NCBI GenBank assembly: GCA_944323625.1
Contig: CALUTD010000015.1
Coordinates: forward strand, 1 to 51,729
DNA: 51,729 nucleotides
Origin: Candidatus Gastranaerophilales bacterium
Lineage (GTDB): Bacteria; Cyanobacteriota; Vampirovibrionia; Gastranaerophilales; Gastranaerophilaceae
Reading direction: 5' to 3'
In this document: in pieces, positions 1-51,729 of the stretch
Numbering within the stretch: position 1 is the stretch's first letter
Layout: each line of letters opens with the position of its first letter
Notes under the pieces: model-generated
The model's database searches: none
Seen by the model: only the letters and a program-made list of their open reading frames with translations
Told to the model about the DNA's origin: nothing
Made by a program: the position numbers and the translations under genes

Positions 1-136
1 TTCGGACAGATTACCTCTAAAGTTCGGTAAAGGTTCGCAAACTCGTGTCTTAACAGACACTCAGACAGTGCTCACCTTGCTGTTTCCTCACTAAGAGGTT
101 AACTGTCCTACGCAATGGACTTTAAATTTTTATTTT
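1..136. repeat. 136-bp perfect repeat, structured element (copy 1)
   Basis: This segment is identical, base for base, to 28650-28785. It can fold into nested stems: GGACAG (4-9) with CTGTCC (103-108), CCTCT (14-18) with AGAGG (94-98), and an inner hairpin GTGTCT-TAAC-AGACAC (45-60). The copy starts at the window edge, so the outermost 5' strand seen in copy 2 lies off the window. It is richer in GC than its flanks. No reading frame of note crosses it. It could be a non-coding RNA gene or the end of a mobile element; I do not recognise it as a known RNA family. Confidence 0.8.
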
Positions 137-150
137 TTATTAATTTATAA

Positions 151-210
151 TATATATTTTTAAAACATTAGAAATTCAATTTTTGTCATCTAATTACGTA
201 ACATATACAA
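151..210. repeat. Right-flank repeat (copy 1), partner at 29361-29420
   Basis: About 51 of 60 bases match 29361-29420, including an unbroken 10-base stretch (gaaattcaat). In this copy it follows the 136-bp repeat after 14 bases; in the other copy about 575 bases of other repeats lie between the two parts. The 12-mer aaggttcgcaaa, present inside the 136-bp repeat, occurs again at 209-220. Apart from this and the folK promoter, the 137-359 stretch shows nothing. Confidence 0.65.
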
Positions 211-298
211 GGTTCGCAAACAGAGAATTACAATATTAATAGATTTTTATATCATATCTAAATTATTATAACAATTATTAAACAAAATAAGATTTTAG

Positions 299-327
299 TT
301 GTAAAGTTTAGAAAAAAATAATACAAT
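299..327 (+). promoter_or_regulatory. Probable sigma-70-type promoter of folK
   Basis: TTGTAA (299-304), a 17-base spacer and TACAAT (322-327) lie 32 bases upstream of the folK start. The Shine-Dalgarno sequence AAGGAG is at 349-354. Confidence 0.55.
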
Positions 328-359
328 ATTACTATTAATACGCATCTCAAGGAGTTTTT

Positions 360-866
360 ATGGCAGTTGCTTATTTGTGTTTAGGTTCAAATGTAGGAAA
401 TAAAATAAGTTATCTTCAACAGGCAGTAAAAATGCTTACATCTAACGGTATGGTTACGGTTGTACGTTCTTCCGCATTTTATGAAACAGAACCCTGGGGA
501 AATAAAGACTTGGATTGGTTTGTCAATGTTGTTATAGAAATAAAAACAAAACTTTTCCCCAGGGAACTTCTTGATTTATGTAAAAATACAGAAATCCAAA
601 TGGGAAGAAAAAAAACAAACTCAAAAGAATATGAAAACCGAATAATAGACATTGATATATTACTCTATGGAGATTTAACGGTTAATGAGCCTGATTTAAA
701 AATCCCGCATGAACACCTTCACGAACGGGCTTTTGCAATTGTTCCATTGCTTGAGTTGATTCCTGATTATGAACATCCAAAATATAAAAAATCGCTGCTT
801 CAATTGCATGAAGAATTAGAAACACTTGAAGACGTATACTTATATGGAACAAGAATCGACATATAA
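360..866 (+). CDS. folK: 2-amino-4-hydroxy-6-hydroxymethyldihydropteridine pyrophosphokinase (HPPK)
   Basis: This cytoplasmic enzyme of folate synthesis transfers pyrophosphate from ATP to 6-hydroxymethyl-dihydropterin. The 168-residue product has the family length. It opens with LCLGSNVGNK, has the substrate-loop pattern YETEPWG near residue 40 and the metal-binding signature IIDIDILLYG near residues 96-105, followed by IPHEHLHERAF. The start is fixed by AAGGAG six bases upstream. It overlaps the next gene by 23 bases, suggesting translational coupling. No other folate gene is in the window. The call is firm from motif order and length. Confidence 0.93.
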   Translation: MAVAYLCLGSNVGNKISYLQQAVKMLTSNGMVTVVRSSAFYETEPWGNKDLDWFVNVVIEIKTKLFPRELLDLCKNTEIQMGRKKTNSKEYENRIIDIDILLYGDLTVNEPDLKIPHEHLHERAFAIVPLLELIPDYEHPKYKKSLLQLHEELETLEDVYLYGTRIDI

Positions 867-2049
867 AAATATTGCGGTTATAGGTTTAGGTGCTGCAGGC
901 GGTTTAGTTTCCGTTCTTTTATCCAAAAATCCTTATAACAGAGTAGTTGGCTTTGACACAAAAGAACCGTTTTCAACTCTTTTACCTACAGGCGGCGGAA
1001 GATGTAATTTAACATATAATGAAGAAGATATTAGAGAATTTGCCAAAAATTACCCCCGCGGTGAAAAATTTTTGTTATCTGTTTTTTCAAGGTTTAACCA
1101 GCAAAAAACAAGAAAACTGTTTGAAGATTTGGGAATAAAAACATACGTTCAAAAAGATGACAGAGTGTTTCCCGTTTCGGACAGTTCTCAAAAAACTGTT
1201 AAAATACTAAATTCTCACTTAGATAACCCTAATTTTAGTTTAAAAAAAGAAAAAGTTATTAATATTGTTAAAACAGAAAACGGGTTTGAGGTTAAAACTC
1301 CAAATGAAAGTTATTTCTTTGATTATGTAATAGTTGCGACAGGTGGAAGCAAAAACAGTTTTGAGCTTGCAGAAAAACTTAATCACAAAATAATAGAGCC
1401 TAAACCTTCTTTATGTGCGCTTGATATCAAAGAAAAATACCTCTATAAATTATCAGGGGTAAATTTTAAAGATATTCAAATAAAATCGGTATTCAATAAT
1501 AAAAAATTTACTACTGTATACGGTGATATTCTTTTTGCACATAAATTTATTACGGGACCGGCTGTTTTTAAAGTATCAGCCTTAACGGCGTATGAAAATT
1601 TTGATGAAAAATCTCCGCTGGAACTTTATTTAAAGTTAACATCTTACACAAAAGAAGATATAGAGGAAGAATTGAGAAATAATCAAAAAAAATCCGTAAA
1701 AAATGTATTTTCAAAATTTGCTCCTTTAAGTTTTATAGAAGCAATTTCAAATTTCAATAATATTGATTGCGAAAAACAGTCGGCACAGCTAAAAAAACAG
1801 GAAAAACATATATTAACGGAAGCAATTATAAATTTAAAATTAAACGCTCAAAAAAGAATAAAAGATTCAGAAATAGTTACGGCAGGCGGAGTGGATTTAA
1901 AAGAAATAAACCCTAAAACAATGGAATCAAAAATTGTTAAAGGGCTTTATTTCATAGGTGAAATATTAGATGTTGACGGATATACGGGAGGATTTAATCT
2001 GCAGAACTGCTGGTCGGGAGCTTATATATGTGCTCAGAATTTTAATTAG
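844..2049 (+). CDS. BaiN/RdsA-family NAD(P)/FAD-dependent oxidoreductase (HI0933-like flavoprotein)
   Basis: This is a cytoplasmic flavoprotein of the HI0933/BaiN family; the substrate is unknown, although one family member acts on bile-acid intermediates. An N-terminal dinucleotide-binding motif (VIGLGAAGG, near residues 12-20) is followed by the family signature TGGGRCNLT and, near the C-terminus, by TAGGVDLKEINPKTMESK, GLYFIGEILDVDGYTGGFN and LQNCWSG. The length, 401 residues, is usual. An upstream in-frame TTG at 826 is possible, but the ATG at 844 puts the Rossmann motif at the expected distance. The gene overlaps folK and ends convergently with the membrane protein at 2042, sharing eight bases. 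Confidence 0.85.
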   Translation: MEQESTYKNIAVIGLGAAGGLVSVLLSKNPYNRVVGFDTKEPFSTLLPTGGGRCNLTYNEEDIREFAKNYPRGEKFLLSVFSRFNQQKTRKLFEDLGIKTYVQKDDRVFPVSDSSQKTVKILNSHLDNPNFSLKKEKVINIVKTENGFEVKTPNESYFFDYVIVATGGSKNSFELAEKLNHKIIEPKPSLCALDIKEKYLYKLSGVNFKDIQIKSVFNNKKFTTVYGDILFAHKFITGPAVFKVSALTAYENFDEKSPLELYLKLTSYTKEDIEEELRNNQKKSVKNVFSKFAPLSFIEAISNFNNIDCEKQSAQLKKQEKHILTEAIINLKLNAQKRIKDSEIVTAGGVDLKEINPKTMESKIVKGLYFIGEILDVDGYTGGFNLQNCWSGAYICAQNFN

Positions 2050-2836
2050 CTTCAACCGGTTTTCTTCTGTGTTCACAGGCAAGTTTCGGGAATACATTCC
2101 AAGTCAATTGTCTGTTTAAATCTACAATGACAGGCATGAATAGTACTGCATATAAAGCACAAACGACACCCCAATAAACTGCAAATGCCATACTTGCATT
2201 GATTGCATACACAACCAAAGCCGGCAGGGCCAATATTAAACATGCTATACCCCCGAAAATGAATATAACAATTTCTTTTAAAAGCCATACAGCAAATGTA
2301 TTACCGGCTTTTTTCTTAAAATATAACGCACGTTTAAAATCAAACCATGATTTTGCTTTTAATGTTATACGAACGTTCATGTATATACTAAGCATAAATA
2401 TAAAAGCAAATATCCAATATGCTAAACCTATAATAGCACCTATTATTACTGAATTTGAGTTACCCAAAACCGTTATTAATATTATAATAATGGTAAAAGG
2501 TATTGCCAAAAGGAAACTTAATGCCAGTGAACACAAACCGTGTTTCAAACCTTGAAGTAATATTTTTAGAATTTCTGTAAAAGGATTTGGATAGACACCG
2601 TTTCTTAAACAATGGAATGCGTTATTATTGGCTATCATGTCAATACCTAAGTTCCAAGTTGAAAAGAATATATAAGGGATAAATAATAATAGAACAAGGG
2701 CCGAATTTTCTTTAGAATTCATAAGGACCTGAATTAAATTCACAATCCCAAAGATTATTGCATATAAAATGATATTACTTCTGTTGTAATGTTTTGAATA
2801 AGCTGTTTTAAATGCTTTTCTGATTGAAACTGACAT
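2042..2836 (-). CDS. Predicted multi-pass inner-membrane protein, family not recognised
   Basis: The 264-residue product is dominated by hydrophobic stretches and probably spans the membrane five or six times: near residues 22-37, 46-60, 98-122, 128-150, 180-210 and 213-235. A charged N-terminus (SVSIRKAFKTAYSKHYNRSN) precedes the first helix. The overall pattern, with pairs of helices and little extramembrane sequence, resembles DUF4013-like proteins, but I cannot assign it. The start at 2836 is supported by AGAAGGAG; an upstream in-frame ATG at 2899 has no such site. Three bases separate this from nothing obvious functionally: its neighbours are folate and flavoprotein genes on the other strand. 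Confidence 0.7.
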   Translation of the reverse strand: MSVSIRKAFKTAYSKHYNRSNIILYAIIFGIVNLIQVLMNSKENSALVLLLFIPYIFFSTWNLGIDMIANNNAFHCLRNGVYPNPFTEILKILLQGLKHGLCSLALSFLLAIPFTIIIILITVLGNSNSVIIGAIIGLAYWIFAFIFMLSIYMNVRITLKAKSWFDFKRALYFKKKAGNTFAVWLLKEIVIFIFGGIACLILALPALVVYAINASMAFAVYWGVVCALYAVLFMPVIVDLNRQLTWNVFPKLACEHRRKPVEAN

Positions 2837-2983
2837 TTGTTCTCCTTCTCTAAATGGACACAAAATATAAAGTACCATTTTTAATAAATTAATAAACAAT
2901 TATGTAAATGTTTGTAAATGAAATAAGGAATAAATCATAAATTTTAATATGTTCGGATTTTAAATATTTCAGAGAGAATTAGT

Positions 2984-4894
2984 ATGAAAATAAAACCTAT
3001 AAGTACAACCAATATATATGTAAATTTTTCATCGAAGAAAAAACCGATGAAAAAAGAAGATAACAATCCGGATACATTTTCAAAAACAAATGCCGGAAAA
3101 CACTTTATAAAGGGTGTAATTAGTCCGGTAACAAGTATAATAAAACATCCTGTAACTTCTTTATGTGCATTTGGGGTTGTTGCAGGTGTTTGTTCTTTAG
3201 TACCGGTATTATCTTCCGTACTTACTATAGGTTTTGGAGTTTTAGGTGTTGCAGGTTTATGTAAAAGCACATATAATGCAGCCAAATTTTATAAAGATAA
3301 GGAGTACAGAAAATCAGAGGAATCATTTGAAGGAATCGGCCAAGGGGCTTTGACAACTTTATTAACCGCATTTGGACTGAAACAAAGTGCAAAAACTGTA
3401 AAAGAAGCAAAACTGATGGAGAAACTTAATGTTACATCACTTGATAATGCCGCAAAAAGGGCAATGGCTCGCGAAGTCAAGTATGACGGTTATTTTGGGG
3501 CTGTAAAAGAAAATTTTTCACTGTTTACAACAAAAGAAGGCTTTAATGCTTTAAAAAATCAGTTCAGCTTCAGGAATATAAAATCACGAGCCGTTGATAT
3601 TTTCAAATTTATTACAAAAGGAAATAAAAATGTAATACGGGATATTAAGTCTGAAAGAGTGGATTTTAAATCTACTGAGCAATATAAAAAAAGGGCAGGA
3701 CAGACGACAGAAGAAATAAAAGCTGAATCTCAACAAATAGTGGATGATATTTTTAAAGAATTCGGATACGATAAAGCGCAGACTCCCAATGTGTTGATAT
3801 TTTCCGATGATATTGAAAAAACAGGTTATTATGTAAAAGAATTGCATTTAATAGAGCTAAATGAAGTTTCTCACAAAGAAGGACTGGTAAATATAAGGGA
3901 GGTTTTGGGACATGAATCTGTTCATGCAAGAGAACAGATACTAAGAAGCTGCCTGAGTGATGAAGAAAAAACGGGAATTTTAAAAAATTATTTACTTAAC
4001 AAAATAAATAAAGGAGATAGTGAATTTGTAATTTTTCGTTTGGATAACAGATACCGTGAAATAATAACTCCTCCGCGAATGGATTCAAAAATGAGAGCGG
4101 ATTTTTCTAAATTCGCAGAGGAAATACTATATCAAACAGAAGAGAAATATAATTATTTCCGGCTAAAAAAACTTATAAAACCGATAGTAGAAAAGAATGA
4201 AGGTTTCATTAAATTGTACAAAAGTAAAAATAAAGCTGTAAAATCCTTGGCAAAATATGCACTTGCCCATAAAGTAAGATATAAAAATCTTATGACGGAT
4301 ATGTTGGCAAAAGATTCATATATTCCGCTGCCCGAAATTGATTCAAAATTAAAATCAAAAGCGGTTAGGGCCTTTATAAATGATATGGATACAATTGAGG
4401 GGATGAATATTTGTGATATGGATAATGATTTTTTATATAGATATACAATGGCAAACGAAGAAAAAATGGCGGAAACTTTCGGTAAAAATTTGGAAAGAAA
4501 ATACAATGAAAAGCTATTAAAGAAGCTTGTTTCAGGAAGTGATTATGATATTGAAGAAGAAGCGCAGTTGTTACATAACATTGCTGTTACAAAGTATTCC
4601 GTAAAGAGTATGGATAAAGAAAAAGAGATAATAGATATGTATGAATCATCACGTTCAAAAGCATTAAATATTTTAGAGCGTATAAAATATAGGATTAGTG
4701 AACGTAAATTTGACAAATTAGTATCAATAGTTGATGATTTAAGGGAATATAATGAGAATAAGAAAGTAATAACATACAAATATACTAAAATTGATAAAAC
4801 AGGCAGGCATCCGTTGGGTCAAAGTGTGAAAGTTCCTTATAATACAGCGGGTTTAATAATGAAATCCGAAGAGAAAAAGAGAGAAGGGATATAA
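2984..4894 (+). CDS. Large protein with HExxH zincin-like motif and N-terminal hydrophobic hairpin
   Basis: I do not recognise the family. The 636-residue product begins MKIKPISTTN and has a basic segment, then two hydrophobic stretches (about residues 50-72 and 73-90) that could insert in a membrane. Residues 310-314 are H-E-S-V-H in the context VLGHESVHAREQ, the pattern of a zinc metallopeptidase helix. No third ligand is obvious, although several Glu residues follow. The rest is charged and helical. The N-terminal opening (MKI, then a short spacer ending in VNF) resembles the calpain-like protein at 9433, which reads MKISSTK and later VTFRG. It may be a secreted or membrane protease; the HExxH could be fortuitous. 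Confidence 0.6.
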   Translation: MKIKPISTTNIYVNFSSKKKPMKKEDNNPDTFSKTNAGKHFIKGVISPVTSIIKHPVTSLCAFGVVAGVCSLVPVLSSVLTIGFGVLGVAGLCKSTYNAAKFYKDKEYRKSEESFEGIGQGALTTLLTAFGLKQSAKTVKEAKLMEKLNVTSLDNAAKRAMAREVKYDGYFGAVKENFSLFTTKEGFNALKNQFSFRNIKSRAVDIFKFITKGNKNVIRDIKSERVDFKSTEQYKKRAGQTTEEIKAESQQIVDDIFKEFGYDKAQTPNVLIFSDDIEKTGYYVKELHLIELNEVSHKEGLVNIREVLGHESVHAREQILRSCLSDEEKTGILKNYLLNKINKGDSEFVIFRLDNRYREIITPPRMDSKMRADFSKFAEEILYQTEEKYNYFRLKKLIKPIVEKNEGFIKLYKSKNKAVKSLAKYALAHKVRYKNLMTDMLAKDSYIPLPEIDSKLKSKAVRAFINDMDTIEGMNICDMDNDFLYRYTMANEEKMAETFGKNLERKYNEKLLKKLVSGSDYDIEEEAQLLHNIAVTKYSVKSMDKEKEIIDMYESSRSKALNILERIKYRISERKFDKLVSIVDDLREYNENKKVITYKYTKIDKTGRHPLGQSVKVPYNTAGLIMKSEEKKREGI

Positions 4895-4929
4895 AATTGT
4901 TACAAAATTTGAAATTTGAAAATATATAT

Positions 4930-4957
4930 TTGAAAAAAAATATGTTTAAGATATGAT
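4930..4957 (+). promoter_or_regulatory. Probable promoter of the rpmG-secE-nusG cluster
   Basis: TTGAAA (4930-4935), a 16-base spacer and TATGAT (4952-4957). The resulting leader of about 100 bases contains a small hairpin, TAGAATA (4984-4990) with TATTCTA (5007-5013). Confidence 0.55.
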
Positions 4958-5066
4958 ATTATCAGTATTTTAAACACAGGCGGTAGAATATAAGGGAAGA
5001 AAGTTGTATTCTATAGTTTCTAGTGAAAAATAATAATATAAAAATTTGATAAGAAAAGGTGAAACA

Positions 5067-5234
5067 ATGGGAATCAAAGGTAAAAACGACAGAATGGTAG
5101 TTCTTGCTTGCGAAGAATGTAAAAGAAGAAACTACACAACAGTAAAAAACAAAAAGAACTCAAAAGAAAGAATGGAATTAAACAAATATTGTCCGTTCTG
5201 CCAAAAACACGTATTACATAAAGAAACGAAATAA
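5067..5234 (+). CDS. rpmG: 50S ribosomal protein L33
   Basis: Component of the large ribosomal subunit. The 55-residue product carries two Cys pairs, CEEC (residues 15-18) and CPFC (near residues 42-45), so it is the zinc-binding C+ form of L33. The body has the basic family pattern [12 protein letters not shown]. The ATG at 5067, preceded by AAAAGGTG, is preferred to an in-frame ATT-type start at 5046. The order rpmG, tRNA-Trp, secE, nusG, rplK, rplA is the conserved bacterial arrangement. Confidence 0.93.
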
Positions 5235-5247
5235 GGACTTATAATAA

Positions 5248-5320
5248 GCGTCCTTAGTTCAGTTGGTAGAACGTCGGTCTCCAAAACCGGATGTCGAGGG
5301 TTCGAGTCCTTCAGGGCGCG
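5248..5320 (+). tRNA. tRNA-Trp (anticodon CCA)
   Basis: A full cloverleaf is visible. The acceptor arms are GCGTCCT (5248-5254) and AGGGCGC (5313-5319), with G73 as discriminator, the usual Trp identity base. The anticodon stem-loop is TCGGT-CTCCAAA-ACCGG, giving anticodon CCA. The T-arm contains GGTTCGAGTCC. The 3' CCA is not encoded. Its place between rpmG and secE is conserved in many bacteria. Confidence 0.95.
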
Positions 5321-5340
5321 GATTATAAAAAGGAAAATAG

Positions 5341-5547
5341 ATGACAGAAAATAAAATAGCGGAAAAATTTACGGAATATTTTAAAGGTGTAAAATCCGAA
5401 TGGGGAAAGATTACCTGGCCGGAAAGAAAACAGGTTATTTCGCAGACAGTTGTAGTACTTATAATTGTTATTGCATTCACTGTTTATACGTACGGTTTGG
5501 ATATCCTTTTTAAAGGAATACTTCATGGCTTAAAATTAATAGCATAA
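5341..5547 (+). CDS. secE: Preprotein translocase subunit SecE
   Basis: Small membrane subunit of the SecYEG channel. The 68-residue product has the family pattern: an amphipathic cytoplasmic helix with FKGVKSEWGKITWPERKQV (about residues 14-32), then one membrane helix (VVVLIIVIAFTVYTYGLDIL, about residues 37-56). It is the short single-helix form. It starts 20 bases after tRNA-Trp behind AAAAAGGAAAA and is followed by nusG after 30 bases. Confidence 0.93.
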   Translation: MTENKIAEKFTEYFKGVKSEWGKITWPERKQVISQTVVVLIIVIAFTVYTYGLDILFKGILHGLKLIA

Positions 5548-5577
5548 AGAGTGAGTTAATATAGGAATTTACAAATA

Positions 5578-6240
5578 ATGACAAATGAAAATAATGAAAT
5601 AATTGAACATTTATCAGATATGGAACTGGGCCAAGAAGGCGTAGTTTCGAAGAAAGAAGAAGTTTTAGAAGCAAAAGAAGCGGAATTTAAAGAAGCTTCA
5701 AATTCGGCTAAAACACCGAAAAAGAGATGGTATATTGTTCATACATATTCAGGACACGAAAACAAGGTTAAAGTTAATCTTGAGAAGCGAATTGAATATA
5801 TGAATATGGGTGATAAAATTTTCAGAATAGAAGTACCCCAAAAAATAGTAACCAAGATGAAAGACGGCAAAAAGACGGACAGAGAAGAAAAGATATTTCC
5901 GGGATACGTTTTGGTTGAAATGATAATGGATGATGACTCATGGTATGTAGTAAGACATACAGCCGGAGTTACCAAATTTGTAGGTTCAAGTAAAAAGCCG
6001 ATACCTGCAAAAGATAGTGAAATAAAGAAGATTATTCACAGAACACAGAATCAGGTTACGAAAGTGGAACTTGATGTTAAAGCGGGAGATAAGGTCAGAA
6101 TTATATCAGGACCGTTCTCGGAATTTATTGGAGATATAACAGAAGTATATCCTGATAAATCGAAATTAAGAGCGATGGTATCAATTTTCGGACGTGAAAC
6201 CCCCGTAGAGCTTGAATACAAGCAAATCCAAAAGATATAG
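5578..6240 (+). CDS. nusG: Transcription termination/antitermination factor NusG
   Basis: Processivity factor of RNA polymerase. The 220-residue product has an acidic, probably flexible extension (residues 1-47), then the NGN domain starting at RWYIVHTYSGHENK (about residue 50) with FPGYVLVEM and VRHTAGVTKFVG, and a C-terminal KOW domain with GDKVRIISGPFSEFIGDI. The NGN-KOW order and length fit the family; the N-terminal extension is longer than in E. coli. A 418-base gap filled with tandem repeats separates it from rplK. Confidence 0.95.
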   Translation: MTNENNEIIEHLSDMELGQEGVVSKKEEVLEAKEAEFKEASNSAKTPKKRWYIVHTYSGHENKVKVNLEKRIEYMNMGDKIFRIEVPQKIVTKMKDGKKTDREEKIFPGYVLVEMIMDDDSWYVVRHTAGVTKFVGSSKKPIPAKDSEIKKIIHRTQNQVTKVELDVKAGDKVRIISGPFSEFIGDITEVYPDKSKLRAMVSIFGRETPVELEYKQIQKI

Positions 6241-6595
6241 CGAATTTTCCGTAGAACGGAGTCGAGCGAAGCGAGCGAGTTCGAAGAGGTGAAAGGCAGG
6301 TGAAATGCAGTAAAAACCGAAAGGTTTTTACGAAATGGAACAGATTGCCTGAGCCTTAAGGGAAATTCAAGACAGCGAATTTTCCGTAGAACGGAGTCGA
6401 GCGAAGCGAGCGAGTTCGAAGAGGCGAAAGGCAGGTGAAATGAAGTAAAAAACTGAAAGGTTTTTACGAAATGGAACAGATTGCCTGAGCCTTAAGGGAA
6501 ATTCAAGACAGCGAATTTTCCGTAGAACGGAGTCGAGCGAAGCGAGCAAGTTCGAAAAGAGTTCGAAGAGGCGAAAGCCGAGTAAATCATAAAAG
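6239..6595. repeat. Tandem repeat, 135-136-bp unit, about 2.6 copies, between nusG and rplK
   Basis: Units begin at 6239, 6374 and 6510, each with agcgaattttccgtagaacg. The first two are nearly identical along their length; the third keeps only the first part and then diverges. Each unit contains the self-complementary stretch GAGCGAAGCGAGC and a second short hairpin, AAACCGAAAGGTTT. GC content is well above that of the flanking genes. No long open frame uses it. It occupies the entire 418-base gap up to rplK, except the last 60 bases, which hold the rplK ribosome binding site. Confidence 0.9.
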
Positions 6596-6658
6596 ATACA
6601 TAAATAAAAAGTGGAAGGAATGAAAGTTCCGCCATTACCACGAAAGGAGAAAAACAAA

Positions 6659-7084
6659 ATGGCAAAGAAAGTTGTAGGAAAGATTAAACTACAAATTCAG
6701 GCAGGCAAAGCAAACCCGTCACCGCCGGTAGGTCCTGCTTTAGGGCAGCACGGTGTAAACATTATGGATTTTTGCAAACAGTTCAATGCCAGGACTGAAG
6801 CACAGGCAGGATATATTATTCCTGTAGTTATCGATGTTTATGAGGACAGATCATTTTCATTTATAACAAAATCACCGCCGGCTGCAGTATTAATCAAAAA
6901 AGCAATCAATCTTTCAAAGGGCAGTGCAGCACCAAACAAAACAAAAGTCGGACAAATAACACATGCACAACTTGAAGAAATCGCAAAAACTAAAATGGAA
7001 GACCTGAATGCAACAACATTAGAAGCTGCTGTTGAAATGATTAAAGGTTCATGCAGAGCAATGGGTGTTACCGTAGTTGATTAA
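6659..7084 (+). CDS. rplK: 50S ribosomal protein L11
   Basis: Large-subunit protein of the GTPase-associated centre. The 141-residue product has the L11 pattern: [20 protein letters not shown] near the N-terminus (residues 8-27), [15 protein letters not shown], the linker [17 protein letters not shown], and the C-terminal rRNA-binding domain with [15 protein letters not shown]. The ATG at 6659 sits behind AAAGGAG (6643-6649); an upstream in-frame start at 6611 would add a non-L11 extension. It is followed by rplA after 64 bases. Confidence 0.96.
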
Positions 7085-7148
7085 ATAAAGATTGGTTACT
7101 GATAATGTGGAAGCTTAAATTGCGTTATGACCACAAAAGGAGAAAGAA

Positions 7149-7877
7149 ATGTCAAAATTAACAAAAAAACAAAGAAAAATAGCGGAGATGATGGAAGGGT
7201 TTACCCAGCCATGTACATCGGCCGTTGATGCAATAAAAAAATTGCAGGAAGTTGCAAAAGAAACCTGCAAGTTTAATGAAACAGTTGAATGCCACATGTC
7301 TTTAGGTATTGAAGTAAAACATGCCGATCAACAGGTTCGTTCAACAACGGTATTACCGGCAGGTTTAGGTAAGACTGTAAGAGTATGTGTAATAGCAAAA
7401 GGTGTAAAGGCAACAGAAGCGAAAGAAGCTGGGGCCGATGAAGCCGGAGCGGAAGAAGTTATTGATAAAATATCAAACGGATGGTTTGAATTTGATACTT
7501 TGATTGCGACTCCCGATTGTATGGGCATGCTCGGTAAATTAGGACGTGTTTTGGGGCCTAAAGGTTTAATGCCGAACCCGAAAACAGGTACAGTTACATT
7601 AGATGTTGCAAAAGCCGTTAAAGATGCTAAAGCCGGTAAAGTTGAATTCAGAGCGGATAAGCAGGGTATGATTCATGTTCCTATTGGTAAAATTCAATTT
7701 ACTGCAGAGGATTTGATGAAAAACTATGTTACACTTGCAGATGCCGTTTTAAGAGCAAAACCGTCTTCATCAAAAGGCGTATACTTAAAATCGGTATATT
7801 TGACAACAACAATGGGCCCGAGTATAAAACTCGATTCAAAAAATGTTGCCTCAGAAGTTAAAGAAAATATTCAGTAA
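7149..7877 (+). CDS. rplA: 50S ribosomal protein L1
   Basis: Ribosomal L1-stalk protein and, in many bacteria, a translational repressor of its own mRNA. The 242-residue product has the family landmarks: [20 protein letters not shown] (about residues 65-84), [34 protein letters not shown] (about residues 135-148) and [13 protein letters not shown]. The start follows AAAGGAGAAAG. A strong hairpin at 7910-7941 follows, so the usual rplJ and rplL genes are not next to it. Confidence 0.96.
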
Positions 7878-7909
7878 ATAAAAACTGTAATATTTCATTA
7901 CATTTTATT

Positions 7910-7941
7910 AGAGAGTATACTTTTTATATGGTATACTCTCT
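7910..7941. terminator. Perfect 11-bp hairpin after rplA
   Basis: AGAGAGTATAC (7910-7920) and GTATACTCTCT (7931-7941) flank a 10-base loop. The 3' side runs into an AT-rich stretch rather than a pure T run, so termination may be partial. The downstream sequence also offers a TATAAT for the next gene. Confidence 0.6.
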
Positions 7942-7961
7942 ATATATAATGGGGTTTGCGG

Positions 7962-8618
7962 ATGGAAAATAACAAAAAAATCGTTGAAAAACTAAAAATA
8001 GGGACATTAATTAATCTTGTAAAAATATTTTTTCATATTGAAAAACATCTGTTAAAAATAAAGAATAATAATTATCCTAAGCAGCAAGTAATATTTTCAA
8101 TGTGGCATTGTGACCAATGTTTAGTATATGGAATAGAAGATAAAAGCAAATTTTATGCATTAATAAGCGCATCTAATGATGGAGAAATTATAGCCAAAGC
8201 TGCGGAGTGTTTAAATATAAAATCGGTAAGAGGTTCAACTAAAAGGCGCGGGGTAGCTGCTTCTTTGGAACTTTTAGATAAACTTAAAGAAGGTAATTCC
8301 GTTGGTATTATGGTTGACGGGCCGCGAGGACCGAAAGGCAAAGTAAAAGACGGAATAATAAATATTGCAAAGTTGTCGGGTGTACCTATTGTTCCTGTTG
8401 CTTGGGCTTCAAGGGATAAAAATTTCAGAGAATTTAATACTTGGGATAAATTCAGGGTTCCGATAGGTCCTTGTAAGACTGCTGCATTGTATGGCGACCC
8501 GATTTATGTTCCATCAGAGCTTACAAAAGAAGAAACTCAAATTTGGTGTAAAAAAATCGAAGATGAAATGAATGCTTTGCAGGCGTGTTTGGAAAATGAA
8601 TACGAAAAATTTATTTAA
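7962..8618 (+). CDS. DUF374-type lysophospholipid acyltransferase-like protein
   Basis: Members of this family resemble LpxL/PlsC acyltransferases and are thought to acylate envelope lipids. The 218-residue product has the DUF374 order: a histidine in FSMWHCDQC (about residue 48), SASNDGEIIAKAAE, the signature VRGSTKRRGVAASLELL and VDGPRGPKGKVKDG (about residues 112-125), then GVPIVPVAWAS. The ATG at 7962 is preferred to the TTG two codons upstream. It is separated from rplA by a hairpin, so it is probably its own transcript. Exact substrate unknown. Confidence 0.8.
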   Translation: MENNKKIVEKLKIGTLINLVKIFFHIEKHLLKIKNNNYPKQQVIFSMWHCDQCLVYGIEDKSKFYALISASNDGEIIAKAAECLNIKSVRGSTKRRGVAASLELLDKLKEGNSVGIMVDGPRGPKGKVKDGIINIAKLSGVPIVPVAWASRDKNFREFNTWDKFRVPIGPCKTAALYGDPIYVPSELTKEETQIWCKKIEDEMNALQACLENEYEKFI

Positions 8619-8622
8619 TTTC

Positions 8623-8651
8623 TTGCAAAAGCATATTAATATTGCTATAAT
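8623..8651 (+). promoter_or_regulatory. Promoter of poly-G prepilin-like gene 1
   Basis: TTGCAA (8623-8628), exactly 17 bases, then TATAAT (8646-8651): the best sigma-70-type match noted in this part of the window. The start codon is at 8687 behind GAAGGAG (8672-8678). A good promoter and ribosome site argue that the gene is alive despite its reading-frame break. Confidence 0.7.
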
Positions 8652-8686
8652 ATAAAGAAAAAATCACAAATGAAGGAGATGTAAAT

Positions 8687-9381
8687 ATGTATATCAATAA
8701 TAAAACCGCTACGGGGGGGGGGTATTTAAGGAATTAAAAACGAATATTTTTTGTTCTTTCACCCTATCTGAAGTTTTAATTACTTTAGTTATTATTGGTG
8801 TAGTTTCTGCAATAACAATTCCTATAGTTATAGCAAATATCCAAAAAAAGGAAAATGTTGAAAAATTAAAAAAAGCAGATTCCGTTTTAAGGCAATCAAT
8901 ATTAAAAATAGCTATAAAAGAAGGTGCTCCTATAGGGGATTTCAGCTTTATGCAAAATGATGATTTTTTTAATAGTTTTATTAAAGAAGTTGATACTGTT
9001 AAAGTTTGCAAGGGAAATGTTTTAGGTTGTTTTACAAATAATTCAATAAAACTGTTAAATGGAAAGAATTATGGAAAATATAACAGAAGTAATTCATTAA
9101 TAACAAATGATGGTATAGCTTATGGATGGGATAGTAGATATTGTATTGGCAAAGGTATTACATTAGAAGATCAAGAAAATTGTATAGGAAGATTTATTAT
9201 TGATATAAACGGAGAAAGAAGTCCTAATCAGTTTGGAATAGATGTTTTCTTTTTTACTGTAGTTGATAAAAAAGGAATTGTACCTGCAGGAAGCGGTAGT
9301 AATTCTAGTGACTGTAACAGAACGAGTGATGGTATTATGTGTGCTGCTAAGGTTTTGCAAGAAGGTAGAATATCATATTAA
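8687..9381 (+). CDS. Prepilin-like protein with G10 tract, out of frame as assembled (copy 1)
   Basis: From the ATG at 8687 the frame reads MYINNKTATGGG, crosses ten Gs (8713-8722) and stops at 8735-8737. One base out of phase, the frame continues from the tract to 9381 and encodes FTLSEVLITLVIIGVVSA, a type IV prepilin methylation motif and membrane helix, followed by a soluble domain ending IDINGERSPNQFG and CAAKVLQEGRISY. A tract of 8 or 11 Gs would join leader and body (231 residues with 11). Residue -1 of the motif is Ser rather than the usual Gly. Promoter and ribosome site are intact. Two paralogues (14596-15298, 50666-51425) share the leader, tract and body. Alternatives are transcript slippage or an assembly error in the tract. 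Confidence 0.8.
8713..8722 (+). repeat. Homopolymer G10 in prepilin-like gene 1
   Basis: Ten consecutive Gs between the leader codons and the prepilin body. The frame is open through the body at 8 or 11 Gs and closed at 9 or 10. Confidence 0.9.
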
Positions 9382-9432
9382 GAAATAAAATTAATTTTAG
9401 CAATTATTATCATTAATATGTTTTATATTATT

Positions 9433-11472
9433 ATGAAGATTAGTTCTACAAAAATACAAAATATAAATAATTCATATTTTGATAAGCAAAAACAAAAAAT
9501 TGAACCTGAAATAGCGGCTAAGAAAGAATATACAAACAATTATGCAGCTTCGCAGGCTTTAAGGGCTTCTGTTACTTTTAGAGGAAGTGACTTCTCTGAT
9601 TTAAAAAATACCTATTTATTTTATCAAGAAAAGAAAATTAGAGAGTCACAAATGTCTCAAATAAAAAAGAGTGTATGTTTTCAAGCAATAAATTATGAAA
9701 AAAATAATAAAGAATTAAATTTCTCAATAGATGATTTAATAGAATTAATGGAAAAAAATGAAAATGTAACAGATAAACAGGCAGAAAATATTTTAAATAG
9801 AGATTTAATAAATGATAAAATTAAGTTTATTGAAGAAATAGACTATTTTTCTTCTTTGACTGATGAACAATGGAATGAGATAAAATATAAAGGAATTGAA
9901 ATTCTCAATAATGCTTTAACATACAAATCAAAATCGTTAATAGATAGTTTTGAATCCTATCATATGGGTAAAATATCAATAGACGAGTTATATGAAAATT
10001 ATTCAAATATATATGTAAAAAATTTAGTAATGAATATTCTTAAATACAATACAGATAAAACAAAAGACACAGAAAATATTTTGAATGAAAAGTTAGAAAA
10101 GGGAAATGCAGAGACTTCTGATTTGGAAGTACTTGTAAATTTGGCATTCAATAATAGAGTTTTACCAAAGCAAATATTTGATAATTTACAAAAGAACAGC
10201 AGAATATCACCAAATATATCAAAAGATATAGATCTATTAAACAAAGCATTTACAGAGGGAGAAATCCCGGTTGATATTTTTGTGCCAGAGTTTAAAAATG
10301 AAAAAGAAGCACTAGAAAAAGTAAATGTAGGAGATGTTCTAAGGCTTAACGGTGAAAAAAATATAAGAATAAAAAAAGATGATGAAGATTTTCAAGAAAT
10401 TTTTGTAACACCTAAAACATATATGAAGTTATTTCCACCGGTAGAAAGATTCACATATATTCAAGGAAAAGGCGGACATTGTTTTTTGTTGGCTGGCATA
10501 GATGTTGTATATTCGAATCCTAATACTCGCTATTTATTAATGCAAATGCTTAAAGAAAATGAAGATGGAACGATTAGTATAGCCAAAGACGGATTTGAAA
10601 AAATAAATAATGAAATAAAACCGAAAAATGTTGAAGATTTTGTATTTACAGAAAGTTTTAAAAATCTTAAACTAAATGAAAATGTAAACTCTATAACATG
10701 TAATGGATTACAATTTTTCGAAAATTATTTCGAAAAATTGTCAGAGTTCAATGCAGATAAGTATATAAAAGAAAAATATGAAATATTCAAATCAGCAGAA
10801 TTTGATGCAGAAGATAATACATATATTGATGATTTAAAATATTCAAAAGAAGATGTAAATACATTTTTGAATATGGCTGAGGATTATTTTAATAATAAAA
10901 CCAAAACAAGCAAAAAACTTTTTTCACTGGCAAATTTATATGATAAGGTGATATTAAAGCCTTCTGCAATAAAAATTGATGAAGAATCAGAAAATGATTA
11001 TATTGATAATATATTTAAGAGATATGCAGAATATTTTGAAAGGACAGGGGAAAAAGAAAAAGTAGCAAATGATATTATACCATTGATAATGTTAGATAGA
11101 TTATTAGATGAAGATATAACTAGTTATAATATGCCATATGTTGATATTGGAGGTTCTTCTAATAATATAATGGAAGTAATAGGATTAAAAACAAAAACAT
11201 ATCCTATAAAAAGCAAAGAAGCTCAAGAACTATTAACAAATAAGAACAGAAATAAAAGTATGGGATTTGTAGTTTCTTCAGAAGAACAAAGAAATGCAGA
11301 TGGTATAAAAATAGAAAAAAGTCATGCTTATTTTATGGCACCAATTGAGATAAACGGAGAAACAAAGTATATTGTAAAGAATCCACATAATACGACATTC
11401 GAGATAATTTTGGATTTGGAACAATTAAATAAATTATTTGATAGTATAGAAATAGGATATATAAATAAATAG
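9433..11472 (+). CDS. Calpain-like (family C2-type) cysteine protease domain protein
   Basis: The 679-residue product has a calpain-style catalytic layout. YIQGKGGHCFLLAGIDVVYSNP contains Gln344 and Cys350 in the place of the calpain QGxxGxCWFLAA block; SHAYFMAP supplies His631, and YIVKNPHN supplies Asn650, mirroring calpain HAYsv and rNPWG. The 281-residue gap between Cys and His is longer than in calpains, so an inserted helical domain is likely. The first 320 residues are charged, helical and unrecognised. The opening MKISSTK, with VTFRG at about residues 46-50, resembles the opening of the zincin-like protein at 2984. There is no clear signal peptide. The ATG at 9433 is chosen over 9418 because of that shared opening; neither has a good ribosome site. 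Confidence 0.6.
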   Translation: MKISSTKIQNINNSYFDKQKQKIEPEIAAKKEYTNNYAASQALRASVTFRGSDFSDLKNTYLFYQEKKIRESQMSQIKKSVCFQAINYEKNNKELNFSIDDLIELMEKNENVTDKQAENILNRDLINDKIKFIEEIDYFSSLTDEQWNEIKYKGIEILNNALTYKSKSLIDSFESYHMGKISIDELYENYSNIYVKNLVMNILKYNTDKTKDTENILNEKLEKGNAETSDLEVLVNLAFNNRVLPKQIFDNLQKNSRISPNISKDIDLLNKAFTEGEIPVDIFVPEFKNEKEALEKVNVGDVLRLNGEKNIRIKKDDEDFQEIFVTPKTYMKLFPPVERFTYIQGKGGHCFLLAGIDVVYSNPNTRYLLMQMLKENEDGTISIAKDGFEKINNEIKPKNVEDFVFTESFKNLKLNENVNSITCNGLQFFENYFEKLSEFNADKYIKEKYEIFKSAEFDAEDNTYIDDLKYSKEDVNTFLNMAEDYFNNKTKTSKKLFSLANLYDKVILKPSAIKIDEESENDYIDNIFKRYAEYFERTGEKEKVANDIIPLIMLDRLLDEDITSYNMPYVDIGGSSNNIMEVIGLKTKTYPIKSKEAQELLTNKNRNKSMGFVVSSEEQRNADGIKIEKSHAYFMAPIEINGETKYIVKNPHNTTFEIILDLEQLNKLFDSIEIGYINK

Positions 11473-11494
11473 TATATTTTAAGATAAAAACATA

Positions 11495-11530
11495 AACAAA
11501 GAGCCGCTATTTATGTGACGGCTCTTTGTT
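11495..11530. terminator. Bidirectional terminator between the protease gene and rpaB
   Basis: A perfect 12-bp stem, AACAAAGAGCCG (11495-11506) and CGGCTCTTTGTT (11519-11530), with a 12-base loop and A/T-rich flanks on both sides, placed between convergent genes. Confidence 0.85.
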
Positions 11531-11550
11531 TATAAAACAGATAAAATATT

Positions 11551-12300
11551 TTAAGAAATTCTTTGAAACATATAACCAATACCACGAGCAGTTAATATTA
11601 ACTCAGGATTAGCGGGGTCTGTTTCTAACTTTGAACGTAATCTTGAAATATGAACATCAACAACACGAGTATCAATTCTATGATCTGGAGGATAAGACCA
11701 AACATGCTGCAAAATTTCGTTTCTAGAATATGCCTGTCCAGAGTTGTTTACCAATAACTCAAGCAGACTGAACTCCATTCCTGTAAGTCTGATACGTTCA
11801 TTTTTTCTGAATACTTGTCTTCTTGCGGTATCGATTCTAATATTACCTGTAGTAATAACATTTTTAGCTATTTTACTAGCAGGAGCAGAAACTTCCTTTG
11901 TATTGGTCCTGCGAAGTACTGCCTTAACCCTTGCTTCAAGCTCTTTAGGGCTAAATGGTTTAATAACATAATCGTCTGCTCCCAGTTCAAGACCTGTAAT
12001 TCTTTCAGATACATCACCGAGTGCAGTAAGAATAATAATAGGAACATCTGATGTTCTTCTGATTTCTCTTGTTACACCATAACCATCAATTTTGGGCATC
12101 ATTACATCCAAAACAATTAAATCGGGATTATGTTTATTAAAAGCCGCAATAGCTTCTTCACCATCTGTTGCCGTAATAATATCGTAACCAATCATACTCA
12201 AACGAGCTTCCAAAATTCTTCTTATGCTGGCTTCATCATCCGCAACCAGTATTTTTTGATGTGAATCTTGTTCAACTTGTATTTCACTGTTATCAGTCAT
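11551..12300 (-). CDS. rpaB: RpaB/Ycf27-like OmpR-family response regulator
   Basis: DNA-binding two-component regulator. The 249-residue product has a receiver domain (residues 16-130) with acid pocket Asp21/Asp22, phosphoacceptor Asp65 in LIVLDVMMPK, Thr92 and Lys114, then a winged-helix domain (about residues 150-247). The match to cyanobacterial RpaB is unusually close by memory: ASIRRILEARLSMIGYD, LTALGDVSERITGLELGADD, RIRLTGMEFSLLELLV and PELILTARGIGYMFQRI. In photosynthetic cyanobacteria RpaB controls high-light genes, so it must have other targets here. No sensor kinase is adjacent. The start follows AAGGGG. Confidence 0.9.
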   Translation of the reverse strand: MTDNSEIQVEQDSHQKILVADDEASIRRILEARLSMIGYDIITATDGEEAIAAFNKHNPDLIVLDVMMPKIDGYGVTREIRRTSDVPIIILTALGDVSERITGLELGADDYVIKPFSPKELEARVKAVLRRTNTKEVSAPASKIAKNVITTGNIRIDTARRQVFRKNERIRLTGMEFSLLELLVNNSGQAYSRNEILQHVWSYPPDHRIDTRVVDVHISRLRSKLETDPANPELILTARGIGYMFQRIS

Positions 12301-12502
12301 TTTTTAGACCCCTTAATATAAAAAAACATTACCTTTGTTTACATTATATTACAAAATATAAAAAATTCAAAACATTTCTTAAAAAAACATAAAACAAATT
12401 AATATATTTTTGTAAAGCATTTTATTGTTTTATTTGATTTTTTAACGATTTTATTTAATCATTTAACTATTGTCTGATTTGGAGTTGAGGTTATTTTATG
12501 AA

Positions 12503-13468
12503 ATGAAAGATTTTCTGTCTAAATATACTAATTCTAACGAACTATTTGCATACTTATCAATAACAATAGCTGTAATATTATACGGAACAACACTTGGTGC
12601 AACAAAAATTTGTATGAATTATTACACTACGGCACAATTAATGACATTAAGAATGCTGATATCATCAATATTGTTTATCCCTTTTATTTTTACCGTATAT
12701 AAAAATATAAAGATAGAAAAAAGAGATATAAAATTAATTCTTTTAATGATGTTATGCGAGCCTTGTTTATATTTTCTTTTTGAAACTAATGCACTAAAGT
12801 ATACAACATCAGGACAGGCAGGGATTGTAAATTCACTGGAACCGGTACTTTTGGTTATTGGTGCAAGAATAGTTTTAAAAGAAAAATTTGTCAAGATAGT
12901 ATATTTGGGACTTTTTATATCAATTTTAGGCTCTGTTTTATTGAGCATATCATCAGATGTAACAGAAATGGCGCCAAGACCTCTTTTGGGAAATTTCCTT
13001 GAATTTATGGCAATAGTAATGACTGATACTTGTGTAATAACAACAAAATATCTTATGGATAGGTATCCTCCTTTCTTTTTAGCAGGTATATCAGTAATAG
13101 GCGGTTTATTCTTTTTTGCAGGATTGAATTTGTTTGAAAACGGTTCTTTTACTATTGTATTAAATCCGAGTTTGTTTTTAGTAATATATTTGGGAATTTT
13201 AACCGTTGTAGCTTATGCACTTTATAATTTTGCAATATGTACACTACCAGCAAGTAAATTTTCGCCTTTTATATTTATGCTGCCTGTAACTGCTGTATTT
13301 TTCGGATGGTTTTTTCTCGGTGAAACTTTTAATCTTAAACAATTCGCAGCATGTATTTTAGTTTTTATAGGAATTTTAATATGCCAAATTAACAATAAGA
13401 AAAAACTTATTTCAATTTTGAAAAAAATTCCATTTTCAAATAAGTTAATATTTACAGCTAAAAAATAA
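12503..13468 (+). CDS. EamA/DMT-family transporter
   Basis: Inner-membrane permease of the drug/metabolite transporter superfamily, probably exporting a small metabolite; the substrate cannot be told. The 321-residue product shows ten likely membrane helices in two EamA repeats, the first starting at LFAYLSITIAVILYGTTLGATK and the second at LGNFLEFMAIVMTDTCV. Short family motifs are visible: LKYTTSGQAGIVNSLEPV in repeat one and ALYNFAICTLPASKFSPF in repeat two. An in-frame TTG at 12470 would lengthen it; ATG at 12503 is chosen. It is divergent from rpaB across 170 bases. Confidence 0.85.
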   Translation: MKDFLSKYTNSNELFAYLSITIAVILYGTTLGATKICMNYYTTAQLMTLRMLISSILFIPFIFTVYKNIKIEKRDIKLILLMMLCEPCLYFLFETNALKYTTSGQAGIVNSLEPVLLVIGARIVLKEKFVKIVYLGLFISILGSVLLSISSDVTEMAPRPLLGNFLEFMAIVMTDTCVITTKYLMDRYPPFFLAGISVIGGLFFFAGLNLFENGSFTIVLNPSLFLVIYLGILTVVAYALYNFAICTLPASKFSPFIFMLPVTAVFFGWFFLGETFNLKQFAACILVFIGILICQINNKKKLISILKKIPFSNKLIFTAKK

Positions 13469-13516
13469 AATGTTTATGATATAATCCATTGTGTATATGA
13501 ATAAAAAGGAATATAA

Positions 13517-14557
13517 ATGAAAATTGGTATACCAAGAGCTTTATCATACTATAATTTCTTTCCTTTTTGGTATGGATTTTTTTCTGATTTGGGTATTGAA
13601 ATTGTATTATCTGATAAAACAACAAAACAGACAATGACAGACGGTTCATCTCTAGTTGTGCCCGAAACATGTTTACCTGTTAAAGTATATGTCGGCCATA
13701 TATTAAATTTGCTAAATAAAGGAATAGATAAAATTTTTGTTCCGTCAATTCAATCAATTGCTCCAAAAATTTATAATTGTTCTAAAATAAGAGGATTGCC
13801 TGATTTAATAAGAAATGTAGTAAAAAGAGATTTTACTATTATTGAATCAACTCTTGATAAATCCGAAAAAAATCAAGGATTATATGAATTTTTGTCGGAA
13901 GCCGTAAAACCTTTTGGTATAACTGATATTGAAAGAATAAAAAAGGCATCAAAAAATGCTTGGAAAGTCTATAATAATTATCAAATTATGACAAGAAGCG
14001 GTGTACCTTATAAGAAAGCACTTAAGTATGCTTTGGAAAATAAAGTTGTAATTGCGGATAATGCAAAATCTTATCCTGTAAGTATTGCTCTTATTGCTCA
14101 TGGATACAATCTCTATGACGAAAGAGTAAGCATGAAAATATTTGATAAGCTTGAAGAATTGGATGTTAAAGTATATACGGCTGAGCAGTTGACCATTGAA
14201 CAAATGAATGAAGGTTTAAATTCAATGAACTCAAGGTTATACTGGGCAAATGAGTATGAAATAACCGGTGCTGCTGCTCATTACATAAAAGATAGAGCAA
14301 TTGACGGAGTAATAACAATTAATGCTTTCGGCTGCGGTCCTGATTCTTTAATGCTTGAAAGAATATCAAGATATGCAAGAAAGTTGAATAAACCAATTTT
14401 ACATCTTTCAATAGATGAACAAACGGGAGAAGCCGGTTTTGTTACAAGAATTGAAGCATTTGTTGATATGCTCTACCGTAAAAAACGCTCAGGAATTTTA
14501 AACAAAATTAATATTAAAGATTCAAACGGAATACAAGTCAGAAATATTTTAAAATAA
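13517..14557 (+). CDS. HgdB/DUF2229-like protein (2-hydroxyacyl-CoA dehydratase related)
   Basis: The 346-residue product begins MKIGIPRALSYYNFFPFW, the typical opening of DUF2229 proteins, which resemble the iron-sulfur D subunits of 2-hydroxyglutaryl-CoA dehydratases and the long CoA-enzyme activases. Conserved cysteine contexts include VPETCLPVKVYVGH (about residue 52), KIYNCSKIRGLPDL and NAFGCGPDSLMLERI. It lacks the ATP-binding activase domain, so it is a stand-alone D-like unit. The family is typical of anaerobes; its reaction here is unknown. A TATAAT-like box and AAAAGGAA lie upstream, 49 bases after the EamA gene. Confidence 0.75.
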   Translation: MKIGIPRALSYYNFFPFWYGFFSDLGIEIVLSDKTTKQTMTDGSSLVVPETCLPVKVYVGHILNLLNKGIDKIFVPSIQSIAPKIYNCSKIRGLPDLIRNVVKRDFTIIESTLDKSEKNQGLYEFLSEAVKPFGITDIERIKKASKNAWKVYNNYQIMTRSGVPYKKALKYALENKVVIADNAKSYPVSIALIAHGYNLYDERVSMKIFDKLEELDVKVYTAEQLTIEQMNEGLNSMNSRLYWANEYEITGAAAHYIKDRAIDGVITINAFGCGPDSLMLERISRYARKLNKPILHLSIDEQTGEAGFVTRIEAFVDMLYRKKRSGILNKINIKDSNGIQVRNILK

Positions 14558-14595
14558 TCTTGTTTAGGCATGTAAGTTTTTGCTCAAAAGATAAA

Positions 14596-15298
14596 TTAAT
14601 ATTTCATTTCCCAGTTTGATTCCATAATTCTTGCTGCACAACCTCTTCCATCTGCATTTGAAGGAAGCGGCTTTGAGTCAACACCGCAAAAAATTTCATT
14701 TGTTCTCCAGTAAATATGAGAAGGTGCTTTTGAATCTCCATATTGGGGGTTGAGTCGTCCGTTTTTTATTTCAAACAGAAATAAATCTCTGCCGAGAATA
14801 TTTTTGTTGTTATTATCGTTAACATCTACCAGCACATGCCCGTCTGCTCCCAATTCTACCGTATAACCACTATTTGTAATGAATAAAACATTTTTAGAAC
14901 TATAAGTAAAACAGGTTAAAGTACACCATGAATTTCCGTTCAAATATTTAAAATAAAGTGAATTATTTGCTTTATATTGAGGGTTAACACCAAAATATTT
15001 TAAAACAAAATCTGTTAATTCTGTCTCAAGGTCATTATTATTACCTGAATCTGATATAGAATACACTTCACCTGAATCAACAGAATAACGCTCAAGGACT
15101 TGAGAAAACTCTGAATAAAATTTTTTTAATCTTTGAACATAAAAAACTTTTTTCATATTAAAACTTATAACAGGGATTGTTATTGCTGAAATTATTCCTA
15201 TAACAACTAAAGTGATAAGTATTTCACTTAAGGTAAATAAAGGTTTGTTTTTAAGGTGTAAATTACCCCCCCCCGTAACGTAAATTTGATTTAATCAT
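14596..15298 (-). CDS. Prepilin-like protein with G9 tract, out of frame as assembled (copy 2)
   Basis: On the minus strand the ATG at 15298 opens MIKSNLRYGGG and meets TAA straight after nine Gs (15274-15266). In another phase the sequence after the tract reads GNLHLKNKPLFTLSEILI, then a long hydrophobic helix (TLVVIGIISAITIPVIS) and an open frame to 14596. The body ends with LGRDLFLFEIKNG and GRGCAARIMESNWEMKY, matching the other copies. Eight or eleven Gs would fuse leader and body (234 residues with 11). A ribosome site (AAAGGAGAG) precedes the leader. In this copy the first in-frame ATG after the tract (15156) lies past the helix, so starting there would lose the pilin signal. Residue -1 is Leu, not Gly. 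Confidence 0.8.
15266..15274 (-). repeat. Homopolymer G9 (C9 on the plus strand) in prepilin-like gene 2
   Basis: Nine Gs on the coding strand directly after the codon TAC of the leader. Open at 8 or 11, closed at 9. Confidence 0.9.
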
Positions 15299-15331
15299 AT
15301 ATAACTCTCCTTTTTATTTATATTAACATAT

Positions 15332-15366
15332 AAAAAAGAAGAACATCAAAAATGTTCTTCTTTTTT
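15332..15366 (-). terminator. Terminator of the yggS-sepF transcript
   Basis: AAAAAAGAAGAACAT (15332-15346) pairs perfectly with ATGTTCTTCTTTTTT (15352-15366) around CAAAA. It lies between the end of sepF and the start of prepilin-like gene 2, both on the minus strand. Confidence 0.8.
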
Positions 15367-15383
15367 TTGTAAATCCCCAAAAC

Positions 15384-15872
15384 TTATGCTTGCGGTTGGT
15401 TCCACAGTGCATCTCTTAAAAATTTGCTTTTTTGCGATTCCGCTGACAGTGCAACATTAACAGGAGTGAAGATAAATACGGAATCACCGATTTTTTGCTG
15501 GCTTCCGGAGAGAGCATGTGTTGCTCCGCAAAGGAAATCAACTATTCTTAATGCTTGTTCTTTATCCAGCAGATGCAAATTTAAAACAACTGTTTTTCTG
15601 TCTTTTAAATGTTTTACAATTGATATAGAGTCTTCGTATGAGCGAGGCTCGCAAACCATTACTTCATAGCCTCTGTAATTCGGGTGAGAAACAACTTTCA
15701 AATTTTGTGCTTTTTGTTCATTTTGTTGATATGAAGGGTTTAATGCCAAATTATCCTGAACAGGATATTCATCCGACTCTTCCATCATTTCACTATAAAT
15801 GCTGTCTTCTCTTCCATCAAATCCTGATGTTAAAAAATCAATAATTGATTTAAATTTGTCTGCAACTGCCAA
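15384..15872 (-). CDS. sepF: Cell division protein SepF
   Basis: Cytoplasmic protein that anchors FtsZ to the membrane; it is standard in Gram-positives and cyanobacteria. The 162-residue product has an amphipathic N-terminus (ADKFKSIIDFL), an acidic linker, and the C-terminal SepF domain with VCEPRSYEDSISIVKHLKDRKTV and a GA-loop (DFLCGATHALSG) followed by GDSVFIFTPVNV. The start codon is TTG at 15872: it sits behind a near-perfect TAGGAGGAAG and no ATG matches the family N-terminus. It lies 18 bases after the PLP protein gene, the order seen in many SepF operons. Confidence 0.93.
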   Translation of the reverse strand: MAVADKFKSIIDFLTSGFDGREDSIYSEMMEESDEYPVQDNLALNPSYQQNEQKAQNLKVVSHPNYRGYEVMVCEPRSYEDSISIVKHLKDRKTVVLNLHLLDKEQALRIVDFLCGATHALSGSQQKIGDSVFIFTPVNVALSAESQKSKFLRDALWNQPQA

Positions 15873-15890
15873 TTTTCTTCCTCCTAAGTA

Positions 15891-16550
15891 TTATTCAAAT
15901 AGTATTCTGCCAAGTCTTATAATTGTTGCACCCTCTTCAAGTGCTATTTTATAATCTCTGCTCATTCCCATCGATATTTGTTTTAATTCTACTCCGAATT
16001 CAAATTGTAAGTCATCATTTATTTGTTTGATATTCTTAAACAATTCGTGCAGCTTCTCATCCGAACAGTCCAAAGGCGCCATATTCATAACTCCCAAAAC
16101 TTTTATTGCATCTAAAGATATTATGTCTTTAAACTGCAATTTTATATTCTCGGGTGAAAAACCTGATTTTTGTACTTCTCTTGCATTATTAATTTGTAAT
16201 AATATATTTTGTACAATCCCTTTTTTTTGGGCTTCTTTCGATATGGCTTGGGCCAATTCTAAACTGTCAACGGATTGTATTAAATCAAAATTACCAACCG
16301 CAAGTTTAACTTTGTTTTTTTGAAGATGTCCTATTAAATGAAATCTGCTGTTGATTTTAATTTCATCAGGCAGTTTTTGCATTTTTGATAAAGCATCTTT
16401 AACACGATTCTCTCCAAAATCACGAAAACCTAAATTATAATATTTTATAATTTGATTTTCATCAAAGTATTTCGTTACTGCAACTATCGTCAGGTTATAA
16501 GGTGCGATTTGCGCTTTGATTTTTTTGATATTTTCAACAACCTTATCCAT
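15891..16550 (-). CDS. YggS/PROSC-family pyridoxal-phosphate homeostasis protein
   Basis: PLP-binding protein that buffers cofactor levels; no enzymatic reaction is established for the family. The 219-residue product shows the PLP lysine in VAVTKYFDENQI (about residue 27), then FGENRVKDALSK, FHLIGHLQKNK (the HFIGxLQxNK signature), LLQINNAREVQKSGF, MNMAPLD and the phosphate-binding end SMGMSRDYKIALEEGATIIRLG. It lies directly upstream of sepF on the same strand, an arrangement common in Firmicutes and cyanobacteria. Confidence 0.92.
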   Translation of the reverse strand: MDKVVENIKKIKAQIAPYNLTIVAVTKYFDENQIIKYYNLGFRDFGENRVKDALSKMQKLPDEIKINSRFHLIGHLQKNKVKLAVGNFDLIQSVDSLELAQAISKEAQKKGIVQNILLQINNAREVQKSGFSPENIKLQFKDIISLDAIKVLGVMNMAPLDCSDEKLHELFKNIKQINDDLQFEFGVELKQISMGMSRDYKIALEEGATIIRLGRILFE

Positions 16551-16743
16551 TTAATTAGTGAAAATACCTCCTTTTTCAAAACACAATTATAATTATAATT
16601 AATATTCAAGCATAGTTCAACAATTTGTTCACTAAACAAATACTTGATTATTCTAAATTTCGTAAACCTTTAAATAATCATGCTTTTGACAACTTATTAG
16701 TACTTAACTTTTCTTAATATAACTAAATTTTAACATTACAAAC

Positions 16744-16772
16744 TTGATTTTTTGTTAAAATTTGTTTACAAT
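16744..16772 (+). promoter_or_regulatory. Promoter giving a probable leaderless mRNA for xerC/D
   Basis: TTGATT (16744-16749), 17 bases, TACAAT (16767-16772). The ATG at 16781 begins eight bases after the -10 box, so transcription should start at or within two bases of the start codon. No Shine-Dalgarno sequence is present. Confidence 0.6.
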
Positions 16773-16780
16773 TTGTATCT

Positions 16781-17683
16781 ATGAATGAGAATTCCAAAAG
16801 ATATTTGCAATTGTTTAAATTGTATATTGAAGTGGAAAAAAATTTTTCGCGTCATACCGTAAAAGCTTATGTTTCAGATATTCTCAGTTTTTTAATTTGG
16901 TTAAATAACATAAATGTTGAAGAAGTGAATTATACAAAAATAAGAGAATATTTAGTATATATTCAACAGTTTAACTATAACAAAACTACAATCGCAAGAA
17001 AAATAGCTTCATTAAGGACTTTTTACAGATTTTTGTACCGGGAAAGAATAGTAGAAACAAATCCTGTTGTGGGAGTTCATTCTCCGAAAAGAGGCAAAAC
17101 TTTACCTGAATTTTTAACCGAAAAAGAAATAGAACAGGTTTTGAACAATATAAAAATGGATTCACCTGCCGGATATAGAAATAGAGTTATTCTTGAGCTT
17201 TTGTATGCAACAGGCATGAGGGTTAGTGAATTAAGCAGTTTGAATTTTGAAAACTTAAATTTAAATGAAAATGAAATAAAAGTATTCGGAAAAGGTTCAA
17301 AAGAACGTATAGTTCTTGTTTCAGAGCGTGCTAAAAAGTTTTTGGAAACTTATATAAAAACCGTCAGAAATTTAATATTTAAGGAAGCAAAAGAAACACC
17401 AAGCAGTCCTGTTTTTATAAATAAAACCGGCTACAGACTCCAAAGCCAATCTGTAAGATTAGCAGTTAAAGAAACTGTCGACAAAATAGAACTGCCTAAA
17501 CATGTAACACCGCATGTTTTTCGTCATAGTTTTGCAACTAAATTGCTTGAAAACGGAGCGGATTTAAGAATTGTTCAGGAACTTTTAGGTCATGCAAGTA
17601 TAAGCAATACTCAAATATATACGCATGTTTCAACAGAAAGACTAAAACAATCTTATAATTTTGCACATCCAAGAGCAAATTAG
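16781..17683 (+). CDS. Tyrosine recombinase XerC/XerD
   Basis: Site-specific recombinase that probably resolves chromosome dimers at dif. The 300-residue product has an N-terminal SAM-like domain (residues 5-95) and a catalytic domain with all six conserved residues: Arg147 (TGMRVSELSS), Lys171 (GKGSKER), His245 and Arg248 (HVFRHSFAT), His271 (LLGHASI) and Tyr280 (TQIYTHVS). Length and N-terminal domain fit the house-keeping Xer proteins rather than integrases of mobile elements. No dif-like site was recognised nearby. C versus D cannot be settled by eye. Confidence 0.9.
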   Translation: MNENSKRYLQLFKLYIEVEKNFSRHTVKAYVSDILSFLIWLNNINVEEVNYTKIREYLVYIQQFNYNKTTIARKIASLRTFYRFLYRERIVETNPVVGVHSPKRGKTLPEFLTEKEIEQVLNNIKMDSPAGYRNRVILELLYATGMRVSELSSLNFENLNLNENEIKVFGKGSKERIVLVSERAKKFLETYIKTVRNLIFKEAKETPSSPVFINKTGYRLQSQSVRLAVKETVDKIELPKHVTPHVFRHSFATKLLENGADLRIVQELLGHASISNTQIYTHVSTERLKQSYNFAHPRAN

Positions 17684-17725
17684 TGTATAATTATCTTATG
17701 GTATAGACATAGAGAAGGAATAACA

Positions 17726-18778
17726 ATGTTTGATGTTATAACAATCGGAAGTGCAACTTTAGATGCTTTTATAGAATCAGATTCTGCTTCTATAGTGTCA
17801 GTTTGTTCTGTTAATACAAAAAAAGATTTTATGGCATATCCTTATGGCGCAAAAATAGAAATAGATAATTTTGATTTCCAAACAGGTGGCGGAGGGATTA
17901 ATACTGCGACAAATTTCGCTTCTCTAGGCTTAAAAACTTCTACTATAGTTAAAATTGGAGATGAAGTTCAGGGAGCAAAAATATTATCTACATTATGTGA
18001 ATTTGGTGTTGATACCTCAAATGTTGTAAAAACTAATGAATTTCAGACAGGATTTTCGATAATTTTAACAAGTTTTCAAGGCGACAGAACAGTTCTTGCC
18101 CATAGAGGTGCAAATGCTCAACTAACTTTAAATGATATAAATCTTGAATCTGTTAAAGATTCTAAATGGTTGTATTTGGCACCATTGAATGGTAATTCCA
18201 CAAAAATTTTAGATGAAGTTGCAGATTTTGCGGAAAAACATGATGTTAATCTTGCAATAAATCTTGGAACAAGTTCTATTAAACAAGGAAAAAAATATCT
18301 ATATTCAATTTTGAAAACTGCAGAAATAGTAATATTAAATAAAGAAGAAGCTTCAATGCTTACAGGAATTGAAGTAAGACCTGATTCAAAAACGGAAAGA
18401 TACTCTGAAGAATTTATTCATCCCGATGTTATAAAGATGTTAGAAGAACTTAATTCTACAAAATCAAAAATTACAATAATAACTGACGGTAAAAATGGAG
18501 TTTATGCATATGACGGCATTACACTTTATAAATGTGATGAATTTCCGGCATGTGTTGTTAGTACATTGGGGGCAGGAGATGCATTTGCATCAACTTTTGT
18601 AGCTTCTATGATGAAAACAAATTGGAATATTGAAAAATCACTAATGTACGCTTCGGTTAATGCAGCTTCAGTTGTTGAAAATTTTGGAGCTCAAAGCGGA
18701 TTTTTGACTTTTGAAGAAATAGAAAATCGTCTGTCAAGACATCCTGAATTTAAAGTTTGCAGTTGTTGTTTTAAGTAA
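17726..18778 (+). CDS. PfkB/ribokinase-family carbohydrate kinase
   Basis: Cytoplasmic sugar or nucleoside kinase. The 350-residue product has the family's first signature GGGGINTATNFASLGLKTS (about residues 53-71) and the second, STLGAGDAFASTFVASMM, with the catalytic Asp in GAGDAF (about residue 285). ITDGKNGVYAYDG precedes it as in ribokinases. It ends with three cysteines (VCSCCFK), an unusual tail. NagA follows after 36 bases, which hints at an amino-sugar substrate, but that is inference from position only. Confidence 0.85.
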   Translation: MFDVITIGSATLDAFIESDSASIVSVCSVNTKKDFMAYPYGAKIEIDNFDFQTGGGGINTATNFASLGLKTSTIVKIGDEVQGAKILSTLCEFGVDTSNVVKTNEFQTGFSIILTSFQGDRTVLAHRGANAQLTLNDINLESVKDSKWLYLAPLNGNSTKILDEVADFAEKHDVNLAINLGTSSIKQGKKYLYSILKTAEIVILNKEEASMLTGIEVRPDSKTERYSEEFIHPDVIKMLEELNSTKSKITIITDGKNGVYAYDGITLYKCDEFPACVVSTLGAGDAFASTFVASMMKTNWNIEKSLMYASVNAASVVENFGAQSGFLTFEEIENRLSRHPEFKVCSCCFK

Positions 18779-18814
18779 ACTTTTTCTTATATCATATAAA
18801 GAGAGAGAAGAGAA

Positions 18815-19747
18815 ATGAATATAACCGGCGGTTTAGTTGAACAGCATATACATGGCGCTTTTGGATGTGATTTTATGAATTGCAGCGAAAAAGAGCTTTT
18901 AGATTGTTGCAACATGCTAACTCAATATGGTGTTTGTGCCATCTTCCCAACCGTTATGACAGATGATACAAATTTAATAAAAGAACGCATTAGTATTATA
19001 AAATCAGCAAAATTAAAACAAAATTCTCAAAGTGCACAAATAATCGGAATTCATTTGGAAGGCCCGTTTATTAACCCCGAAAAAGCAGGCATTCATCAAA
19101 AAAAGTATATATTGCCTCTTGAAACAGATTTATTTAAAAAAATAGATGATGATATTATAAAAATAATAACTATTGCTCCTGAACTTGATTTATCAGGTAA
19201 TTTTATGTCTTATCTAAAAAAAAGAGGAATTAAAATTTCAGCCGGTCACACGCTTTCTTGTAATTTTGATAATGTAAATCAAATAACTCACTTATACAAT
19301 GCAATGGGAGGTTTTTCTCACCGTGTTGAATCACCTGTTGTTACAGCATTAACTAACGATAAAATTTATACCGAATTAATTGCAGATTCAACACATGTTA
19401 ATGATAATGTTTTAAAAATTACATTTAAACAAAGACCATTAGATAAAATATTGTTAATATCAGATGCTCTTCCTCTTGCTCACTGCAGCAAAACAGAACA
19501 AATTTTTGCCGGACAAAATATATATAATAAAAATGGCAAACTTGTTAATAAAGATGGAACGATTGCAGGAAGTTCAAGTTTACTGTGCGATATAGTTAAA
19601 AATCTTACAGATAAAAAGCTTCTTAAATTTGAAGAAGCTATAAAATGTGCATCTTTAAATCAAATGCAATATCACAATATCAAAAATAACTTAAAAGTAT
19701 ACTGGAGTGAAAACAATACTATTAAAAAAGTTGAATTTGTGGTTTAA
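18815..19747 (+). CDS. nagA: N-acetylglucosamine-6-phosphate deacetylase, short form
   Basis: Removes acetate from GlcNAc-6-phosphate in amino-sugar and cell-wall recycling. The 310-residue product shows the metal and substrate motifs of NagA: VEQHIHGAFGCDF at residues 9-21, HLEGPFINPEKAGIH, ISAGHT, THLYNAMGGF and ISDALPLAH, then GTIAGSS. It starts about 50 residues later than usual, so the N-terminal part of the small beta-sandwich domain is missing; the ATG sits behind AGAGAGAAGAG and no upstream start recovers it. It probably forms an operon with the kinase gene upstream. AnmK (47734), another recycling enzyme, is in the window. Confidence 0.85.
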   Translation: MNITGGLVEQHIHGAFGCDFMNCSEKELLDCCNMLTQYGVCAIFPTVMTDDTNLIKERISIIKSAKLKQNSQSAQIIGIHLEGPFINPEKAGIHQKKYILPLETDLFKKIDDDIIKIITIAPELDLSGNFMSYLKKRGIKISAGHTLSCNFDNVNQITHLYNAMGGFSHRVESPVVTALTNDKIYTELIADSTHVNDNVLKITFKQRPLDKILLISDALPLAHCSKTEQIFAGQNIYNKNGKLVNKDGTIAGSSSLLCDIVKNLTDKKLLKFEEAIKCASLNQMQYHNIKNNLKVYWSENNTIKKVEFVV

Positions 19748-19782
19748 TTTGTTGCTATACTTCTTCAAACTAACCAAATTTT

Positions 19783-20313
19783 TTAGAATATGCTATTTTC
19801 AGAAGAAGTTTTTGCATAAAAACCGAAAGGTACTTTTTTAAACGAATTAACTTCTTTTTTAAGTTTATAATTTTCTTTATTCAACTCGTTTATTTTAAAT
19901 CTCATTGTTTCATTTTCGGTTTTAACTCTGATAAGCTCCATAACAACATCGTCCATACCGTCAAGTTTTTCATCTAAAAGAGCTGTAACCCTTTCAGTCA
20001 TAGATTTTTCAATACTTCTAAGAGTTTCAACTAACTGAACTATAGAACCGTTAGAAATCGAGTTTGTACCTGTTAAAACTTTTTTTGACGGAACACTTAC
20101 TGCATTACTTTTATTAAAATTTGCGGAAACATTTTTTAAAGTTTGAGCATCATCCTGCGTAAAGTATGTAAGCCCTCTTTCATTTTTTTTCAGTTTAATA
20201 TCTGCTATTTTACATAATTCTTGAATACGGGAATTGTCAATACCTAACATTTCTCTTATTTCTTTAGGAGAAATTTCTTTATTCCCGATTTTCTCTACTG
20301 CTGATATTCCCAT
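19783..20313 (-). CDS. MerR-like helix-turn-helix protein with C-terminal coiled coil
   Basis: The 176-residue product starts GISAVEKIGNKEISPKEI and has a helix-turn-helix with a MerR-like look (ISPKEIREMLGIDNSRIQEL, then GLTYFTQDDAQTLKNV, residues 12-60). A Ser/Asn-rich linker follows and then heptad-patterned sequence (about residues 95-165, ending ENETMRFKINELNKENYKL) typical of a coiled coil. Similar layouts occur in cyanobacterial-lineage regulators of unknown target. The ATG at 20313 follows AAAAGGGG, preferred to an upstream in-frame start at 20334. It is convergent with nagA and divergent from manC. Target genes are unknown. Confidence 0.6.
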   Translation of the reverse strand: MGISAVEKIGNKEISPKEIREMLGIDNSRIQELCKIADIKLKKNERGLTYFTQDDAQTLKNVSANFNKSNAVSVPSKKVLTGTNSISNGSIVQLVETLRSIEKSMTERVTALLDEKLDGMDDVVMELIRVKTENETMRFKINELNKENYKLKKEVNSFKKVPFGFYAKTSSENSIF

Positions 20314-20477
20314 TAAACAATCCCCTTTTGTCAAACAAGCATGACCTAATCTATTTTACATTATACCTATTTTTAAATTTTTTGTCTAAGAAATTACGTT
20401 ATCTTTACATAACTTTAACTAAATTTATTATGAGTTATGATAAGATAGAAATGTAAAAAGATTTTGAGGGTTATCAA

Positions 20478-21872
20478 ATGAAATGTATTATATTGGCAGG
20501 CGGCGCCGGAGAAAGGCTATGGCCGGTTTCAAGAGATTTATATCCTAAATCTTTGTTAAAATTGGATGGGGAAAAAACTCTTGTTCAAAATGTCTATGAA
20601 CTTGCGTTAAGTATCACAAATGAAAAAAATATTATTACCATAACGAATATCCGCCAAGAATGTGATATAAGGCTTCAGCTCAAATCATTAACTAAAAACC
20701 CCGTTATAATTTCCGAACCGGCAATGAAAAATACGCTTGCCGCAGCTGCTTCAGGTTTTACCTATCTTAGCGGAAAAAAAGATGAAACAGTTATTATCAT
20801 GCCTGTAGACTTTTATATTGAAGATAAAAAAATATTTGAAGATTGTATAAAAAAAGCTGTTGAAATTTCAAAAAAAGGTTACATTTGCGCAATCGGAGTT
20901 AAACCTTCATATTGTGAAGAGGGTTTTGGATATATTCAAGCAGGAAAAAAGATTAAAGATGCATTCAAAGCAGATAAGTTTATTGAAAAACCTCTTAAAG
21001 AAGATATAGAAAATTTCATAAAAAAAGGCAGTTATTACTGGAACACAGGAATATATGTCGGTAAACTTTCTGTATTTATCAAAAATTACAAAGAGTTTGC
21101 GCCATTTATTATTGAAAAAATGTCAAAATCAATGTTTGATGATTGTTTAAGGATTAAATATGAATATTACGCAAATCTTCCCGAACAATCTATTGATTAT
21201 GGGATTATGGAAAAAAGTTGCGACTTAACAATTATAGAATTAAAAACAAACTGGTATGATTTGGGCTCTTGGCAAAGTATTTATAATAAACACAAAAAGG
21301 ATATAAAAAATAATGCAACCGAAGGTAATGTAGTGCTTGATAAAGTCAAAAATTCCTTTGTATACTCTTCTAAAGAGCTTGTAGCAGTTTCGGGAGTCCA
21401 AGATAAAATTATTATTGAAACGGAAGATGCAGTTCTTGTTTGTGCAAAAGATAGAGCCGGTGATATAAATAAAATTGTAAAAAAATTAAAAATGAATAAT
21501 GATTCTTTAGCAACGATATCAAAAACCGTATTCAGACCCTGGGGCTACTATACATGTTTGAATGAAGGTAAAGGTTGGCTTACAAAATTAATCAATGTAT
21601 CACCGAATCATAAACTTTCTTTGCAATCTCATAATCACCGCTCGGAACATTGGGTAGTATTGGAAGGCAGTGCCGATGTTATTTTGGACGATAAAATATA
21701 TACTCTTCAAAAAGGCAGAAGCATTGATATACCTGTGAAGTCAAAACATTCTCTTCAAAATAATACAAATAAACCTTTAAAAATATTAGAGGTTCAAAAA
21801 GGTGATTATATATCCGAAGAAGATATCATAAGATATGAAGATATCTACGGTAGAGTTGATTTAAAAGTATAA
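20478..21872 (+). CDS. manC: Bifunctional mannose-1-phosphate guanylyltransferase / mannose-6-phosphate isomerase (paralogue 1)
   Basis: Makes GDP-mannose for surface polysaccharides. The 464-residue product has the nucleotidyltransferase domain (residues 1-330) starting ILAGGAGERLWPVSRDLYPK, with VIIMPVDFYIED, FIEKPL, YYWNTGIYV and WYDLGSW. The C-terminal cupin (about residues 350-460) carries FRPWGYY, SLQSHNHRSEHWVVLEGSA and GRSIDIP. The usual Gln after PK in the first motif is Ser here (PKSLLKL), whereas paralogue 2 (46215-47654) keeps PKQMFRL; substrate or kinetics may differ. The start follows GAGGG. Confidence 0.88.
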   Translation: MKCIILAGGAGERLWPVSRDLYPKSLLKLDGEKTLVQNVYELALSITNEKNIITITNIRQECDIRLQLKSLTKNPVIISEPAMKNTLAAAASGFTYLSGKKDETVIIMPVDFYIEDKKIFEDCIKKAVEISKKGYICAIGVKPSYCEEGFGYIQAGKKIKDAFKADKFIEKPLKEDIENFIKKGSYYWNTGIYVGKLSVFIKNYKEFAPFIIEKMSKSMFDDCLRIKYEYYANLPEQSIDYGIMEKSCDLTIIELKTNWYDLGSWQSIYNKHKKDIKNNATEGNVVLDKVKNSFVYSSKELVAVSGVQDKIIIETEDAVLVCAKDRAGDINKIVKKLKMNNDSLATISKTVFRPWGYYTCLNEGKGWLTKLINVSPNHKLSLQSHNHRSEHWVVLEGSADVILDDKIYTLQKGRSIDIPVKSKHSLQNNTNKPLKILEVQKGDYISEEDIIRYEDIYGRVDLKV

Positions 21873-21886
21873 TCAAGTTTTTTAAT

Positions 21887-23332
21887 CTACACAATATCTT
21901 GACTTTTATTTAAAAGATTTTGAAGTGCTTTTCTTGCAATTTTTTGCTGTTCTATTACGTCGTTTCCGCCTATACATCCGCCCTCACAGCACATAACTTC
22001 TATAAGATTTCCATCAGGACAAACACCGTCTTTGGCATATCTTCTAAGCTGTTTTATGGTATCTTTATTCAAACAATTAATAATACAAGGTTTTATTTCT
22101 GTACCGGCATTTTGAGAAGCTTTTTGAACAGCACCTGCTACTCCTCCTGTTACACCAAAATTTCTGCCCTGTTTTGAACTTTCAGAATCAAATGGTGTTT
22201 CATCTTCAAGTTCGGGATTTATTCTTCTTCCGGCAAGAAGTGCGCTTAGCTCCATATAATTCATAATATAATCAATATTTTTATTCTCAAAAACTTCTTT
22301 CCTCTTGGCTACACAAGGACTTATAAATACAAGTTTTGCTTCAGTATGTTCTTTTCGTACAATTTCTGCAATATAATACAATGGTGTTTCAGTGTCAGAA
22401 GCATACTTATTTATTTCTTGCAGATGTTTTTTTCTTAGTTGATTGTATCCCGCACAACATGATGTAGTCATAAACGGTTCTGAATTAGCCATTCTTTCCT
22501 GAAATTCTTTTGCTTCATTTAAAGTCGTTATATCTGCACCTTTTGCTACTTCATAAACATCAGAAAAACCGGCTTTTATCATTGCAGTTTTTAATTGATA
22601 AATATTACCCGGGAATTGGCCGGCAATTGATGGCGCAATCAATGCTATAACTTCTTTTCCTGATTTTATATTTTTTAAAACATCAATAAGCTGGCTTTTT
22701 TCATTAATAGCTCCAAATGGACACCTTTTTACACACCTGCCGCAAGAAATACATTTTTCATGATCAATTTTAGCATGCCCGTCTTCATCTTTTTCTATGG
22801 CACCGACAGGGCAGGCATCTTCACAAGGAACAGCTATTTTTACTATTGCATTATATGGACAAGCAGCCATACACATTTTGCAGTTTTTGCATTTTGAGCT
22901 GTCTATATATGATTTCCCATTGACAATACTTATTGCACCAAATTTGCAAGCCTGAACACAAGAGCGCGCAACACACCCCTGGCATAAATTTGTTACGTAC
23001 ATTCTATTTGGTACACAACCTTTGCAAGCTGCACCTATTACAGTTAAAATTTTGTCATCAGAACCCTCTCTTTTAAGTGATTCTTTTGCATATTCCGACA
23101 GCAATTTTTCTTCATTATCTTCTTCAATAGGGAAACCTAAATCTGCAATAACTCTGTCCCTTAAAATAGCTCTTTCTTTATATATACAACATCTGTATGG
23201 GACTTCACATCCTTTCGGACGCATTTGATAAGGAATTAGTCTTGTATTTTCTTCAAAATTATCAGAAAAAAAAGATTCAACTATTCTTATTAATACTTCC
23301 TGTTTTAATGCTAAAGTTCCGCTGTTATCCAT
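21887..23332 (-). CDS. Monomeric [FeFe] hydrogenase, group B-like
   Basis: Cytoplasmic hydrogen-evolving or hydrogen-sensing enzyme with ferredoxin-type clusters. The 481-residue product has a Cys-rich N-terminal half with three or more 4Fe-4S motifs (CQGCVARSCVQAC at 117-129, CKNCKMCMAACP at 148-159, CISCGRCVKRCP at 194-205), then the H-cluster blocks TTSCCAGY (C292/C293), ISPCVAKRKE (C340) and VMCCEGGCIGG (C449, C453). The first block reads TSCCAG rather than the textbook TSCCPG, and the third has CCEGGC, as in group B enzymes. Maturases are not in the window. It is divergent from the iron alcohol dehydrogenase, suiting a shared fermentative role. Confidence 0.85.
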   Translation of the reverse strand: MDNSGTLALKQEVLIRIVESFFSDNFEENTRLIPYQMRPKGCEVPYRCCIYKERAILRDRVIADLGFPIEEDNEEKLLSEYAKESLKREGSDDKILTVIGAACKGCVPNRMYVTNLCQGCVARSCVQACKFGAISIVNGKSYIDSSKCKNCKMCMAACPYNAIVKIAVPCEDACPVGAIEKDEDGHAKIDHEKCISCGRCVKRCPFGAINEKSQLIDVLKNIKSGKEVIALIAPSIAGQFPGNIYQLKTAMIKAGFSDVYEVAKGADITTLNEAKEFQERMANSEPFMTTSCCAGYNQLRKKHLQEINKYASDTETPLYYIAEIVRKEHTEAKLVFISPCVAKRKEVFENKNIDYIMNYMELSALLAGRRINPELEDETPFDSESSKQGRNFGVTGGVAGAVQKASQNAGTEIKPCIINCLNKDTIKQLRRYAKDGVCPDGNLIEVMCCEGGCIGGNDVIEQQKIARKALQNLLNKSQDIV

Positions 23333-23388
23333 ACTTCCGCTGCTCCCTGAATAAACTTGTAAGTAATACGATTATAGCATAAAAAATC

Positions 23389-23418
23389 TTGCAAAAATTA
23401 AAAAAAATATTGTATAAT
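23389..23418 (+). promoter_or_regulatory. Promoter of the iron alcohol dehydrogenase gene
   Basis: TTGCAA (23389-23394), 18 bases, TATAAT (23413-23418), followed by AAAGGAG and the ATG at 23445. Confidence 0.6.
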
Positions 23419-23444
23419 CGGATGTCAAATGAAAGGAGTAATCT

Positions 23445-24659
23445 ATGTGGAAAAATGACACGAATATCAATCAGGTTGTTGAATTGAGACTAAAACCAAA
23501 TGTTTATTTTGGATTTGGTGCAATAAACAAAATGGAAGATATTGCTAAAGATATGAAATCGAAAGGAATCAGTAAAATAATAGTAGTATCAGGCCGTAAT
23601 GCCTATAAAAGCTCGGGTGCCTGGGCTGTTATAGAAAAAGCATTAAAAAATAACGGAATCGAATATATAAATTATGCGGAAGTTACTCCAAACCCTACAG
23701 CCGATGCGGTTGATGAAGCGGCAAAGCTTGGAAAAGACTTTGGAGCTCAAGCTGTAATGGGTATAGGAGGAGGTTCTCCTATTGATACTGCCAAATCAGT
23801 TGCTATATTACTTGCTAATGAAGGAGTAAGTGCAAGAGATGTTTATGAATTTAAATTCATTCCCGAAAAAGCTCTCCCGATTGTTGCAATTAATTTGACT
23901 CACGGCACAGGGACTGAGACAAACAGATTTGCGGTTGTTACAATTCCGGAAACTCACTATAAACCCGCAATCGCCTACGATTGTATTTATCCTTCTTACT
24001 CCGTTGATGATCCTGCTTTAATGATGAATTTATCACCCGAACAAACAATATACGTTTCGATTGATGCGGTAAATCACTCTGTTGAAGCTGCTACATCAAA
24101 AGTTGCTTCACCTTTATCGGTTACAATGGCTAAAGAATGTATTGAGCTTGTTGCAAAATATTTGCCGGTTATTAATAAAGATCCTCAAAATAAAGAGGCA
24201 AGATATTTCTTACTATATGCTTCAATTTTAGGCGGTGTAAGCTTTGACAACGGACTTTTACATTTCACTCACGCTCTTGAACATCCGTTAAGCGGAGTTA
24301 AACCAAAACTTTCTCACGGCTTAGGACTTGCAATGATTCTTCCTGCCGTAATTAAATATATTTATCCTGCAAAAGCAAAAACACTTGCTTCTCTATTTAA
24401 TTTTGTAATCCCTGATTTAAAAGGAACTCCCGATGAAGCCGAATATGCGGCTAAAAAAGTTGAAGAATGGTTGTATTCCGTTGGTATTACTAAAAAATTA
24501 AAAGATGAAGATTTTACGGAAGAAGATATTGATAAACTTGTTGATTTAACTTTTGAAACACCTTCACTCTCAGGATTGCTTGCAATAGCGCCTGTTGACG
24601 GAACAAAAGAAGTTGTAAAAGCTATATTTACTGAATCTTTAACTCCGTATAATAAATAA
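23445..24659 (+). CDS. Iron-containing alcohol dehydrogenase
   Basis: Cytoplasmic NAD(P)-dependent alcohol/aldehyde oxidoreductase, probably acting in fermentation. The 404-residue product has the N-terminal nucleotide-binding half with GIGGGSPIDTAKSVA (about residues 105-119) and the C-terminal metal-binding half. Candidate metal ligands are Asp/His in SIDAVNHSVEAATS and His in LHFTHALEHPLSG and LSHGLGLAM. The middle motif THGTGTETNRFAVVT also fits the family. The gene stands alone between its own promoter and a strong terminator; the specific alcohol is unknown. Confidence 0.9.
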   Translation: MWKNDTNINQVVELRLKPNVYFGFGAINKMEDIAKDMKSKGISKIIVVSGRNAYKSSGAWAVIEKALKNNGIEYINYAEVTPNPTADAVDEAAKLGKDFGAQAVMGIGGGSPIDTAKSVAILLANEGVSARDVYEFKFIPEKALPIVAINLTHGTGTETNRFAVVTIPETHYKPAIAYDCIYPSYSVDDPALMMNLSPEQTIYVSIDAVNHSVEAATSKVASPLSVTMAKECIELVAKYLPVINKDPQNKEARYFLLYASILGGVSFDNGLLHFTHALEHPLSGVKPKLSHGLGLAMILPAVIKYIYPAKAKTLASLFNFVIPDLKGTPDEAEYAAKKVEEWLYSVGITKKLKDEDFTEEDIDKLVDLTFETPSLSGLLAIAPVDGTKEVVKAIFTESLTPYNK

Positions 24660-24664
24660 TTTTA

Positions 24665-24696
24665 AAGTCCGGCACTTTTTTACAAGTGTCGGACTT
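24665..24696. terminator. Terminator between alcohol dehydrogenase and the cysteine-cluster protein
   Basis: AAGTCCGGCACTT (24665-24677) and AAGTGTCGGACTT (24684-24696) form a 13-bp stem with one G-T pair, followed by ATTTTTT. It serves convergent genes. Confidence 0.85.
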
Positions 24697-24707
24697 ATTT
24701 TTTAATC

Positions 24708-25310
24708 TTATTTCTTCTCTTTGTTTTCAAACCAATCAATAAGTGTTTTTTTCTCACCGAATTCAAAGTTATATTTTTTTTCAAACGCTATATCTGTTAA
24801 AAATTTATGGCTTATATTAAACCCTAAAGGAGCTTCACTAATACCAAGTTCTTTATATTTTTTCTCAGATATTATATTTTTTTCTTCATCGAGTACCATT
24901 GAATAATTTAATCCCTCATGGATACAAAAAGGAACTTTATTTGCAGTTTCATTTTCTTTTTTCTGAATAATTAAACCGAAAGTTCTGCATACAATTCCTC
25001 TGTATGGATAAACACTGCATACATCATTAATAAGAAACGGACAGTCATAAAGAAACTTTTCACCTTGAAATTTCTTTTTTGCTTCAACAACAGCTAATAT
25101 TTGTGCTTCTATTATATCTTGAATTTCTTTATCTAATGTTAAAAATCCTGATAAAAGATATTTAAACTCAATGAAAGAATACGGAAATTCTGCATTCTTA
25201 CAGCATTTTGCGCAGCCCTTTCGGCATTTTATATAAGGTTTTTGCCTTTCAAAAAATCCGTTAATTTTTTCACTTATAAATTCTAAATATTTTTCGTAAT
25301 TTTCAATCAT
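24708..25310 (-). CDS. YkgJ-family cysteine cluster protein
   Basis: Putative zinc- or iron-chelating protein of unknown role. The 200-residue product has the family's Cys blocks: CRKGCAKCCKNAEFP (about residues 28-42) and, further on, CPFLINDVCSVYPYRGIVCRTFG (split here by family convention into CPFL, VCSVYPYRG and VCRTFG), then PFCIHEGLNYS. There are at least eight conserved-looking cysteines. No clear ribosome site precedes the ATG. A structured repeat element fills the space upstream, between this gene and the divergent ycf45-like gene. Confidence 0.8.
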   Translation of the reverse strand: MIENYEKYLEFISEKINGFFERQKPYIKCRKGCAKCCKNAEFPYSFIEFKYLLSGFLTLDKEIQDIIEAQILAVVEAKKKFQGEKFLYDCPFLINDVCSVYPYRGIVCRTFGLIIQKKENETANKVPFCIHEGLNYSMVLDEEKNIISEKKYKELGISEAPLGFNISHKFLTDIAFEKKYNFEFGEKKTLIDWFENKEKK

Positions 25311-25432
25311 AGATAAAATTATACACCCGTATTCGAAGTTGTATTGTTTTTATAAAAATATGTAACATTACTACAAACATAGTAAAAGAACTTTGAAAAG
25401 TAATAAAAAAAATGTTATAATATAAATGTAGA

Positions 25433-25809
25433 TTGTCCGAGCAAAAAGTTACGATAAGCGGATTTTTCGAAAGGGCGAAAGCCCGAGTATATGAGGGCAA
25501 TAGTGAATGACAGCGATAGCGTAATGAACGACTTGCCCGAAAGACAGAAAAATCCAAGACGCCCGAAGGGTGTGAGTAACTTTTTGTTACAAAACGAACA
25601 GCAGAACCGAAGGTGATGCTTGTGAGCTTGTATCCGACGCAGCGTAGCTGCTAGGTGAGGGCACTTTAAAAGGTGAGCCCCAATTTTTCGGCGTGGATGA
25701 CACGGCGAAAAGCGGATTACCGGCAGAGTGCGTAGGCTTGGCTGCGACAGCAGACAACCGTAGGCACGTTTATCGCCGGTAACCAAGAAGTGCGGGCGAT
25801 ACTAGATTA
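25433..25809. repeat. GC-rich mosaic repeat element (copy 1)
   Basis: This element shares two blocks with an inverted copy at 28791-29150: 25589-25659 matches 29021-29091 exactly (71 bp), and 25704-25809 matches 28791-28897 with about one difference. The middle parts differ. It starts with TTGTCCGAGCA and a long hairpin whose arms are AAAAAGTTAC (about 25444-25453) and GTAACTTTTT (about 25576-25585), enclosing GGATTTTTC/GAAAAATCC. It ends GCGGGCGATACTAGATTA. GC content is far above the flanks. It fills the 588-base gap between divergent genes; 25810-25898 also holds GCCC/GGGC hairpins and the ycf45 ribosome site AAAGGG. No convincing coding frame. Confidence 0.85.
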
Positions 25810-25898
25810 AATAGGTACAGCCCCGGAGAAGGGCAAAATGTCCTTTAACCGGTACAAGAAAAAAACACCTGAGCGCCATAGATTAGCGAAAGGGACAA

Positions 25899-27494
25899 AT
25901 GGATAAGCTTCAATTTCATAATGACCTTAAAAGGTTAATTGAAATTTTACCGCCGAAGATTGTAGAATCATTAAGACCATACAATTTAGATGATGCAATT
26001 GAACTGGTTCTTGATTTGGGCAGGGTTGGTGAAGTTCGTTATTCTGACGGTAAAACTGATTATTTGGGAAAAGATTTGGTAACGGAAAGTGATATTGAAT
26101 ATATCACATCAAAAATTCAACCGTTTACAAGCGACAATCGCTCGGGAATACCCGGAACTTTGCACCGAATTAGTGCAATAAGAAATAGACAAGGTAAAGT
26201 TGTCGGCCTCACATGCAGAATAGGACGTGTAGTTACCGGAACAATTGCGTGTATAAAAGATATTGTTTTACAAAATAAGAGTATACTATTTTTAGGCCGC
26301 CCCGGAGTAGGAAAAACAACAAAATTAAGAGAAATTTCAAGATTAGTGGCCGATGAACTTGGGAAAAGAGTTGTAGTTGTAGACACATCTAATGAAATAG
26401 CAGGAGACGGAGATACACCGCATCCTGCAATAGGACGAGCAAGGAGAATGCAGGTTACACAGCCGATTTATCAAAAGGATATAATGATTGAAGCGGTTGA
26501 AAATCATACTCCCGAAGTAATTGTTGTTGATGAAATAGGAACTGAAGAGGAAGCTCAAGCAGCAAGAACTATAGCGGAAAGAGGGGTTATGCTTATAGCA
26601 ACTGCTCATGGTAATACTCTTGATAACCTGATAAAAAACCCGATACTCTCAGATTTAGTCGGAGGTGTAAGTTCTGTTACTTTAGGAGATGATGAAGCTA
26701 AAAGAAGAGGCTCTCAAAAAACGGTTCTTGAAAGAGAAAAACAACCGACTTTTGATGTGGTTATTGAAATTATAGACAGAAACACACTTGCAGTTTACAA
26801 AAATACTGCAGAAGCTGTTGACTATATTTTGAGAGGCTGGCCTATAAGACCTGAAATAAGAAAAGTTGACCAAGTTTATGATAAATCAACTCAACAGGAA
26901 ACAAATATTGACAATGAAAAACAAAAAGAAGAAGAAACACTTGCAAGCCAAAAACTAAAATTTAGTTTTTCAAGGCAGGAATATGTAAAACAAGTAAAAG
27001 AATTCAAAAAAATATATATTTATGCTGTAAGCAGAACAGTTTTAGACAAAGTACTGGAGCGTTTAAACCTTCATGCGGAAATAACAAGAAATATTGAAGA
27101 AGCAGATATTGTAATTGTTCATAAAGCATTTGCAAAGAGCGGTACAAAAATATTGAGCATCGCAAATGACTATAAACTGCCGATTTATTATGTACGTTCA
27201 AATTCTATGTCACAGGTTCAAAAAGTAGTAAAAGAAGCTCTTCATATAACAGATTCTGAAACTTTACAAGGGTATTATGATGATGCGGAAAGAGCACTGG
27301 ATGAAGTAAAAGCCGCAATCCAAAAAATTATGGAAGGGGCGGATAAAGTTGAACTGCAACCTCAAAACCAGCAAATCAGAAAACTGCAGCATGAACTTGT
27401 TGAACAACATAATCTTTCCAGTGAAAGTGTGGGAGAAGAACCGCAAAGACATTTAAGAATTGTAGGCGGTAACGACTTCAAACATGCCGGATGA
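25899..27494 (+). CDS. ycf45: Ycf45-like AAA ATPase (SpoIIIAA-related, nucleic-acid-binding type)
   Basis: Conserved in cyanobacteria and plastids; the function is not settled. The 531-residue product has an N-terminal domain (residues 1-125), an AAA ATPase core with Walker A GRPGVGKTTK (about 133-142), VVVVDTSNEIAGDGD and Walker B VIVVDEIGTEEE (about 207-218), and the block ARRMQV typical of SpoIIIAA/Ycf45. A charged linker (about 325-360) leads to a C-terminal region with YAVSRTVLDKVLERL and PIYYVRSNSMSQVQKVV. The presence of this gene supports cyanobacterial-lineage origin. It follows a structured repeat element closely, with AAAGGGACAA as ribosome site. Confidence 0.85.
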   Translation: MDKLQFHNDLKRLIEILPPKIVESLRPYNLDDAIELVLDLGRVGEVRYSDGKTDYLGKDLVTESDIEYITSKIQPFTSDNRSGIPGTLHRISAIRNRQGKVVGLTCRIGRVVTGTIACIKDIVLQNKSILFLGRPGVGKTTKLREISRLVADELGKRVVVVDTSNEIAGDGDTPHPAIGRARRMQVTQPIYQKDIMIEAVENHTPEVIVVDEIGTEEEAQAARTIAERGVMLIATAHGNTLDNLIKNPILSDLVGGVSSVTLGDDEAKRRGSQKTVLEREKQPTFDVVIEIIDRNTLAVYKNTAEAVDYILRGWPIRPEIRKVDQVYDKSTQQETNIDNEKQKEEETLASQKLKFSFSRQEYVKQVKEFKKIYIYAVSRTVLDKVLERLNLHAEITRNIEEADIVIVHKAFAKSGTKILSIANDYKLPIYYVRSNSMSQVQKVVKEALHITDSETLQGYYDDAERALDEVKAAIQKIMEGADKVELQPQNQQIRKLQHELVEQHNLSSESVGEEPQRHLRIVGGNDFKHAG

Positions 27495-27502
27495 AATGAT
27501 AA

Positions 27503-27822
27503 TTAAACTAAGGCTTTAAGAAAGTTTTTTATAGCATTTAGTTTCATTGAATCTTCTTTAAAAATTGCCAAAATATTTAATATTTCTTTGTAAGTTTTTT
27601 CTTTTGATTCTAAATTTTCAAAATGGAACAATTCACACACATCCACTTCAAGAGCCTCTGATAATTTTAATAAATTTTCTGCAGAAACAAAGTATTTTCC
27701 TGTTTCAACAGAACTTATACTCGTTGCATCTACACCTACAAGTTCTGCAAGATTTTCATGTGTCAATTTTTTAATTTTCTGTATTTTTGAACATTTTGTC
27801 CAAAATTCTTTTTAAAATCCAT
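27503..27822 (-). pseudogene. XRE-family helix-turn-helix regulator, frameshifted in an A6 run
   Basis: From ATG at 27822 (behind GAGGAT) the frame reads MDFKKNFGQNVQKYRKLKN and stops with TGA at 27765-27763. One base out of phase, from 27766, it continues LTHENLAELVGVDATSISSVETGK to 27503. Together these make a textbook XRE N-terminus, FGQNVQKYRKLKKLTHENLAE. The break falls exactly in six As (coding strand; T6 at 27767-27772 on the plus strand); seven As would restore a 106-residue protein. It is a recent pseudogene, a sequencing or assembly error, or a slippage-prone gene. The C-terminal part (SKEKTYKEILNILAIF) is helical. It is convergent with ycf45. Confidence 0.75.
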
Positions 27823-27954
27823 TTTATCCTCTTTTAGTATTTTTATATATTATTTTATTAATTTACACAGCGTAAATTTATTATTTTGAATATATATTAC
27901 CTTATATTGTTTATTTAAATATTAAAAATATCAGATACGGAGTATTATAACAAA

Positions 27955-28329
27955 ATGGATTTCAAATGGAAAGAATTAAGCGAAAATTCCCCCATTGTAT
28001 ATCTAAATGACGGTTCATTGTTTTTTATAGATGAATGTTATGATACGCTATTGTACGATGTTAATGGTGAGCGAGGTCCAAATAAATCAGGCAGAGATAT
28101 GTTTGCTTTTTTCATAGTCAGTGTTTCTGATGGTGATGAATTGGTTAGTAATCCATTGCCTCATTTTAATACATTGCGCCCCTATGATTATGGAGATACA
28201 ACAACAGTTTCTTCTCCCGAAAGAGAACAAGCCAAACAACACTGTACAGGAGATGATACAGCACTATGCGCATATCTAATTCAGTTAGACGGCTGGGAAT
28301 TTAAGGACGACTATCCGATAAAGTTATAA
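27955..28329 (+). pseudogene. Prepilin-like C-terminal fragment without the N-terminal helix
   Basis: The 124-residue frame begins MDFKWKELSENS and contains VYLNDGSLFFIDE, DVNGERGPNKSGRDMFAFFIV and CAYLIQLDGWEFKDDYPIKL. These blocks align in order with gene 3 (VYLNDGS, DINGEEGPNEAGRDIFTF, CAYVLVSDGWEF) and more loosely with genes 1 and 2. The methylation motif, membrane helix and first half are absent, and no poly-G tract is upstream. The nearest GGAG is twelve bases before the ATG, a poor fit. It is a decayed relative or, less likely, a donor cassette for recombination with the full genes. Confidence 0.7.
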
Positions 28330-28382
28330 ATATGTTATTTTATAAATCTTAAGAGCAAGCATTTGCTTAGTTGATTATGGTT

Positions 28383-28540
28383 AGAAGTAAGTTAATCAAA
28401 TTAGAAGTCGGGTTTGCTGATCGAAAATCTTACCAACAGAGAAATATAATTTAAACAAGTTAGAAGCCGGCTATGCAAGAAAACAAGTTGGATAATGTTG
28501 AAAATAAGTTAATCTAGTTAGAAGCCGGCTATGCCGGCTC
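28383..28540. repeat. Degenerate repeats related to the 60-bp units at 29242-29360
   Basis: Three imperfect blocks share the ending agttagaagccggctatgc (around 28398, 28459 and 28517). The best, 28480-28540, reads aacaagttggataatgttga and then aaataagttaatctag before AGCCGGC-TAT-GCCGGCT, a perfect hairpin. Together with the perfect repeat, mosaic element and 60-bp units it makes 28330-29479 a 1.15-kb gene-free repeat block. Confidence 0.65.
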
Positions 28541-28629
28541 AGGAACTTTTACCATTTTTAAAGTTTTTCATTAATTTAGTAAATAAAAAAAATAAAATTT
28601 TCCACTCGATATTTACAACAATATAAAAT

Positions 28630-28785
28630 AAAAATTACAGTCCTAGTGCTTCGGACAGATTACCTCTAAAGTTCGGTAAAGGTTCGCAAACTCGTGTCTT
28701 AACAGACACTCAGACAGTGCTCACCTTGCTGTTTCCTCACTAAGAGGTTAACTGTCCTACGCAATGGACTTTAAATTTTTATTTT
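28630..28785 (+). ncRNA. Perfect repeat of 1-136 (copy 2): candidate structured RNA
   Basis: 28650-28785 equals 1-136. Here the full structure is visible: AAAAATTACAGTCC (28630-28643) can pair with GGACTTTAAATTTTT (28766-28780); inside are GGACAG (28653-28658)/CTGTCC (28752-28757), CCTCT (28663-28667)/AGAGG (28743-28747), the hairpin GTGTCT-TAAC-AGACAC (28694-28709), and ACAG (28714-28717)/CTGT (28729-28732). The outer 3' strand ends in a T-rich run like a terminator. A weak promoter, TTCCAC (28600-28605)-N16-TATAAA (28622-28627), lies upstream. Direction and transcription are inferred. An att-like or transposon-end role is the alternative. Confidence 0.5.
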
Positions 28786-28790
28786 ATATC

Positions 28791-29150
28791 TAATCTAGTG
28801 TCGCCCGCACTTCTTGGTTACCGGCGATAAACGTGCCTACGGTTGTCTGCTGTCGCAGCCAAGCCTACGCACTCTGCCGGTAATCCGCTTTTCGCCGACT
28901 CATCGTCGCCGAAAAGATGAGGCTCACCTTCTTGGTTGCTCGCGTTAAACGGCATTACGGTCAGGGCTTCATCATCCCTGCCCTTCAGCCTCTGCTCGCA
29001 ATCCGCTTTTCAAGGCGCCACTCACCTAGCAGCTACGCTGCGTCGGATACAAGCTCACAAGCATCACCTTCGGTTCTGCTGTTCGTTTTGTATCAAAATT
29101 TCACTCACAACACTTCGTGTCTTATCGTGAAATTTTGTTCGGACAATTTG
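28791..29150. repeat. GC-rich mosaic repeat element (copy 2, inverted)
   Basis: Inverted relative to 25433-25809. The block 28791-28897 and the block 29021-29091 match the first copy almost perfectly; the stretch 28898-29020 is a different module with the same layout, again containing an aatccgcttttc boundary. The terminal hairpin uses AAAATTTCAC and GTGAAATTTT arms in place of AAAAAGTTAC and GTAACTTTTT, so sequence changed but pairing stayed. It ends with TGTTCGGACAA, the complement of the TTGTCCGARCA start. It separates the 136-bp repeat from its 60-bp right flank. The 154-codon open frame across it is judged not to be a gene. Confidence 0.8.
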
Positions 29151-29241
29151 TTTATTGTTATTTTTTATAATGCTAATTTCAATTTAAGGCTGCGTAACTC
29201 ACGGGCTTACGCCCGCTCAAACAGTACTCCGCCGAAATTGC

Positions 29242-29360
29242 AAAATAAGTTGGATAATGTCGAAAATAAGTTAAGCCGGTTAGAAACCCGCCGCTGCGCT
29301 AAAAATAAGTTGAATAAAGTCAAAAATAAGTTAAGCCGGTTAGAAACCCGCCGCTGCGGG
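29242..29360. repeat. Two tandem 60-bp units
   Basis: Units 29242-29300 and 29301-29360 differ at few positions and share aaaataagttaagccggt and tagaaacccgccgctgcg. The second ends in a hairpin, ACCCGC-CGCT-GCGGGT. The period is a multiple of three; one frame reads NKLDNVENKLSRLETRRC twice, which looks coiled-coil-like, but related units at 28480 carry stops in that frame. Confidence 0.85.
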
Positions 29361-29420
29361 TATGTATTTTTGAAATATTAGAAATTCAATTTCTGTCACC
29401 GAATTATGTAACATAGACAT
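29361..29420. repeat. Right-flank repeat (copy 2)
   Basis: About 85 percent identical to 151-210. Its presence after the mosaic element and 60-bp units suggests those were inserted between the 136-bp repeat and this flank. Confidence 0.65.
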
Positions 29421-29479
29421 GAATGGCAGTGAAAAGTATATAAATAAGCCAAAATTAATACACACAAATTTAACATTTA

Positions 29480-29788
29480 TTATGTATTTTCATCTATCTC
29501 CATTACTTCTGTAGCTTCATGCCAGCCTTCTTTATAATATTTTTCTTCATCAGGAGCAAGTATTTTTAATAAATGAAGAAAATTTCCTACATGTTCTTTT
29601 TCGTCGCCTGCAACTTCGGTCAGTAATTTTTTTGCTTTTTCATCATCAATTGAATCTCTTAGTTGTTCATACAATTGAATAGCTTCAAATTCTGATGCAA
29701 TTGCAAATCTTATTGCTCTTATAAGTTCATCAGAATTTAATTTTTTTTTGCAATTATTTCCGCTAAACGGTTGTGAAAATTCGGGCAT
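29480..29788 (-). CDS. Ferritin-like domain protein (encapsulated-ferritin/rubrerythrin type)
   Basis: Small diiron or heme/flavin-binding two-helix protein, probably for iron or oxidative-stress handling. The 102-residue product has helix one LIRAIRFAIASEFEAIQLYEQL with Glu ligands (about residues 21-42) and helix two KKLLTEVAGDEKEHVGNFLHLL with an ExxH pattern (E-K-E-H, about residues 56-60). This matches the short ferritin-like domain linked to encapsulins; the MPEF start is also seen there. No shell-protein gene is in the window. ATG 29788 follows AAAGGAG; an in-frame start at 29830 lacks a site. Confidence 0.8.
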   Translation of the reverse strand: MPEFSQPFSGNNCKKKLNSDELIRAIRFAIASEFEAIQLYEQLRDSIDDEKAKKLLTEVAGDEKEHVGNFLHLLKILAPDEEKYYKEGWHEATEVMEIDENT

Positions 29789-29861
29789 GGTAAAATTCTC
29801 CTTTACTTTTGTATAAATGATATTTACCATATATTAAAACTGTTGTTATCAGATTTTCGGG

Positions 29862-30239
29862 CTAATTCCCTATATCGGGTTCTACATCAAAAAAGTAATC
29901 GGTATTTTTTCCGTCAATATAAAAAGTCAAAGGTACTTGAATAATTTTACCGCAAGCGTTGACAGACCAAAGTTCTTTCCAGTATCCTTTAACATATTTA
30001 CCTTTTTTCTTTTTAACATCATAAGGATAGTGAACAATTTGAGTATCGGATATGTAATAATCAAAACAGTAAGGTATTTTTGACGATAAAATTGAATATA
30101 AGTCCTTAACAACATTGAATTGCAGAGAGTCGGAGGCTATTGAATCGCCTAAAAGCGGTGTATTCATATTATATCCTCCTGCTGCAATTGCAATATTTCC
30201 GTAAATAAGGATTAAACAAACTGCAAATAATTTCTGCAT
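29862..30239 (-). CDS. Secreted protein of unknown function
   Basis: The 125-residue product has an N-terminal signal peptide (MQKLFAVCLILIYGNIAIAA, cleavage probably after residue 20). The mature part has the pattern YCFDYYISDTQIVHYPYD, a Lys-rich stretch (VKKKKGKYVKGYW), and VNACGKIIQVPLTFYIDG; two cysteines could pair. I do not recognise the family. It starts three bases after the lipoprotein gene at 30243-31286 ends, with AAGGAA as its ribosome site, so the two are probably one operon and may act together in the envelope. Confidence 0.7.
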   Translation of the reverse strand: MQKLFAVCLILIYGNIAIAAGGYNMNTPLLGDSIASDSLQFNVVKDLYSILSSKIPYCFDYYISDTQIVHYPYDVKKKKGKYVKGYWKELWSVNACGKIIQVPLTFYIDGKNTDYFFDVEPDIGN

Positions 30240-30242
30240 TTA

Positions 30243-31286
30243 TTATTCCTTAACCAGGAAGGAATTATCATCTGCAACCATTGCAAAGTATGGTTTATCT
30301 TTATCGGATTCTTGAAGGAATAAAATAAATCTTTTATCAAAATTAAAATGTCTTGGTTTTTCAGGTTTTGGCATAAGTGCGGTTTTCATTATTGTAACTG
30401 CCGCTTCACTCTTAAGCGTACCGCCTTTATTATCCATATTAAACTTTATTGTTTGAAGAGCCTGTGTTATCAGCATATTTGTATCTTTTATTCTTTTACC
30501 GCAAATTTCATCATAAGAAATTGTTTTATCCACTTTAATAAAAGGTACTTTCAAAGTGTCAATTTCAGAGAATGACTCAAATTGAGAATTATTTTGAATA
30601 ACAGAATAAAGCTCTTCAAAACTGCCGTTTTTTTCTGTTCTGAACAAAATAACATCTTCATTTTCTTTTGTATGAAGTTTAACGGCATATTCATTTTCAT
30701 TATTATAGAAAAGTACTTCAATATTATCGCGCAGCTGTTTTTTAGAATCTTCTTTTATCCCAAAATATTTAACTTTGGAGGTATCTCCGTTAAAACCTGA
30801 TGGTTCTAAAACGTCAAAAGCCGTCAGGAAATTAAAATCTTTCTTTAACATAGAATAGAACAGATATGAATTACCTTGATTCCAATCTATCATATCCAAA
30901 ATATCGCTTTTTTCTTTAAATTTTTTGTATATTTCTTTTTCAATTTGTTTTTTTAATTTTAGTGATAACTCTCCGTATGTAACATAATATGAATCGGGAG
31001 ATAAATCTTCTTTTGTATAGAGTTTTTTATTTAGTTCAACTGCAATTTCAGGTGTTTCAGGTTCAAGGATAACGGGGCCTTTTGTAATATTATCCATAAT
31101 TTCATTCCAAACAAGCTGGAACGTTATACACCATAGACTTTTATTTATTTGGTTAGTGTCTGTAACAACTTGCTGCTTAATATTATTATCGGATTTCTTT
31201 TTAAAGAAAGAAAAACCGCAGGCGGCAAAACAGGTACAGACCAAAATTAGAACTAAAAAAGAGGTTAAAAACTTATTCATTTTCAT
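30243..31286 (-). CDS. Predicted lipoprotein of unknown function
   Basis: The 347-residue product begins MKMNKFLTSFLVLILVCTCF and then AACGFSFFKK, a lipoprotein signal with a plausible lipobox ending at Cys (about residue 23). The mature part is mixed alpha/beta with acidic and Asn-rich segments (for example WNEIMDNITKGPVILEPETP) and a C-terminal KRFILFLQESDKDKPYFAMV. No known domain was recognised. The ATG at 31286 follows GGGAG; a longer frame to 31340 would spoil the signal peptide. It is divergent from serC and co-oriented with the small secreted protein downstream. Confidence 0.7.
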   Translation of the reverse strand: MKMNKFLTSFLVLILVCTCFAACGFSFFKKKSDNNIKQQVVTDTNQINKSLWCITFQLVWNEIMDNITKGPVILEPETPEIAVELNKKLYTKEDLSPDSYYVTYGELSLKLKKQIEKEIYKKFKEKSDILDMIDWNQGNSYLFYSMLKKDFNFLTAFDVLEPSGFNGDTSKVKYFGIKEDSKKQLRDNIEVLFYNNENEYAVKLHTKENEDVILFRTEKNGSFEELYSVIQNNSQFESFSEIDTLKVPFIKVDKTISYDEICGKRIKDTNMLITQALQTIKFNMDNKGGTLKSEAAVTIMKTALMPKPEKPRHFNFDKRFILFLQESDKDKPYFAMVADDNSFLVKE

Positions 31287-31357
31287 AAAAAATCTCCCTA
31301 TAGAAATAAATAATAATTTATAATACAATAAAAATATCAAAAATAAAGGAGTTTAGC

Positions 31358-32455
31358 ATGACAAATAAATATGACAGACAGTACAATTTTTCTGCGGGTC
31401 CCGCGGTATTACCGGTTGAAGTTTTAGAACAGGCAAGAGATGAAATGCTTAACTATCAAAATTCGGGAATGTCTGTAATGGAAATGTCACATCGTTCAAA
31501 AACTTTTGATAATATTATAAAAACCGCCGAAAAAGATTTAAGAGAATTAATGAATATTCCCGATAATTATAAAGTATTGTTTTTACAGGGCGGTGCGAGT
31601 TTGCAATTTGCAATGATTCCGATAAACCTTTTAAAAAACGGAGTAGCCGATTATATAGTTACGGGGCAATGGGCTAAAAAAGCATACAGTGAAGCTCAGA
31701 AATACGGCAAAATAAATAAAATAGCCACATCAGAGGATAAAACATTTTCTTATATCCCTGATTGTTCTAATCTTGATATATCACCCGATGCGGATTATGT
31801 TTATATTTGCGAAAATAATACAATATACGGAACAAAATTCCATACGCTGCCTAATACAAAAGGGAAAGTTTTGGTTTCGGATATGTCGTCATGTTTTCTG
31901 TCTGAACCCGTAGATGTTACAAAATACGGTTTAATATATGCAGGAGTTCAAAAAAATGTCGGACCTGCAGGTGTTCAGATTGTTATAATCAGAGAAGATT
32001 TAATAAGAGAAGATGTTCCCTCTTGGTGTCCGACTATGCTAAAATATAAGACTCATGCAGATAATGACAGTTTATATAATACTCCGCCGGCATACGGAAT
32101 ATATATTTGCGGTCTTGTTTTCAAATGGCTTAAAAACCTTGGCGGACTTGAAAAAATGAAAGAAATTAACGAGAAAAAAGCAAAGATTCTTTATGATTTT
32201 CTTGATAATTCAAAATTATTTAAAGGTACCGTTGAAAAAAATTCACGCTCTGTAATGAATGTTCCTTTTGTTACCGGAGATGAAGAACTTGATAAAAAAT
32301 TTATTGAAGAAGCAAAAAATAACGGACTCCTTCAGTTAAAAGGACATAGAACGGTAGGAGGTATGAGAGCTTCTTTGTACAATGCAATGCCGATTGAGGG
32401 TGTTGAAGCACTTGTCAAATTTATGGATAAATTTGAAAAAGAGAATTTAAAATAG
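31358..32455 (+). CDS. serC: Phosphoserine aminotransferase
   Basis: PLP enzyme of serine (and pyridoxal phosphate) synthesis. The 365-residue product has the SerC opening YDRQYNFSAGPAVLPVEVLE, then LFLQGGASLQFAMIP, the TGQWAKKAY block, VYICENNTIYGT and the PLP-lysine region YAGVQKNVGPAGV (Lys near residue 197). RTVGGMRASLYNAMPIEGV near the C-terminus is diagnostic. AAAGGAG precedes the ATG, and a TATAAT lies about 30 bases upstream. The GNAT gene follows two bases after the stop. No other serine-pathway gene is in the window. Confidence 0.95.
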   Translation: MTNKYDRQYNFSAGPAVLPVEVLEQARDEMLNYQNSGMSVMEMSHRSKTFDNIIKTAEKDLRELMNIPDNYKVLFLQGGASLQFAMIPINLLKNGVADYIVTGQWAKKAYSEAQKYGKINKIATSEDKTFSYIPDCSNLDISPDADYVYICENNTIYGTKFHTLPNTKGKVLVSDMSSCFLSEPVDVTKYGLIYAGVQKNVGPAGVQIVIIREDLIREDVPSWCPTMLKYKTHADNDSLYNTPPAYGIYICGLVFKWLKNLGGLEKMKEINEKKAKILYDFLDNSKLFKGTVEKNSRSVMNVPFVTGDEELDKKFIEEAKNNGLLQLKGHRTVGGMRASLYNAMPIEGVEALVKFMDKFEKENLK

Positions 32456-32457
32456 TT

Positions 32458-32940
32458 ATGCATAATATTGAAAATCTTAAAATAAGAAAAATTGAAAAGG
32501 ACGATTTTCAAACAATTTTTGATATGATGAGGACTTTTTATGATTCTCCCGCAGTTTTATATGAAGTCGGTAGTGATATTCTTATGAAAGATATAGAGGC
32601 TTGTGTTGATTCAGGTAATCCGTTTATAGAAGGTTATATATTTGATATCGACGGAATCAGCGCAGGATTTTCTATGGTATCAAAGAGTTTTTCAACAGAA
32701 GCCGGCGGATTAACATTATGGATTGAAGATTTATACATAAAACCCGAATACAGAGGGAAAAGTATCGGAACAAAATTTTTTAATTTTTTAGAAAATAATG
32801 TTTCTGAAAATATTGTAAGATTCCGTTTAGAGGTTGAAGAAGATAATATAAAAGCTATTAATGTTTATAAAAAATGCGGTTATAAAGAATCAACTTATAT
32901 TCAAATGTTAAAAGAAATTAATCCTTTGAAACAAAAATAA
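32458..32940 (+). CDS. GNAT-family N-acetyltransferase
   Basis: Acetyl-CoA-dependent acetyltransferase of unknown substrate. The 160-residue product shows the GNAT fold order: N-terminal IRKIEKDDFQTIFDMM, the central strand WIEDLYIKPEYRGK with acetyl-CoA loop RGKSIGTK (about residues 100-107), and the C-terminal VEEDNIKAINVYKKCGYKE. It starts two bases after serC, so translation is probably coupled. Nothing links it to serine metabolism except position. Confidence 0.85.
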   Translation: MHNIENLKIRKIEKDDFQTIFDMMRTFYDSPAVLYEVGSDILMKDIEACVDSGNPFIEGYIFDIDGISAGFSMVSKSFSTEAGGLTLWIEDLYIKPEYRGKSIGTKFFNFLENNVSENIVRFRLEVEEDNIKAINVYKKCGYKESTYIQMLKEINPLKQK

Positions 32941-32960
32941 TAGTGCTTGAATCAAATTAA

Positions 32961-35564
32961 TTAAATACTTATTCTTAGCCCAAATTGAAGAGCAATACCG
33001 TTTCTTCCTCCGTTACGTATGAGTCCTTCAAAAAAGCCTGTTAATCTGTCACCCCATCTTTTTTGAATGCCTGCTCCATACTGAACAAAAGGTTTAACGG
33101 ATAATTCAGGCAAGTAAATATCATTTGCACTAAATCGAGATTTATCAATAATATTCCAAACCATTGATACACTGAGATAAGGCTGCAGATAGTTTTCAAA
33201 ATTACCTATTAGTTTTATTTCCGGTTCAAGTCTTATTGCATGAAGTGTATCAGAGTCAAAGTTTACATTTGCTTTTGTATTATAATCGAAAGTATTTACA
33301 AAAGTATAAGACATTATTAAACTTGGTTGTACAATCAGTTTTCTGTCATATAATTCAAAATTATAGCCTGTTTTTTCGGCTATACCTCCATTTAACATTG
33401 CAAAATTATCACTGCCAAATCGTGAATGAGCTTCAGCCGAATTGGCACCTATGTTGGCAGTCCATGCAGTAAAAAAGTTTCCTTTATAAAAAACAGTATC
33501 CATACCTAACAAACCACCGTTATTATATATACTATTTCCTTCAAAAGCCTGATGAGAACCATTATAAGAAATATAGCCTCCATAAATACTATACCAGTTA
33601 TTTTTTACTTCAGTTAAGGCACTTTCAATTCCGATTATACTTCCGTAAGCAACATTCGAAACTTTTGGACCGTTTTTTAAATTAACATTTTCAAATGTTG
33701 AATATGGTTTAAACCATATACCTCTTTGTTCTTCGGGTATAGTCAGAGGTGAAAATGCAAATTGATAGTTACTATTTGCAATTCTGTTTTTATTAATAAA
33801 ACCCTTCATATAAGATGGCGGATTAATCATTACCATATCCAAATTGGAAAAAACGTTTTTATATGTATCAATTGAAGTTAAATATCCGGCTAACTGTGCG
33901 GCGACAGCAGGTATATATACTGACGAATTAAACCCTTCCCGATTAAAATTAAAATATCCGTTTGATGAGTCATAACTTGAATTATAATTATATATAGGAG
34001 TTTCTATAATTTGCGGTGTATAACTTACATAGTCTTTCAAAACTGAATTCGCAAAAGGTATTGTTATAAATTCGCCTGAAGGACTACCTTCAAAATTAAG
34101 GCTTCGAACATATATATCTCCACTTCCTAAAATTGTATTAGCATTTATCATATCCATAGTTTTATTATTAAAATCTACATCGGCGAAGATGTTGCTTTGT
34201 CCGTTTAATGTCAGATTGCCGAAATTTATATTATTTATTTCATTATTTTGCATATTAAAATATATATTACTGTTTAGAGTTGTGTTTTGAGCATTAAAAT
34301 AACTGCTGTTTGCCAAAAGATTTAAAGTTCCTTCTTCAAAAATAAAGTCACCTGTATAGTTTTCATTTATTCCTCCTAAATTAAGAATAGAACTGCCTTT
34401 TTTATATATTGAACCTCCGCCGGAGATTCCGCTTAATATATTATTTTCACCACTGCCTTGAAAATTAATTATACCTTGAGTTCTGTTAAAAATATCGTTT
34501 AATTCTCCGGATTTACTTCTATTATTTTGGAATGTTGTACTTTCGATATTTAAAATACCTGAATTTAAAACAGCACCACCATCTCCTATTTGAGTTAATG
34601 AAGTTATGCTATTATTTTCAAATAATGAGTTTTTTATTGTTGCAGTCGCGTTTTCTCCGTTAAAAAACGCCCCACCTCCGCCATAATAGGTTGAATCAAC
34701 ATGATTATTATATAAATGAGAATTTTCTATTGTAATATTTTTTTCATTAAAAATTGCGCCTCCTAAGATTATTGAATCAGCTGTTCCTTCTGCATAATTA
34801 TTACTTAAAGTCGTATTTGTTATTTCCATATCACCAATATTATAAATTGCACCGCCATAACTAAAAATTCTACCTTCTCCCGATGTATAATTACCATCAA
34901 ATTCACTTGTATCTATATACAATTGTCCGTTATTATATATTGCTCCTCCATATGGTATAACAGTTCCATAAGAATAATTCTTTGAAAAAGATGAATTATT
35001 AATATACATAATCGTTTTTTCTCCGGATTGATATCCGTTAGCTATAGCCCCGCCGTATGATGAGCCGCCATTAGTATAATTATCAATAAATTGACTATTG
35101 TTAATATGTATTATCCCATCATTCAAATTGTATAATGCTCCGCCAACGCTAAATGAAGATCCGACTGCATCTGCAAAATTGTTGTTAAAAATTGAATCAT
35201 TTATAGTTGTGTCTGAACCGTCATTATATATTGCACCCGCATATTTTGATAATCCATACAACTGCCCCTGGCAGTTTCTAATTCCTATGGAGTGAAAAAG
35301 ACTGTTTTCTTCAAGCATAAAACCGCCAAATAGATCATTCCCTGTAATATAATGGTTATCACCTTCATAAGTAATACTGTAATTACTAAAATGATTTCCT
35401 ATTGTTTCATCCGCTTCCAAATTTGAAGTAAATGTTATTATATCACCGTTTGAAGGAACTATATTTATAAATTCATCAAAAGTATCTACCGATATATTTT
35501 GAGAGAATGCAGTTTTAGGCATAAATATTAAAATAAGAACTAATAAGAATATTTTTTTATACAT
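32961..35564 (-). CDS. Autotransporter with beta-helix passenger
   Basis: Surface protein secreted by the type V route. The 867-residue product has a signal peptide (MYKKIFLLVLILIFMPKTAFS, about 21 residues), a passenger (about 25-590) built from repeats with GGAIYN/GGAVLN turns and SxFxNNxA or TTFQNN ladders, as in right-handed parallel beta-helices, and a C-terminal barrel (about 600-867) starting RGIWFKPYSTFENV and ending with alternating hydrophobic strands (GIALQFGLRISI). The final residue is Ile rather than the common Phe. It implies an outer membrane with a BAM system. Role is probably adhesion, but no binding module is recognised. No ribosome site is evident. Confidence 0.85.
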   Translation of the reverse strand: MYKKIFLLVLILIFMPKTAFSQNISVDTFDEFINIVPSNGDIITFTSNLEADETIGNHFSNYSITYEGDNHYITGNDLFGGFMLEENSLFHSIGIRNCQGQLYGLSKYAGAIYNDGSDTTINDSIFNNNFADAVGSSFSVGGALYNLNDGIIHINNSQFIDNYTNGGSSYGGAIANGYQSGEKTIMYINNSSFSKNYSYGTVIPYGGAIYNNGQLYIDTSEFDGNYTSGEGRIFSYGGAIYNIGDMEITNTTLSNNYAEGTADSIILGGAIFNEKNITIENSHLYNNHVDSTYYGGGGAFFNGENATATIKNSLFENNSITSLTQIGDGGAVLNSGILNIESTTFQNNRSKSGELNDIFNRTQGIINFQGSGENNILSGISGGGSIYKKGSSILNLGGINENYTGDFIFEEGTLNLLANSSYFNAQNTTLNSNIYFNMQNNEINNINFGNLTLNGQSNIFADVDFNNKTMDMINANTILGSGDIYVRSLNFEGSPSGEFITIPFANSVLKDYVSYTPQIIETPIYNYNSSYDSSNGYFNFNREGFNSSVYIPAVAAQLAGYLTSIDTYKNVFSNLDMVMINPPSYMKGFINKNRIANSNYQFAFSPLTIPEEQRGIWFKPYSTFENVNLKNGPKVSNVAYGSIIGIESALTEVKNNWYSIYGGYISYNGSHQAFEGNSIYNNGGLLGMDTVFYKGNFFTAWTANIGANSAEAHSRFGSDNFAMLNGGIAEKTGYNFELYDRKLIVQPSLIMSYTFVNTFDYNTKANVNFDSDTLHAIRLEPEIKLIGNFENYLQPYLSVSMVWNIIDKSRFSANDIYLPELSVKPFVQYGAGIQKRWGDRLTGFFEGLIRNGGRNGIALQFGLRISI

Positions 35565-35642
35565 AAAATTAATATTAAAACTTTAAAAGAAAAATTATAT
35601 TAATCAGTATGCCGATTTTTTGTATGACAAAAGAATAATATT

Positions 35643-36428
35643 TTATATATCCATACTGCCTTGTCTTAGCCCTTCAATATCCAGCGTTATATATGTAAAA
35701 CCCATTTGTTTCAGTTGTATAGTTATTTTATCTTTTAATTTTATAAACTTTTCAAAATCTTTGCTTGGAATTTCTATGCGTGCAATATTTTGATGAAGTC
35801 TTACTCGGTTTTCACTAAACCCTGAAGTTTTTAAGTATTTTTCCGCTTGTTTTACGATATTTAAAGATTTCTCGTTCAAAAGAGTGTTATAAGGAAATCT
35901 TGTAGCATAACAAGGGTTTGAAGGTTTATTATATATTTCGGGTTCATATTGTTTAAGATAAGTTCTTATTTCTTCCTTTGTTATTTTATGAAGTGCAAAA
36001 GGTGATATAATATGCAGTTCGTCAAGTGCTTTAAGTCCCGGTCTATATACGTTTAAATCGTCATAATTAGTACCGTCAAAAATATTTCCGAGAGAGTTTT
36101 TAACCGCAAATTCTTTTAATTTTGAAAAAATTTGTTTTTTACAGTGATAACACCTGTCTTTTGGATTTGAGGCTATAATACTGTCTTCAAGCGGATTATA
36201 GTTTATTATTTGATGTTTAACACCGTATTTTTTACAGAAGTTTTTTGCAAATTCAATATCTTCTTCTGCCTGAAAAACTGATTGAAATGTTACTGCGGTA
36301 AGATTTAAATTTTTACACAGAATAAGGAGCATAGCACTGTCAACTCCGCCGGAAAAAGCAAGGCATATACCTTGCTTCCCCGACTCGTTTAAGTATTCTT
36401 TAAGTTTATCGTATTTATTGTTTTTCAT
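35643..36428 (-). CDS. larE: LarE, sacrificial sulfur transferase for the nickel-pincer cofactor
   Basis: Activates and thiolates the pyridinium-dicarboxylate precursor of the nickel-pincer cofactor used by lactate racemase and relatives. The 261-residue product has the PP-loop SGGVDS (residues 26-31), and cysteines at C93 and C96 (RCYHCKK) and C173 (NPCYATRF). LarE proteins either give up a single Cys sulfur or, with three cysteines, use a 4Fe-4S cluster; the three-Cys set here fits the second type. It overlaps larMN by 14 bases and closes the lar operon. Confidence 0.9.
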   Translation of the reverse strand: MKNNKYDKLKEYLNESGKQGICLAFSGGVDSAMLLILCKNLNLTAVTFQSVFQAEEDIEFAKNFCKKYGVKHQIINYNPLEDSIIASNPKDRCYHCKKQIFSKLKEFAVKNSLGNIFDGTNYDDLNVYRPGLKALDELHIISPFALHKITKEEIRTYLKQYEPEIYNKPSNPCYATRFPYNTLLNEKSLNIVKQAEKYLKTSGFSENRVRLHQNIARIEIPSKDFEKFIKLKDKITIQLKQMGFTYITLDIEGLRQGSMDI

Positions 36429-37329
36429 AGACTTGTGCTTGTTTTACCGTTAAAAGTTTACAAACTGTAAGCATTAAAACCGTTACAACTAAGAGCCCTA
36501 ATATATTTGCAAATGCTGAAGGCAATTGAGTTAAAATTGCGGTTTTTGCTTGAAGTGCTTCGGATATCGAATAAATATACCCTTGAGTTTGGGCCATAAA
36601 GGAATCTGACAGGTTAATAAGGGACCATTCCAAACCGTCAGGTTTATTTGAAGCATATTGCGAAATAACTCCGGCTAGAATTAATGCTGTTGTTCCTAAA
36701 GAATATGAAAATACTTTTGATAGTTGTGTATTTTTAGCGGCCAATATTATAACAGCGCTGAATATGCCTTCAACAATACCTATAGGAAGGTGGATTCCCT
36801 GCATTAAACTTGTAAATAAACCGATATTTAAGCTTGTTGAGCCTGATAATGCAGATTCCGCAACAACTGAAATCGACCCGAGCTGGAGTGCTGCAACTGA
36901 AGCCAATATTGTTCCCAAAACAGGTTTATTTCTTTCTGCAAGAGGTTTATATAAAAGCGGATATGCAACAAAACATGACAATATTCCCATATTGAAGATG
37001 TTACATCCGAGTGCTAAAAGTCCGCCGTCTGCAAAGAAAAGAGCTTGAATCAACAATATTGAACATATTGCCAAAAATCCCGTGTAAGGGCCTAAAAGTG
37101 CTGCAAGCAAAAGACCTCCGACTATATGACCGCTTGAACCGGTTTCAGGTATAGCAAAATTTATCATTTGCAGTGCAAAAACAAAAGCTGTTAATGCAAC
37201 TGTAGGTAAAATGTTATCTTTTGAAAAATCTTTTTTAGCTTTTTTGTAAGCCCAAACGGCTGCACATCCTGCCGCTATTAACATTGGAATGCCTGTTACC
37301 GGACATATAATTGAATTTCCCAAATGCAT
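36415..37329 (-). CDS. LarMN-like nickel ECF transporter membrane component (CbiM/NikMN type)
   Basis: Inner-membrane substrate-binding subunit of an energy-coupling-factor transporter. The 304-residue product starts MHLGNSIICPVTG; the exposed N-terminal Met-His metal site is the hallmark of CbiM/NikM proteins, though their His is usually part of MHIxxG. GSSGHIVGGLLLAALLGPYTG and FADGGLLALGCNIFNMG are family blocks. The C-terminal third (ASNKPDGLEWSL, then a final helix) corresponds to CbiN/NikN, so M and N are fused. Lying between larC and larE, nickel is the likely cargo. The ATPase and T subunits are not in the window. AAAGGAG precedes the ATG. Confidence 0.88.
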   Translation of the reverse strand: MHLGNSIICPVTGIPMLIAAGCAAVWAYKKAKKDFSKDNILPTVALTAFVFALQMINFAIPETGSSGHIVGGLLLAALLGPYTGFLAICSILLIQALFFADGGLLALGCNIFNMGILSCFVAYPLLYKPLAERNKPVLGTILASVAALQLGSISVVAESALSGSTSLNIGLFTSLMQGIHLPIGIVEGIFSAVIILAAKNTQLSKVFSYSLGTTALILAGVISQYASNKPDGLEWSLINLSDSFMAQTQGYIYSISEALQAKTAILTQLPSAFANILGLLVVTVLMLTVCKLLTVKQAQVYEKQ

Positions 37330-37340
37330 ATTTGTCTCCT

Positions 37341-38093
37341 TTATTTTATCTTCATTACTCTTAAAATCGGATTTTCATATTTTCTTTTTCCTGCGCCGTA
37401 TCCGACCTTTTCTATAATAAATTTTTCGGGCAGATTTTCTCCCGTATACAAAGCAGCGGCTATTGCGGCTCCTGTCGGAGTAACCATTTCCCCGTCATTA
37501 TTTGTAATTTTTAATGGCTATTCATATTTTGAAGCAATTTCACATACGGCAGGAACCGGAACCGGTAACTTTCCGTGCTGACATTCCACGAAGCCCTGAC
37601 CTTCGGTTAAGGTCGAAAAGTATACTTTTTCAGGATGTAAATCGTCAAAAAGTACAGAAAAGCTTACAATATCAGCAATAGAATCTATTGCGCCGACTTC
37701 ATGAAAATGTACATCTTTAATATCTTTTCCGTGGACTTTTGCTTCCGCCTCCGCTACTATTTTAAATATTTTTTTTGCCAGTTCTTTTGCTTTTTCTGTT
37801 GTTTCGGCTTTATCAATAATTTTATTTACGTCATCTAAATTTCTATGCTCGTGATGATGATGTTCGTGTGCATGATGTTCATGATGATGTTTTTCTTCGG
37901 GAAGTATAACATCAAAATCTGTTGCACTTATTGAATTTATACTTACTTTTGAAATTTTATATGTAAATTCATTTTCTAAATTCATTGATTTTAGTGCTTT
38001 ATCAAGTTTTTCACGTGAAGCTCCAAGGTCAAGCAACGCAGCTGTTGACATATCACCTGAAATACCTGATTTACATTCAAAATATAAATTCAT
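37341..38093 (-). pseudogene. larC: LarC (nickel insertase) with in-frame TAG and no C-terminal domain
   Basis: LarC inserts nickel into the pincer cofactor. From ATG 38093 (AAAGGG upstream) the frame encodes FECKSGISGDMSTAALLDLG, a His-rich metal loop around residues 68-83, and FHEVGAIDSIADIV, then meets TAG at 37520-37518 (codon 192). In the same frame it continues PLKITNNDGEMVTPTGAAI and GYGAGKRKYENPILRV to TAA at 37343-37341. The whole is about 250 codons; LarC is usually about 400. The C-terminal domain that binds CTP in the characterised enzyme is missing. In Lactobacillus plantarum larC is read through a programmed frameshift, so recoding is conceivable; decay is the simpler view. Other genes here stop at TAG normally. 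Confidence 0.75.
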
Positions 38094-38096
38094 TAA

Positions 38097-38774
38097 CTAC
38101 CCTTTCGCAATTTTTCTGTTTATTTGATTTGCACTGTATCCGGCATTAAAACCATTATCTATATTAACAACGGTCATACCTTCCGCACAGCTGTTAAGCA
38201 TTGTTAAAAGCGCTGATATTCCGTTTAACGATGTTCCGTATCCTACTGATGTAGGAAGTGCAATAACGGGAATATCTACAAGTCCTGCAATAATACCGCC
38301 TAAAGCTCCCTCCATGCCTGCTGCCGCAATTATCACATTAGCTTTTTTTATTTCATCTATTTTGTCAAATAATCTGTGGATGCCCGCAACGCCTATATCA
38401 TAATATTTTTTTACATTACTGCCGAAAAATTCTGCTGTTTCCGCAGCTTCTTCCGCTGCCGGAATATCTCCTGTTCCTCCGGTGCAGACTGCAACTTCTC
38501 CTACTTTTATGATTTCTTTTTGTATCAGTGTAATTACTTTTGCAGTTTCATTATATTTGATATCTTGAATTTGTTTTGACAGAGCTTCATATTGTTCTTT
38601 TGATGCCCTGGTTCCTATAACATTTGAGCCTGCTTCTTTAAACGCCTTGAATATTGAAATTAATTGTTCATTTGTTTTGCATTCACAAAACACGGCTTCC
38701 GAGAAGCCTCTTCTTTTTGTTCTTTCCGTATCGAGTTTAGCAAAACCCAGTTCTATATATTTTTTATCAACCAT
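38097..38774 (-). CDS. larB: LarB, nicotinate-adenine-dinucleotide carboxylase/hydrolase
   Basis: First enzyme of nickel-pincer cofactor synthesis. The 225-residue product is PurE-like: LGFAKLDTERTKRRGFSEAVFCE at the N-terminus, then a Rossmann-like half with VAVCTGGTGDIPAAEEAAE (about residues 99-117), ANVIIAAAGMEGALGG, LVDIPVIALPTSVGYGTSLNG and VVNIDNGFNAGYSA. The end overlaps the larC ribosome site. The gene heads the operon larB-larC-larMN-larE. No Shine-Dalgarno site precedes the ATG, and the -10 box ends six bases before it, so the mRNA is probably leaderless. larA, the usual partner, is not in the window. Confidence 0.9.
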   Translation of the reverse strand: MVDKKYIELGFAKLDTERTKRRGFSEAVFCECKTNEQLISIFKAFKEAGSNVIGTRASKEQYEALSKQIQDIKYNETAKVITLIQKEIIKVGEVAVCTGGTGDIPAAEEAAETAEFFGSNVKKYYDIGVAGIHRLFDKIDEIKKANVIIAAAGMEGALGGIIAGLVDIPVIALPTSVGYGTSLNGISALLTMLNSCAEGMTVVNIDNGFNAGYSANQINRKIAKG

Positions 38775-38780
38775 AATAAT

Positions 38781-38811
38781 ATTTTAAACATTGATAGCTG
38801 CTATCAGTCAA
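38781..38811 (-). promoter_or_regulatory. lar operon promoter with palindromic operator
   Basis: On the minus strand: TTGACT (38811-38806), a 19-base spacer, TAAAAT (38786-38781). The perfect dyad TGATAGC-A-GCTATCA occupies 38792-38806, between the two boxes and touching the -35. The start codon follows at 38774. The same layout occurs at 42390-42420. A 19-base spacer with a centred dyad is the geometry of MerR-family promoters. The -35 overlaps the last codons of tatC. Confidence 0.7.
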
Positions 38812-39539
38812 GAATTATTTTTATCTTGTGAATTATACTTCCTTGCAAAAAAGAGTCCTGCTTCAAAAAGGCAATATGTAGGAATGAAGAGCATAATTTG
38901 GCTTATAACGTCAGGCGGTGTCAATATTGCAGCCACAAATAATAATATTACTATTACATATCTTCTTTTTTCGCATACGGAGTCATAAGAAATTATACCC
39001 GATTTAATAAGGTAATATGTTATAAGCGGCATTTGAAACATAAAACCAAAGGCAACAGACAGCCAAAGCGCCGTTGTTATTATATTAGATATACCAAATA
39101 CAGCCTGTATATTTGATGTTGAAAAACTTACCCCGAATTTTATTATCCACGGCAATATTATAAATATACAAAATAGTACACCTAATGCAAATAACATACT
39201 TGAAATTAAAACAACGGATTTAATTATTTTTCTTTCGTTGTCATACAATGCAGGAAGAAGAAAATTCCAAATCTGTTTTGCTATATAAGGAAAACAAACT
39301 ATAAAATCAATAACAAGAGCAAGCTTAATCTGAATTATAAAAACTTCTATCGGTGAAAAATAATTTAACATAACACTACTCTCGCCGATAATAATTTTTA
39401 TAAGCATATTAAGTGCCTTAGGCGCAATAAAAAACGCAAACGGCAATATAAGCCCCATTGAAATAAAGCATTTTAAAAGCGTTTCACGAAGTGCTTCCAA
39501 ATGTGAAATTAGCGTTTCGTTGTCCTTATCTTCGGGCAT
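38808..39539 (-). CDS. tatC: Twin-arginine translocase subunit TatC
   Basis: Membrane receptor of the Tat pathway, which exports folded, cofactor-bearing proteins. The 243-residue product has the family opening ISHLEALRETLLKCFISM, six membrane helices, PIEVFIIQIKLALVIDF, the FxxE-like region and FGFMFQMPLITYYLIKSGI. It starts one base after tatA ends. No tatB is present, so this is a minimal TatAC system. A folded substrate, the Fe-S aldo-keto reductase, lies two genes upstream. The gene ends inside the lar promoter. Confidence 0.95.
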   Translation of the reverse strand: MPEDKDNETLISHLEALRETLLKCFISMGLILPFAFFIAPKALNMLIKIIIGESSVMLNYFSPIEVFIIQIKLALVIDFIVCFPYIAKQIWNFLLPALYDNERKIIKSVVLISSMLFALGVLFCIFIILPWIIKFGVSFSTSNIQAVFGISNIITTALWLSVAFGFMFQMPLITYYLIKSGIISYDSVCEKRRYVIVILLFVAAILTPPDVISQIMLFIPTYCLFEAGLFFARKYNSQDKNNS

Positions 39540-39540
39540 T

Positions 39541-39774
39541 TTATACTTCCGGATTTTTTACATCATCTTTTAACTGATATTCCTGAGGTTTTTCGGCTGC
39601 ATCTTCAATAGCATCTTTCAAACCTTTTGCTTCTTTTTGAATAATATCTTTTGCTTTTTTATATTCATAAGAAGCTCGGCCTAAAGCTCTTGCAAGCTCA
39701 GGGATTCTTTTTCCCCCAAATAATAATAAAATAACTACTAATATTAATGTAATTTCTGTTATACCAAGTGACAT
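39541..39774 (-). CDS. tatA: Twin-arginine translocase subunit TatA
   Basis: Pore-forming Tat subunit. The 77-residue product has a short N-terminal membrane helix ([15 protein letters not shown]), the hinge [16 protein letters not shown] with the conserved FG, and a charged amphipathic helix, then an acidic tail. Length and layout are those of TatA/TatE. It is followed directly by tatC and preceded by the polyferredoxin gene after 24 bases, all on one strand. Confidence 0.95.
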
Positions 39775-39798
39775 TTTTGTTTTCCCTTCTCTGAAAAA

Positions 39799-41082
39799 TT
39801 ATACCATTCTTTGTTCATTTACCGCAAATATTTCTATTGCGTCAAACTTGCAGGAAATTTTACATTTTCCGCAGCCTATACATTTTTGTCCGTTAACTGT
39901 ATATCTGTTGTCTTCTGTTTTTATAATAGCACCTTTAGGGCAATCAAGCGCGCATAGACCGCATTTATTACATTTATCAGAATTAATCATTGCCATTGCA
40001 ATACGAATTCTTTGTTTTTCTTCTAATGATATTTTCTGTATGGCTCCTGACGGGCATACTTTTGTACATTCATTGCAATCATATTTGCAATAACCTTCTC
40101 CGTTTGAATAATCAATATGAACTGCGGGATAATTTTCATCTGTTTTTTTTAATATTTTATTAGGACAGTTTTCAATACATAAATTACAATTTAAACATTT
40201 ATTAGCCATTCTGTTTGTATTTAATGCACCCGGAGGGATAATTATATCACGAACTTTAGCAGCATATCTGCCGGCAGTTTCAATTCCGGCTTTTATTGCA
40301 GCTCCAAACAGTACCAGTGAAGATAATGTCCATATAAAATCACGCCTTTTAGGATTAAATTTCAATTCTTTTTTCGGTTTAATGCCGTATTTTATTGCAT
40401 TTCTTTTACAAGTACCCAAACATTTCATACATTTGATGCATGTTACATTATCAACTTCTTTTTCTTTGTGGTCAATACAACCCGAGGGACATTCTTTTGC
40501 ACACAATGAACAAGAAAGACATGAATCTTTATCAATATATATTTTATTTAAAGAAATTTTTGATATAACTCCTAAAAGCGCGCCTACGGGGCAGATATTT
40601 GTACAAAAATATCTGTTTTTAAAAAACACCAATATAATTAGAGCTGCCAATACAATAAGTCCGAAGGCACTGCAACTAAACGCGGAACCAAATATTGTAT
40701 AAGGGTCTAAATATCTTATTGCAAGTGCACTTCCGCCTATTAACATTCCAAATGATATGACCGCTAAAAAGTATTTTAAAGGAAGATTCTTATGAAATCC
40801 GTTTTTACGCCTCATAATCAAGGCTATAAATTCCTGTAAAATTCCGAATGGACATAATATTGAACAATAAAATCTGCCGAATAATATTGTTAATATTACT
40901 ATTGTCAAAAGTATAATTAATGCGGTCAAAGAATAGTCAAATATTGTCCTTTGAAGCAGTGCTGCGAATTGTAAATCTAAAAATTTTATTTTGTAAAAAA
41001 TACCAAAAATTGCAAGCAAAGACAAAATACCGACAATTCCGGCAAATGTTAATCTTAAAATATAAAACAGTTTTTTGTTCAT
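39799..41082 (-). CDS. NapH/MauN-like membrane polyferredoxin
   Basis: Integral membrane electron-transfer protein. The 427-residue product has about four membrane helices in the first 155 residues, with CSILCPFGILQEF and CTNICPVGALLG, the paired motifs of NapH/CcoG-like proteins. Then come 4Fe-4S motifs CLSCSLCAKECPSGC and CIKCMKCLGTCKRN, another membrane helix (about 250-265), and four more motifs: CLNCNLCIENCPN, CNECTKVCPSGA, CNKCGLCALDCPKGA and CIGCGKCKISCKFDA. It could therefore carry six or more clusters. It probably passes electrons across the membrane to the exported Fe-S aldo-keto reductase upstream; that link is inferred from gene order. Confidence 0.8.
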   Translation of the reverse strand: MNKKLFYILRLTFAGIVGILSLLAIFGIFYKIKFLDLQFAALLQRTIFDYSLTALIILLTIVILTILFGRFYCSILCPFGILQEFIALIMRRKNGFHKNLPLKYFLAVISFGMLIGGSALAIRYLDPYTIFGSAFSCSAFGLIVLAALIILVFFKNRYFCTNICPVGALLGVISKISLNKIYIDKDSCLSCSLCAKECPSGCIDHKEKEVDNVTCIKCMKCLGTCKRNAIKYGIKPKKELKFNPKRRDFIWTLSSLVLFGAAIKAGIETAGRYAAKVRDIIIPPGALNTNRMANKCLNCNLCIENCPNKILKKTDENYPAVHIDYSNGEGYCKYDCNECTKVCPSGAIQKISLEEKQRIRIAMAMINSDKCNKCGLCALDCPKGAIIKTEDNRYTVNGQKCIGCGKCKISCKFDAIEIFAVNEQRMV

Positions 41083-41110
41083 ACTAAAATTTTCCCTGTA
41101 TTTAAAAGAA

Positions 41111-41138
41111 AAAGATACCCGAATTTTCGGGTATCTTT
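41111..41138 (-). terminator. Hairpin between the aldo-keto reductase and polyferredoxin genes
   Basis: AAAGATACCCGA (41111-41122) pairs with TCGGGTATCTTT (41127-41138) around a 4-base loop. As the flanking genes run the same way, it is either a terminator or a step-down point that lowers expression of the polyferredoxin-tatA-tatC part. Confidence 0.75.
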
Positions 41139-41145
41139 ATATATT

Positions 41146-42366
41146 CTATGAAAATGTTTTTATTTCCGCATCTATTTTCTTTAATAAATCAGGAATCATC
41201 AACGATTGAGGACAGTTTGTATTACATAAGTTACAGCTTATACACTTATCTGCTCTTTCATTTTCATCCAATGTATTATAATAGATAGAAAATAACATTT
41301 TGTTTCCTGTTGTTTTATATTGGTTGTACAAAGAAAATATAGCCGGAATATTTATACCTCTCGGGCAAACTTCCAAGCAGTATTTGCAAGCTGTGCAATT
41401 TATTTCACCCTGTGATTGAATTACTTTCGCAACTTCTTGTGCTGCAATATTTTCCTGTTCATCCATTTCTTTATAATCAATAAATGTTTGAATATTTTGT
41501 TTTACCTGTTCAAGGTTGCTCATACCGCTTAATACGGTAATTACGTTTTTTCTGCTTGCCGCCCATCTTAAACCGAATGCAGCAGGAGTTGCATCAGGGT
41601 AGTATTCTTTTAATTTTGCAAGTGCTTTATCACTTAAATTGACAAGTCCGCCGCCTCTTAAAGGTTCCATAACCGTTACGGGAATATTATGTGACTGTAC
41701 TATATCATACTGTTCTTTTGCTTTTACAACATCCCAATCAAGATAATTAATTTGAAGCTGTGCAAAATCCCAAGGGTGCTCGGGGGCAACTTCTTTTAAC
41801 ATCTCGGGAGTTCCGTGGAATGAAAAGCCCACATATTTTACTCTGCCTTCTTTTTTAAATTCCATCAACTGATTATACATATCATAATTACGATAATTAT
41901 CTATTGTATTTTTATTGATATTATGAACCATATAAAAATCAAAATAGTCAGTCTGACATTTTTTTAATTGTTCATCAAAAATTCTTCTTACATCGTCTTT
42001 TGATTTCATGTGCATGGCAGGACTCTTATCCGCAATAATAAGACTTTTCCTGTCATAATGTTTTAAAACATTACCCATTGCAGTTTCAGATTTTCCGTTA
42101 ACGTACATATATGCGGTATCAAAGTAATTTGCACCATGAGCCATACAATACTCAACCATTTTTTCAAGTTCGGGCATGTCCACTTCGGCGCCGTTCATTG
42201 GTAGCCTCATACAGCCCAACCCCAGCAGAGGAACAAGAATATCTTTATATTGTCTTTTTGCCACCTGATTTTCGGATAATACGGGCTTTTTTTGTCCGCA
42301 ACCGGTCAACAGTGCACTGCCGCCTATTGCTAATGCCGAGTTAATTATAAATTCACGTCTTTTCAT
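41146..42366 (-). CDS. Tat-exported aldo/keto reductase with C-terminal ferredoxin domain
   Basis: The 406-residue product begins MKRREFIINSALAIGGSALL and TGCGQKK: a twin-arginine motif (RREFI), hydrophobic stretch and lipobox Cys, so it is probably a Tat-dependent lipoprotein. Residues 40-310 form an aldo/keto reductase barrel with the tetrad contexts NYFDTAYMYVNG (Asp, Tyr), IIADKSP (Lys) and DFYMVHNIN (His). The end carries two 4Fe-4S motifs, CTACKYCLEVCPRG and CISCNLCNTNCPQS. The combination with tatA, tatC and a membrane polyferredoxin downstream suggests an envelope redox system. AGGAGG precedes the ATG. The substrate is unknown. Confidence 0.85.
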   Translation of the reverse strand: MKRREFIINSALAIGGSALLTGCGQKKPVLSENQVAKRQYKDILVPLLGLGCMRLPMNGAEVDMPELEKMVEYCMAHGANYFDTAYMYVNGKSETAMGNVLKHYDRKSLIIADKSPAMHMKSKDDVRRIFDEQLKKCQTDYFDFYMVHNINKNTIDNYRNYDMYNQLMEFKKEGRVKYVGFSFHGTPEMLKEVAPEHPWDFAQLQINYLDWDVVKAKEQYDIVQSHNIPVTVMEPLRGGGLVNLSDKALAKLKEYYPDATPAAFGLRWAASRKNVITVLSGMSNLEQVKQNIQTFIDYKEMDEQENIAAQEVAKVIQSQGEINCTACKYCLEVCPRGINIPAIFSLYNQYKTTGNKMLFSIYYNTLDENERADKCISCNLCNTNCPQSLMIPDLLKKIDAEIKTFS

Positions 42367-42389
42367 TTTTCCTCCTGTTTAACAACATT

Positions 42390-42420
42390 ATAATACACTC
42401 TGATAGTAACTATCAGTCAA
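42390..42420 (-). promoter_or_regulatory. Promoter of the aldo-keto reductase/Tat operon with palindromic operator
   Basis: On the minus strand: TTGACT (42420-42415), a 19-base spacer, TATTAT (42395-42390). The perfect dyad CTGATAG-TTA-CTATCAG spans 42400-42416. The block TTGACTGATAG is identical to that in the lar promoter, and the second half-site CTATCA is shared. A common MerR-type regulator is the simplest explanation. Confidence 0.7.
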
Positions 42421-42452
42421 GGGTTATATTGAAACAGTTTATATGGATTTGT

Positions 42453-43763
42453 TTATATATCGGGTGTATTTTCAAGTTTTTCAACAAGAATCTTTTTTAT
42501 ACGTCTGTTTTTTAATTCAACAACTTTTAATTTTAAATTTTCTATTTGAATTTCATCATTAATTCTTGCGAGTCTGCAAAGAAGTTTATTTACAAGTCCG
42601 CCTATTGTATCAACATCATCATCTTCTTCCTGTTTCAGGTTAAAGTATTGCGAAAACTCTTCAATTCTGTATAATCCGTTAACAATATATTTATTTTCAC
42701 TGACTTTTTTAATATCGGTTTCTTCTTCATCAAACTCATCCTGAACAGAGCCAAAAACTTCTTCCAATATATCTTCCATTGTAACAATACCGGATACTCC
42801 GCCAAATTCATCAATTACAATTGCAATTTCGGTTTTATTTTTCTTAAATTCTTCAAGTAAGATATCTGTTGTCATTGTTTCAGGTACAAAAACGGCGGGT
42901 CGTATTACGTCTTTTATTTGAATTTCCTGATTTTTTAACTGAAAAGAATATAAATCTTTAACGTGTAGAATCCCTATGATATTATCTATGGTTTCAGAAT
43001 ATACAGGATATCTTGTATATTGGTTTTCCAACACTATTTTGGCATAGTTATCTTTATCAACATCAACGGGAATGCAAACAATGTTACATCTTGGCACCAT
43101 AACCTGTTTTGCTGTTAAATCAGTGAAACCGAGTGTATTTTTGAGGATAAAACTTTCGGTTTTATTTAATACACCGCCTCTAAAGCTTTCATCAATAATC
43201 ATATCAAGTTCTTCTTCCGAATGAACAGAATTGTGCGCCTGTGCGGGGGCAATGTGTATGAGTTTTAAAAGCCAATTACCGAAACCGTTTAACAAAAATA
43301 TAAACGGATGAAGAATTAATGCAACAAATACAAGCGGTCTTGTAACAAAAAGAGTTGTTTTTTCCGGAAATTGCAGTGCTATTGACTTAGGCATTAACTC
43401 ACCTATTACAACATGCATAAACGTTATAAGTGCAAAAGCTATAATTGTTGCAATCGAATGGGAGGCAACGGAGCTTGTAACATGGGGTAAAAAATCAAAA
43501 AGCGGATGAATTAACTTGGCCAAAGTAGCTTCACCTACCCAGCCGAGCCCGATACTTGCTATTGTTATTCCAAGCTGTGTCGCCGCAATATATCTGTCCA
43601 AAGTATTAAGCGCTTTCACCGCGACATTGGCGGTCTTATTCCCTTCATTGGCAAGTTGCTGTATTCTCGTATGCCTCACACTGACAAGAGCAAATTCAGA
43701 AGCAACAAAAAACGCATTTGCAAGTAAAAATAATAATATAACAAATAAATTTAATAATATCAT
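42453..43763 (-). CDS. CNNM/CorC-family (hemolysin-like) membrane protein
   Basis: Inner-membrane protein of the CNNM family, several of which move magnesium or other divalent ions. The 436-residue product has a DUF21 domain with three or four membrane helices (about residues 1-190; VASEFALVSVRHTRIQQLA, GVVIGELMPKS-like block VVIGELMPKSIAL), a tandem CBS pair (about 215-335; VMVPRCNIVCI, ETMTTDILLEEFKKNKTEIA, DEFGGVSGIVTMEDILEEV) and a C-terminal CorC_HlyC domain (about 350-425). It stands alone between the Tat operon and coaX, with GAGG before the ATG. Confidence 0.9.
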   Translation of the reverse strand: MILLNLFVILLFLLANAFFVASEFALVSVRHTRIQQLANEGNKTANVAVKALNTLDRYIAATQLGITIASIGLGWVGEATLAKLIHPLFDFLPHVTSSVASHSIATIIAFALITFMHVVIGELMPKSIALQFPEKTTLFVTRPLVFVALILHPFIFLLNGFGNWLLKLIHIAPAQAHNSVHSEEELDMIIDESFRGGVLNKTESFILKNTLGFTDLTAKQVMVPRCNIVCIPVDVDKDNYAKIVLENQYTRYPVYSETIDNIIGILHVKDLYSFQLKNQEIQIKDVIRPAVFVPETMTTDILLEEFKKNKTEIAIVIDEFGGVSGIVTMEDILEEVFGSVQDEFDEEETDIKKVSENKYIVNGLYRIEEFSQYFNLKQEEDDDVDTIGGLVNKLLCRLARINDEIQIENLKLKVVELKNRRIKKILVEKLENTPDI

Positions 43764-43852
43764 ATAACCTCAACTACATAGGTACCACTTCTGATTATAC
43801 TATATAAAGGCTTCATTTATAAACATTGTTACAATTAAGCTTTTTACATTAT

Positions 43853-44617
43853 TTATCTGTTCAGTTCATATAACATTTTTGCACCGATTAAAGTCAGGTG
43901 AGGATTTATATAATCAAATTTTCGTTTTAAATATTTACTTATAATTGATGAATATCCGCCTGTTGCAATAATAACAGCTTTCTGACCCAATTCTTTTTCA
44001 CATTCTGTTATTAAACCGTCTATCATTGCGGCATGACCCAAAACTATTCCCGAGAGCATTGCATCTATAGTGTTTCTGCCTATTACGCTTTTGGGAATTT
44101 CAATATTTAACTTTGGAAGTTTTGAAGTCTTTACACTCAATGATTCTGCCTGTATTTTCATGCCGGCAGTTATTATTCCGCCTATAAATTCGTTATTTGA
44201 GTTAACAATATCAAATGTAGTTGCGGTACCGAAATCGACTACTATAGCAGGAGTTGAGTATAAACCGTAAGCCGCTTCTGCATTGGCTATTCTGTCAGCA
44301 CCTATTTGGGATATATCATCCGTTTTCAAAGTTACATTTGTTTTTATTTTATGTGAAATAATTAACGAATTTATTCCCAAATATTTTCTTAAGGCAGTTT
44401 CAATTCTTTCTGTAAGTTGGACAACAACACTGGAAATTACTGCGGCAGTTATTTTATCCTGCAAATTTGTTTCTCTTAGTAAATTTTTTATAAAGACTCC
44501 GTATTCATCTTCTGTTCTTGTTATTTCTGTAGATAAGCGCCAAAAATGAACTATTTCGTTATTGTCAAATACTCCGAGTGTAATATTTGTATTCCCTATA
44601 TCAATTATGAGCAGCAT
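43853..44617 (-). CDS. coaX: Type III pantothenate kinase
   Basis: First step of coenzyme A synthesis. The 254-residue product has the ASKHA-fold motifs of CoaX: LIIDIGNTNITLGVF at the N-terminus (Asp6), GADRIANAEAAYGLY, VVDFGTATTFDIV (about residues 125-137), GGIITAGMKIQAESL and ATGGYSS. It starts three bases after aroQ and is the last gene of the run manC-dxr-aroQ-coaX, all on one strand and nearly touching. Confidence 0.95.
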   Translation of the reverse strand: MLLIIDIGNTNITLGVFDNNEIVHFWRLSTEITRTEDEYGVFIKNLLRETNLQDKITAAVISSVVVQLTERIETALRKYLGINSLIISHKIKTNVTLKTDDISQIGADRIANAEAAYGLYSTPAIVVDFGTATTFDIVNSNNEFIGGIITAGMKIQAESLSVKTSKLPKLNIEIPKSVIGRNTIDAMLSGIVLGHAAMIDGLITECEKELGQKAVIIATGGYSSIISKYLKRKFDYINPHLTLIGAKMLYELNR

Positions 44618-44620
44618 TTT

Positions 44621-45055
44621 TTATCCTTTTAAATAATCTGTTACGGCAATAAGCCCCAATTTATAACTGTCAACTCCGAATCCGGTTATTTGACCGATAC
44701 AGGCAGGTGCTGTCAGTGATGTTTTTCTAAACTCTTCTCTTTTATGTATATTTGAAAGATGAATTTCAACTGTCGGAATTGAAACGGCAAGAAGTGCATC
44801 TCTTATTGCAACGCTTGTATGAGTATATGCAGCCGGGTTCATTACAATTGCATCATATAAACCTTTTGCCTGTTGGATTTTTGTAACAAGTTCACCTTCA
44901 ATATTACTTTGATAAAAATCCGCTTCAACATTTAATTTTTTTGCTTCGGATTTTACAAAATTTTCTATATCAGCTAACGTTTGATTTCCGTATTTATCAG
45001 GTTCTCTTGTTCCTAAAAGGTTTAAATTGGGTCCGTTTAAAAATAATATTTTCAT
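44621..45055 (-). CDS. aroQ: Type II 3-dehydroquinate dehydratase
   Basis: Third step of the shikimate pathway. The 144-residue product is the usual size and has [18 protein letters not shown] (catalytic Tyr near residue 22), [30 protein letters not shown] (with the catalytic His near 101 contributed by [14 protein letters not shown]). The start overlaps the end of dxr by four bases (ATGA), so translation is coupled. There are no other shikimate genes in the window. Confidence 0.95.
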
Positions 45056-46212
45056 ATAACTGCCTGCATTCTGTCTATTATTGCTCTTGTTTGTTTTCTT
45101 ATTTTATCATCTTCTTCAAGAATTTGTTCAATTGATGGATTATTTATTGAAATATATGAATCAAAAACTTGTTTGGTTATGTCGTAAATATCAAAAAATC
45201 TTAATTTACCCTCAAGAAATGCAAGTACTGCTTCTTCATTTGCGGCATTTAGACAAACGGTATATGTTCCGCCTTTTATACCTGCCTCAAACGCAAGATT
45301 AAGCGAAGGAAACTTTTTATAATCGGGCTCAAAAAACTCAAGTTTTGCAGCTTTTATAAAATCAAAACTTTCGGTTTCTATTCCTTCATATCTATCAGGA
45401 TAAGTCAATGCATATTGAATCGGGATATGCATACTCGGACGCCCTATTTGGGCAATTATACTGCCGTCTTTGTATTCTACAGCGCTGTGAACATAACTTT
45501 GAGGATGAACAACAACTTTTATATCATCGTAATCAACATCAAATAAATGATGTGCCTCTATAACTTCAAGCCCTTTATTCATAAGAGTTGCGGAATCAAC
45601 TGTTATTTTTTTGCCCATATTCCATCTCGGATGGTTCAATACATCTTTTAATTCCGCATTCTTTATATCATCTTCTTCCCATGTTCTGAATGGGCCTCCC
45701 GATGAAGTGATTATAAGGTGTTTTAAATCTTTTCGATTATTAAGACATTGAAAAATTGCCGAATGCTCGCTGTCGACAGGTAAAATTTTGACATTATTTT
45801 CTTTTGCCAGCTTCATAATTATGTCACCGGCCATAACAAGAGTTTCTTTATTCGCAAGAGCTATATCTTTTTTATTTTTTATTGCCTCAATTGTAGGTTT
45901 TAAACCTATCTTGCCTGAAACCGCAACCAAAACAATATCTGCTTCTTTAATATCGGCGATATTAATAAGCCCTTCTTCTCCATTATATATTTTAACATCA
46001 GGGTGCTTTGAACTTAAATATTCAGAGTCCTTAGAGTTTTTTACCGAAACGTATTTTGGTTGATATTTTTCTATTTGACAGGAAAGGAGGTTTACATTAC
46101 TTCCTGCCGTAAGTGCAATTACTTCAAATTTATCTTTTAATGAATCAATAACTTCAAGAGCCTGTGTTCCTATTGACCCTGTTGACCCTAAAATAGAAAT
46201 TTTTTTAACCAT
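45052..46212 (-). CDS. dxr: 1-deoxy-D-xylulose-5-phosphate reductoisomerase
   Basis: Second enzyme of the MEP isoprenoid pathway. The 386-residue product has the NADPH-binding opening [18 protein letters not shown] (GSTGSIG at 9-15), [12 protein letters not shown], the metal and substrate block [49 protein letters not shown] (given here in two parts: HPRWNMGKK and [12 protein letters not shown]) and [16 protein letters not shown]. It lies between manC and aroQ with two-base and minus-four-base junctions. Confidence 0.96.
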
Positions 46213-46214
46213 TT

Positions 46215-47654
46215 TTATGCTCTGCCGTATATATCTTCCAATCTTTCAATATCATTTTCATCCAAAATATCACCCTGTTGAATTTCAATTACTTTTAATT
46301 GGATATTGCCATGATTTTGAAGTGAATGCACTTCTTCTATATCTATGTCAATACTTTCGCCGGGGTTTAATTTGTAAGTTTCATCACCTTTAATTATTGT
46401 TGCTTCACCTTCTAAAATAATCCAGTGCTCGCTTCTGTGGTGATGAAGCTGAATACTTAGCTTTGCATTGGGATTAACCGCAATACATTTTGTCAAAAAA
46501 CCTTCACCCTCTTCAAGGACAGTGTAATATCCCCACGGGCGAAAAACTGTTTTGTGTATTTCTTTTGTTTTTGAATTTTTATCATTTAATTTTTTATATA
46601 TATTTTTTACCCCGTTTGTATTATTTTTATCACAAACCAAAAGAGCATCTTCTGTATCTATAACAAAGGTATCTTTAATTCCGAGAGTCGCAACAAGTTT
46701 TGAATCCGAATAAATCATTGAATTTTCAGAATCAATCTCAATTGCTTTGCCGTGTATTACATTCCCTTTTTCATTTTTTGGAGATAAGTCATAAATAGCA
46801 TCCCATGAACCTATATCTTTCCATTCTGTGTCAAGATTAACAGCCGCAATCTTTTTGCTTTTTTCCATTACAGCATAATCTATTGATATATCGGGCATTT
46901 TTTCATATATTTCCATAGGTATTGAAGGAATAGAAGTTTGAACTTCCTGATTAATGATAATATTATAAATTTCAGGAGAATATTTTTTTAATTCAGAAAA
47001 ATATGTATCGGGCGTAAACATATAAATTCCGGAGTTTACATATTTTTTACCTTTTAATTCTTCTTTCTGTTTTTTAGAAGCAGGTTTTTCTATAAAGCCC
47101 GTAACTTTCAGTGCAGCGGGTTGAATTTGCGATACTTTGGGATTCTTTCTTGCTTTTATATATCCGAAATTTTCGTTTATATTGTCTGATTCAGAGATAA
47201 AAGCAACAATATAACCGTTTTTTGCAAGTTCTGTACCTTTTAAAATTGCATTTGTAAACCCTTCTCTGCTGCTGAAAATTTGATCTGACGGTACTGCAAG
47301 TATAACCGGAGTTGAAAATTGAGCATAATTATCATTAATATATTTGACTGCTGCCGATAAAGCCGGGGCCGTGTTTTTTGACACTGATTCAGTAAGAACG
47401 GTATAGCCGGATTTTCTGCAAAATTTTTCCTGTAATACTTTCAACTGGCTTTTAATTTCAGAAACATACTTAATATTTGCTGCCGTTATAATATTTTTAT
47501 CGTCCGAAATACCTGCAAGTTTTAAAAAAGTCTGCTGAAACAGAGAATATTCATCTCCCAATCTGAACATTTGTTTCGGCGACATTTCTCTTGATAATGG
47601 CCATAGCCTGCTTCCCTGTCCGCCTGCTAAAATTACTGAATACAATCCTGACAT
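46215..47654 (-). CDS. manC: Bifunctional mannose-1-phosphate guanylyltransferase / mannose-6-phosphate isomerase (paralogue 2)
   Basis: Makes GDP-mannose. The 479-residue product starts YSVILAGGQGSRLWPLSREM followed by SPKQMFRL, the canonical form of the signature, and continues ILAVPSDQIF, GFIEKPASKK, YVNSGIYMFTPDTYF and WKDIGSWDAI. The C-terminal cupin has FRPWGYYTVLEEGEGF, SIQLHHHRSEHWIILEGEA and ESIDIDIEEVHSLQN. It is more conventional than paralogue 1 (20478-21872). It heads the manC-dxr-aroQ-coaX run and is divergent from anmK. Confidence 0.93.
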   Translation of the reverse strand: MSGLYSVILAGGQGSRLWPLSREMSPKQMFRLGDEYSLFQQTFLKLAGISDDKNIITAANIKYVSEIKSQLKVLQEKFCRKSGYTVLTESVSKNTAPALSAAVKYINDNYAQFSTPVILAVPSDQIFSSREGFTNAILKGTELAKNGYIVAFISESDNINENFGYIKARKNPKVSQIQPAALKVTGFIEKPASKKQKEELKGKKYVNSGIYMFTPDTYFSELKKYSPEIYNIIINQEVQTSIPSIPMEIYEKMPDISIDYAVMEKSKKIAAVNLDTEWKDIGSWDAIYDLSPKNEKGNVIHGKAIEIDSENSMIYSDSKLVATLGIKDTFVIDTEDALLVCDKNNTNGVKNIYKKLNDKNSKTKEIHKTVFRPWGYYTVLEEGEGFLTKCIAVNPNAKLSIQLHHHRSEHWIILEGEATIIKGDETYKLNPGESIDIDIEEVHSLQNHGNIQLKVIEIQQGDILDENDIERLEDIYGRA

Positions 47655-47699
47655 AACTCTCCTTAGTTATTTAGAATTATACAATAAATAATCTGAATG

Positions 47700-47727
47700 T
47701 TGAATTGTTTTTATTGTTGTCTATAAT
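47700..47727 (+). promoter_or_regulatory. Promoter giving a probable leaderless mRNA for anmK
   Basis: TTGAAT (47700-47705), 16 bases, TATAAT (47722-47727). Only six bases separate the -10 box from the ATG at 47734, placing the transcription start at the start codon. No ribosome site is present. Confidence 0.65.
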
Positions 47728-47733
47728 AAATTT

Positions 47734-48861
47734 ATGAAGAATTTTAAAACAATAATATCTCTTATGTCGGGCACTTCTTTAGATTCCGTGGATTCATGTC
47801 TTGTCAGAATATATGATGATATGTCTTTTGAAGTAATTGACTCATATTCTCTTGAATATCCTGATTCAGTCAGAGAGAAACTTCTTTTACTTGCAAATAA
47901 TAAAGGAGATGTTAAAGAAGTTTGTTTTATGAATTTTGTTGTCGGTGAATTATTTGCACAAGCTGCAAATATACTCATACAAAAATCGGGAATAAAAAAA
48001 GAAGATATTGACTTTATATCATCTCACGGGCAAACAATTTGCCATATTCCTCAAATATTAGAAATCGGAGATATTAAAACAAGAAGCACGCTTCAAATAG
48101 GCGATATATCGGTAATTTCTCAAAAGACTGGCCTAATGACAATAGGAGATTACAGAACAAAAGATATTGCCGCAAATGGGCACGGCGCGCCTCTTGTTCC
48201 GTTTGCAGATAAAATAATATTTGGAACGGATAAAAACAGGGTTATCCAAAATATAGGCGGAATATCAAACTCTACTGTTTTATCAAAAAATTGCGAGATT
48301 TTTGCGTTTGATAACGGCCCCGGTAATATGATTATTGATTACTTTATGAACAAATTATTTTCTCAGCCTTATGATAAAAACGGAGAAACTGCCGCAATGG
48401 GAACAGTTGATATTAATTGGCTTAACAGTCTTTTAAAAGAGCCTTATTATTTATTAGAACCCCCTAAAACAACCGGCAGAGAATTGTTTAATGAAGAATA
48501 TGCCAAGAAAATATATGAAACGGCGCCAAAAGATAAATATGATGTTATTGCTACGGTGACTAATTTAACTGCAAGAGTAATTGCCGACTCTTATAAAGCT
48601 TTCATACTCCCAAAAACTCAAATTGAAGAAGCGGTACTATGCGGCGGAGGAGCATACAATAAAACGCTCAGACAATATTTAAACGAATATCTGCCTGACG
48701 TTAAAATTACAACATGTGAAAATTATAATATTAATAACAAACTAAAAGAATGCATTTCTTTTGCGTTCTTAGGATACTACACATTTATAAAAAAGCCGAA
48801 TAACGTGCCGTCTTGTACGGGAGCAGATTCACCTGTTATAATGGGAAAAATTTCTTTTTAA
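47734..48861 (+). CDS. anmK: Anhydro-N-acetylmuramic acid kinase
   Basis: Recycles cell-wall anhydroMurNAc to MurNAc-6-phosphate. The 375-residue product has the AnmK motifs LMSGTSLDSVDSCLV (residues 9-23), FISSHGQTICH, GDYRTKDIAANGHGAPLVPF, QNIGGISN, FDNGPGNMIIDY and AVLCGGGAYN. There is no ribosome site; the promoter position suggests a leaderless message. The M49-like peptidase gene follows 22 bases later and may share the transcript. NagA (18815) would act on related sugars. Confidence 0.94.
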   Translation: MKNFKTIISLMSGTSLDSVDSCLVRIYDDMSFEVIDSYSLEYPDSVREKLLLLANNKGDVKEVCFMNFVVGELFAQAANILIQKSGIKKEDIDFISSHGQTICHIPQILEIGDIKTRSTLQIGDISVISQKTGLMTIGDYRTKDIAANGHGAPLVPFADKIIFGTDKNRVIQNIGGISNSTVLSKNCEIFAFDNGPGNMIIDYFMNKLFSQPYDKNGETAAMGTVDINWLNSLLKEPYYLLEPPKTTGRELFNEEYAKKIYETAPKDKYDVIATVTNLTARVIADSYKAFILPKTQIEEAVLCGGGAYNKTLRQYLNEYLPDVKITTCENYNINNKLKECISFAFLGYYTFIKKPNNVPSCTGADSPVIMGKISF

Positions 48862-48883
48862 ATTTTTATAAGGAGATAATATT

Positions 48884-50611
48884 ATGAACTTTGAATTAAA
48901 TTTAACACAAGAAGAACTCGAGAAAAGAACGAACAAAGATTATCTTATAAAAAAACCTATGCTCGATATAAATGCGCCTGAATATAATAATTTGGAGTCA
49001 GGTGACAAAGAGGCTTTAAAACATCTTGTAAGAGCCTCAAATTATGCAAACATAATTTATATGAAACAAGATAACGAATTTAATATACCCTTTTCGGAAT
49101 TTTTGAAGGAAGAAATTAAATCGGGAAATAAATTGGCGGAACTGACAAAAATATTATTTGATGCTCAGCTTGGAATTATTGGTATAGACTCTGAAGCCAA
49201 TAAAGTCATTTTATTAAAAGGCGCCAAAGAACTTCCGGGGAAAGCCTTTTATCCCTCTGATTTAAGTAAAGAAGAGTTTCATTCTATTTTGAAAACAATG
49301 TTAAAAAACGGTGAAAAAGATGAAGTTTCGAAAATTTTAAACCAAAGAACAATTGTTAAGCGCTTAGGTAATAAATTAAAAGCTTTTGATTATACCGAAG
49401 AATTTAAACAGGAATTTAATTTAATTGCAGATGAACTTGAGCTTGCCGCAAAAACTTCAACAAATAAAGATTTTAACGAATATTTACTTTTGCAATCAAA
49501 AGCATTAAGAGAAAATGACCCTATGGCAGATGCACATGCAGATAAAAAATGGGCATCTTTACAGGATACTCCGCTTGAATTTACAATTTCAAGAGAACAA
49601 TATGCCGACCTTTTAACCGGCAGTGTTATTGAAGATGAGGAACTTAAAGCATTGCTTGAAGAAAATAATATAACGCCAATATCAAAAGATTCAATAGGAA
49701 TAAGAGTCGGAATCGTCAATAAAAAGGGAACTGAAGACCTTTTAAAAGTAAAAAATTATCTCCCTTTGATGGCGGAAAATATGCCTTTAAAAGATAAATA
49801 TGAACAAAACATATCTTCAGATGAAGATAACCTTCAAACAATGGTTGATGTTGATATTGTATCTTTAAGAGGTGATGAAGGTTCATACAGAGGAGGTATT
49901 ACAATAGCACAAAACCTGCCGAACAACGATAAATTATCCCTTACAATCGGAGGAGGAAGAAGAAATGTTTACCATAGACAGGTTAGAACAAGTAATTCCC
50001 CCGAAGCTTTGGAAAGAAGAAAAAAACGACTTGATGCAACCTTAAACCCCGAACTCCATAAATATTATAACCCTGAGGCTGACCACTGGTTCACAATCGG
50101 GCATGAAAATGTTCATTCACTGGGGCCAAAATCGGGTACGGAGGCTCTCGGAAAATATAAAAATATAATTGAAGAAAATAAAGCTGATATGGGCTCGCTT
50201 GCCTTATTAAACTGTTTGGTAAATGCCGGTGTTTATTCGGAAGAAGAAAAAAAACAAATTCTCGTTACCTTTGGCGCAAACTGCTTCTTAAAAGCGAAAC
50301 CTGAACTGTCACAGGCGCACAGGGTAAGAACAGTTATGCAGACATACTATTTTATTCAACAAGGAGCAATATCAGTTGATGAAACGGGCATGATAAATAT
50401 TGATATTGACAAAATGATTCCGGCTGCGGAGAAAATGCTGACAGAAATAATAGAAGTACAGCTCTCGCAAGACTTTTCACGGGGAGAAAAATACGTGAAC
50501 GACTACTTTATTTGGAGCAGAGAATTTGAAATTTTGGCTAAAAAATTAAAAGAAGTCGATAAATCACTTAACGGAATGATTATAACACCTCTTGCCGATA
50601 ATTTGAGTTAG
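48884..50611 (+). CDS. M49-like (dipeptidyl-peptidase III type) metallopeptidase
   Basis: The 575-residue product has the zinc motif IGHENVHSLGPKSGTEALG (His407, Glu408, His411) and, about 20 residues later, IIEENKADMGSLALLNCL (Glu430/Glu431), the second zinc block of the M49 family (EExxAD/E). Classical DPP III uses a longer HExxxH; the HExxH form with GP after it matches the M49 relatives fused to Nudix domains in plants and found alone in bacteria. No signal peptide is seen, so a cytoplasmic peptide-degrading role is likely. AAGGAGAT precedes the ATG. Confidence 0.78.
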   Translation: MNFELNLTQEELEKRTNKDYLIKKPMLDINAPEYNNLESGDKEALKHLVRASNYANIIYMKQDNEFNIPFSEFLKEEIKSGNKLAELTKILFDAQLGIIGIDSEANKVILLKGAKELPGKAFYPSDLSKEEFHSILKTMLKNGEKDEVSKILNQRTIVKRLGNKLKAFDYTEEFKQEFNLIADELELAAKTSTNKDFNEYLLLQSKALRENDPMADAHADKKWASLQDTPLEFTISREQYADLLTGSVIEDEELKALLEENNITPISKDSIGIRVGIVNKKGTEDLLKVKNYLPLMAENMPLKDKYEQNISSDEDNLQTMVDVDIVSLRGDEGSYRGGITIAQNLPNNDKLSLTIGGGRRNVYHRQVRTSNSPEALERRKKRLDATLNPELHKYYNPEADHWFTIGHENVHSLGPKSGTEALGKYKNIIEENKADMGSLALLNCLVNAGVYSEEEKKQILVTFGANCFLKAKPELSQAHRVRTVMQTYYFIQQGAISVDETGMINIDIDKMIPAAEKMLTEIIEVQLSQDFSRGEKYVNDYFIWSREFEILAKKLKEVDKSLNGMIITPLADNLS

Positions 50612-50628
50612 ATTTATATAACATAATC

Positions 50629-50660
50629 ATGAACTGCACTAATTTAACAGTGCAGTTCAT
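50629..50660. terminator. Bidirectional terminator between the M49-like gene and prepilin-like gene 3
   Basis: A perfect 12-bp stem, ATGAACTGCACT (50629-50640) with AGTGCAGTTCAT (50649-50660), loop of 8 bases, A/T-rich tails on both sides. Confidence 0.85.
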
Positions 50661-50665
50661 TTAAT

Positions 50666-51425
50666 TTAAAGTCTTTTTTTATAATTGCTGGTAAATTCCC
50701 ATCCGTCACTAACAAGAACATAAGCACATGCCCAAGCAGGATCGGGGTCATGCCAGGGATAACTTTGTGCACAGCCTTCTATATACTGTTCTTTTGTATA
50801 GTAAGAATTAATTCCAAACTTTTGAACTTTAATTCCTTTTTCTGTATATGAATCTATAACCTCTTGCGTAGGAAAAGCAAACGTAAAAATATCTCTTCCT
50901 GCTTCATTTGGGCCTTCTTCTCCGTTTATATCTATTACAACACCAGATATACCTTCAATAAACGAAAGTATACTTCCATCATTTAAATATACACAATGCT
51001 TCATCCAATCTATAGGTCCCAAAAAGTATTCATCTTCTTGCCCTTGATTGTGAAATGAATATAGACATCTATGATCTATTTTAGAATAACTCAAATATTT
51101 ACTTAAATATTCATTAAAAAATTCTTCATAAGTATCATTTCCATATATTCTATATTCCCATTGAGGAGAAGGAACACCATGGTCTATTTCTGATAATCTT
51201 ACTGCGTTTGAGAAAGTCGAATAAAACTTTTTTAGTTTTGCGACAGTTTCAGTTTTTTTGTGGTTTGCCATAATTACAGGCACGGTCACAGCTGCAATGA
51301 TACCTATGACAACAAGAGTAATTAATACTTCTGCTAAAGTGAATGAAAAGTCTTTTTCAGAAAAATTATTTTTAAAACCTGACATTAATCTACCCCCCCC
51401 CGTAGCGGTTATTTGATTTATTCAT
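50666..51425 (-). CDS. Prepilin-like protein with G9 tract, out of frame as assembled (copy 3)
   Basis: On the minus strand ATG 51425 (behind AAAAGGAGAT) opens MNKSNNRYGGG and hits TAG immediately after nine Gs (51401-51393). In the body frame the sequence reads RLMSGFKNNFSEKDFS, then FTLAEVLITLVVIGIIAAVT, a type IV prepilin motif and helix. The soluble part has CVYLNDGSILSF, DINGEEGPNEAGRDIFTF and CAYVLVSDGWEF. With 8 or 11 Gs the leader joins the body (253 residues with 11). Unlike copies 1 and 2, an in-frame ATG at 51385, seven bases after the tract and before the helix, could allow initiation without the leader. Residue -1 is Ser. Confidence 0.85.
51393..51401 (-). repeat. Homopolymer G9 (C9 on the plus strand) in prepilin-like gene 3
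   Basis: Nine Gs on the coding strand, directly after the leader codon TAC. Open at 8 or 11, closed at 9. Confidence 0.9.
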
Positions 51426-51506
51426 AATTTTATCTCCTTTTTGTCTATATTATCATATATTCCCTGAGTTTGGCAAATGTAAACAAAATATAAATTTTAT
51501 ATTTTA

Positions 51507-51560
51507 TCTAATCCGGTGTCGCCCGCATTGCTTGGTTGCCGGCTGCGGGCGCAAATCCGC
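51507..51560. repeat. Fragment of the GC-rich mosaic element
   Basis: Reads tctaatccggtgtcgcccgc, a close relative of the 28791 end of copy 2, then gcttggttgccgg and aaatccgcttc, the module boundary. The remaining modules are absent. The rest of 51561-51652 is AT-rich with one more aagcggatt boundary at about 51627-51635; nothing else is recognised there. Confidence 0.65.
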
Positions 51561-51652
51561 TTCTTTGGATGACATTTTTATTACTAAATTACCTAATATG
51601 CACAATTCATTTTCCGTCATTCTGAAAGCGGATTTCCCGTAGGGCGGAGTCA

Positions 51653-51729
51653 TGAACTGTCCCCCAAAAAGTGGACACCAAAAATTCGCGAGTATGGTAT
51701 ATAAAAAGAGAGGGTACAAAAATGGAAAA
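51653..51729 (+). mobile_element. Left end of an IS3-family (IS150-like) element, cut by the window edge
   Basis: TGAACTGTCCCCCAAAAAGT followed by GGACA is the typical terminal inverted repeat of IS3/IS150-group elements. An ATG at 51722, behind AGAGAGGG, would start the first transposase frame, of which only two or three codons are seen. The element has probably truncated the mosaic repeat next to it. Confidence 0.6.

What the first reader, a model, noticed from the sequence alone, without database searches (positions are those of the whole stretch)
8687..9381. Poly-G phase-variable prepilin-like gene, OFF in this assembly (copy 1 of 3)
A leader ORF with a good promoter and ribosome site runs through ten Gs into a stop, while the prepilin helix and body lie one frame away. 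The same design recurs twice more (14596-15298 and 50666-51425). In all three cases I worked out the phase separately: leader and body join only at 8 or 11 Gs (observed 10, 9, 9). With G at roughly 16 percent, runs of nine or more G or C should hardly occur by chance in 52 kb (hand estimate below 0.01), yet all three runs present sit at the same place in paralogues. This is the signature of contingency loci such as those of Campylobacter, here applied to type IV pilin-like proteins in what looks like a gut melainabacterium. Slippage during transcription is an alternative way to make the full protein.
Basis: partly seen in the sequence, partly recalled or inferred. Interest (0 to 1): 0.88.

Follow-up and report, generated by a model that had tools for sequence, protein, structure and literature searches.

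The report
Genome-wide poly-G switches on pilin genes
An uncultured gut bacterium related to cyanobacteria carries over a hundred runs of about nine to eleven G's, most of them set just in front of genes for pilus-like surface proteins, so that gaining or losing one G should switch a gene on or off and nearly all are off in the assembled genome.

Summary
Three G9-G10 tracts join a ribosome-site/ATG leader to a prepilin body that lacks its own start, and all three are out of frame (joined only at 8 or 11). They are the visible part of a genome-wide system: the genome (1.99 Mb) has 121 G>=8 tracts and about 116 prepilin motifs. 57 typed prepilins have the tract inside the leader (type A). About 25 more have the same leader, tract and a mini-ORF that, only at 8 or 11, runs into or beside a terminator-like hairpin upstream of a prepilin with its own ATG (type B; the anatomy of the proven Streptococcus gallolyticus Pil1 attenuator). 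Relatives repeat the design with other leaders and with poly-C or G11-14. Surface-sugar genes have mid-gene tracts in mixed phases. Bodies in the OFF phase keep long open frames; the one usable OFF-OFF pair has dN/dS 0.25. Best reading: slipped-strand phase variation of a large pilin repertoire, mostly OFF. One oddity: 93 of 134 loci are exactly one base too long, and in one genome the length follows the frame, so programmed slippage or +1 recoding is not excluded. No reads or strains were available, so switching itself is inferred.

The parts
8623..8651 (+). promoter-like site of copy 1 (TTGCAA, 17 nt, TATAAT, extended TG)
   Evidence: consensus match only, though similar AT-rich -10 elements precede the paralogous leaders
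8673..8678 (+). ribosome-binding site AAGGAG of copy 1
8687..8712 (+). leader of copy 1 (MYINNKTA + 2 nt)
8713..8722 (+). poly-G tract of copy 1, 10 G; joins leader and body at 8 or 11 (offset +2)
8725..9381 (+). prepilin body of copy 1, 218 aa, no ATG/GTG/TTG between tract and FTLSE
15275..15298 (-). leader of copy 2 (MIKSNLRY)
15266..15274 (-). poly-G tract of copy 2, 9 G; ON at 8 or 11 (offset +1)
14596..15264 (-). prepilin body of copy 2, 222 aa
51402..51425 (-). leader of copy 3 (MNKSNNRY)
51393..51401 (-). poly-G tract of copy 3, 9 G; ON at 8 or 11 (offset +1)
50666..51391 (-). prepilin body of copy 3, 241 aa (TIGR02532; PF20318 DUF6613 just over its cut-off)

Best explanation
Each tract is a slipped-strand contingency switch placed in the cleavable leader of a prepilin-like gene. 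Ribosomes start at the leader ATG. Only when the tract has the right length modulo 3 (8 or 11 in the window copies) do they read on into the prepilin body (type A). In sister loci (type B) the right length instead carries the ribosome into or up against a terminator-like hairpin, which should let transcription reach a prepilin gene with its own start. Loss or gain of one base during replication would turn genes ON or OFF one by one, giving a surface of changing pilins. Shown here: the anatomy, its repetition, the frame relations, the open reading frames and the hairpins. Inferred: the length changes between cells, the switching, anti-termination, and assembly of the products into pili.
For: Scale: 121 G>=8 tracts in the genome and 116 N_methyl hits; on contigs 1-18, 64 of 90 hits have a same-strand tract upstream and 6 an opposite-strand one. 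Frame: of 57 type A loci in this genome, 47 have no ATG/GTG/TTG between tract and FTLxE, and the other two frames are open in only 16 and 3; relative G043 has spacers of 131-623 nt with no stop in 7 of 7. Recurrence with other tracts: poly-C9 behind MENRHQI-type leaders in G008 and G11-14 in G049. Lability: 11 of 25 same-genome pairs of loci at least 90% alike downstream of the tract differ by one base. Sugar genes in the same genome with mid-gene tracts are in mixed phases: UDP-sugar dehydrogenase and FdtA (split at profile 69/76) in frame; DegT, hexapeptide transferase and a GT2-GT2 gene out of frame. An OFF-OFF pair of bodies has dN/dS 0.25. Lengths here (9: 53%, 10: 40%) resemble C. jejuni (52% 9G, 30% 10G, PMC6321876), where G8-G9 gain and G10-G11 lose bases (PMC8224891). 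A prepilin peptidase is present. Type B: in 25 of 25 loci the long frame after the tract is the one joined at n=2 mod 3 (L069 corrected by eye), with hairpins of median z about -4 and compensatory pairs.
Against: No reads or second strain, so no length change was seen directly. ON is rarer than 1/3 (19 of 134, p=4e-7). Lengths sit at ON+1 in 93 of 134, and in G049 the length follows the frame class; neutral drift alone does not predict that. In G008 all 13 leader-typed poly-C tracts are exactly 9. MutS is intact, so there is no general repair defect behind the tracts.
Confidence: 0.76

Rival explanations
1. Programmed recoding: the tract length is fixed at one base more than in-frame, and the prepilin is made at a low constant level by RNA polymerase slippage (one base lost) or by +1 ribosome slippage on GGG/CCC runs.
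For: 93 of 134 loci have n = ON+1, in four genomes, on poly-G and poly-C; in G049 the modal length follows the frame class (13, 11, 12; permutation p<5e-5), in G000 p=0.01. In G000 n=9 puts a stop codon directly behind GGG.
Against: 19 loci are in frame and 22 need the opposite shift; near-identical paralogues differ by one base; mid-gene tracts in sugar enzymes show all three phases; the stop context is absent in G008 poly-C, G043 and G049. The +1 excess in G000 and G008 also fits insertion-biased slippage up from 8 to 9.
Confidence: 0.13
2. Sequencing or assembly artefact: true lengths are in frame and the assemblies add a base.
For: Homopolymers are error-prone; many contigs of G008, G043, G049 and G054 end near tracts.
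Against: Independent assemblies, both bases, several lengths, and lengths that depend on the frame class; a systematic +1 at 8-mers is not a known short-read error (own knowledge). Contig ends are also explained by the repeats behind the tracts.
Confidence: 0.04
3. Poly-G as a length-tuned RNA element (for example target of a C-rich small RNA, as with RepG in Helicobacter), the frame being incidental.
For: Type B tracts and intergenic tracts do not sit inside a long gene.
Against: Poly-C versions in G008 and three in G000; frame of leader and body kept in every architecture.
Confidence: 0.03
4. Dead leader and pseudogenes: the OFF copies are decaying.
For: One decayed copy exists (L060: start lost, stop in body).
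Against: Nearly all bodies are open over 200 aa, spacers are stop-free, and the usable OFF-OFF pair has dN/dS 0.25.
Confidence: 0.03

Closest known systems
Poly-G/C contingency loci of Campylobacter jejuni (phasome)
   Same: G9-G10 dominated tracts; frame switch; surface-related genes including sugar enzymes; length spectrum close to C. jejuni (PMC6321876, PMC8224891)
   Different: 121 tracts against 18-39 phase-variable genes per C. jejuni genome (81 in one isolate); mostly one gene family (prepilins); tract in the prepilin leader; MutS present; unrelated phylum
Streptococcus gallolyticus Pil1 phase-variable attenuator (GCAGA repeats, PMC3894217)
   Same: slippage repeat in a leader ORF; longer frame reaches a terminator hairpin upstream of a pilus gene; default OFF/low
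   Different: poly-G instead of GCAGA; type IV-like prepilins instead of the Gram-positive Pil1 pilus; about 25 loci per genome; anti-termination not tested here
Phase-variable type IV pilus genes of Neisseria (pilC poly-G, pilE; own knowledge)
   Same: G tract near the 5' end of a pilus gene, frame switch
   Different: pilC is one or two adhesin genes; here dozens of pilin-like subunits
H. pylori RepG / poly-G in tlpB leader (own knowledge)
   Same: poly-G length in a leader
   Different: there the tract is an sRNA target; here frame relations and poly-C versions point to reading frame

Membership tests
SSM contingency (phase-variable) locus | hypermutable homopolymer far beyond chance | tested here: met
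   tract number beyond chance: window; genome; hypermutability itself not measured
SSM contingency (phase-variable) locus | tract placed so that length decides reading frame or expression | tested here: met
SSM contingency (phase-variable) locus | length differs between cells or strains | not testable with these tools
   no reads, one genome per species; indirect: paralogue pairs differ by one base
SSM contingency (phase-variable) locus | expression switches with length | not testable with these tools
   needs clones or transcripts
type IV pilin-like (prepilin) protein | class III N-terminal motif FTLxE + hydrophobic helix | tested here: met
   TIGR02532 over cut-off for all three; PF07963 slightly below its cut-off
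type IV pilin-like (prepilin) protein | pilin fold (long N-terminal helix, beta head) | tested here: inconclusive
   model has helix 19-71 then strands, but mean pLDDT 54 and no significant PDB match
type IV pilin-like (prepilin) protein | prepilin peptidase in genome | tested here: met
   PF01478 over cut-off at G000:C6:6183-6650
phase-variable attenuator of the S. gallolyticus Pil1 type (type B loci) | leader ORF whose frame reaches a terminator hairpin only at some repeat numbers | tested here: met
phase-variable attenuator of the S. gallolyticus Pil1 type (type B loci) | translation relieves termination | not testable with these tools
   needs reporter or RNA data

The most novel reading that the evidence does not exclude
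The tract lengths are tuned one base above the in-frame length so that dozens of pilins are produced by programmed slippage (transcriptional, or +1 ribosomal on GGG/CCC runs), a recoding system that works on either G or C and is layered on top of occasional DNA-level switching.
Probability: 0.13. Interest if true: 0.88.

Novelty: new variant of a known kind. Interest (0 to 1): 0.74.

Why it matters
If true, this is among the largest single-family phase-variable repertoires on record, in an uncultured gut lineage that has not, in the papers held here, been linked to phase variation. It would explain why these genomes hold about a hundred prepilin-like genes, would mean routine gene callers miss or mis-start most of them, and would let anyone with faecal metagenomes measure pilin switching directly from tract lengths in reads. 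Homopolymer-controlled attenuation at about 25 loci of one genome would turn a one-off regulatory trick into a recurrent design.

Tried and rejected
MutS loss as the cause: rejected, mutS1 is intact in this genome and in most tract-rich relatives (MutL not tested). Orthologue comparison of copy 1 across 38 congeners: the prepilin is not syntenic, only the upstream gene is conserved. A genome contigs pattern scan returned mostly chance matches apart from SIG32. Tract-rich genomes in other families (G092, G097) do not carry the prepilin design in the loci read. Alternative start codons that would make n=9 the in-frame state: excluded for the typical leader by stops in the other frames (sequence). 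Structure model and PDB search: too low confidence to use. Rfam: only a tRNA in the window. Two leaders were mis-picked by the script (L012, L069) and corrected.

Full report
OBSERVATION. The window has exactly three G/C runs longer than five bases: G10 at 8713-8722 and C9 at 15266-15274 and 51393-51401. Dinucleotide shuffles give 0.04 G9 matches on average against 4 observed. Each tract follows a Shine-Dalgarno site and an ATG leader of 8 codons and precedes a prepilin body in another frame; each pair joins only at 8 or 11. The bodies pass the NCBIfam TIGR02532 cut-off for prepilin-type N-termini. Copy 1 has a good sigma-70-like promoter.

SCALE. The genome the window belongs to (1,986,668 bases, 37 contigs) has 121 tracts of eight or more G. 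The lengths of 100 that were read are 9 (53), 10 (40), 11 (6) and 8 (1). There are 116 N_methyl hits. On contigs 1-18, 64 of 90 hits have a tract upstream on the same strand, 6 on the opposite strand (poly-C in sense) and 20 have none; 29 of 98 tracts are away from prepilins.

TYPE A. In 57 loci the body frame is open right up to the tract and a leader runs into it. 47 of these have no ATG, GTG or TTG between the tract and F(T)LxE, and the other two frames are open over the same spacer in only 16 and 3 of 57. So translation must enter from the leader. The typical sequence is AAGGAGATAAAATTATG-(8 codons)-YAC-G9/10-TAGAAC.

TYPE B. At about 25 loci the same promoter, leader and tract are followed, about 160 nt further on, by a prepilin with its own ATG (MKKIKSFTLAEV). 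Between them lies a hairpin, mostly of 11-17 pairs, followed by T-rich sequence (median z -4.2 in this genome), with compensatory changes at 5 of 11 pairs. The frame joined to the leader at n=2 mod 3 is open for a median of 22 codons and reaches, abuts or passes the hairpin; the other two phases stop after about 0 and 1 codons because of a TAAATTAA just behind the tract. The same-genus relative G008 has a different leader, leftover base count, open frame and hairpin, but again the long frame is joined at n=2 mod 3. G054 shows a comparable small ORF: stop directly behind the tract in one phase and 52-162 open codons in the phase joined at n=2 mod 3 where a stop was found. This is the anatomy of the S. 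gallolyticus Pil1 attenuator, where slippage of GCAGA repeats lengthens a leader peptide so that the ribosome prevents terminator formation (PMC3894217). The mini-ORF peptides resemble the stretch between tract and FTLxE in type A, so type A may be type B with the intervening region deleted (inference). The type B prepilin may also have a promoter of its own (a conserved TATATAAT-like element lies between), which would weaken the attenuator reading.

RELATIVES. Tract number varies from 0 to over 110 within the family and from 0 to 121 within the genus. G008 uses poly-C9 behind MENRHQI-type leaders; G049 uses G11-14 behind MKKDSVSICA-type leaders, with repeat-derived spacers that stay open; G043 uses MKNLLTRL-type leaders with stop-free spacers of 131-623 nt in 7 of 7. 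The named MAG 'Cyanobacteria bacterium SIG32' (Cyanobacteriota/Melainabacteria group) has one such locus. In two tract-rich genomes of other families the loci read do not show the design.

PHASE. Define need as the tract length modulo 3 that joins leader and body. Over 134 type A loci in four genomes, 19 are in frame, 93 are one base too long and 22 two too long. In-frame loci are fewer than one third (p=4e-7; loci are related, so the p-value is nominal). In this genome and G008 much of this could follow from mutational equilibrium: C. jejuni tracts gain at G8-G9 and lose at G10-G11 (PMC8224891) and centre on 9-10 (PMC6321876), and with ON at 8 or 11 the usual state is then OFF. In G049, however, the modal length follows the frame class (13 for need 0, 11 for need 1, 12 for need 2; permutation p<5e-5), and a weaker effect is seen in G000 (p=0.01). 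So the joined frame appears to be under selection, and the favoured state is ON+1. I read this as loci that were recently ON and gained one base, but tuning for programmed recoding predicts the same. Pairs of loci at least 90% alike downstream differ by one base in 11 of 25 cases, which argues for lability.

OTHER GENES. Mid-gene tracts in the same genome interrupt surface-sugar genes: a UDP-sugar dehydrogenase and FdtA in frame; a DegT aminotransferase and a hexapeptide transferase one base too long; a GT2-GT2 glycosyltransferase on a poly-C, two too long. Recoding inside such ordinary enzymes is unlikely, so the genome most probably uses homopolymer phase variation in general.

FUNCTION KEPT. 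OFF bodies are long and intact; dN/dS for one OFF-OFF pair (L108/L113) is 0.25 and 0.09-0.34 for other close pairs of any type. A prepilin peptidase is present. The fold could not be confirmed.

LITERATURE. No paper found in the held library links Gastranaerophilales or Melainabacteria with phase variation; a termite melainabacterium was reported to encode type IV pilus genes (PMC5877343). Absence from this library is not proof of absence.

VERDICT. A real, genome-wide contingency system of a known kind in a new lineage, with unusual scale, placement in prepilin leaders, two architectures and a default-OFF bias. Switching itself remains to be shown from reads.

Noticed in passing
L060 (G000:C3:65286-67286), tract at 1002: Decayed type A copy: start codon ACG instead of ATG and a TAG between tract and FTLSE.
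   Followed up: partly
L113 (G000:C17:1-3520), tract at 914: Type B leader whose ATG reads ATC; otherwise nearly identical to the copy in L137.
   Followed up: no
L075/L076 (G000:C6:32336 and C6:39448): Two prepilin loci with nearly the same sequence behind the tract but different leaders, suggesting duplication or conversion with a breakpoint near the tract.
   Followed up: partly
G000:C4:4849-8736 (L063-L065): Three tracts within 4 kb of a surface-polysaccharide cluster, one per gene, in different phases.
   Followed up: partly
L095 (G000:C10:25374-27374): Tandem GT2-GT2 glycosyltransferase gene with a poly-C9 tract between the two domains, out of frame.
   Followed up: partly
L018 (G000:C2:82317-85325), tract at 1502: A G11 tract sits next to the 5' arm of a terminator-like inverted repeat (AAACTGCC...GGCAGTTT) between genes.
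   Followed up: no
G043, G049, G054, G008 contig ends: Many contigs end within about 200 nt of a tract, mostly in the repeats behind it.
   Followed up: partly
same-genus genomes: Some congeners have 0-3 tracts although the window's genome has 121; gain and loss of the system within one genus is unexplained.
   Followed up: no
G049 type A spacers (for example L302, L307): Interspersed repeats (HAELVSAS...RSRNKFGMT type when translated) form part of the prepilin leader and stay in frame.
   Followed up: partly

Follow-up and report, generated by a model that had tools for sequence, protein, structure and literature searches.

Operators of a putative MerR-type regulator probably link nickel-pincer cofactor genes to an exported redox enzyme in Candidatus Gastranaerophilales

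Our comparative analysis of a 51,729-nucleotide stretch of DNA from a Candidatus Gastranaerophilales bacterium (hereafter the window) showed that two of its promoters share the same dyad operator: promoter A, upstream of the gene for a Tat-exported aldo-keto reductase, and promoter B, upstream of larB. Judged from sequence, these two dyads are very probably operators of a single MerR-family regulator, related to NmlR and AdhR but distinct from both, which would govern a regulon of several operons; this high confidence covers the link between operator and regulator and excludes the signal. In the model that we propose, a MerR dimer would occupy the dyad within an over-long 19-bp spacer and hold the promoter off until it senses its signal, whereupon it would kink and untwist the DNA so that the -35 and -10 boxes align. 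The Tat-exported 4Fe-4S aldo-keto reductase, with the NapH-like polyferredoxin, TatA and TatC encoded downstream, would in this way be coinduced with the larB-larC-cbiM-larE operon, which is predicted to make the nickel-pincer nucleotide. Nickel-cofactor genes and an exported redox enzyme thus probably respond jointly to one inducing signal. Such a circuit would tie nickel-pincer cofactor synthesis to redox or electrophile defense and would mean that, for an uncultured gut order, a stress regulon can be defined by its exact operator, its regulator and its targets. Neither a MerR-controlled lar operon nor a Gastranaerophilales regulon was found described in the literature within reach, from which most subscription journals were missing; as far as this search shows, the operator and target set are new, whereas the mechanism belongs to a known type.

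Both promoters (Table 1) read TTGACT-GATAG-N3-CTATCA, and a re-reading of the sequence bore out the preliminary description in that the half-sites are shared and each -10 box lies exactly 19 bases from its -35 box. The same description had held that the dyads keep their half-sites but differ in their centers. The first part stands; the second does not, as both dyads are the same 15-bp TGATAG-NNN-CTATCA with a symmetric Y-N-R center. In the window, the pattern TTGACTGATAG-N(1-5)-CTATCA occurs twice, versus 0 occurrences in 100 shuffles, and TGATAG-N(1-5)-CTATCA likewise occurs twice, versus a shuffle mean of 0.03. Site B runs into the final codons of tatC, and the larB ATG starts 37 bases past the first -35 base of that site. 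Promoter A offers rival -10 boxes, namely, a TATAAT 22 bases from TTGACT and the combination CTGATA-18-TATAAT, which scores 10/12, and these competing readings count against the MerR interpretation.

Table 1. Positions of the promoters, genes and loci discussed (window coordinates unless a genome or locus handle precedes them)
Feature	Position	Strand	Details
Promoter A	42390..42420	(-)	-35 TTGACT 42415-42420; -10 TATTAT 42390-42395; 19-bp spacer
Promoter A dyad	42401-42415	(-)	15-bp TGATAG-TTA-CTATCA
Promoter B	38781..38811	(-)	-35 TTGACT 38806-38811; -10 TAAAAT 38781-38786; 19-bp spacer
Promoter B dyad	38792-38806	(-)	TGATAG-CAG-CTATCA
Aldo-keto reductase with C-terminal 4Fe-4S region	41146..42366	(-)	PF00248 1.5e-42; Fer4_9 2.2e-8
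Strong terminator-like hairpin	41111-41138		Between aldo-keto reductase and NapH-like genes
NapH-like membrane polyferredoxin	39799..41082	(-)	NapH models 1e-29 and 4e-28, below cut-offs; Fer4 domains
tatA	39541..39774	(-)	77 codons plus stop; protein start the same as that of the TatA-like gene behind the G014 (L072) operator
tatC	38808..39539	(-)	TIGR00945 162.8 bits, above cut-off
larB, nickel-pincer nucleotide biosynthesis	38097..38774	(-)	NF033503 286 bits, above cut-off
larC, LarC1 type without LarC2 part	37344..38093	(-)	TIGR00299 143.5 bits on first part, above cut-off
CbiM-like metal transporter component	36415..37329	(-)	PF01891 9e-47; PDGLE 2e-9
larE	35643..36428	(-)	TIGR00268 262.6 bits, above cut-off
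merR orthologue of the window's genome (L022)	G000:C3:5975-6364	(-)	In-frame TGA in DNA-binding domain
DUF362 gene behind operator	L204:2252-3133
DUF362 gene behind operator	L209:2092-2973
DUF362 gene behind operator	L212:2986-3867
DUF362 gene in two frame-shifted pieces	L122:4323-5724	(-)
Unnamed 343- to 365-residue protein	L221:2822-3874		Homologues in other species

The genes behind the two promoters form two blocks, the first comprising the aldo-keto reductase, NapH-like, tatA and tatC genes and the second larB, larC, a cbiM-like gene and larE. The aldo-keto reductase carries the twin-arginine signal MKRREFIINSALAIGGSALLTGCG and, by eye, a possible lipobox LTGC. Given the hairpin that separates its gene from the NapH-like gene, the first block is possibly only partly cotranscribed.

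A scan of the whole draft genome (1.99 Mb in 37 contigs) returned three exact sites in total: A, B and a third that precedes dxs, with a 19-base spacer and the -10 box TACAAT. All three match the consensus exactly at 19-bp spacing. Allowing up to three mismatches added six more places, one of them the dxs palindrome on its opposite strand. Dozens of unrelated hits across the genome, which would have spoken against the proposal of a shared operator, were therefore not found.

The order Candidatus Gastranaerophilales sits in Candidatus Melainabacteria, within the Cyanobacteriota/Melainabacteria group, and 58 of 80 operator-bearing contigs among the matches listed have titles containing "Gastranaerophil-". 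A search of 41 genomes from the genus found the 20-base site in exact form 11 times, in 7 genomes, versus 0 times for the reversed control, and tolerating up to two mismatches gave 66 matches versus 2 for the reversed pattern. At the loci inspected, 63 distinct sites with up to two mismatches were collected without any -10 requirement, and TAnnnT stands at 19 bp in 49 of them and at 18 bp in 7. Dyad positions 11 and 13, which were left free in the search pattern, carry complementary bases in 42 of 49 sites from the genus (22 C..G and 20 T..A). A few of the 63 sites, such as those at L052 and L065, have no -10 box, lie within or next to unrelated genes and look like chance. The same operators precede the same operons in relatives, as the proposal would have it; orthologous aldo-keto reductase genes carry the operator too, and the island operator-flavodoxin-reductase-NapH-TatC-operator-larB is conserved in L075 and L118, with the two operators about 4.15 kb apart.

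These data also bear on a reading in which site A acts chiefly as a hairpin or attenuator, site B is a chance internal promoter and their likeness is coincidental. While CTGATAGTTACTATCAG followed by AGTGTATTAT was flagged as terminator-like, the shared pattern is missing from all 100 shuffles, the operator is kept before orthologous genes across genera, and -35 and -10 boxes flank the dyad at a fixed spacing, so that we consider this reading extremely improbable. Both the hairpin interpretation of site A and chance were rejected, being contradicted by the shuffles, the geometry of the genus sites and the comparative data.

The geometry of the larB operators permits a further prediction. Among 19 distinct examples, the start codon, counted from the start of the -35 box, lies at +37 (15 operators) or +38 (2 operators) when the spacer is 19 bp and at +36 (2 operators) when it is 18 bp. 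Since the start codon shifts with the -10 box, the larB transcript should start at the ATG or no more than one or two bases away. In every species inspected, the larB start codon coincides with the predicted transcription start, which suggests that the larB message is conserved as leaderless.

A different question is whether the dyad serves a MerR-type activator or a repressor of another family (e.g., TetR, MarR or LysR) that would block the -35 region, the 19-bp spacing being incidental. The center of the dyad is base 7 of the spacer, and the dyad overlaps the -35 box and is centered closer to it than to the -10 box, as a blocking repressor would have it. Dyad centers in SoxR and CueR promoters lie 0.5 to 1 base farther from the -35 box, and this offset counts against a standard MerR reading. 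In addition, a LysR-type gene lies beside the L122 cluster, in which DUF362, flavodoxin, aldo-keto reductase, NapH and TatC genes precede a larB-type operator. The 19-bp spacing, however, is kept in 49 of the 63 genus sites, and a blocking repressor would not need it; co-occurrence and adjacency (see below) moreover favor merR across several genera as well as among lactic acid bacteria. We consequently regard a repressor of another family as improbable and retain the MerR interpretation. MerR promoters are described as having spacers of 19 to 20 bp, with the activated dimer kinking the dyad and mimicking a 17-bp spacer (PMC9909328, PMC5045206). Like the classical promoters as far as these accounts describe them (mer, copA/CueR and soxS/SoxR), those of the window carry a dyad in a 19-bp spacer; they differ in that the dyad is an odd one of 15 to 17 bp centered on spacer base 7.

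The link to a MerR regulator was established by comparison between genomes. In the genome of the window, a single MerR_1 match was found, which is also the sole MerR orthologue, and orthologues are present in 21 of the 41 genus genomes, with 67 to 77% identity to the G040 protein. Sites with up to one mismatch occur in 19 of the 21 genus genomes with a MerR orthologue and in 0 of the 20 without one (Fisher 9e-10). At the level of the order (241 genomes; sites with up to one mismatch and a -10 box), a strong MerR orthologue accompanies 76 of 80 site-bearing genomes versus 31 of 161 site-free genomes (Fisher 6e-32, a value that ignores relatedness). In four order genomes (G098, G168, G212 and G236), the site is thus not accompanied by a strong MerR, and in 31 others, MerR is present while no site reaches the threshold applied, perhaps with divergent operators; both groups count against the link between operator and regulator.

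Adjacency points in the same direction as co-occurrence. The operator lies immediately upstream of merR in G020 and G040; with three mismatches, it lies no more than 132 bp before merR in G024, G027, G028, G035 and G039. At the other merR orthologue loci inspected, the 300 bp upstream contained no site with up to three mismatches. Operators 10 to 45 bp from a divergent merR occur in G172, G261, G209, G217 and G076 and twice in G057, and at L078, a single operon of dxs and merR follows an operator. Outside the group, Liquorilactobacillus aquaticus and two Leuconostoc records carry the operator between two divergent genes, one for a short-chain dehydrogenase and the other merR (41 to 43% identity), and beside the site of a fourth lactic acid bacterial record (L109), no MerR was found. 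The expectation that a MerR gene would stand next to another copy of the operator was thereby confirmed both in Gastranaerophilales (e.g., G020, G040, G172 and L078) and in lactic acid bacteria. Along with the scarcity of exact sites in the genome, the conservation of the dyads and the co-occurrence data, it lends support to the shared, putatively MerR-bound operator put forward in the preliminary description. Nothing in these searches, which were directed at MerR, points to the HxlR-type regulator named there as the alternative.

The regulator itself has a MerR helix-turn-helix domain (PF13411, 3.6e-16 and 4e-19; PF00376, 2.7e-9 and 8.7e-13), and the closest solved structures by sequence are those of HiNmlR (5e01, 5d90 and 5d8c; E of about 2.5e-23), with similarity over nearly the full length. 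The NmlR model NF041849 also matches over nearly the full length, at 86.3 and 92.7 bits; these scores fall below its cut-off of 175, and we therefore refer to the regulator as NmlR-like rather than NmlR. With HiNmlR (HI_0186) and B. subtilis AdhR (YraB), it shares the MerR family and the cysteine aligned to Cys54 (Haemophilus) or Cys52 (Bacillus), which was present at all 20 orthologue loci inspected. This cysteine is described as invariant throughout the NmlR clade (PMC4776306), and NmlR and AdhR are described as responding to formaldehyde, AdhR also to methylglyoxal (PMC4776306; PMC3499171). By analogy, the putative signal may be a reactive carbonyl or another electrophile perceived through the conserved cysteine, a proposal on which we are almost evenly divided, with doubt slightly ahead. 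In the lactic acid bacterial loci (L088, L090 and L146), the same operator goes with a related MerR without the NmlR cysteine and with a short-chain dehydrogenase target; all three proteins have Ala at this position, so that sharing the operator does not by itself imply sharing the signal.

Two overlapping and hence nonindependent sets of sites were used to define targets: a broader contig scan, which required a -10-like TAnnnT, yielded at least 112 loci and was kept out of the assessment of spacing, and the genus sites described above. Examples of the overlap, judged by length and sequence, are L110 with G033 and L113 with G006. Counted as scan loci/genus sites, the first gene after the site encodes a flavodoxin (at least 21/3), a cupin or decarboxylase-cupin (at least 16/5), Dxs (at least 15/5), an aldo-keto reductase (at least 11/15), an FMN reductase (at least 10/3), an acyltransferase-like hexapeptide protein, itself a weak match (at least 10/0), LarB (at least 9/7), a 5'-nucleotidase-like phosphoesterase (at least 5/0) or an unnamed 343- to 365-residue protein whose gene precedes larB (at least 1/9). 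DUF362 and merR genes come first at 3 and 2 genus sites, respectively, and at none of the scan loci among the matches listed. Smaller target groups exist besides these main families. As we interpret it, this set of targets would suit a response to stress from carbonyls, quinones or other electrophiles. The recurring set includes cupin/carboxymuconolactone-decarboxylase proteins, and a carboxymuconolactone decarboxylase is described as being under AdhR control in B. subtilis (PMC4776306), a likeness in target between the two systems. The regulon proposed here, whose operator is TGATAG-YNR-CTATCA, is much larger than those of NmlR and AdhR; its nickel-pincer biosynthesis, dxs and Tat-exported reductase targets are not reported for any NmlR in the accounts consulted.

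The lar genes under this operator come without their usual partner. LarB is present in 34 of the 41 genus genomes, and no LarA (PF09861) was found in the genome of the window. PF09861 exceeded its cut-off in 0 of 241 order genomes and was detected in the control genomes of T. maritima and M. acetivorans; within the 41 genus genomes, Lar_N (PF09861) gave weak matches in 3, 1 of them over cut-off, and all three lie inside DUF362 proteins. LarC in the order has about 245 to 275 residues and is LarC1-like, with no LarC2 downstream (window; L222, L223, L190, L205 and L208); LarC2 is the CTP-binding part of LarC. Compared with the lar operon of Lactiplantibacillus plantarum, LarB, LarC and LarE are held in common, whereas LarA is missing here, LarC lacks LarC2 and the operator is of the MerR type; LarR of L. 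plantarum is of the Crp/Fnr type. Genomes with larB, larC and larE and without larA make up about 15% of those analyzed in a published survey, many cyanobacteria included, and users of the nickel-pincer cofactor other than LarA were proposed there (PMC11796402). What sets the present case apart from the larA-less genomes, as far as that account describes them, is that the biosynthesis genes are tied by an operator to a defined redox set.

This opens the way for another hypothesis, namely, that the regulon holds the missing client of the nickel-pincer cofactor and that an electrophile-sensing MerR would induce synthesis and user together. We put it forward as speculative and rather unlikely. 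If it were true, the cofactor would serve carbonyl or quinone detoxification and not hydroxyacid racemization. Coregulation in any case narrows the search for the user to a few proteins that can be tested. The Tat aldo-keto reductase, together with its NapH-like partner, is one candidate; a DUF362 protein driven by the operator and the unnamed 343- to 365-residue protein are the others. DUF362 genes lie directly behind an operator in G029, G034 and G035, and GFGGALKN is invariant in 10 of 10 aligned DUF362 proteins; HFKGH and cysteines are invariant motifs as well. DUF362 and DUF2088 (LarA) are described as members of one Pfam clan (PMC11770544). A profile of the 10 DUF362 proteins searched against solved structures retrieved no LarA at E up to 10, so that the connection between DUF362 and LarA consists of the three weak PF09861 matches and the shared clan as described in that source. 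DUF362 is present in 17 of the 41 genus genomes and absent from that of the window; unless its gene escaped detection, it thus cannot be the client in this genome, and it is at best a partial answer. At L122, the DUF362 gene is in two frame-shifted pieces, in a cluster DUF362-flavodoxin-reductase-NapH-TatC-operator beside the LysR-type gene. The unnamed protein (L221 and homologues) heads the lar operon in many species; it has no Pfam match, and its predicted structure is poor, with a mean pLDDT of 54.8.

The state of the circuit in the genome of the window requires separate consideration. An in-frame TGA falls within the DNA-binding domain of its own merR orthologue, which counts against a working MerR circuit and makes the function of the circuit in this genome uncertain. 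By eye, the gene lies beside a pheT-like gene, and it has no operator upstream; an in-frame TGA also occurs in the orthologue of G225. The larC gene of the window contains an in-frame TAG following KYE (KYE*PLKI), past which the frame resumes, and by eye it is the sole broken-looking gene among its same-frame neighbors in the window. These stops reflect either decay of the circuit in this lineage or errors in the draft genome. The regulon may accordingly be real in relatives and derelict here, with merR a pseudogene, larC broken and the operators remnants, a reading that is compatible with the MerR-regulon explanation for the order as a whole and to which we give appreciable weight without favoring it. 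In its support, both genes carry internal stops, larC is uninterrupted in the relatives inspected, and the other 20 merR orthologues of the genus are listed without an internal stop. Single stops, on the other hand, can arise in a draft genome when assembly goes wrong or strains are mixed; the reading frames of larB and larE are open, and all three operators retain the exact consensus at 19-bp spacing, which means that any loss would be recent.

In addition to these loci, two records titled Fusobacterium sp. (L077) and Clostridiaceae (L126) have the same sites as G162 and G217, members of the family of the window, and their titles therefore look like those of misnamed bins.
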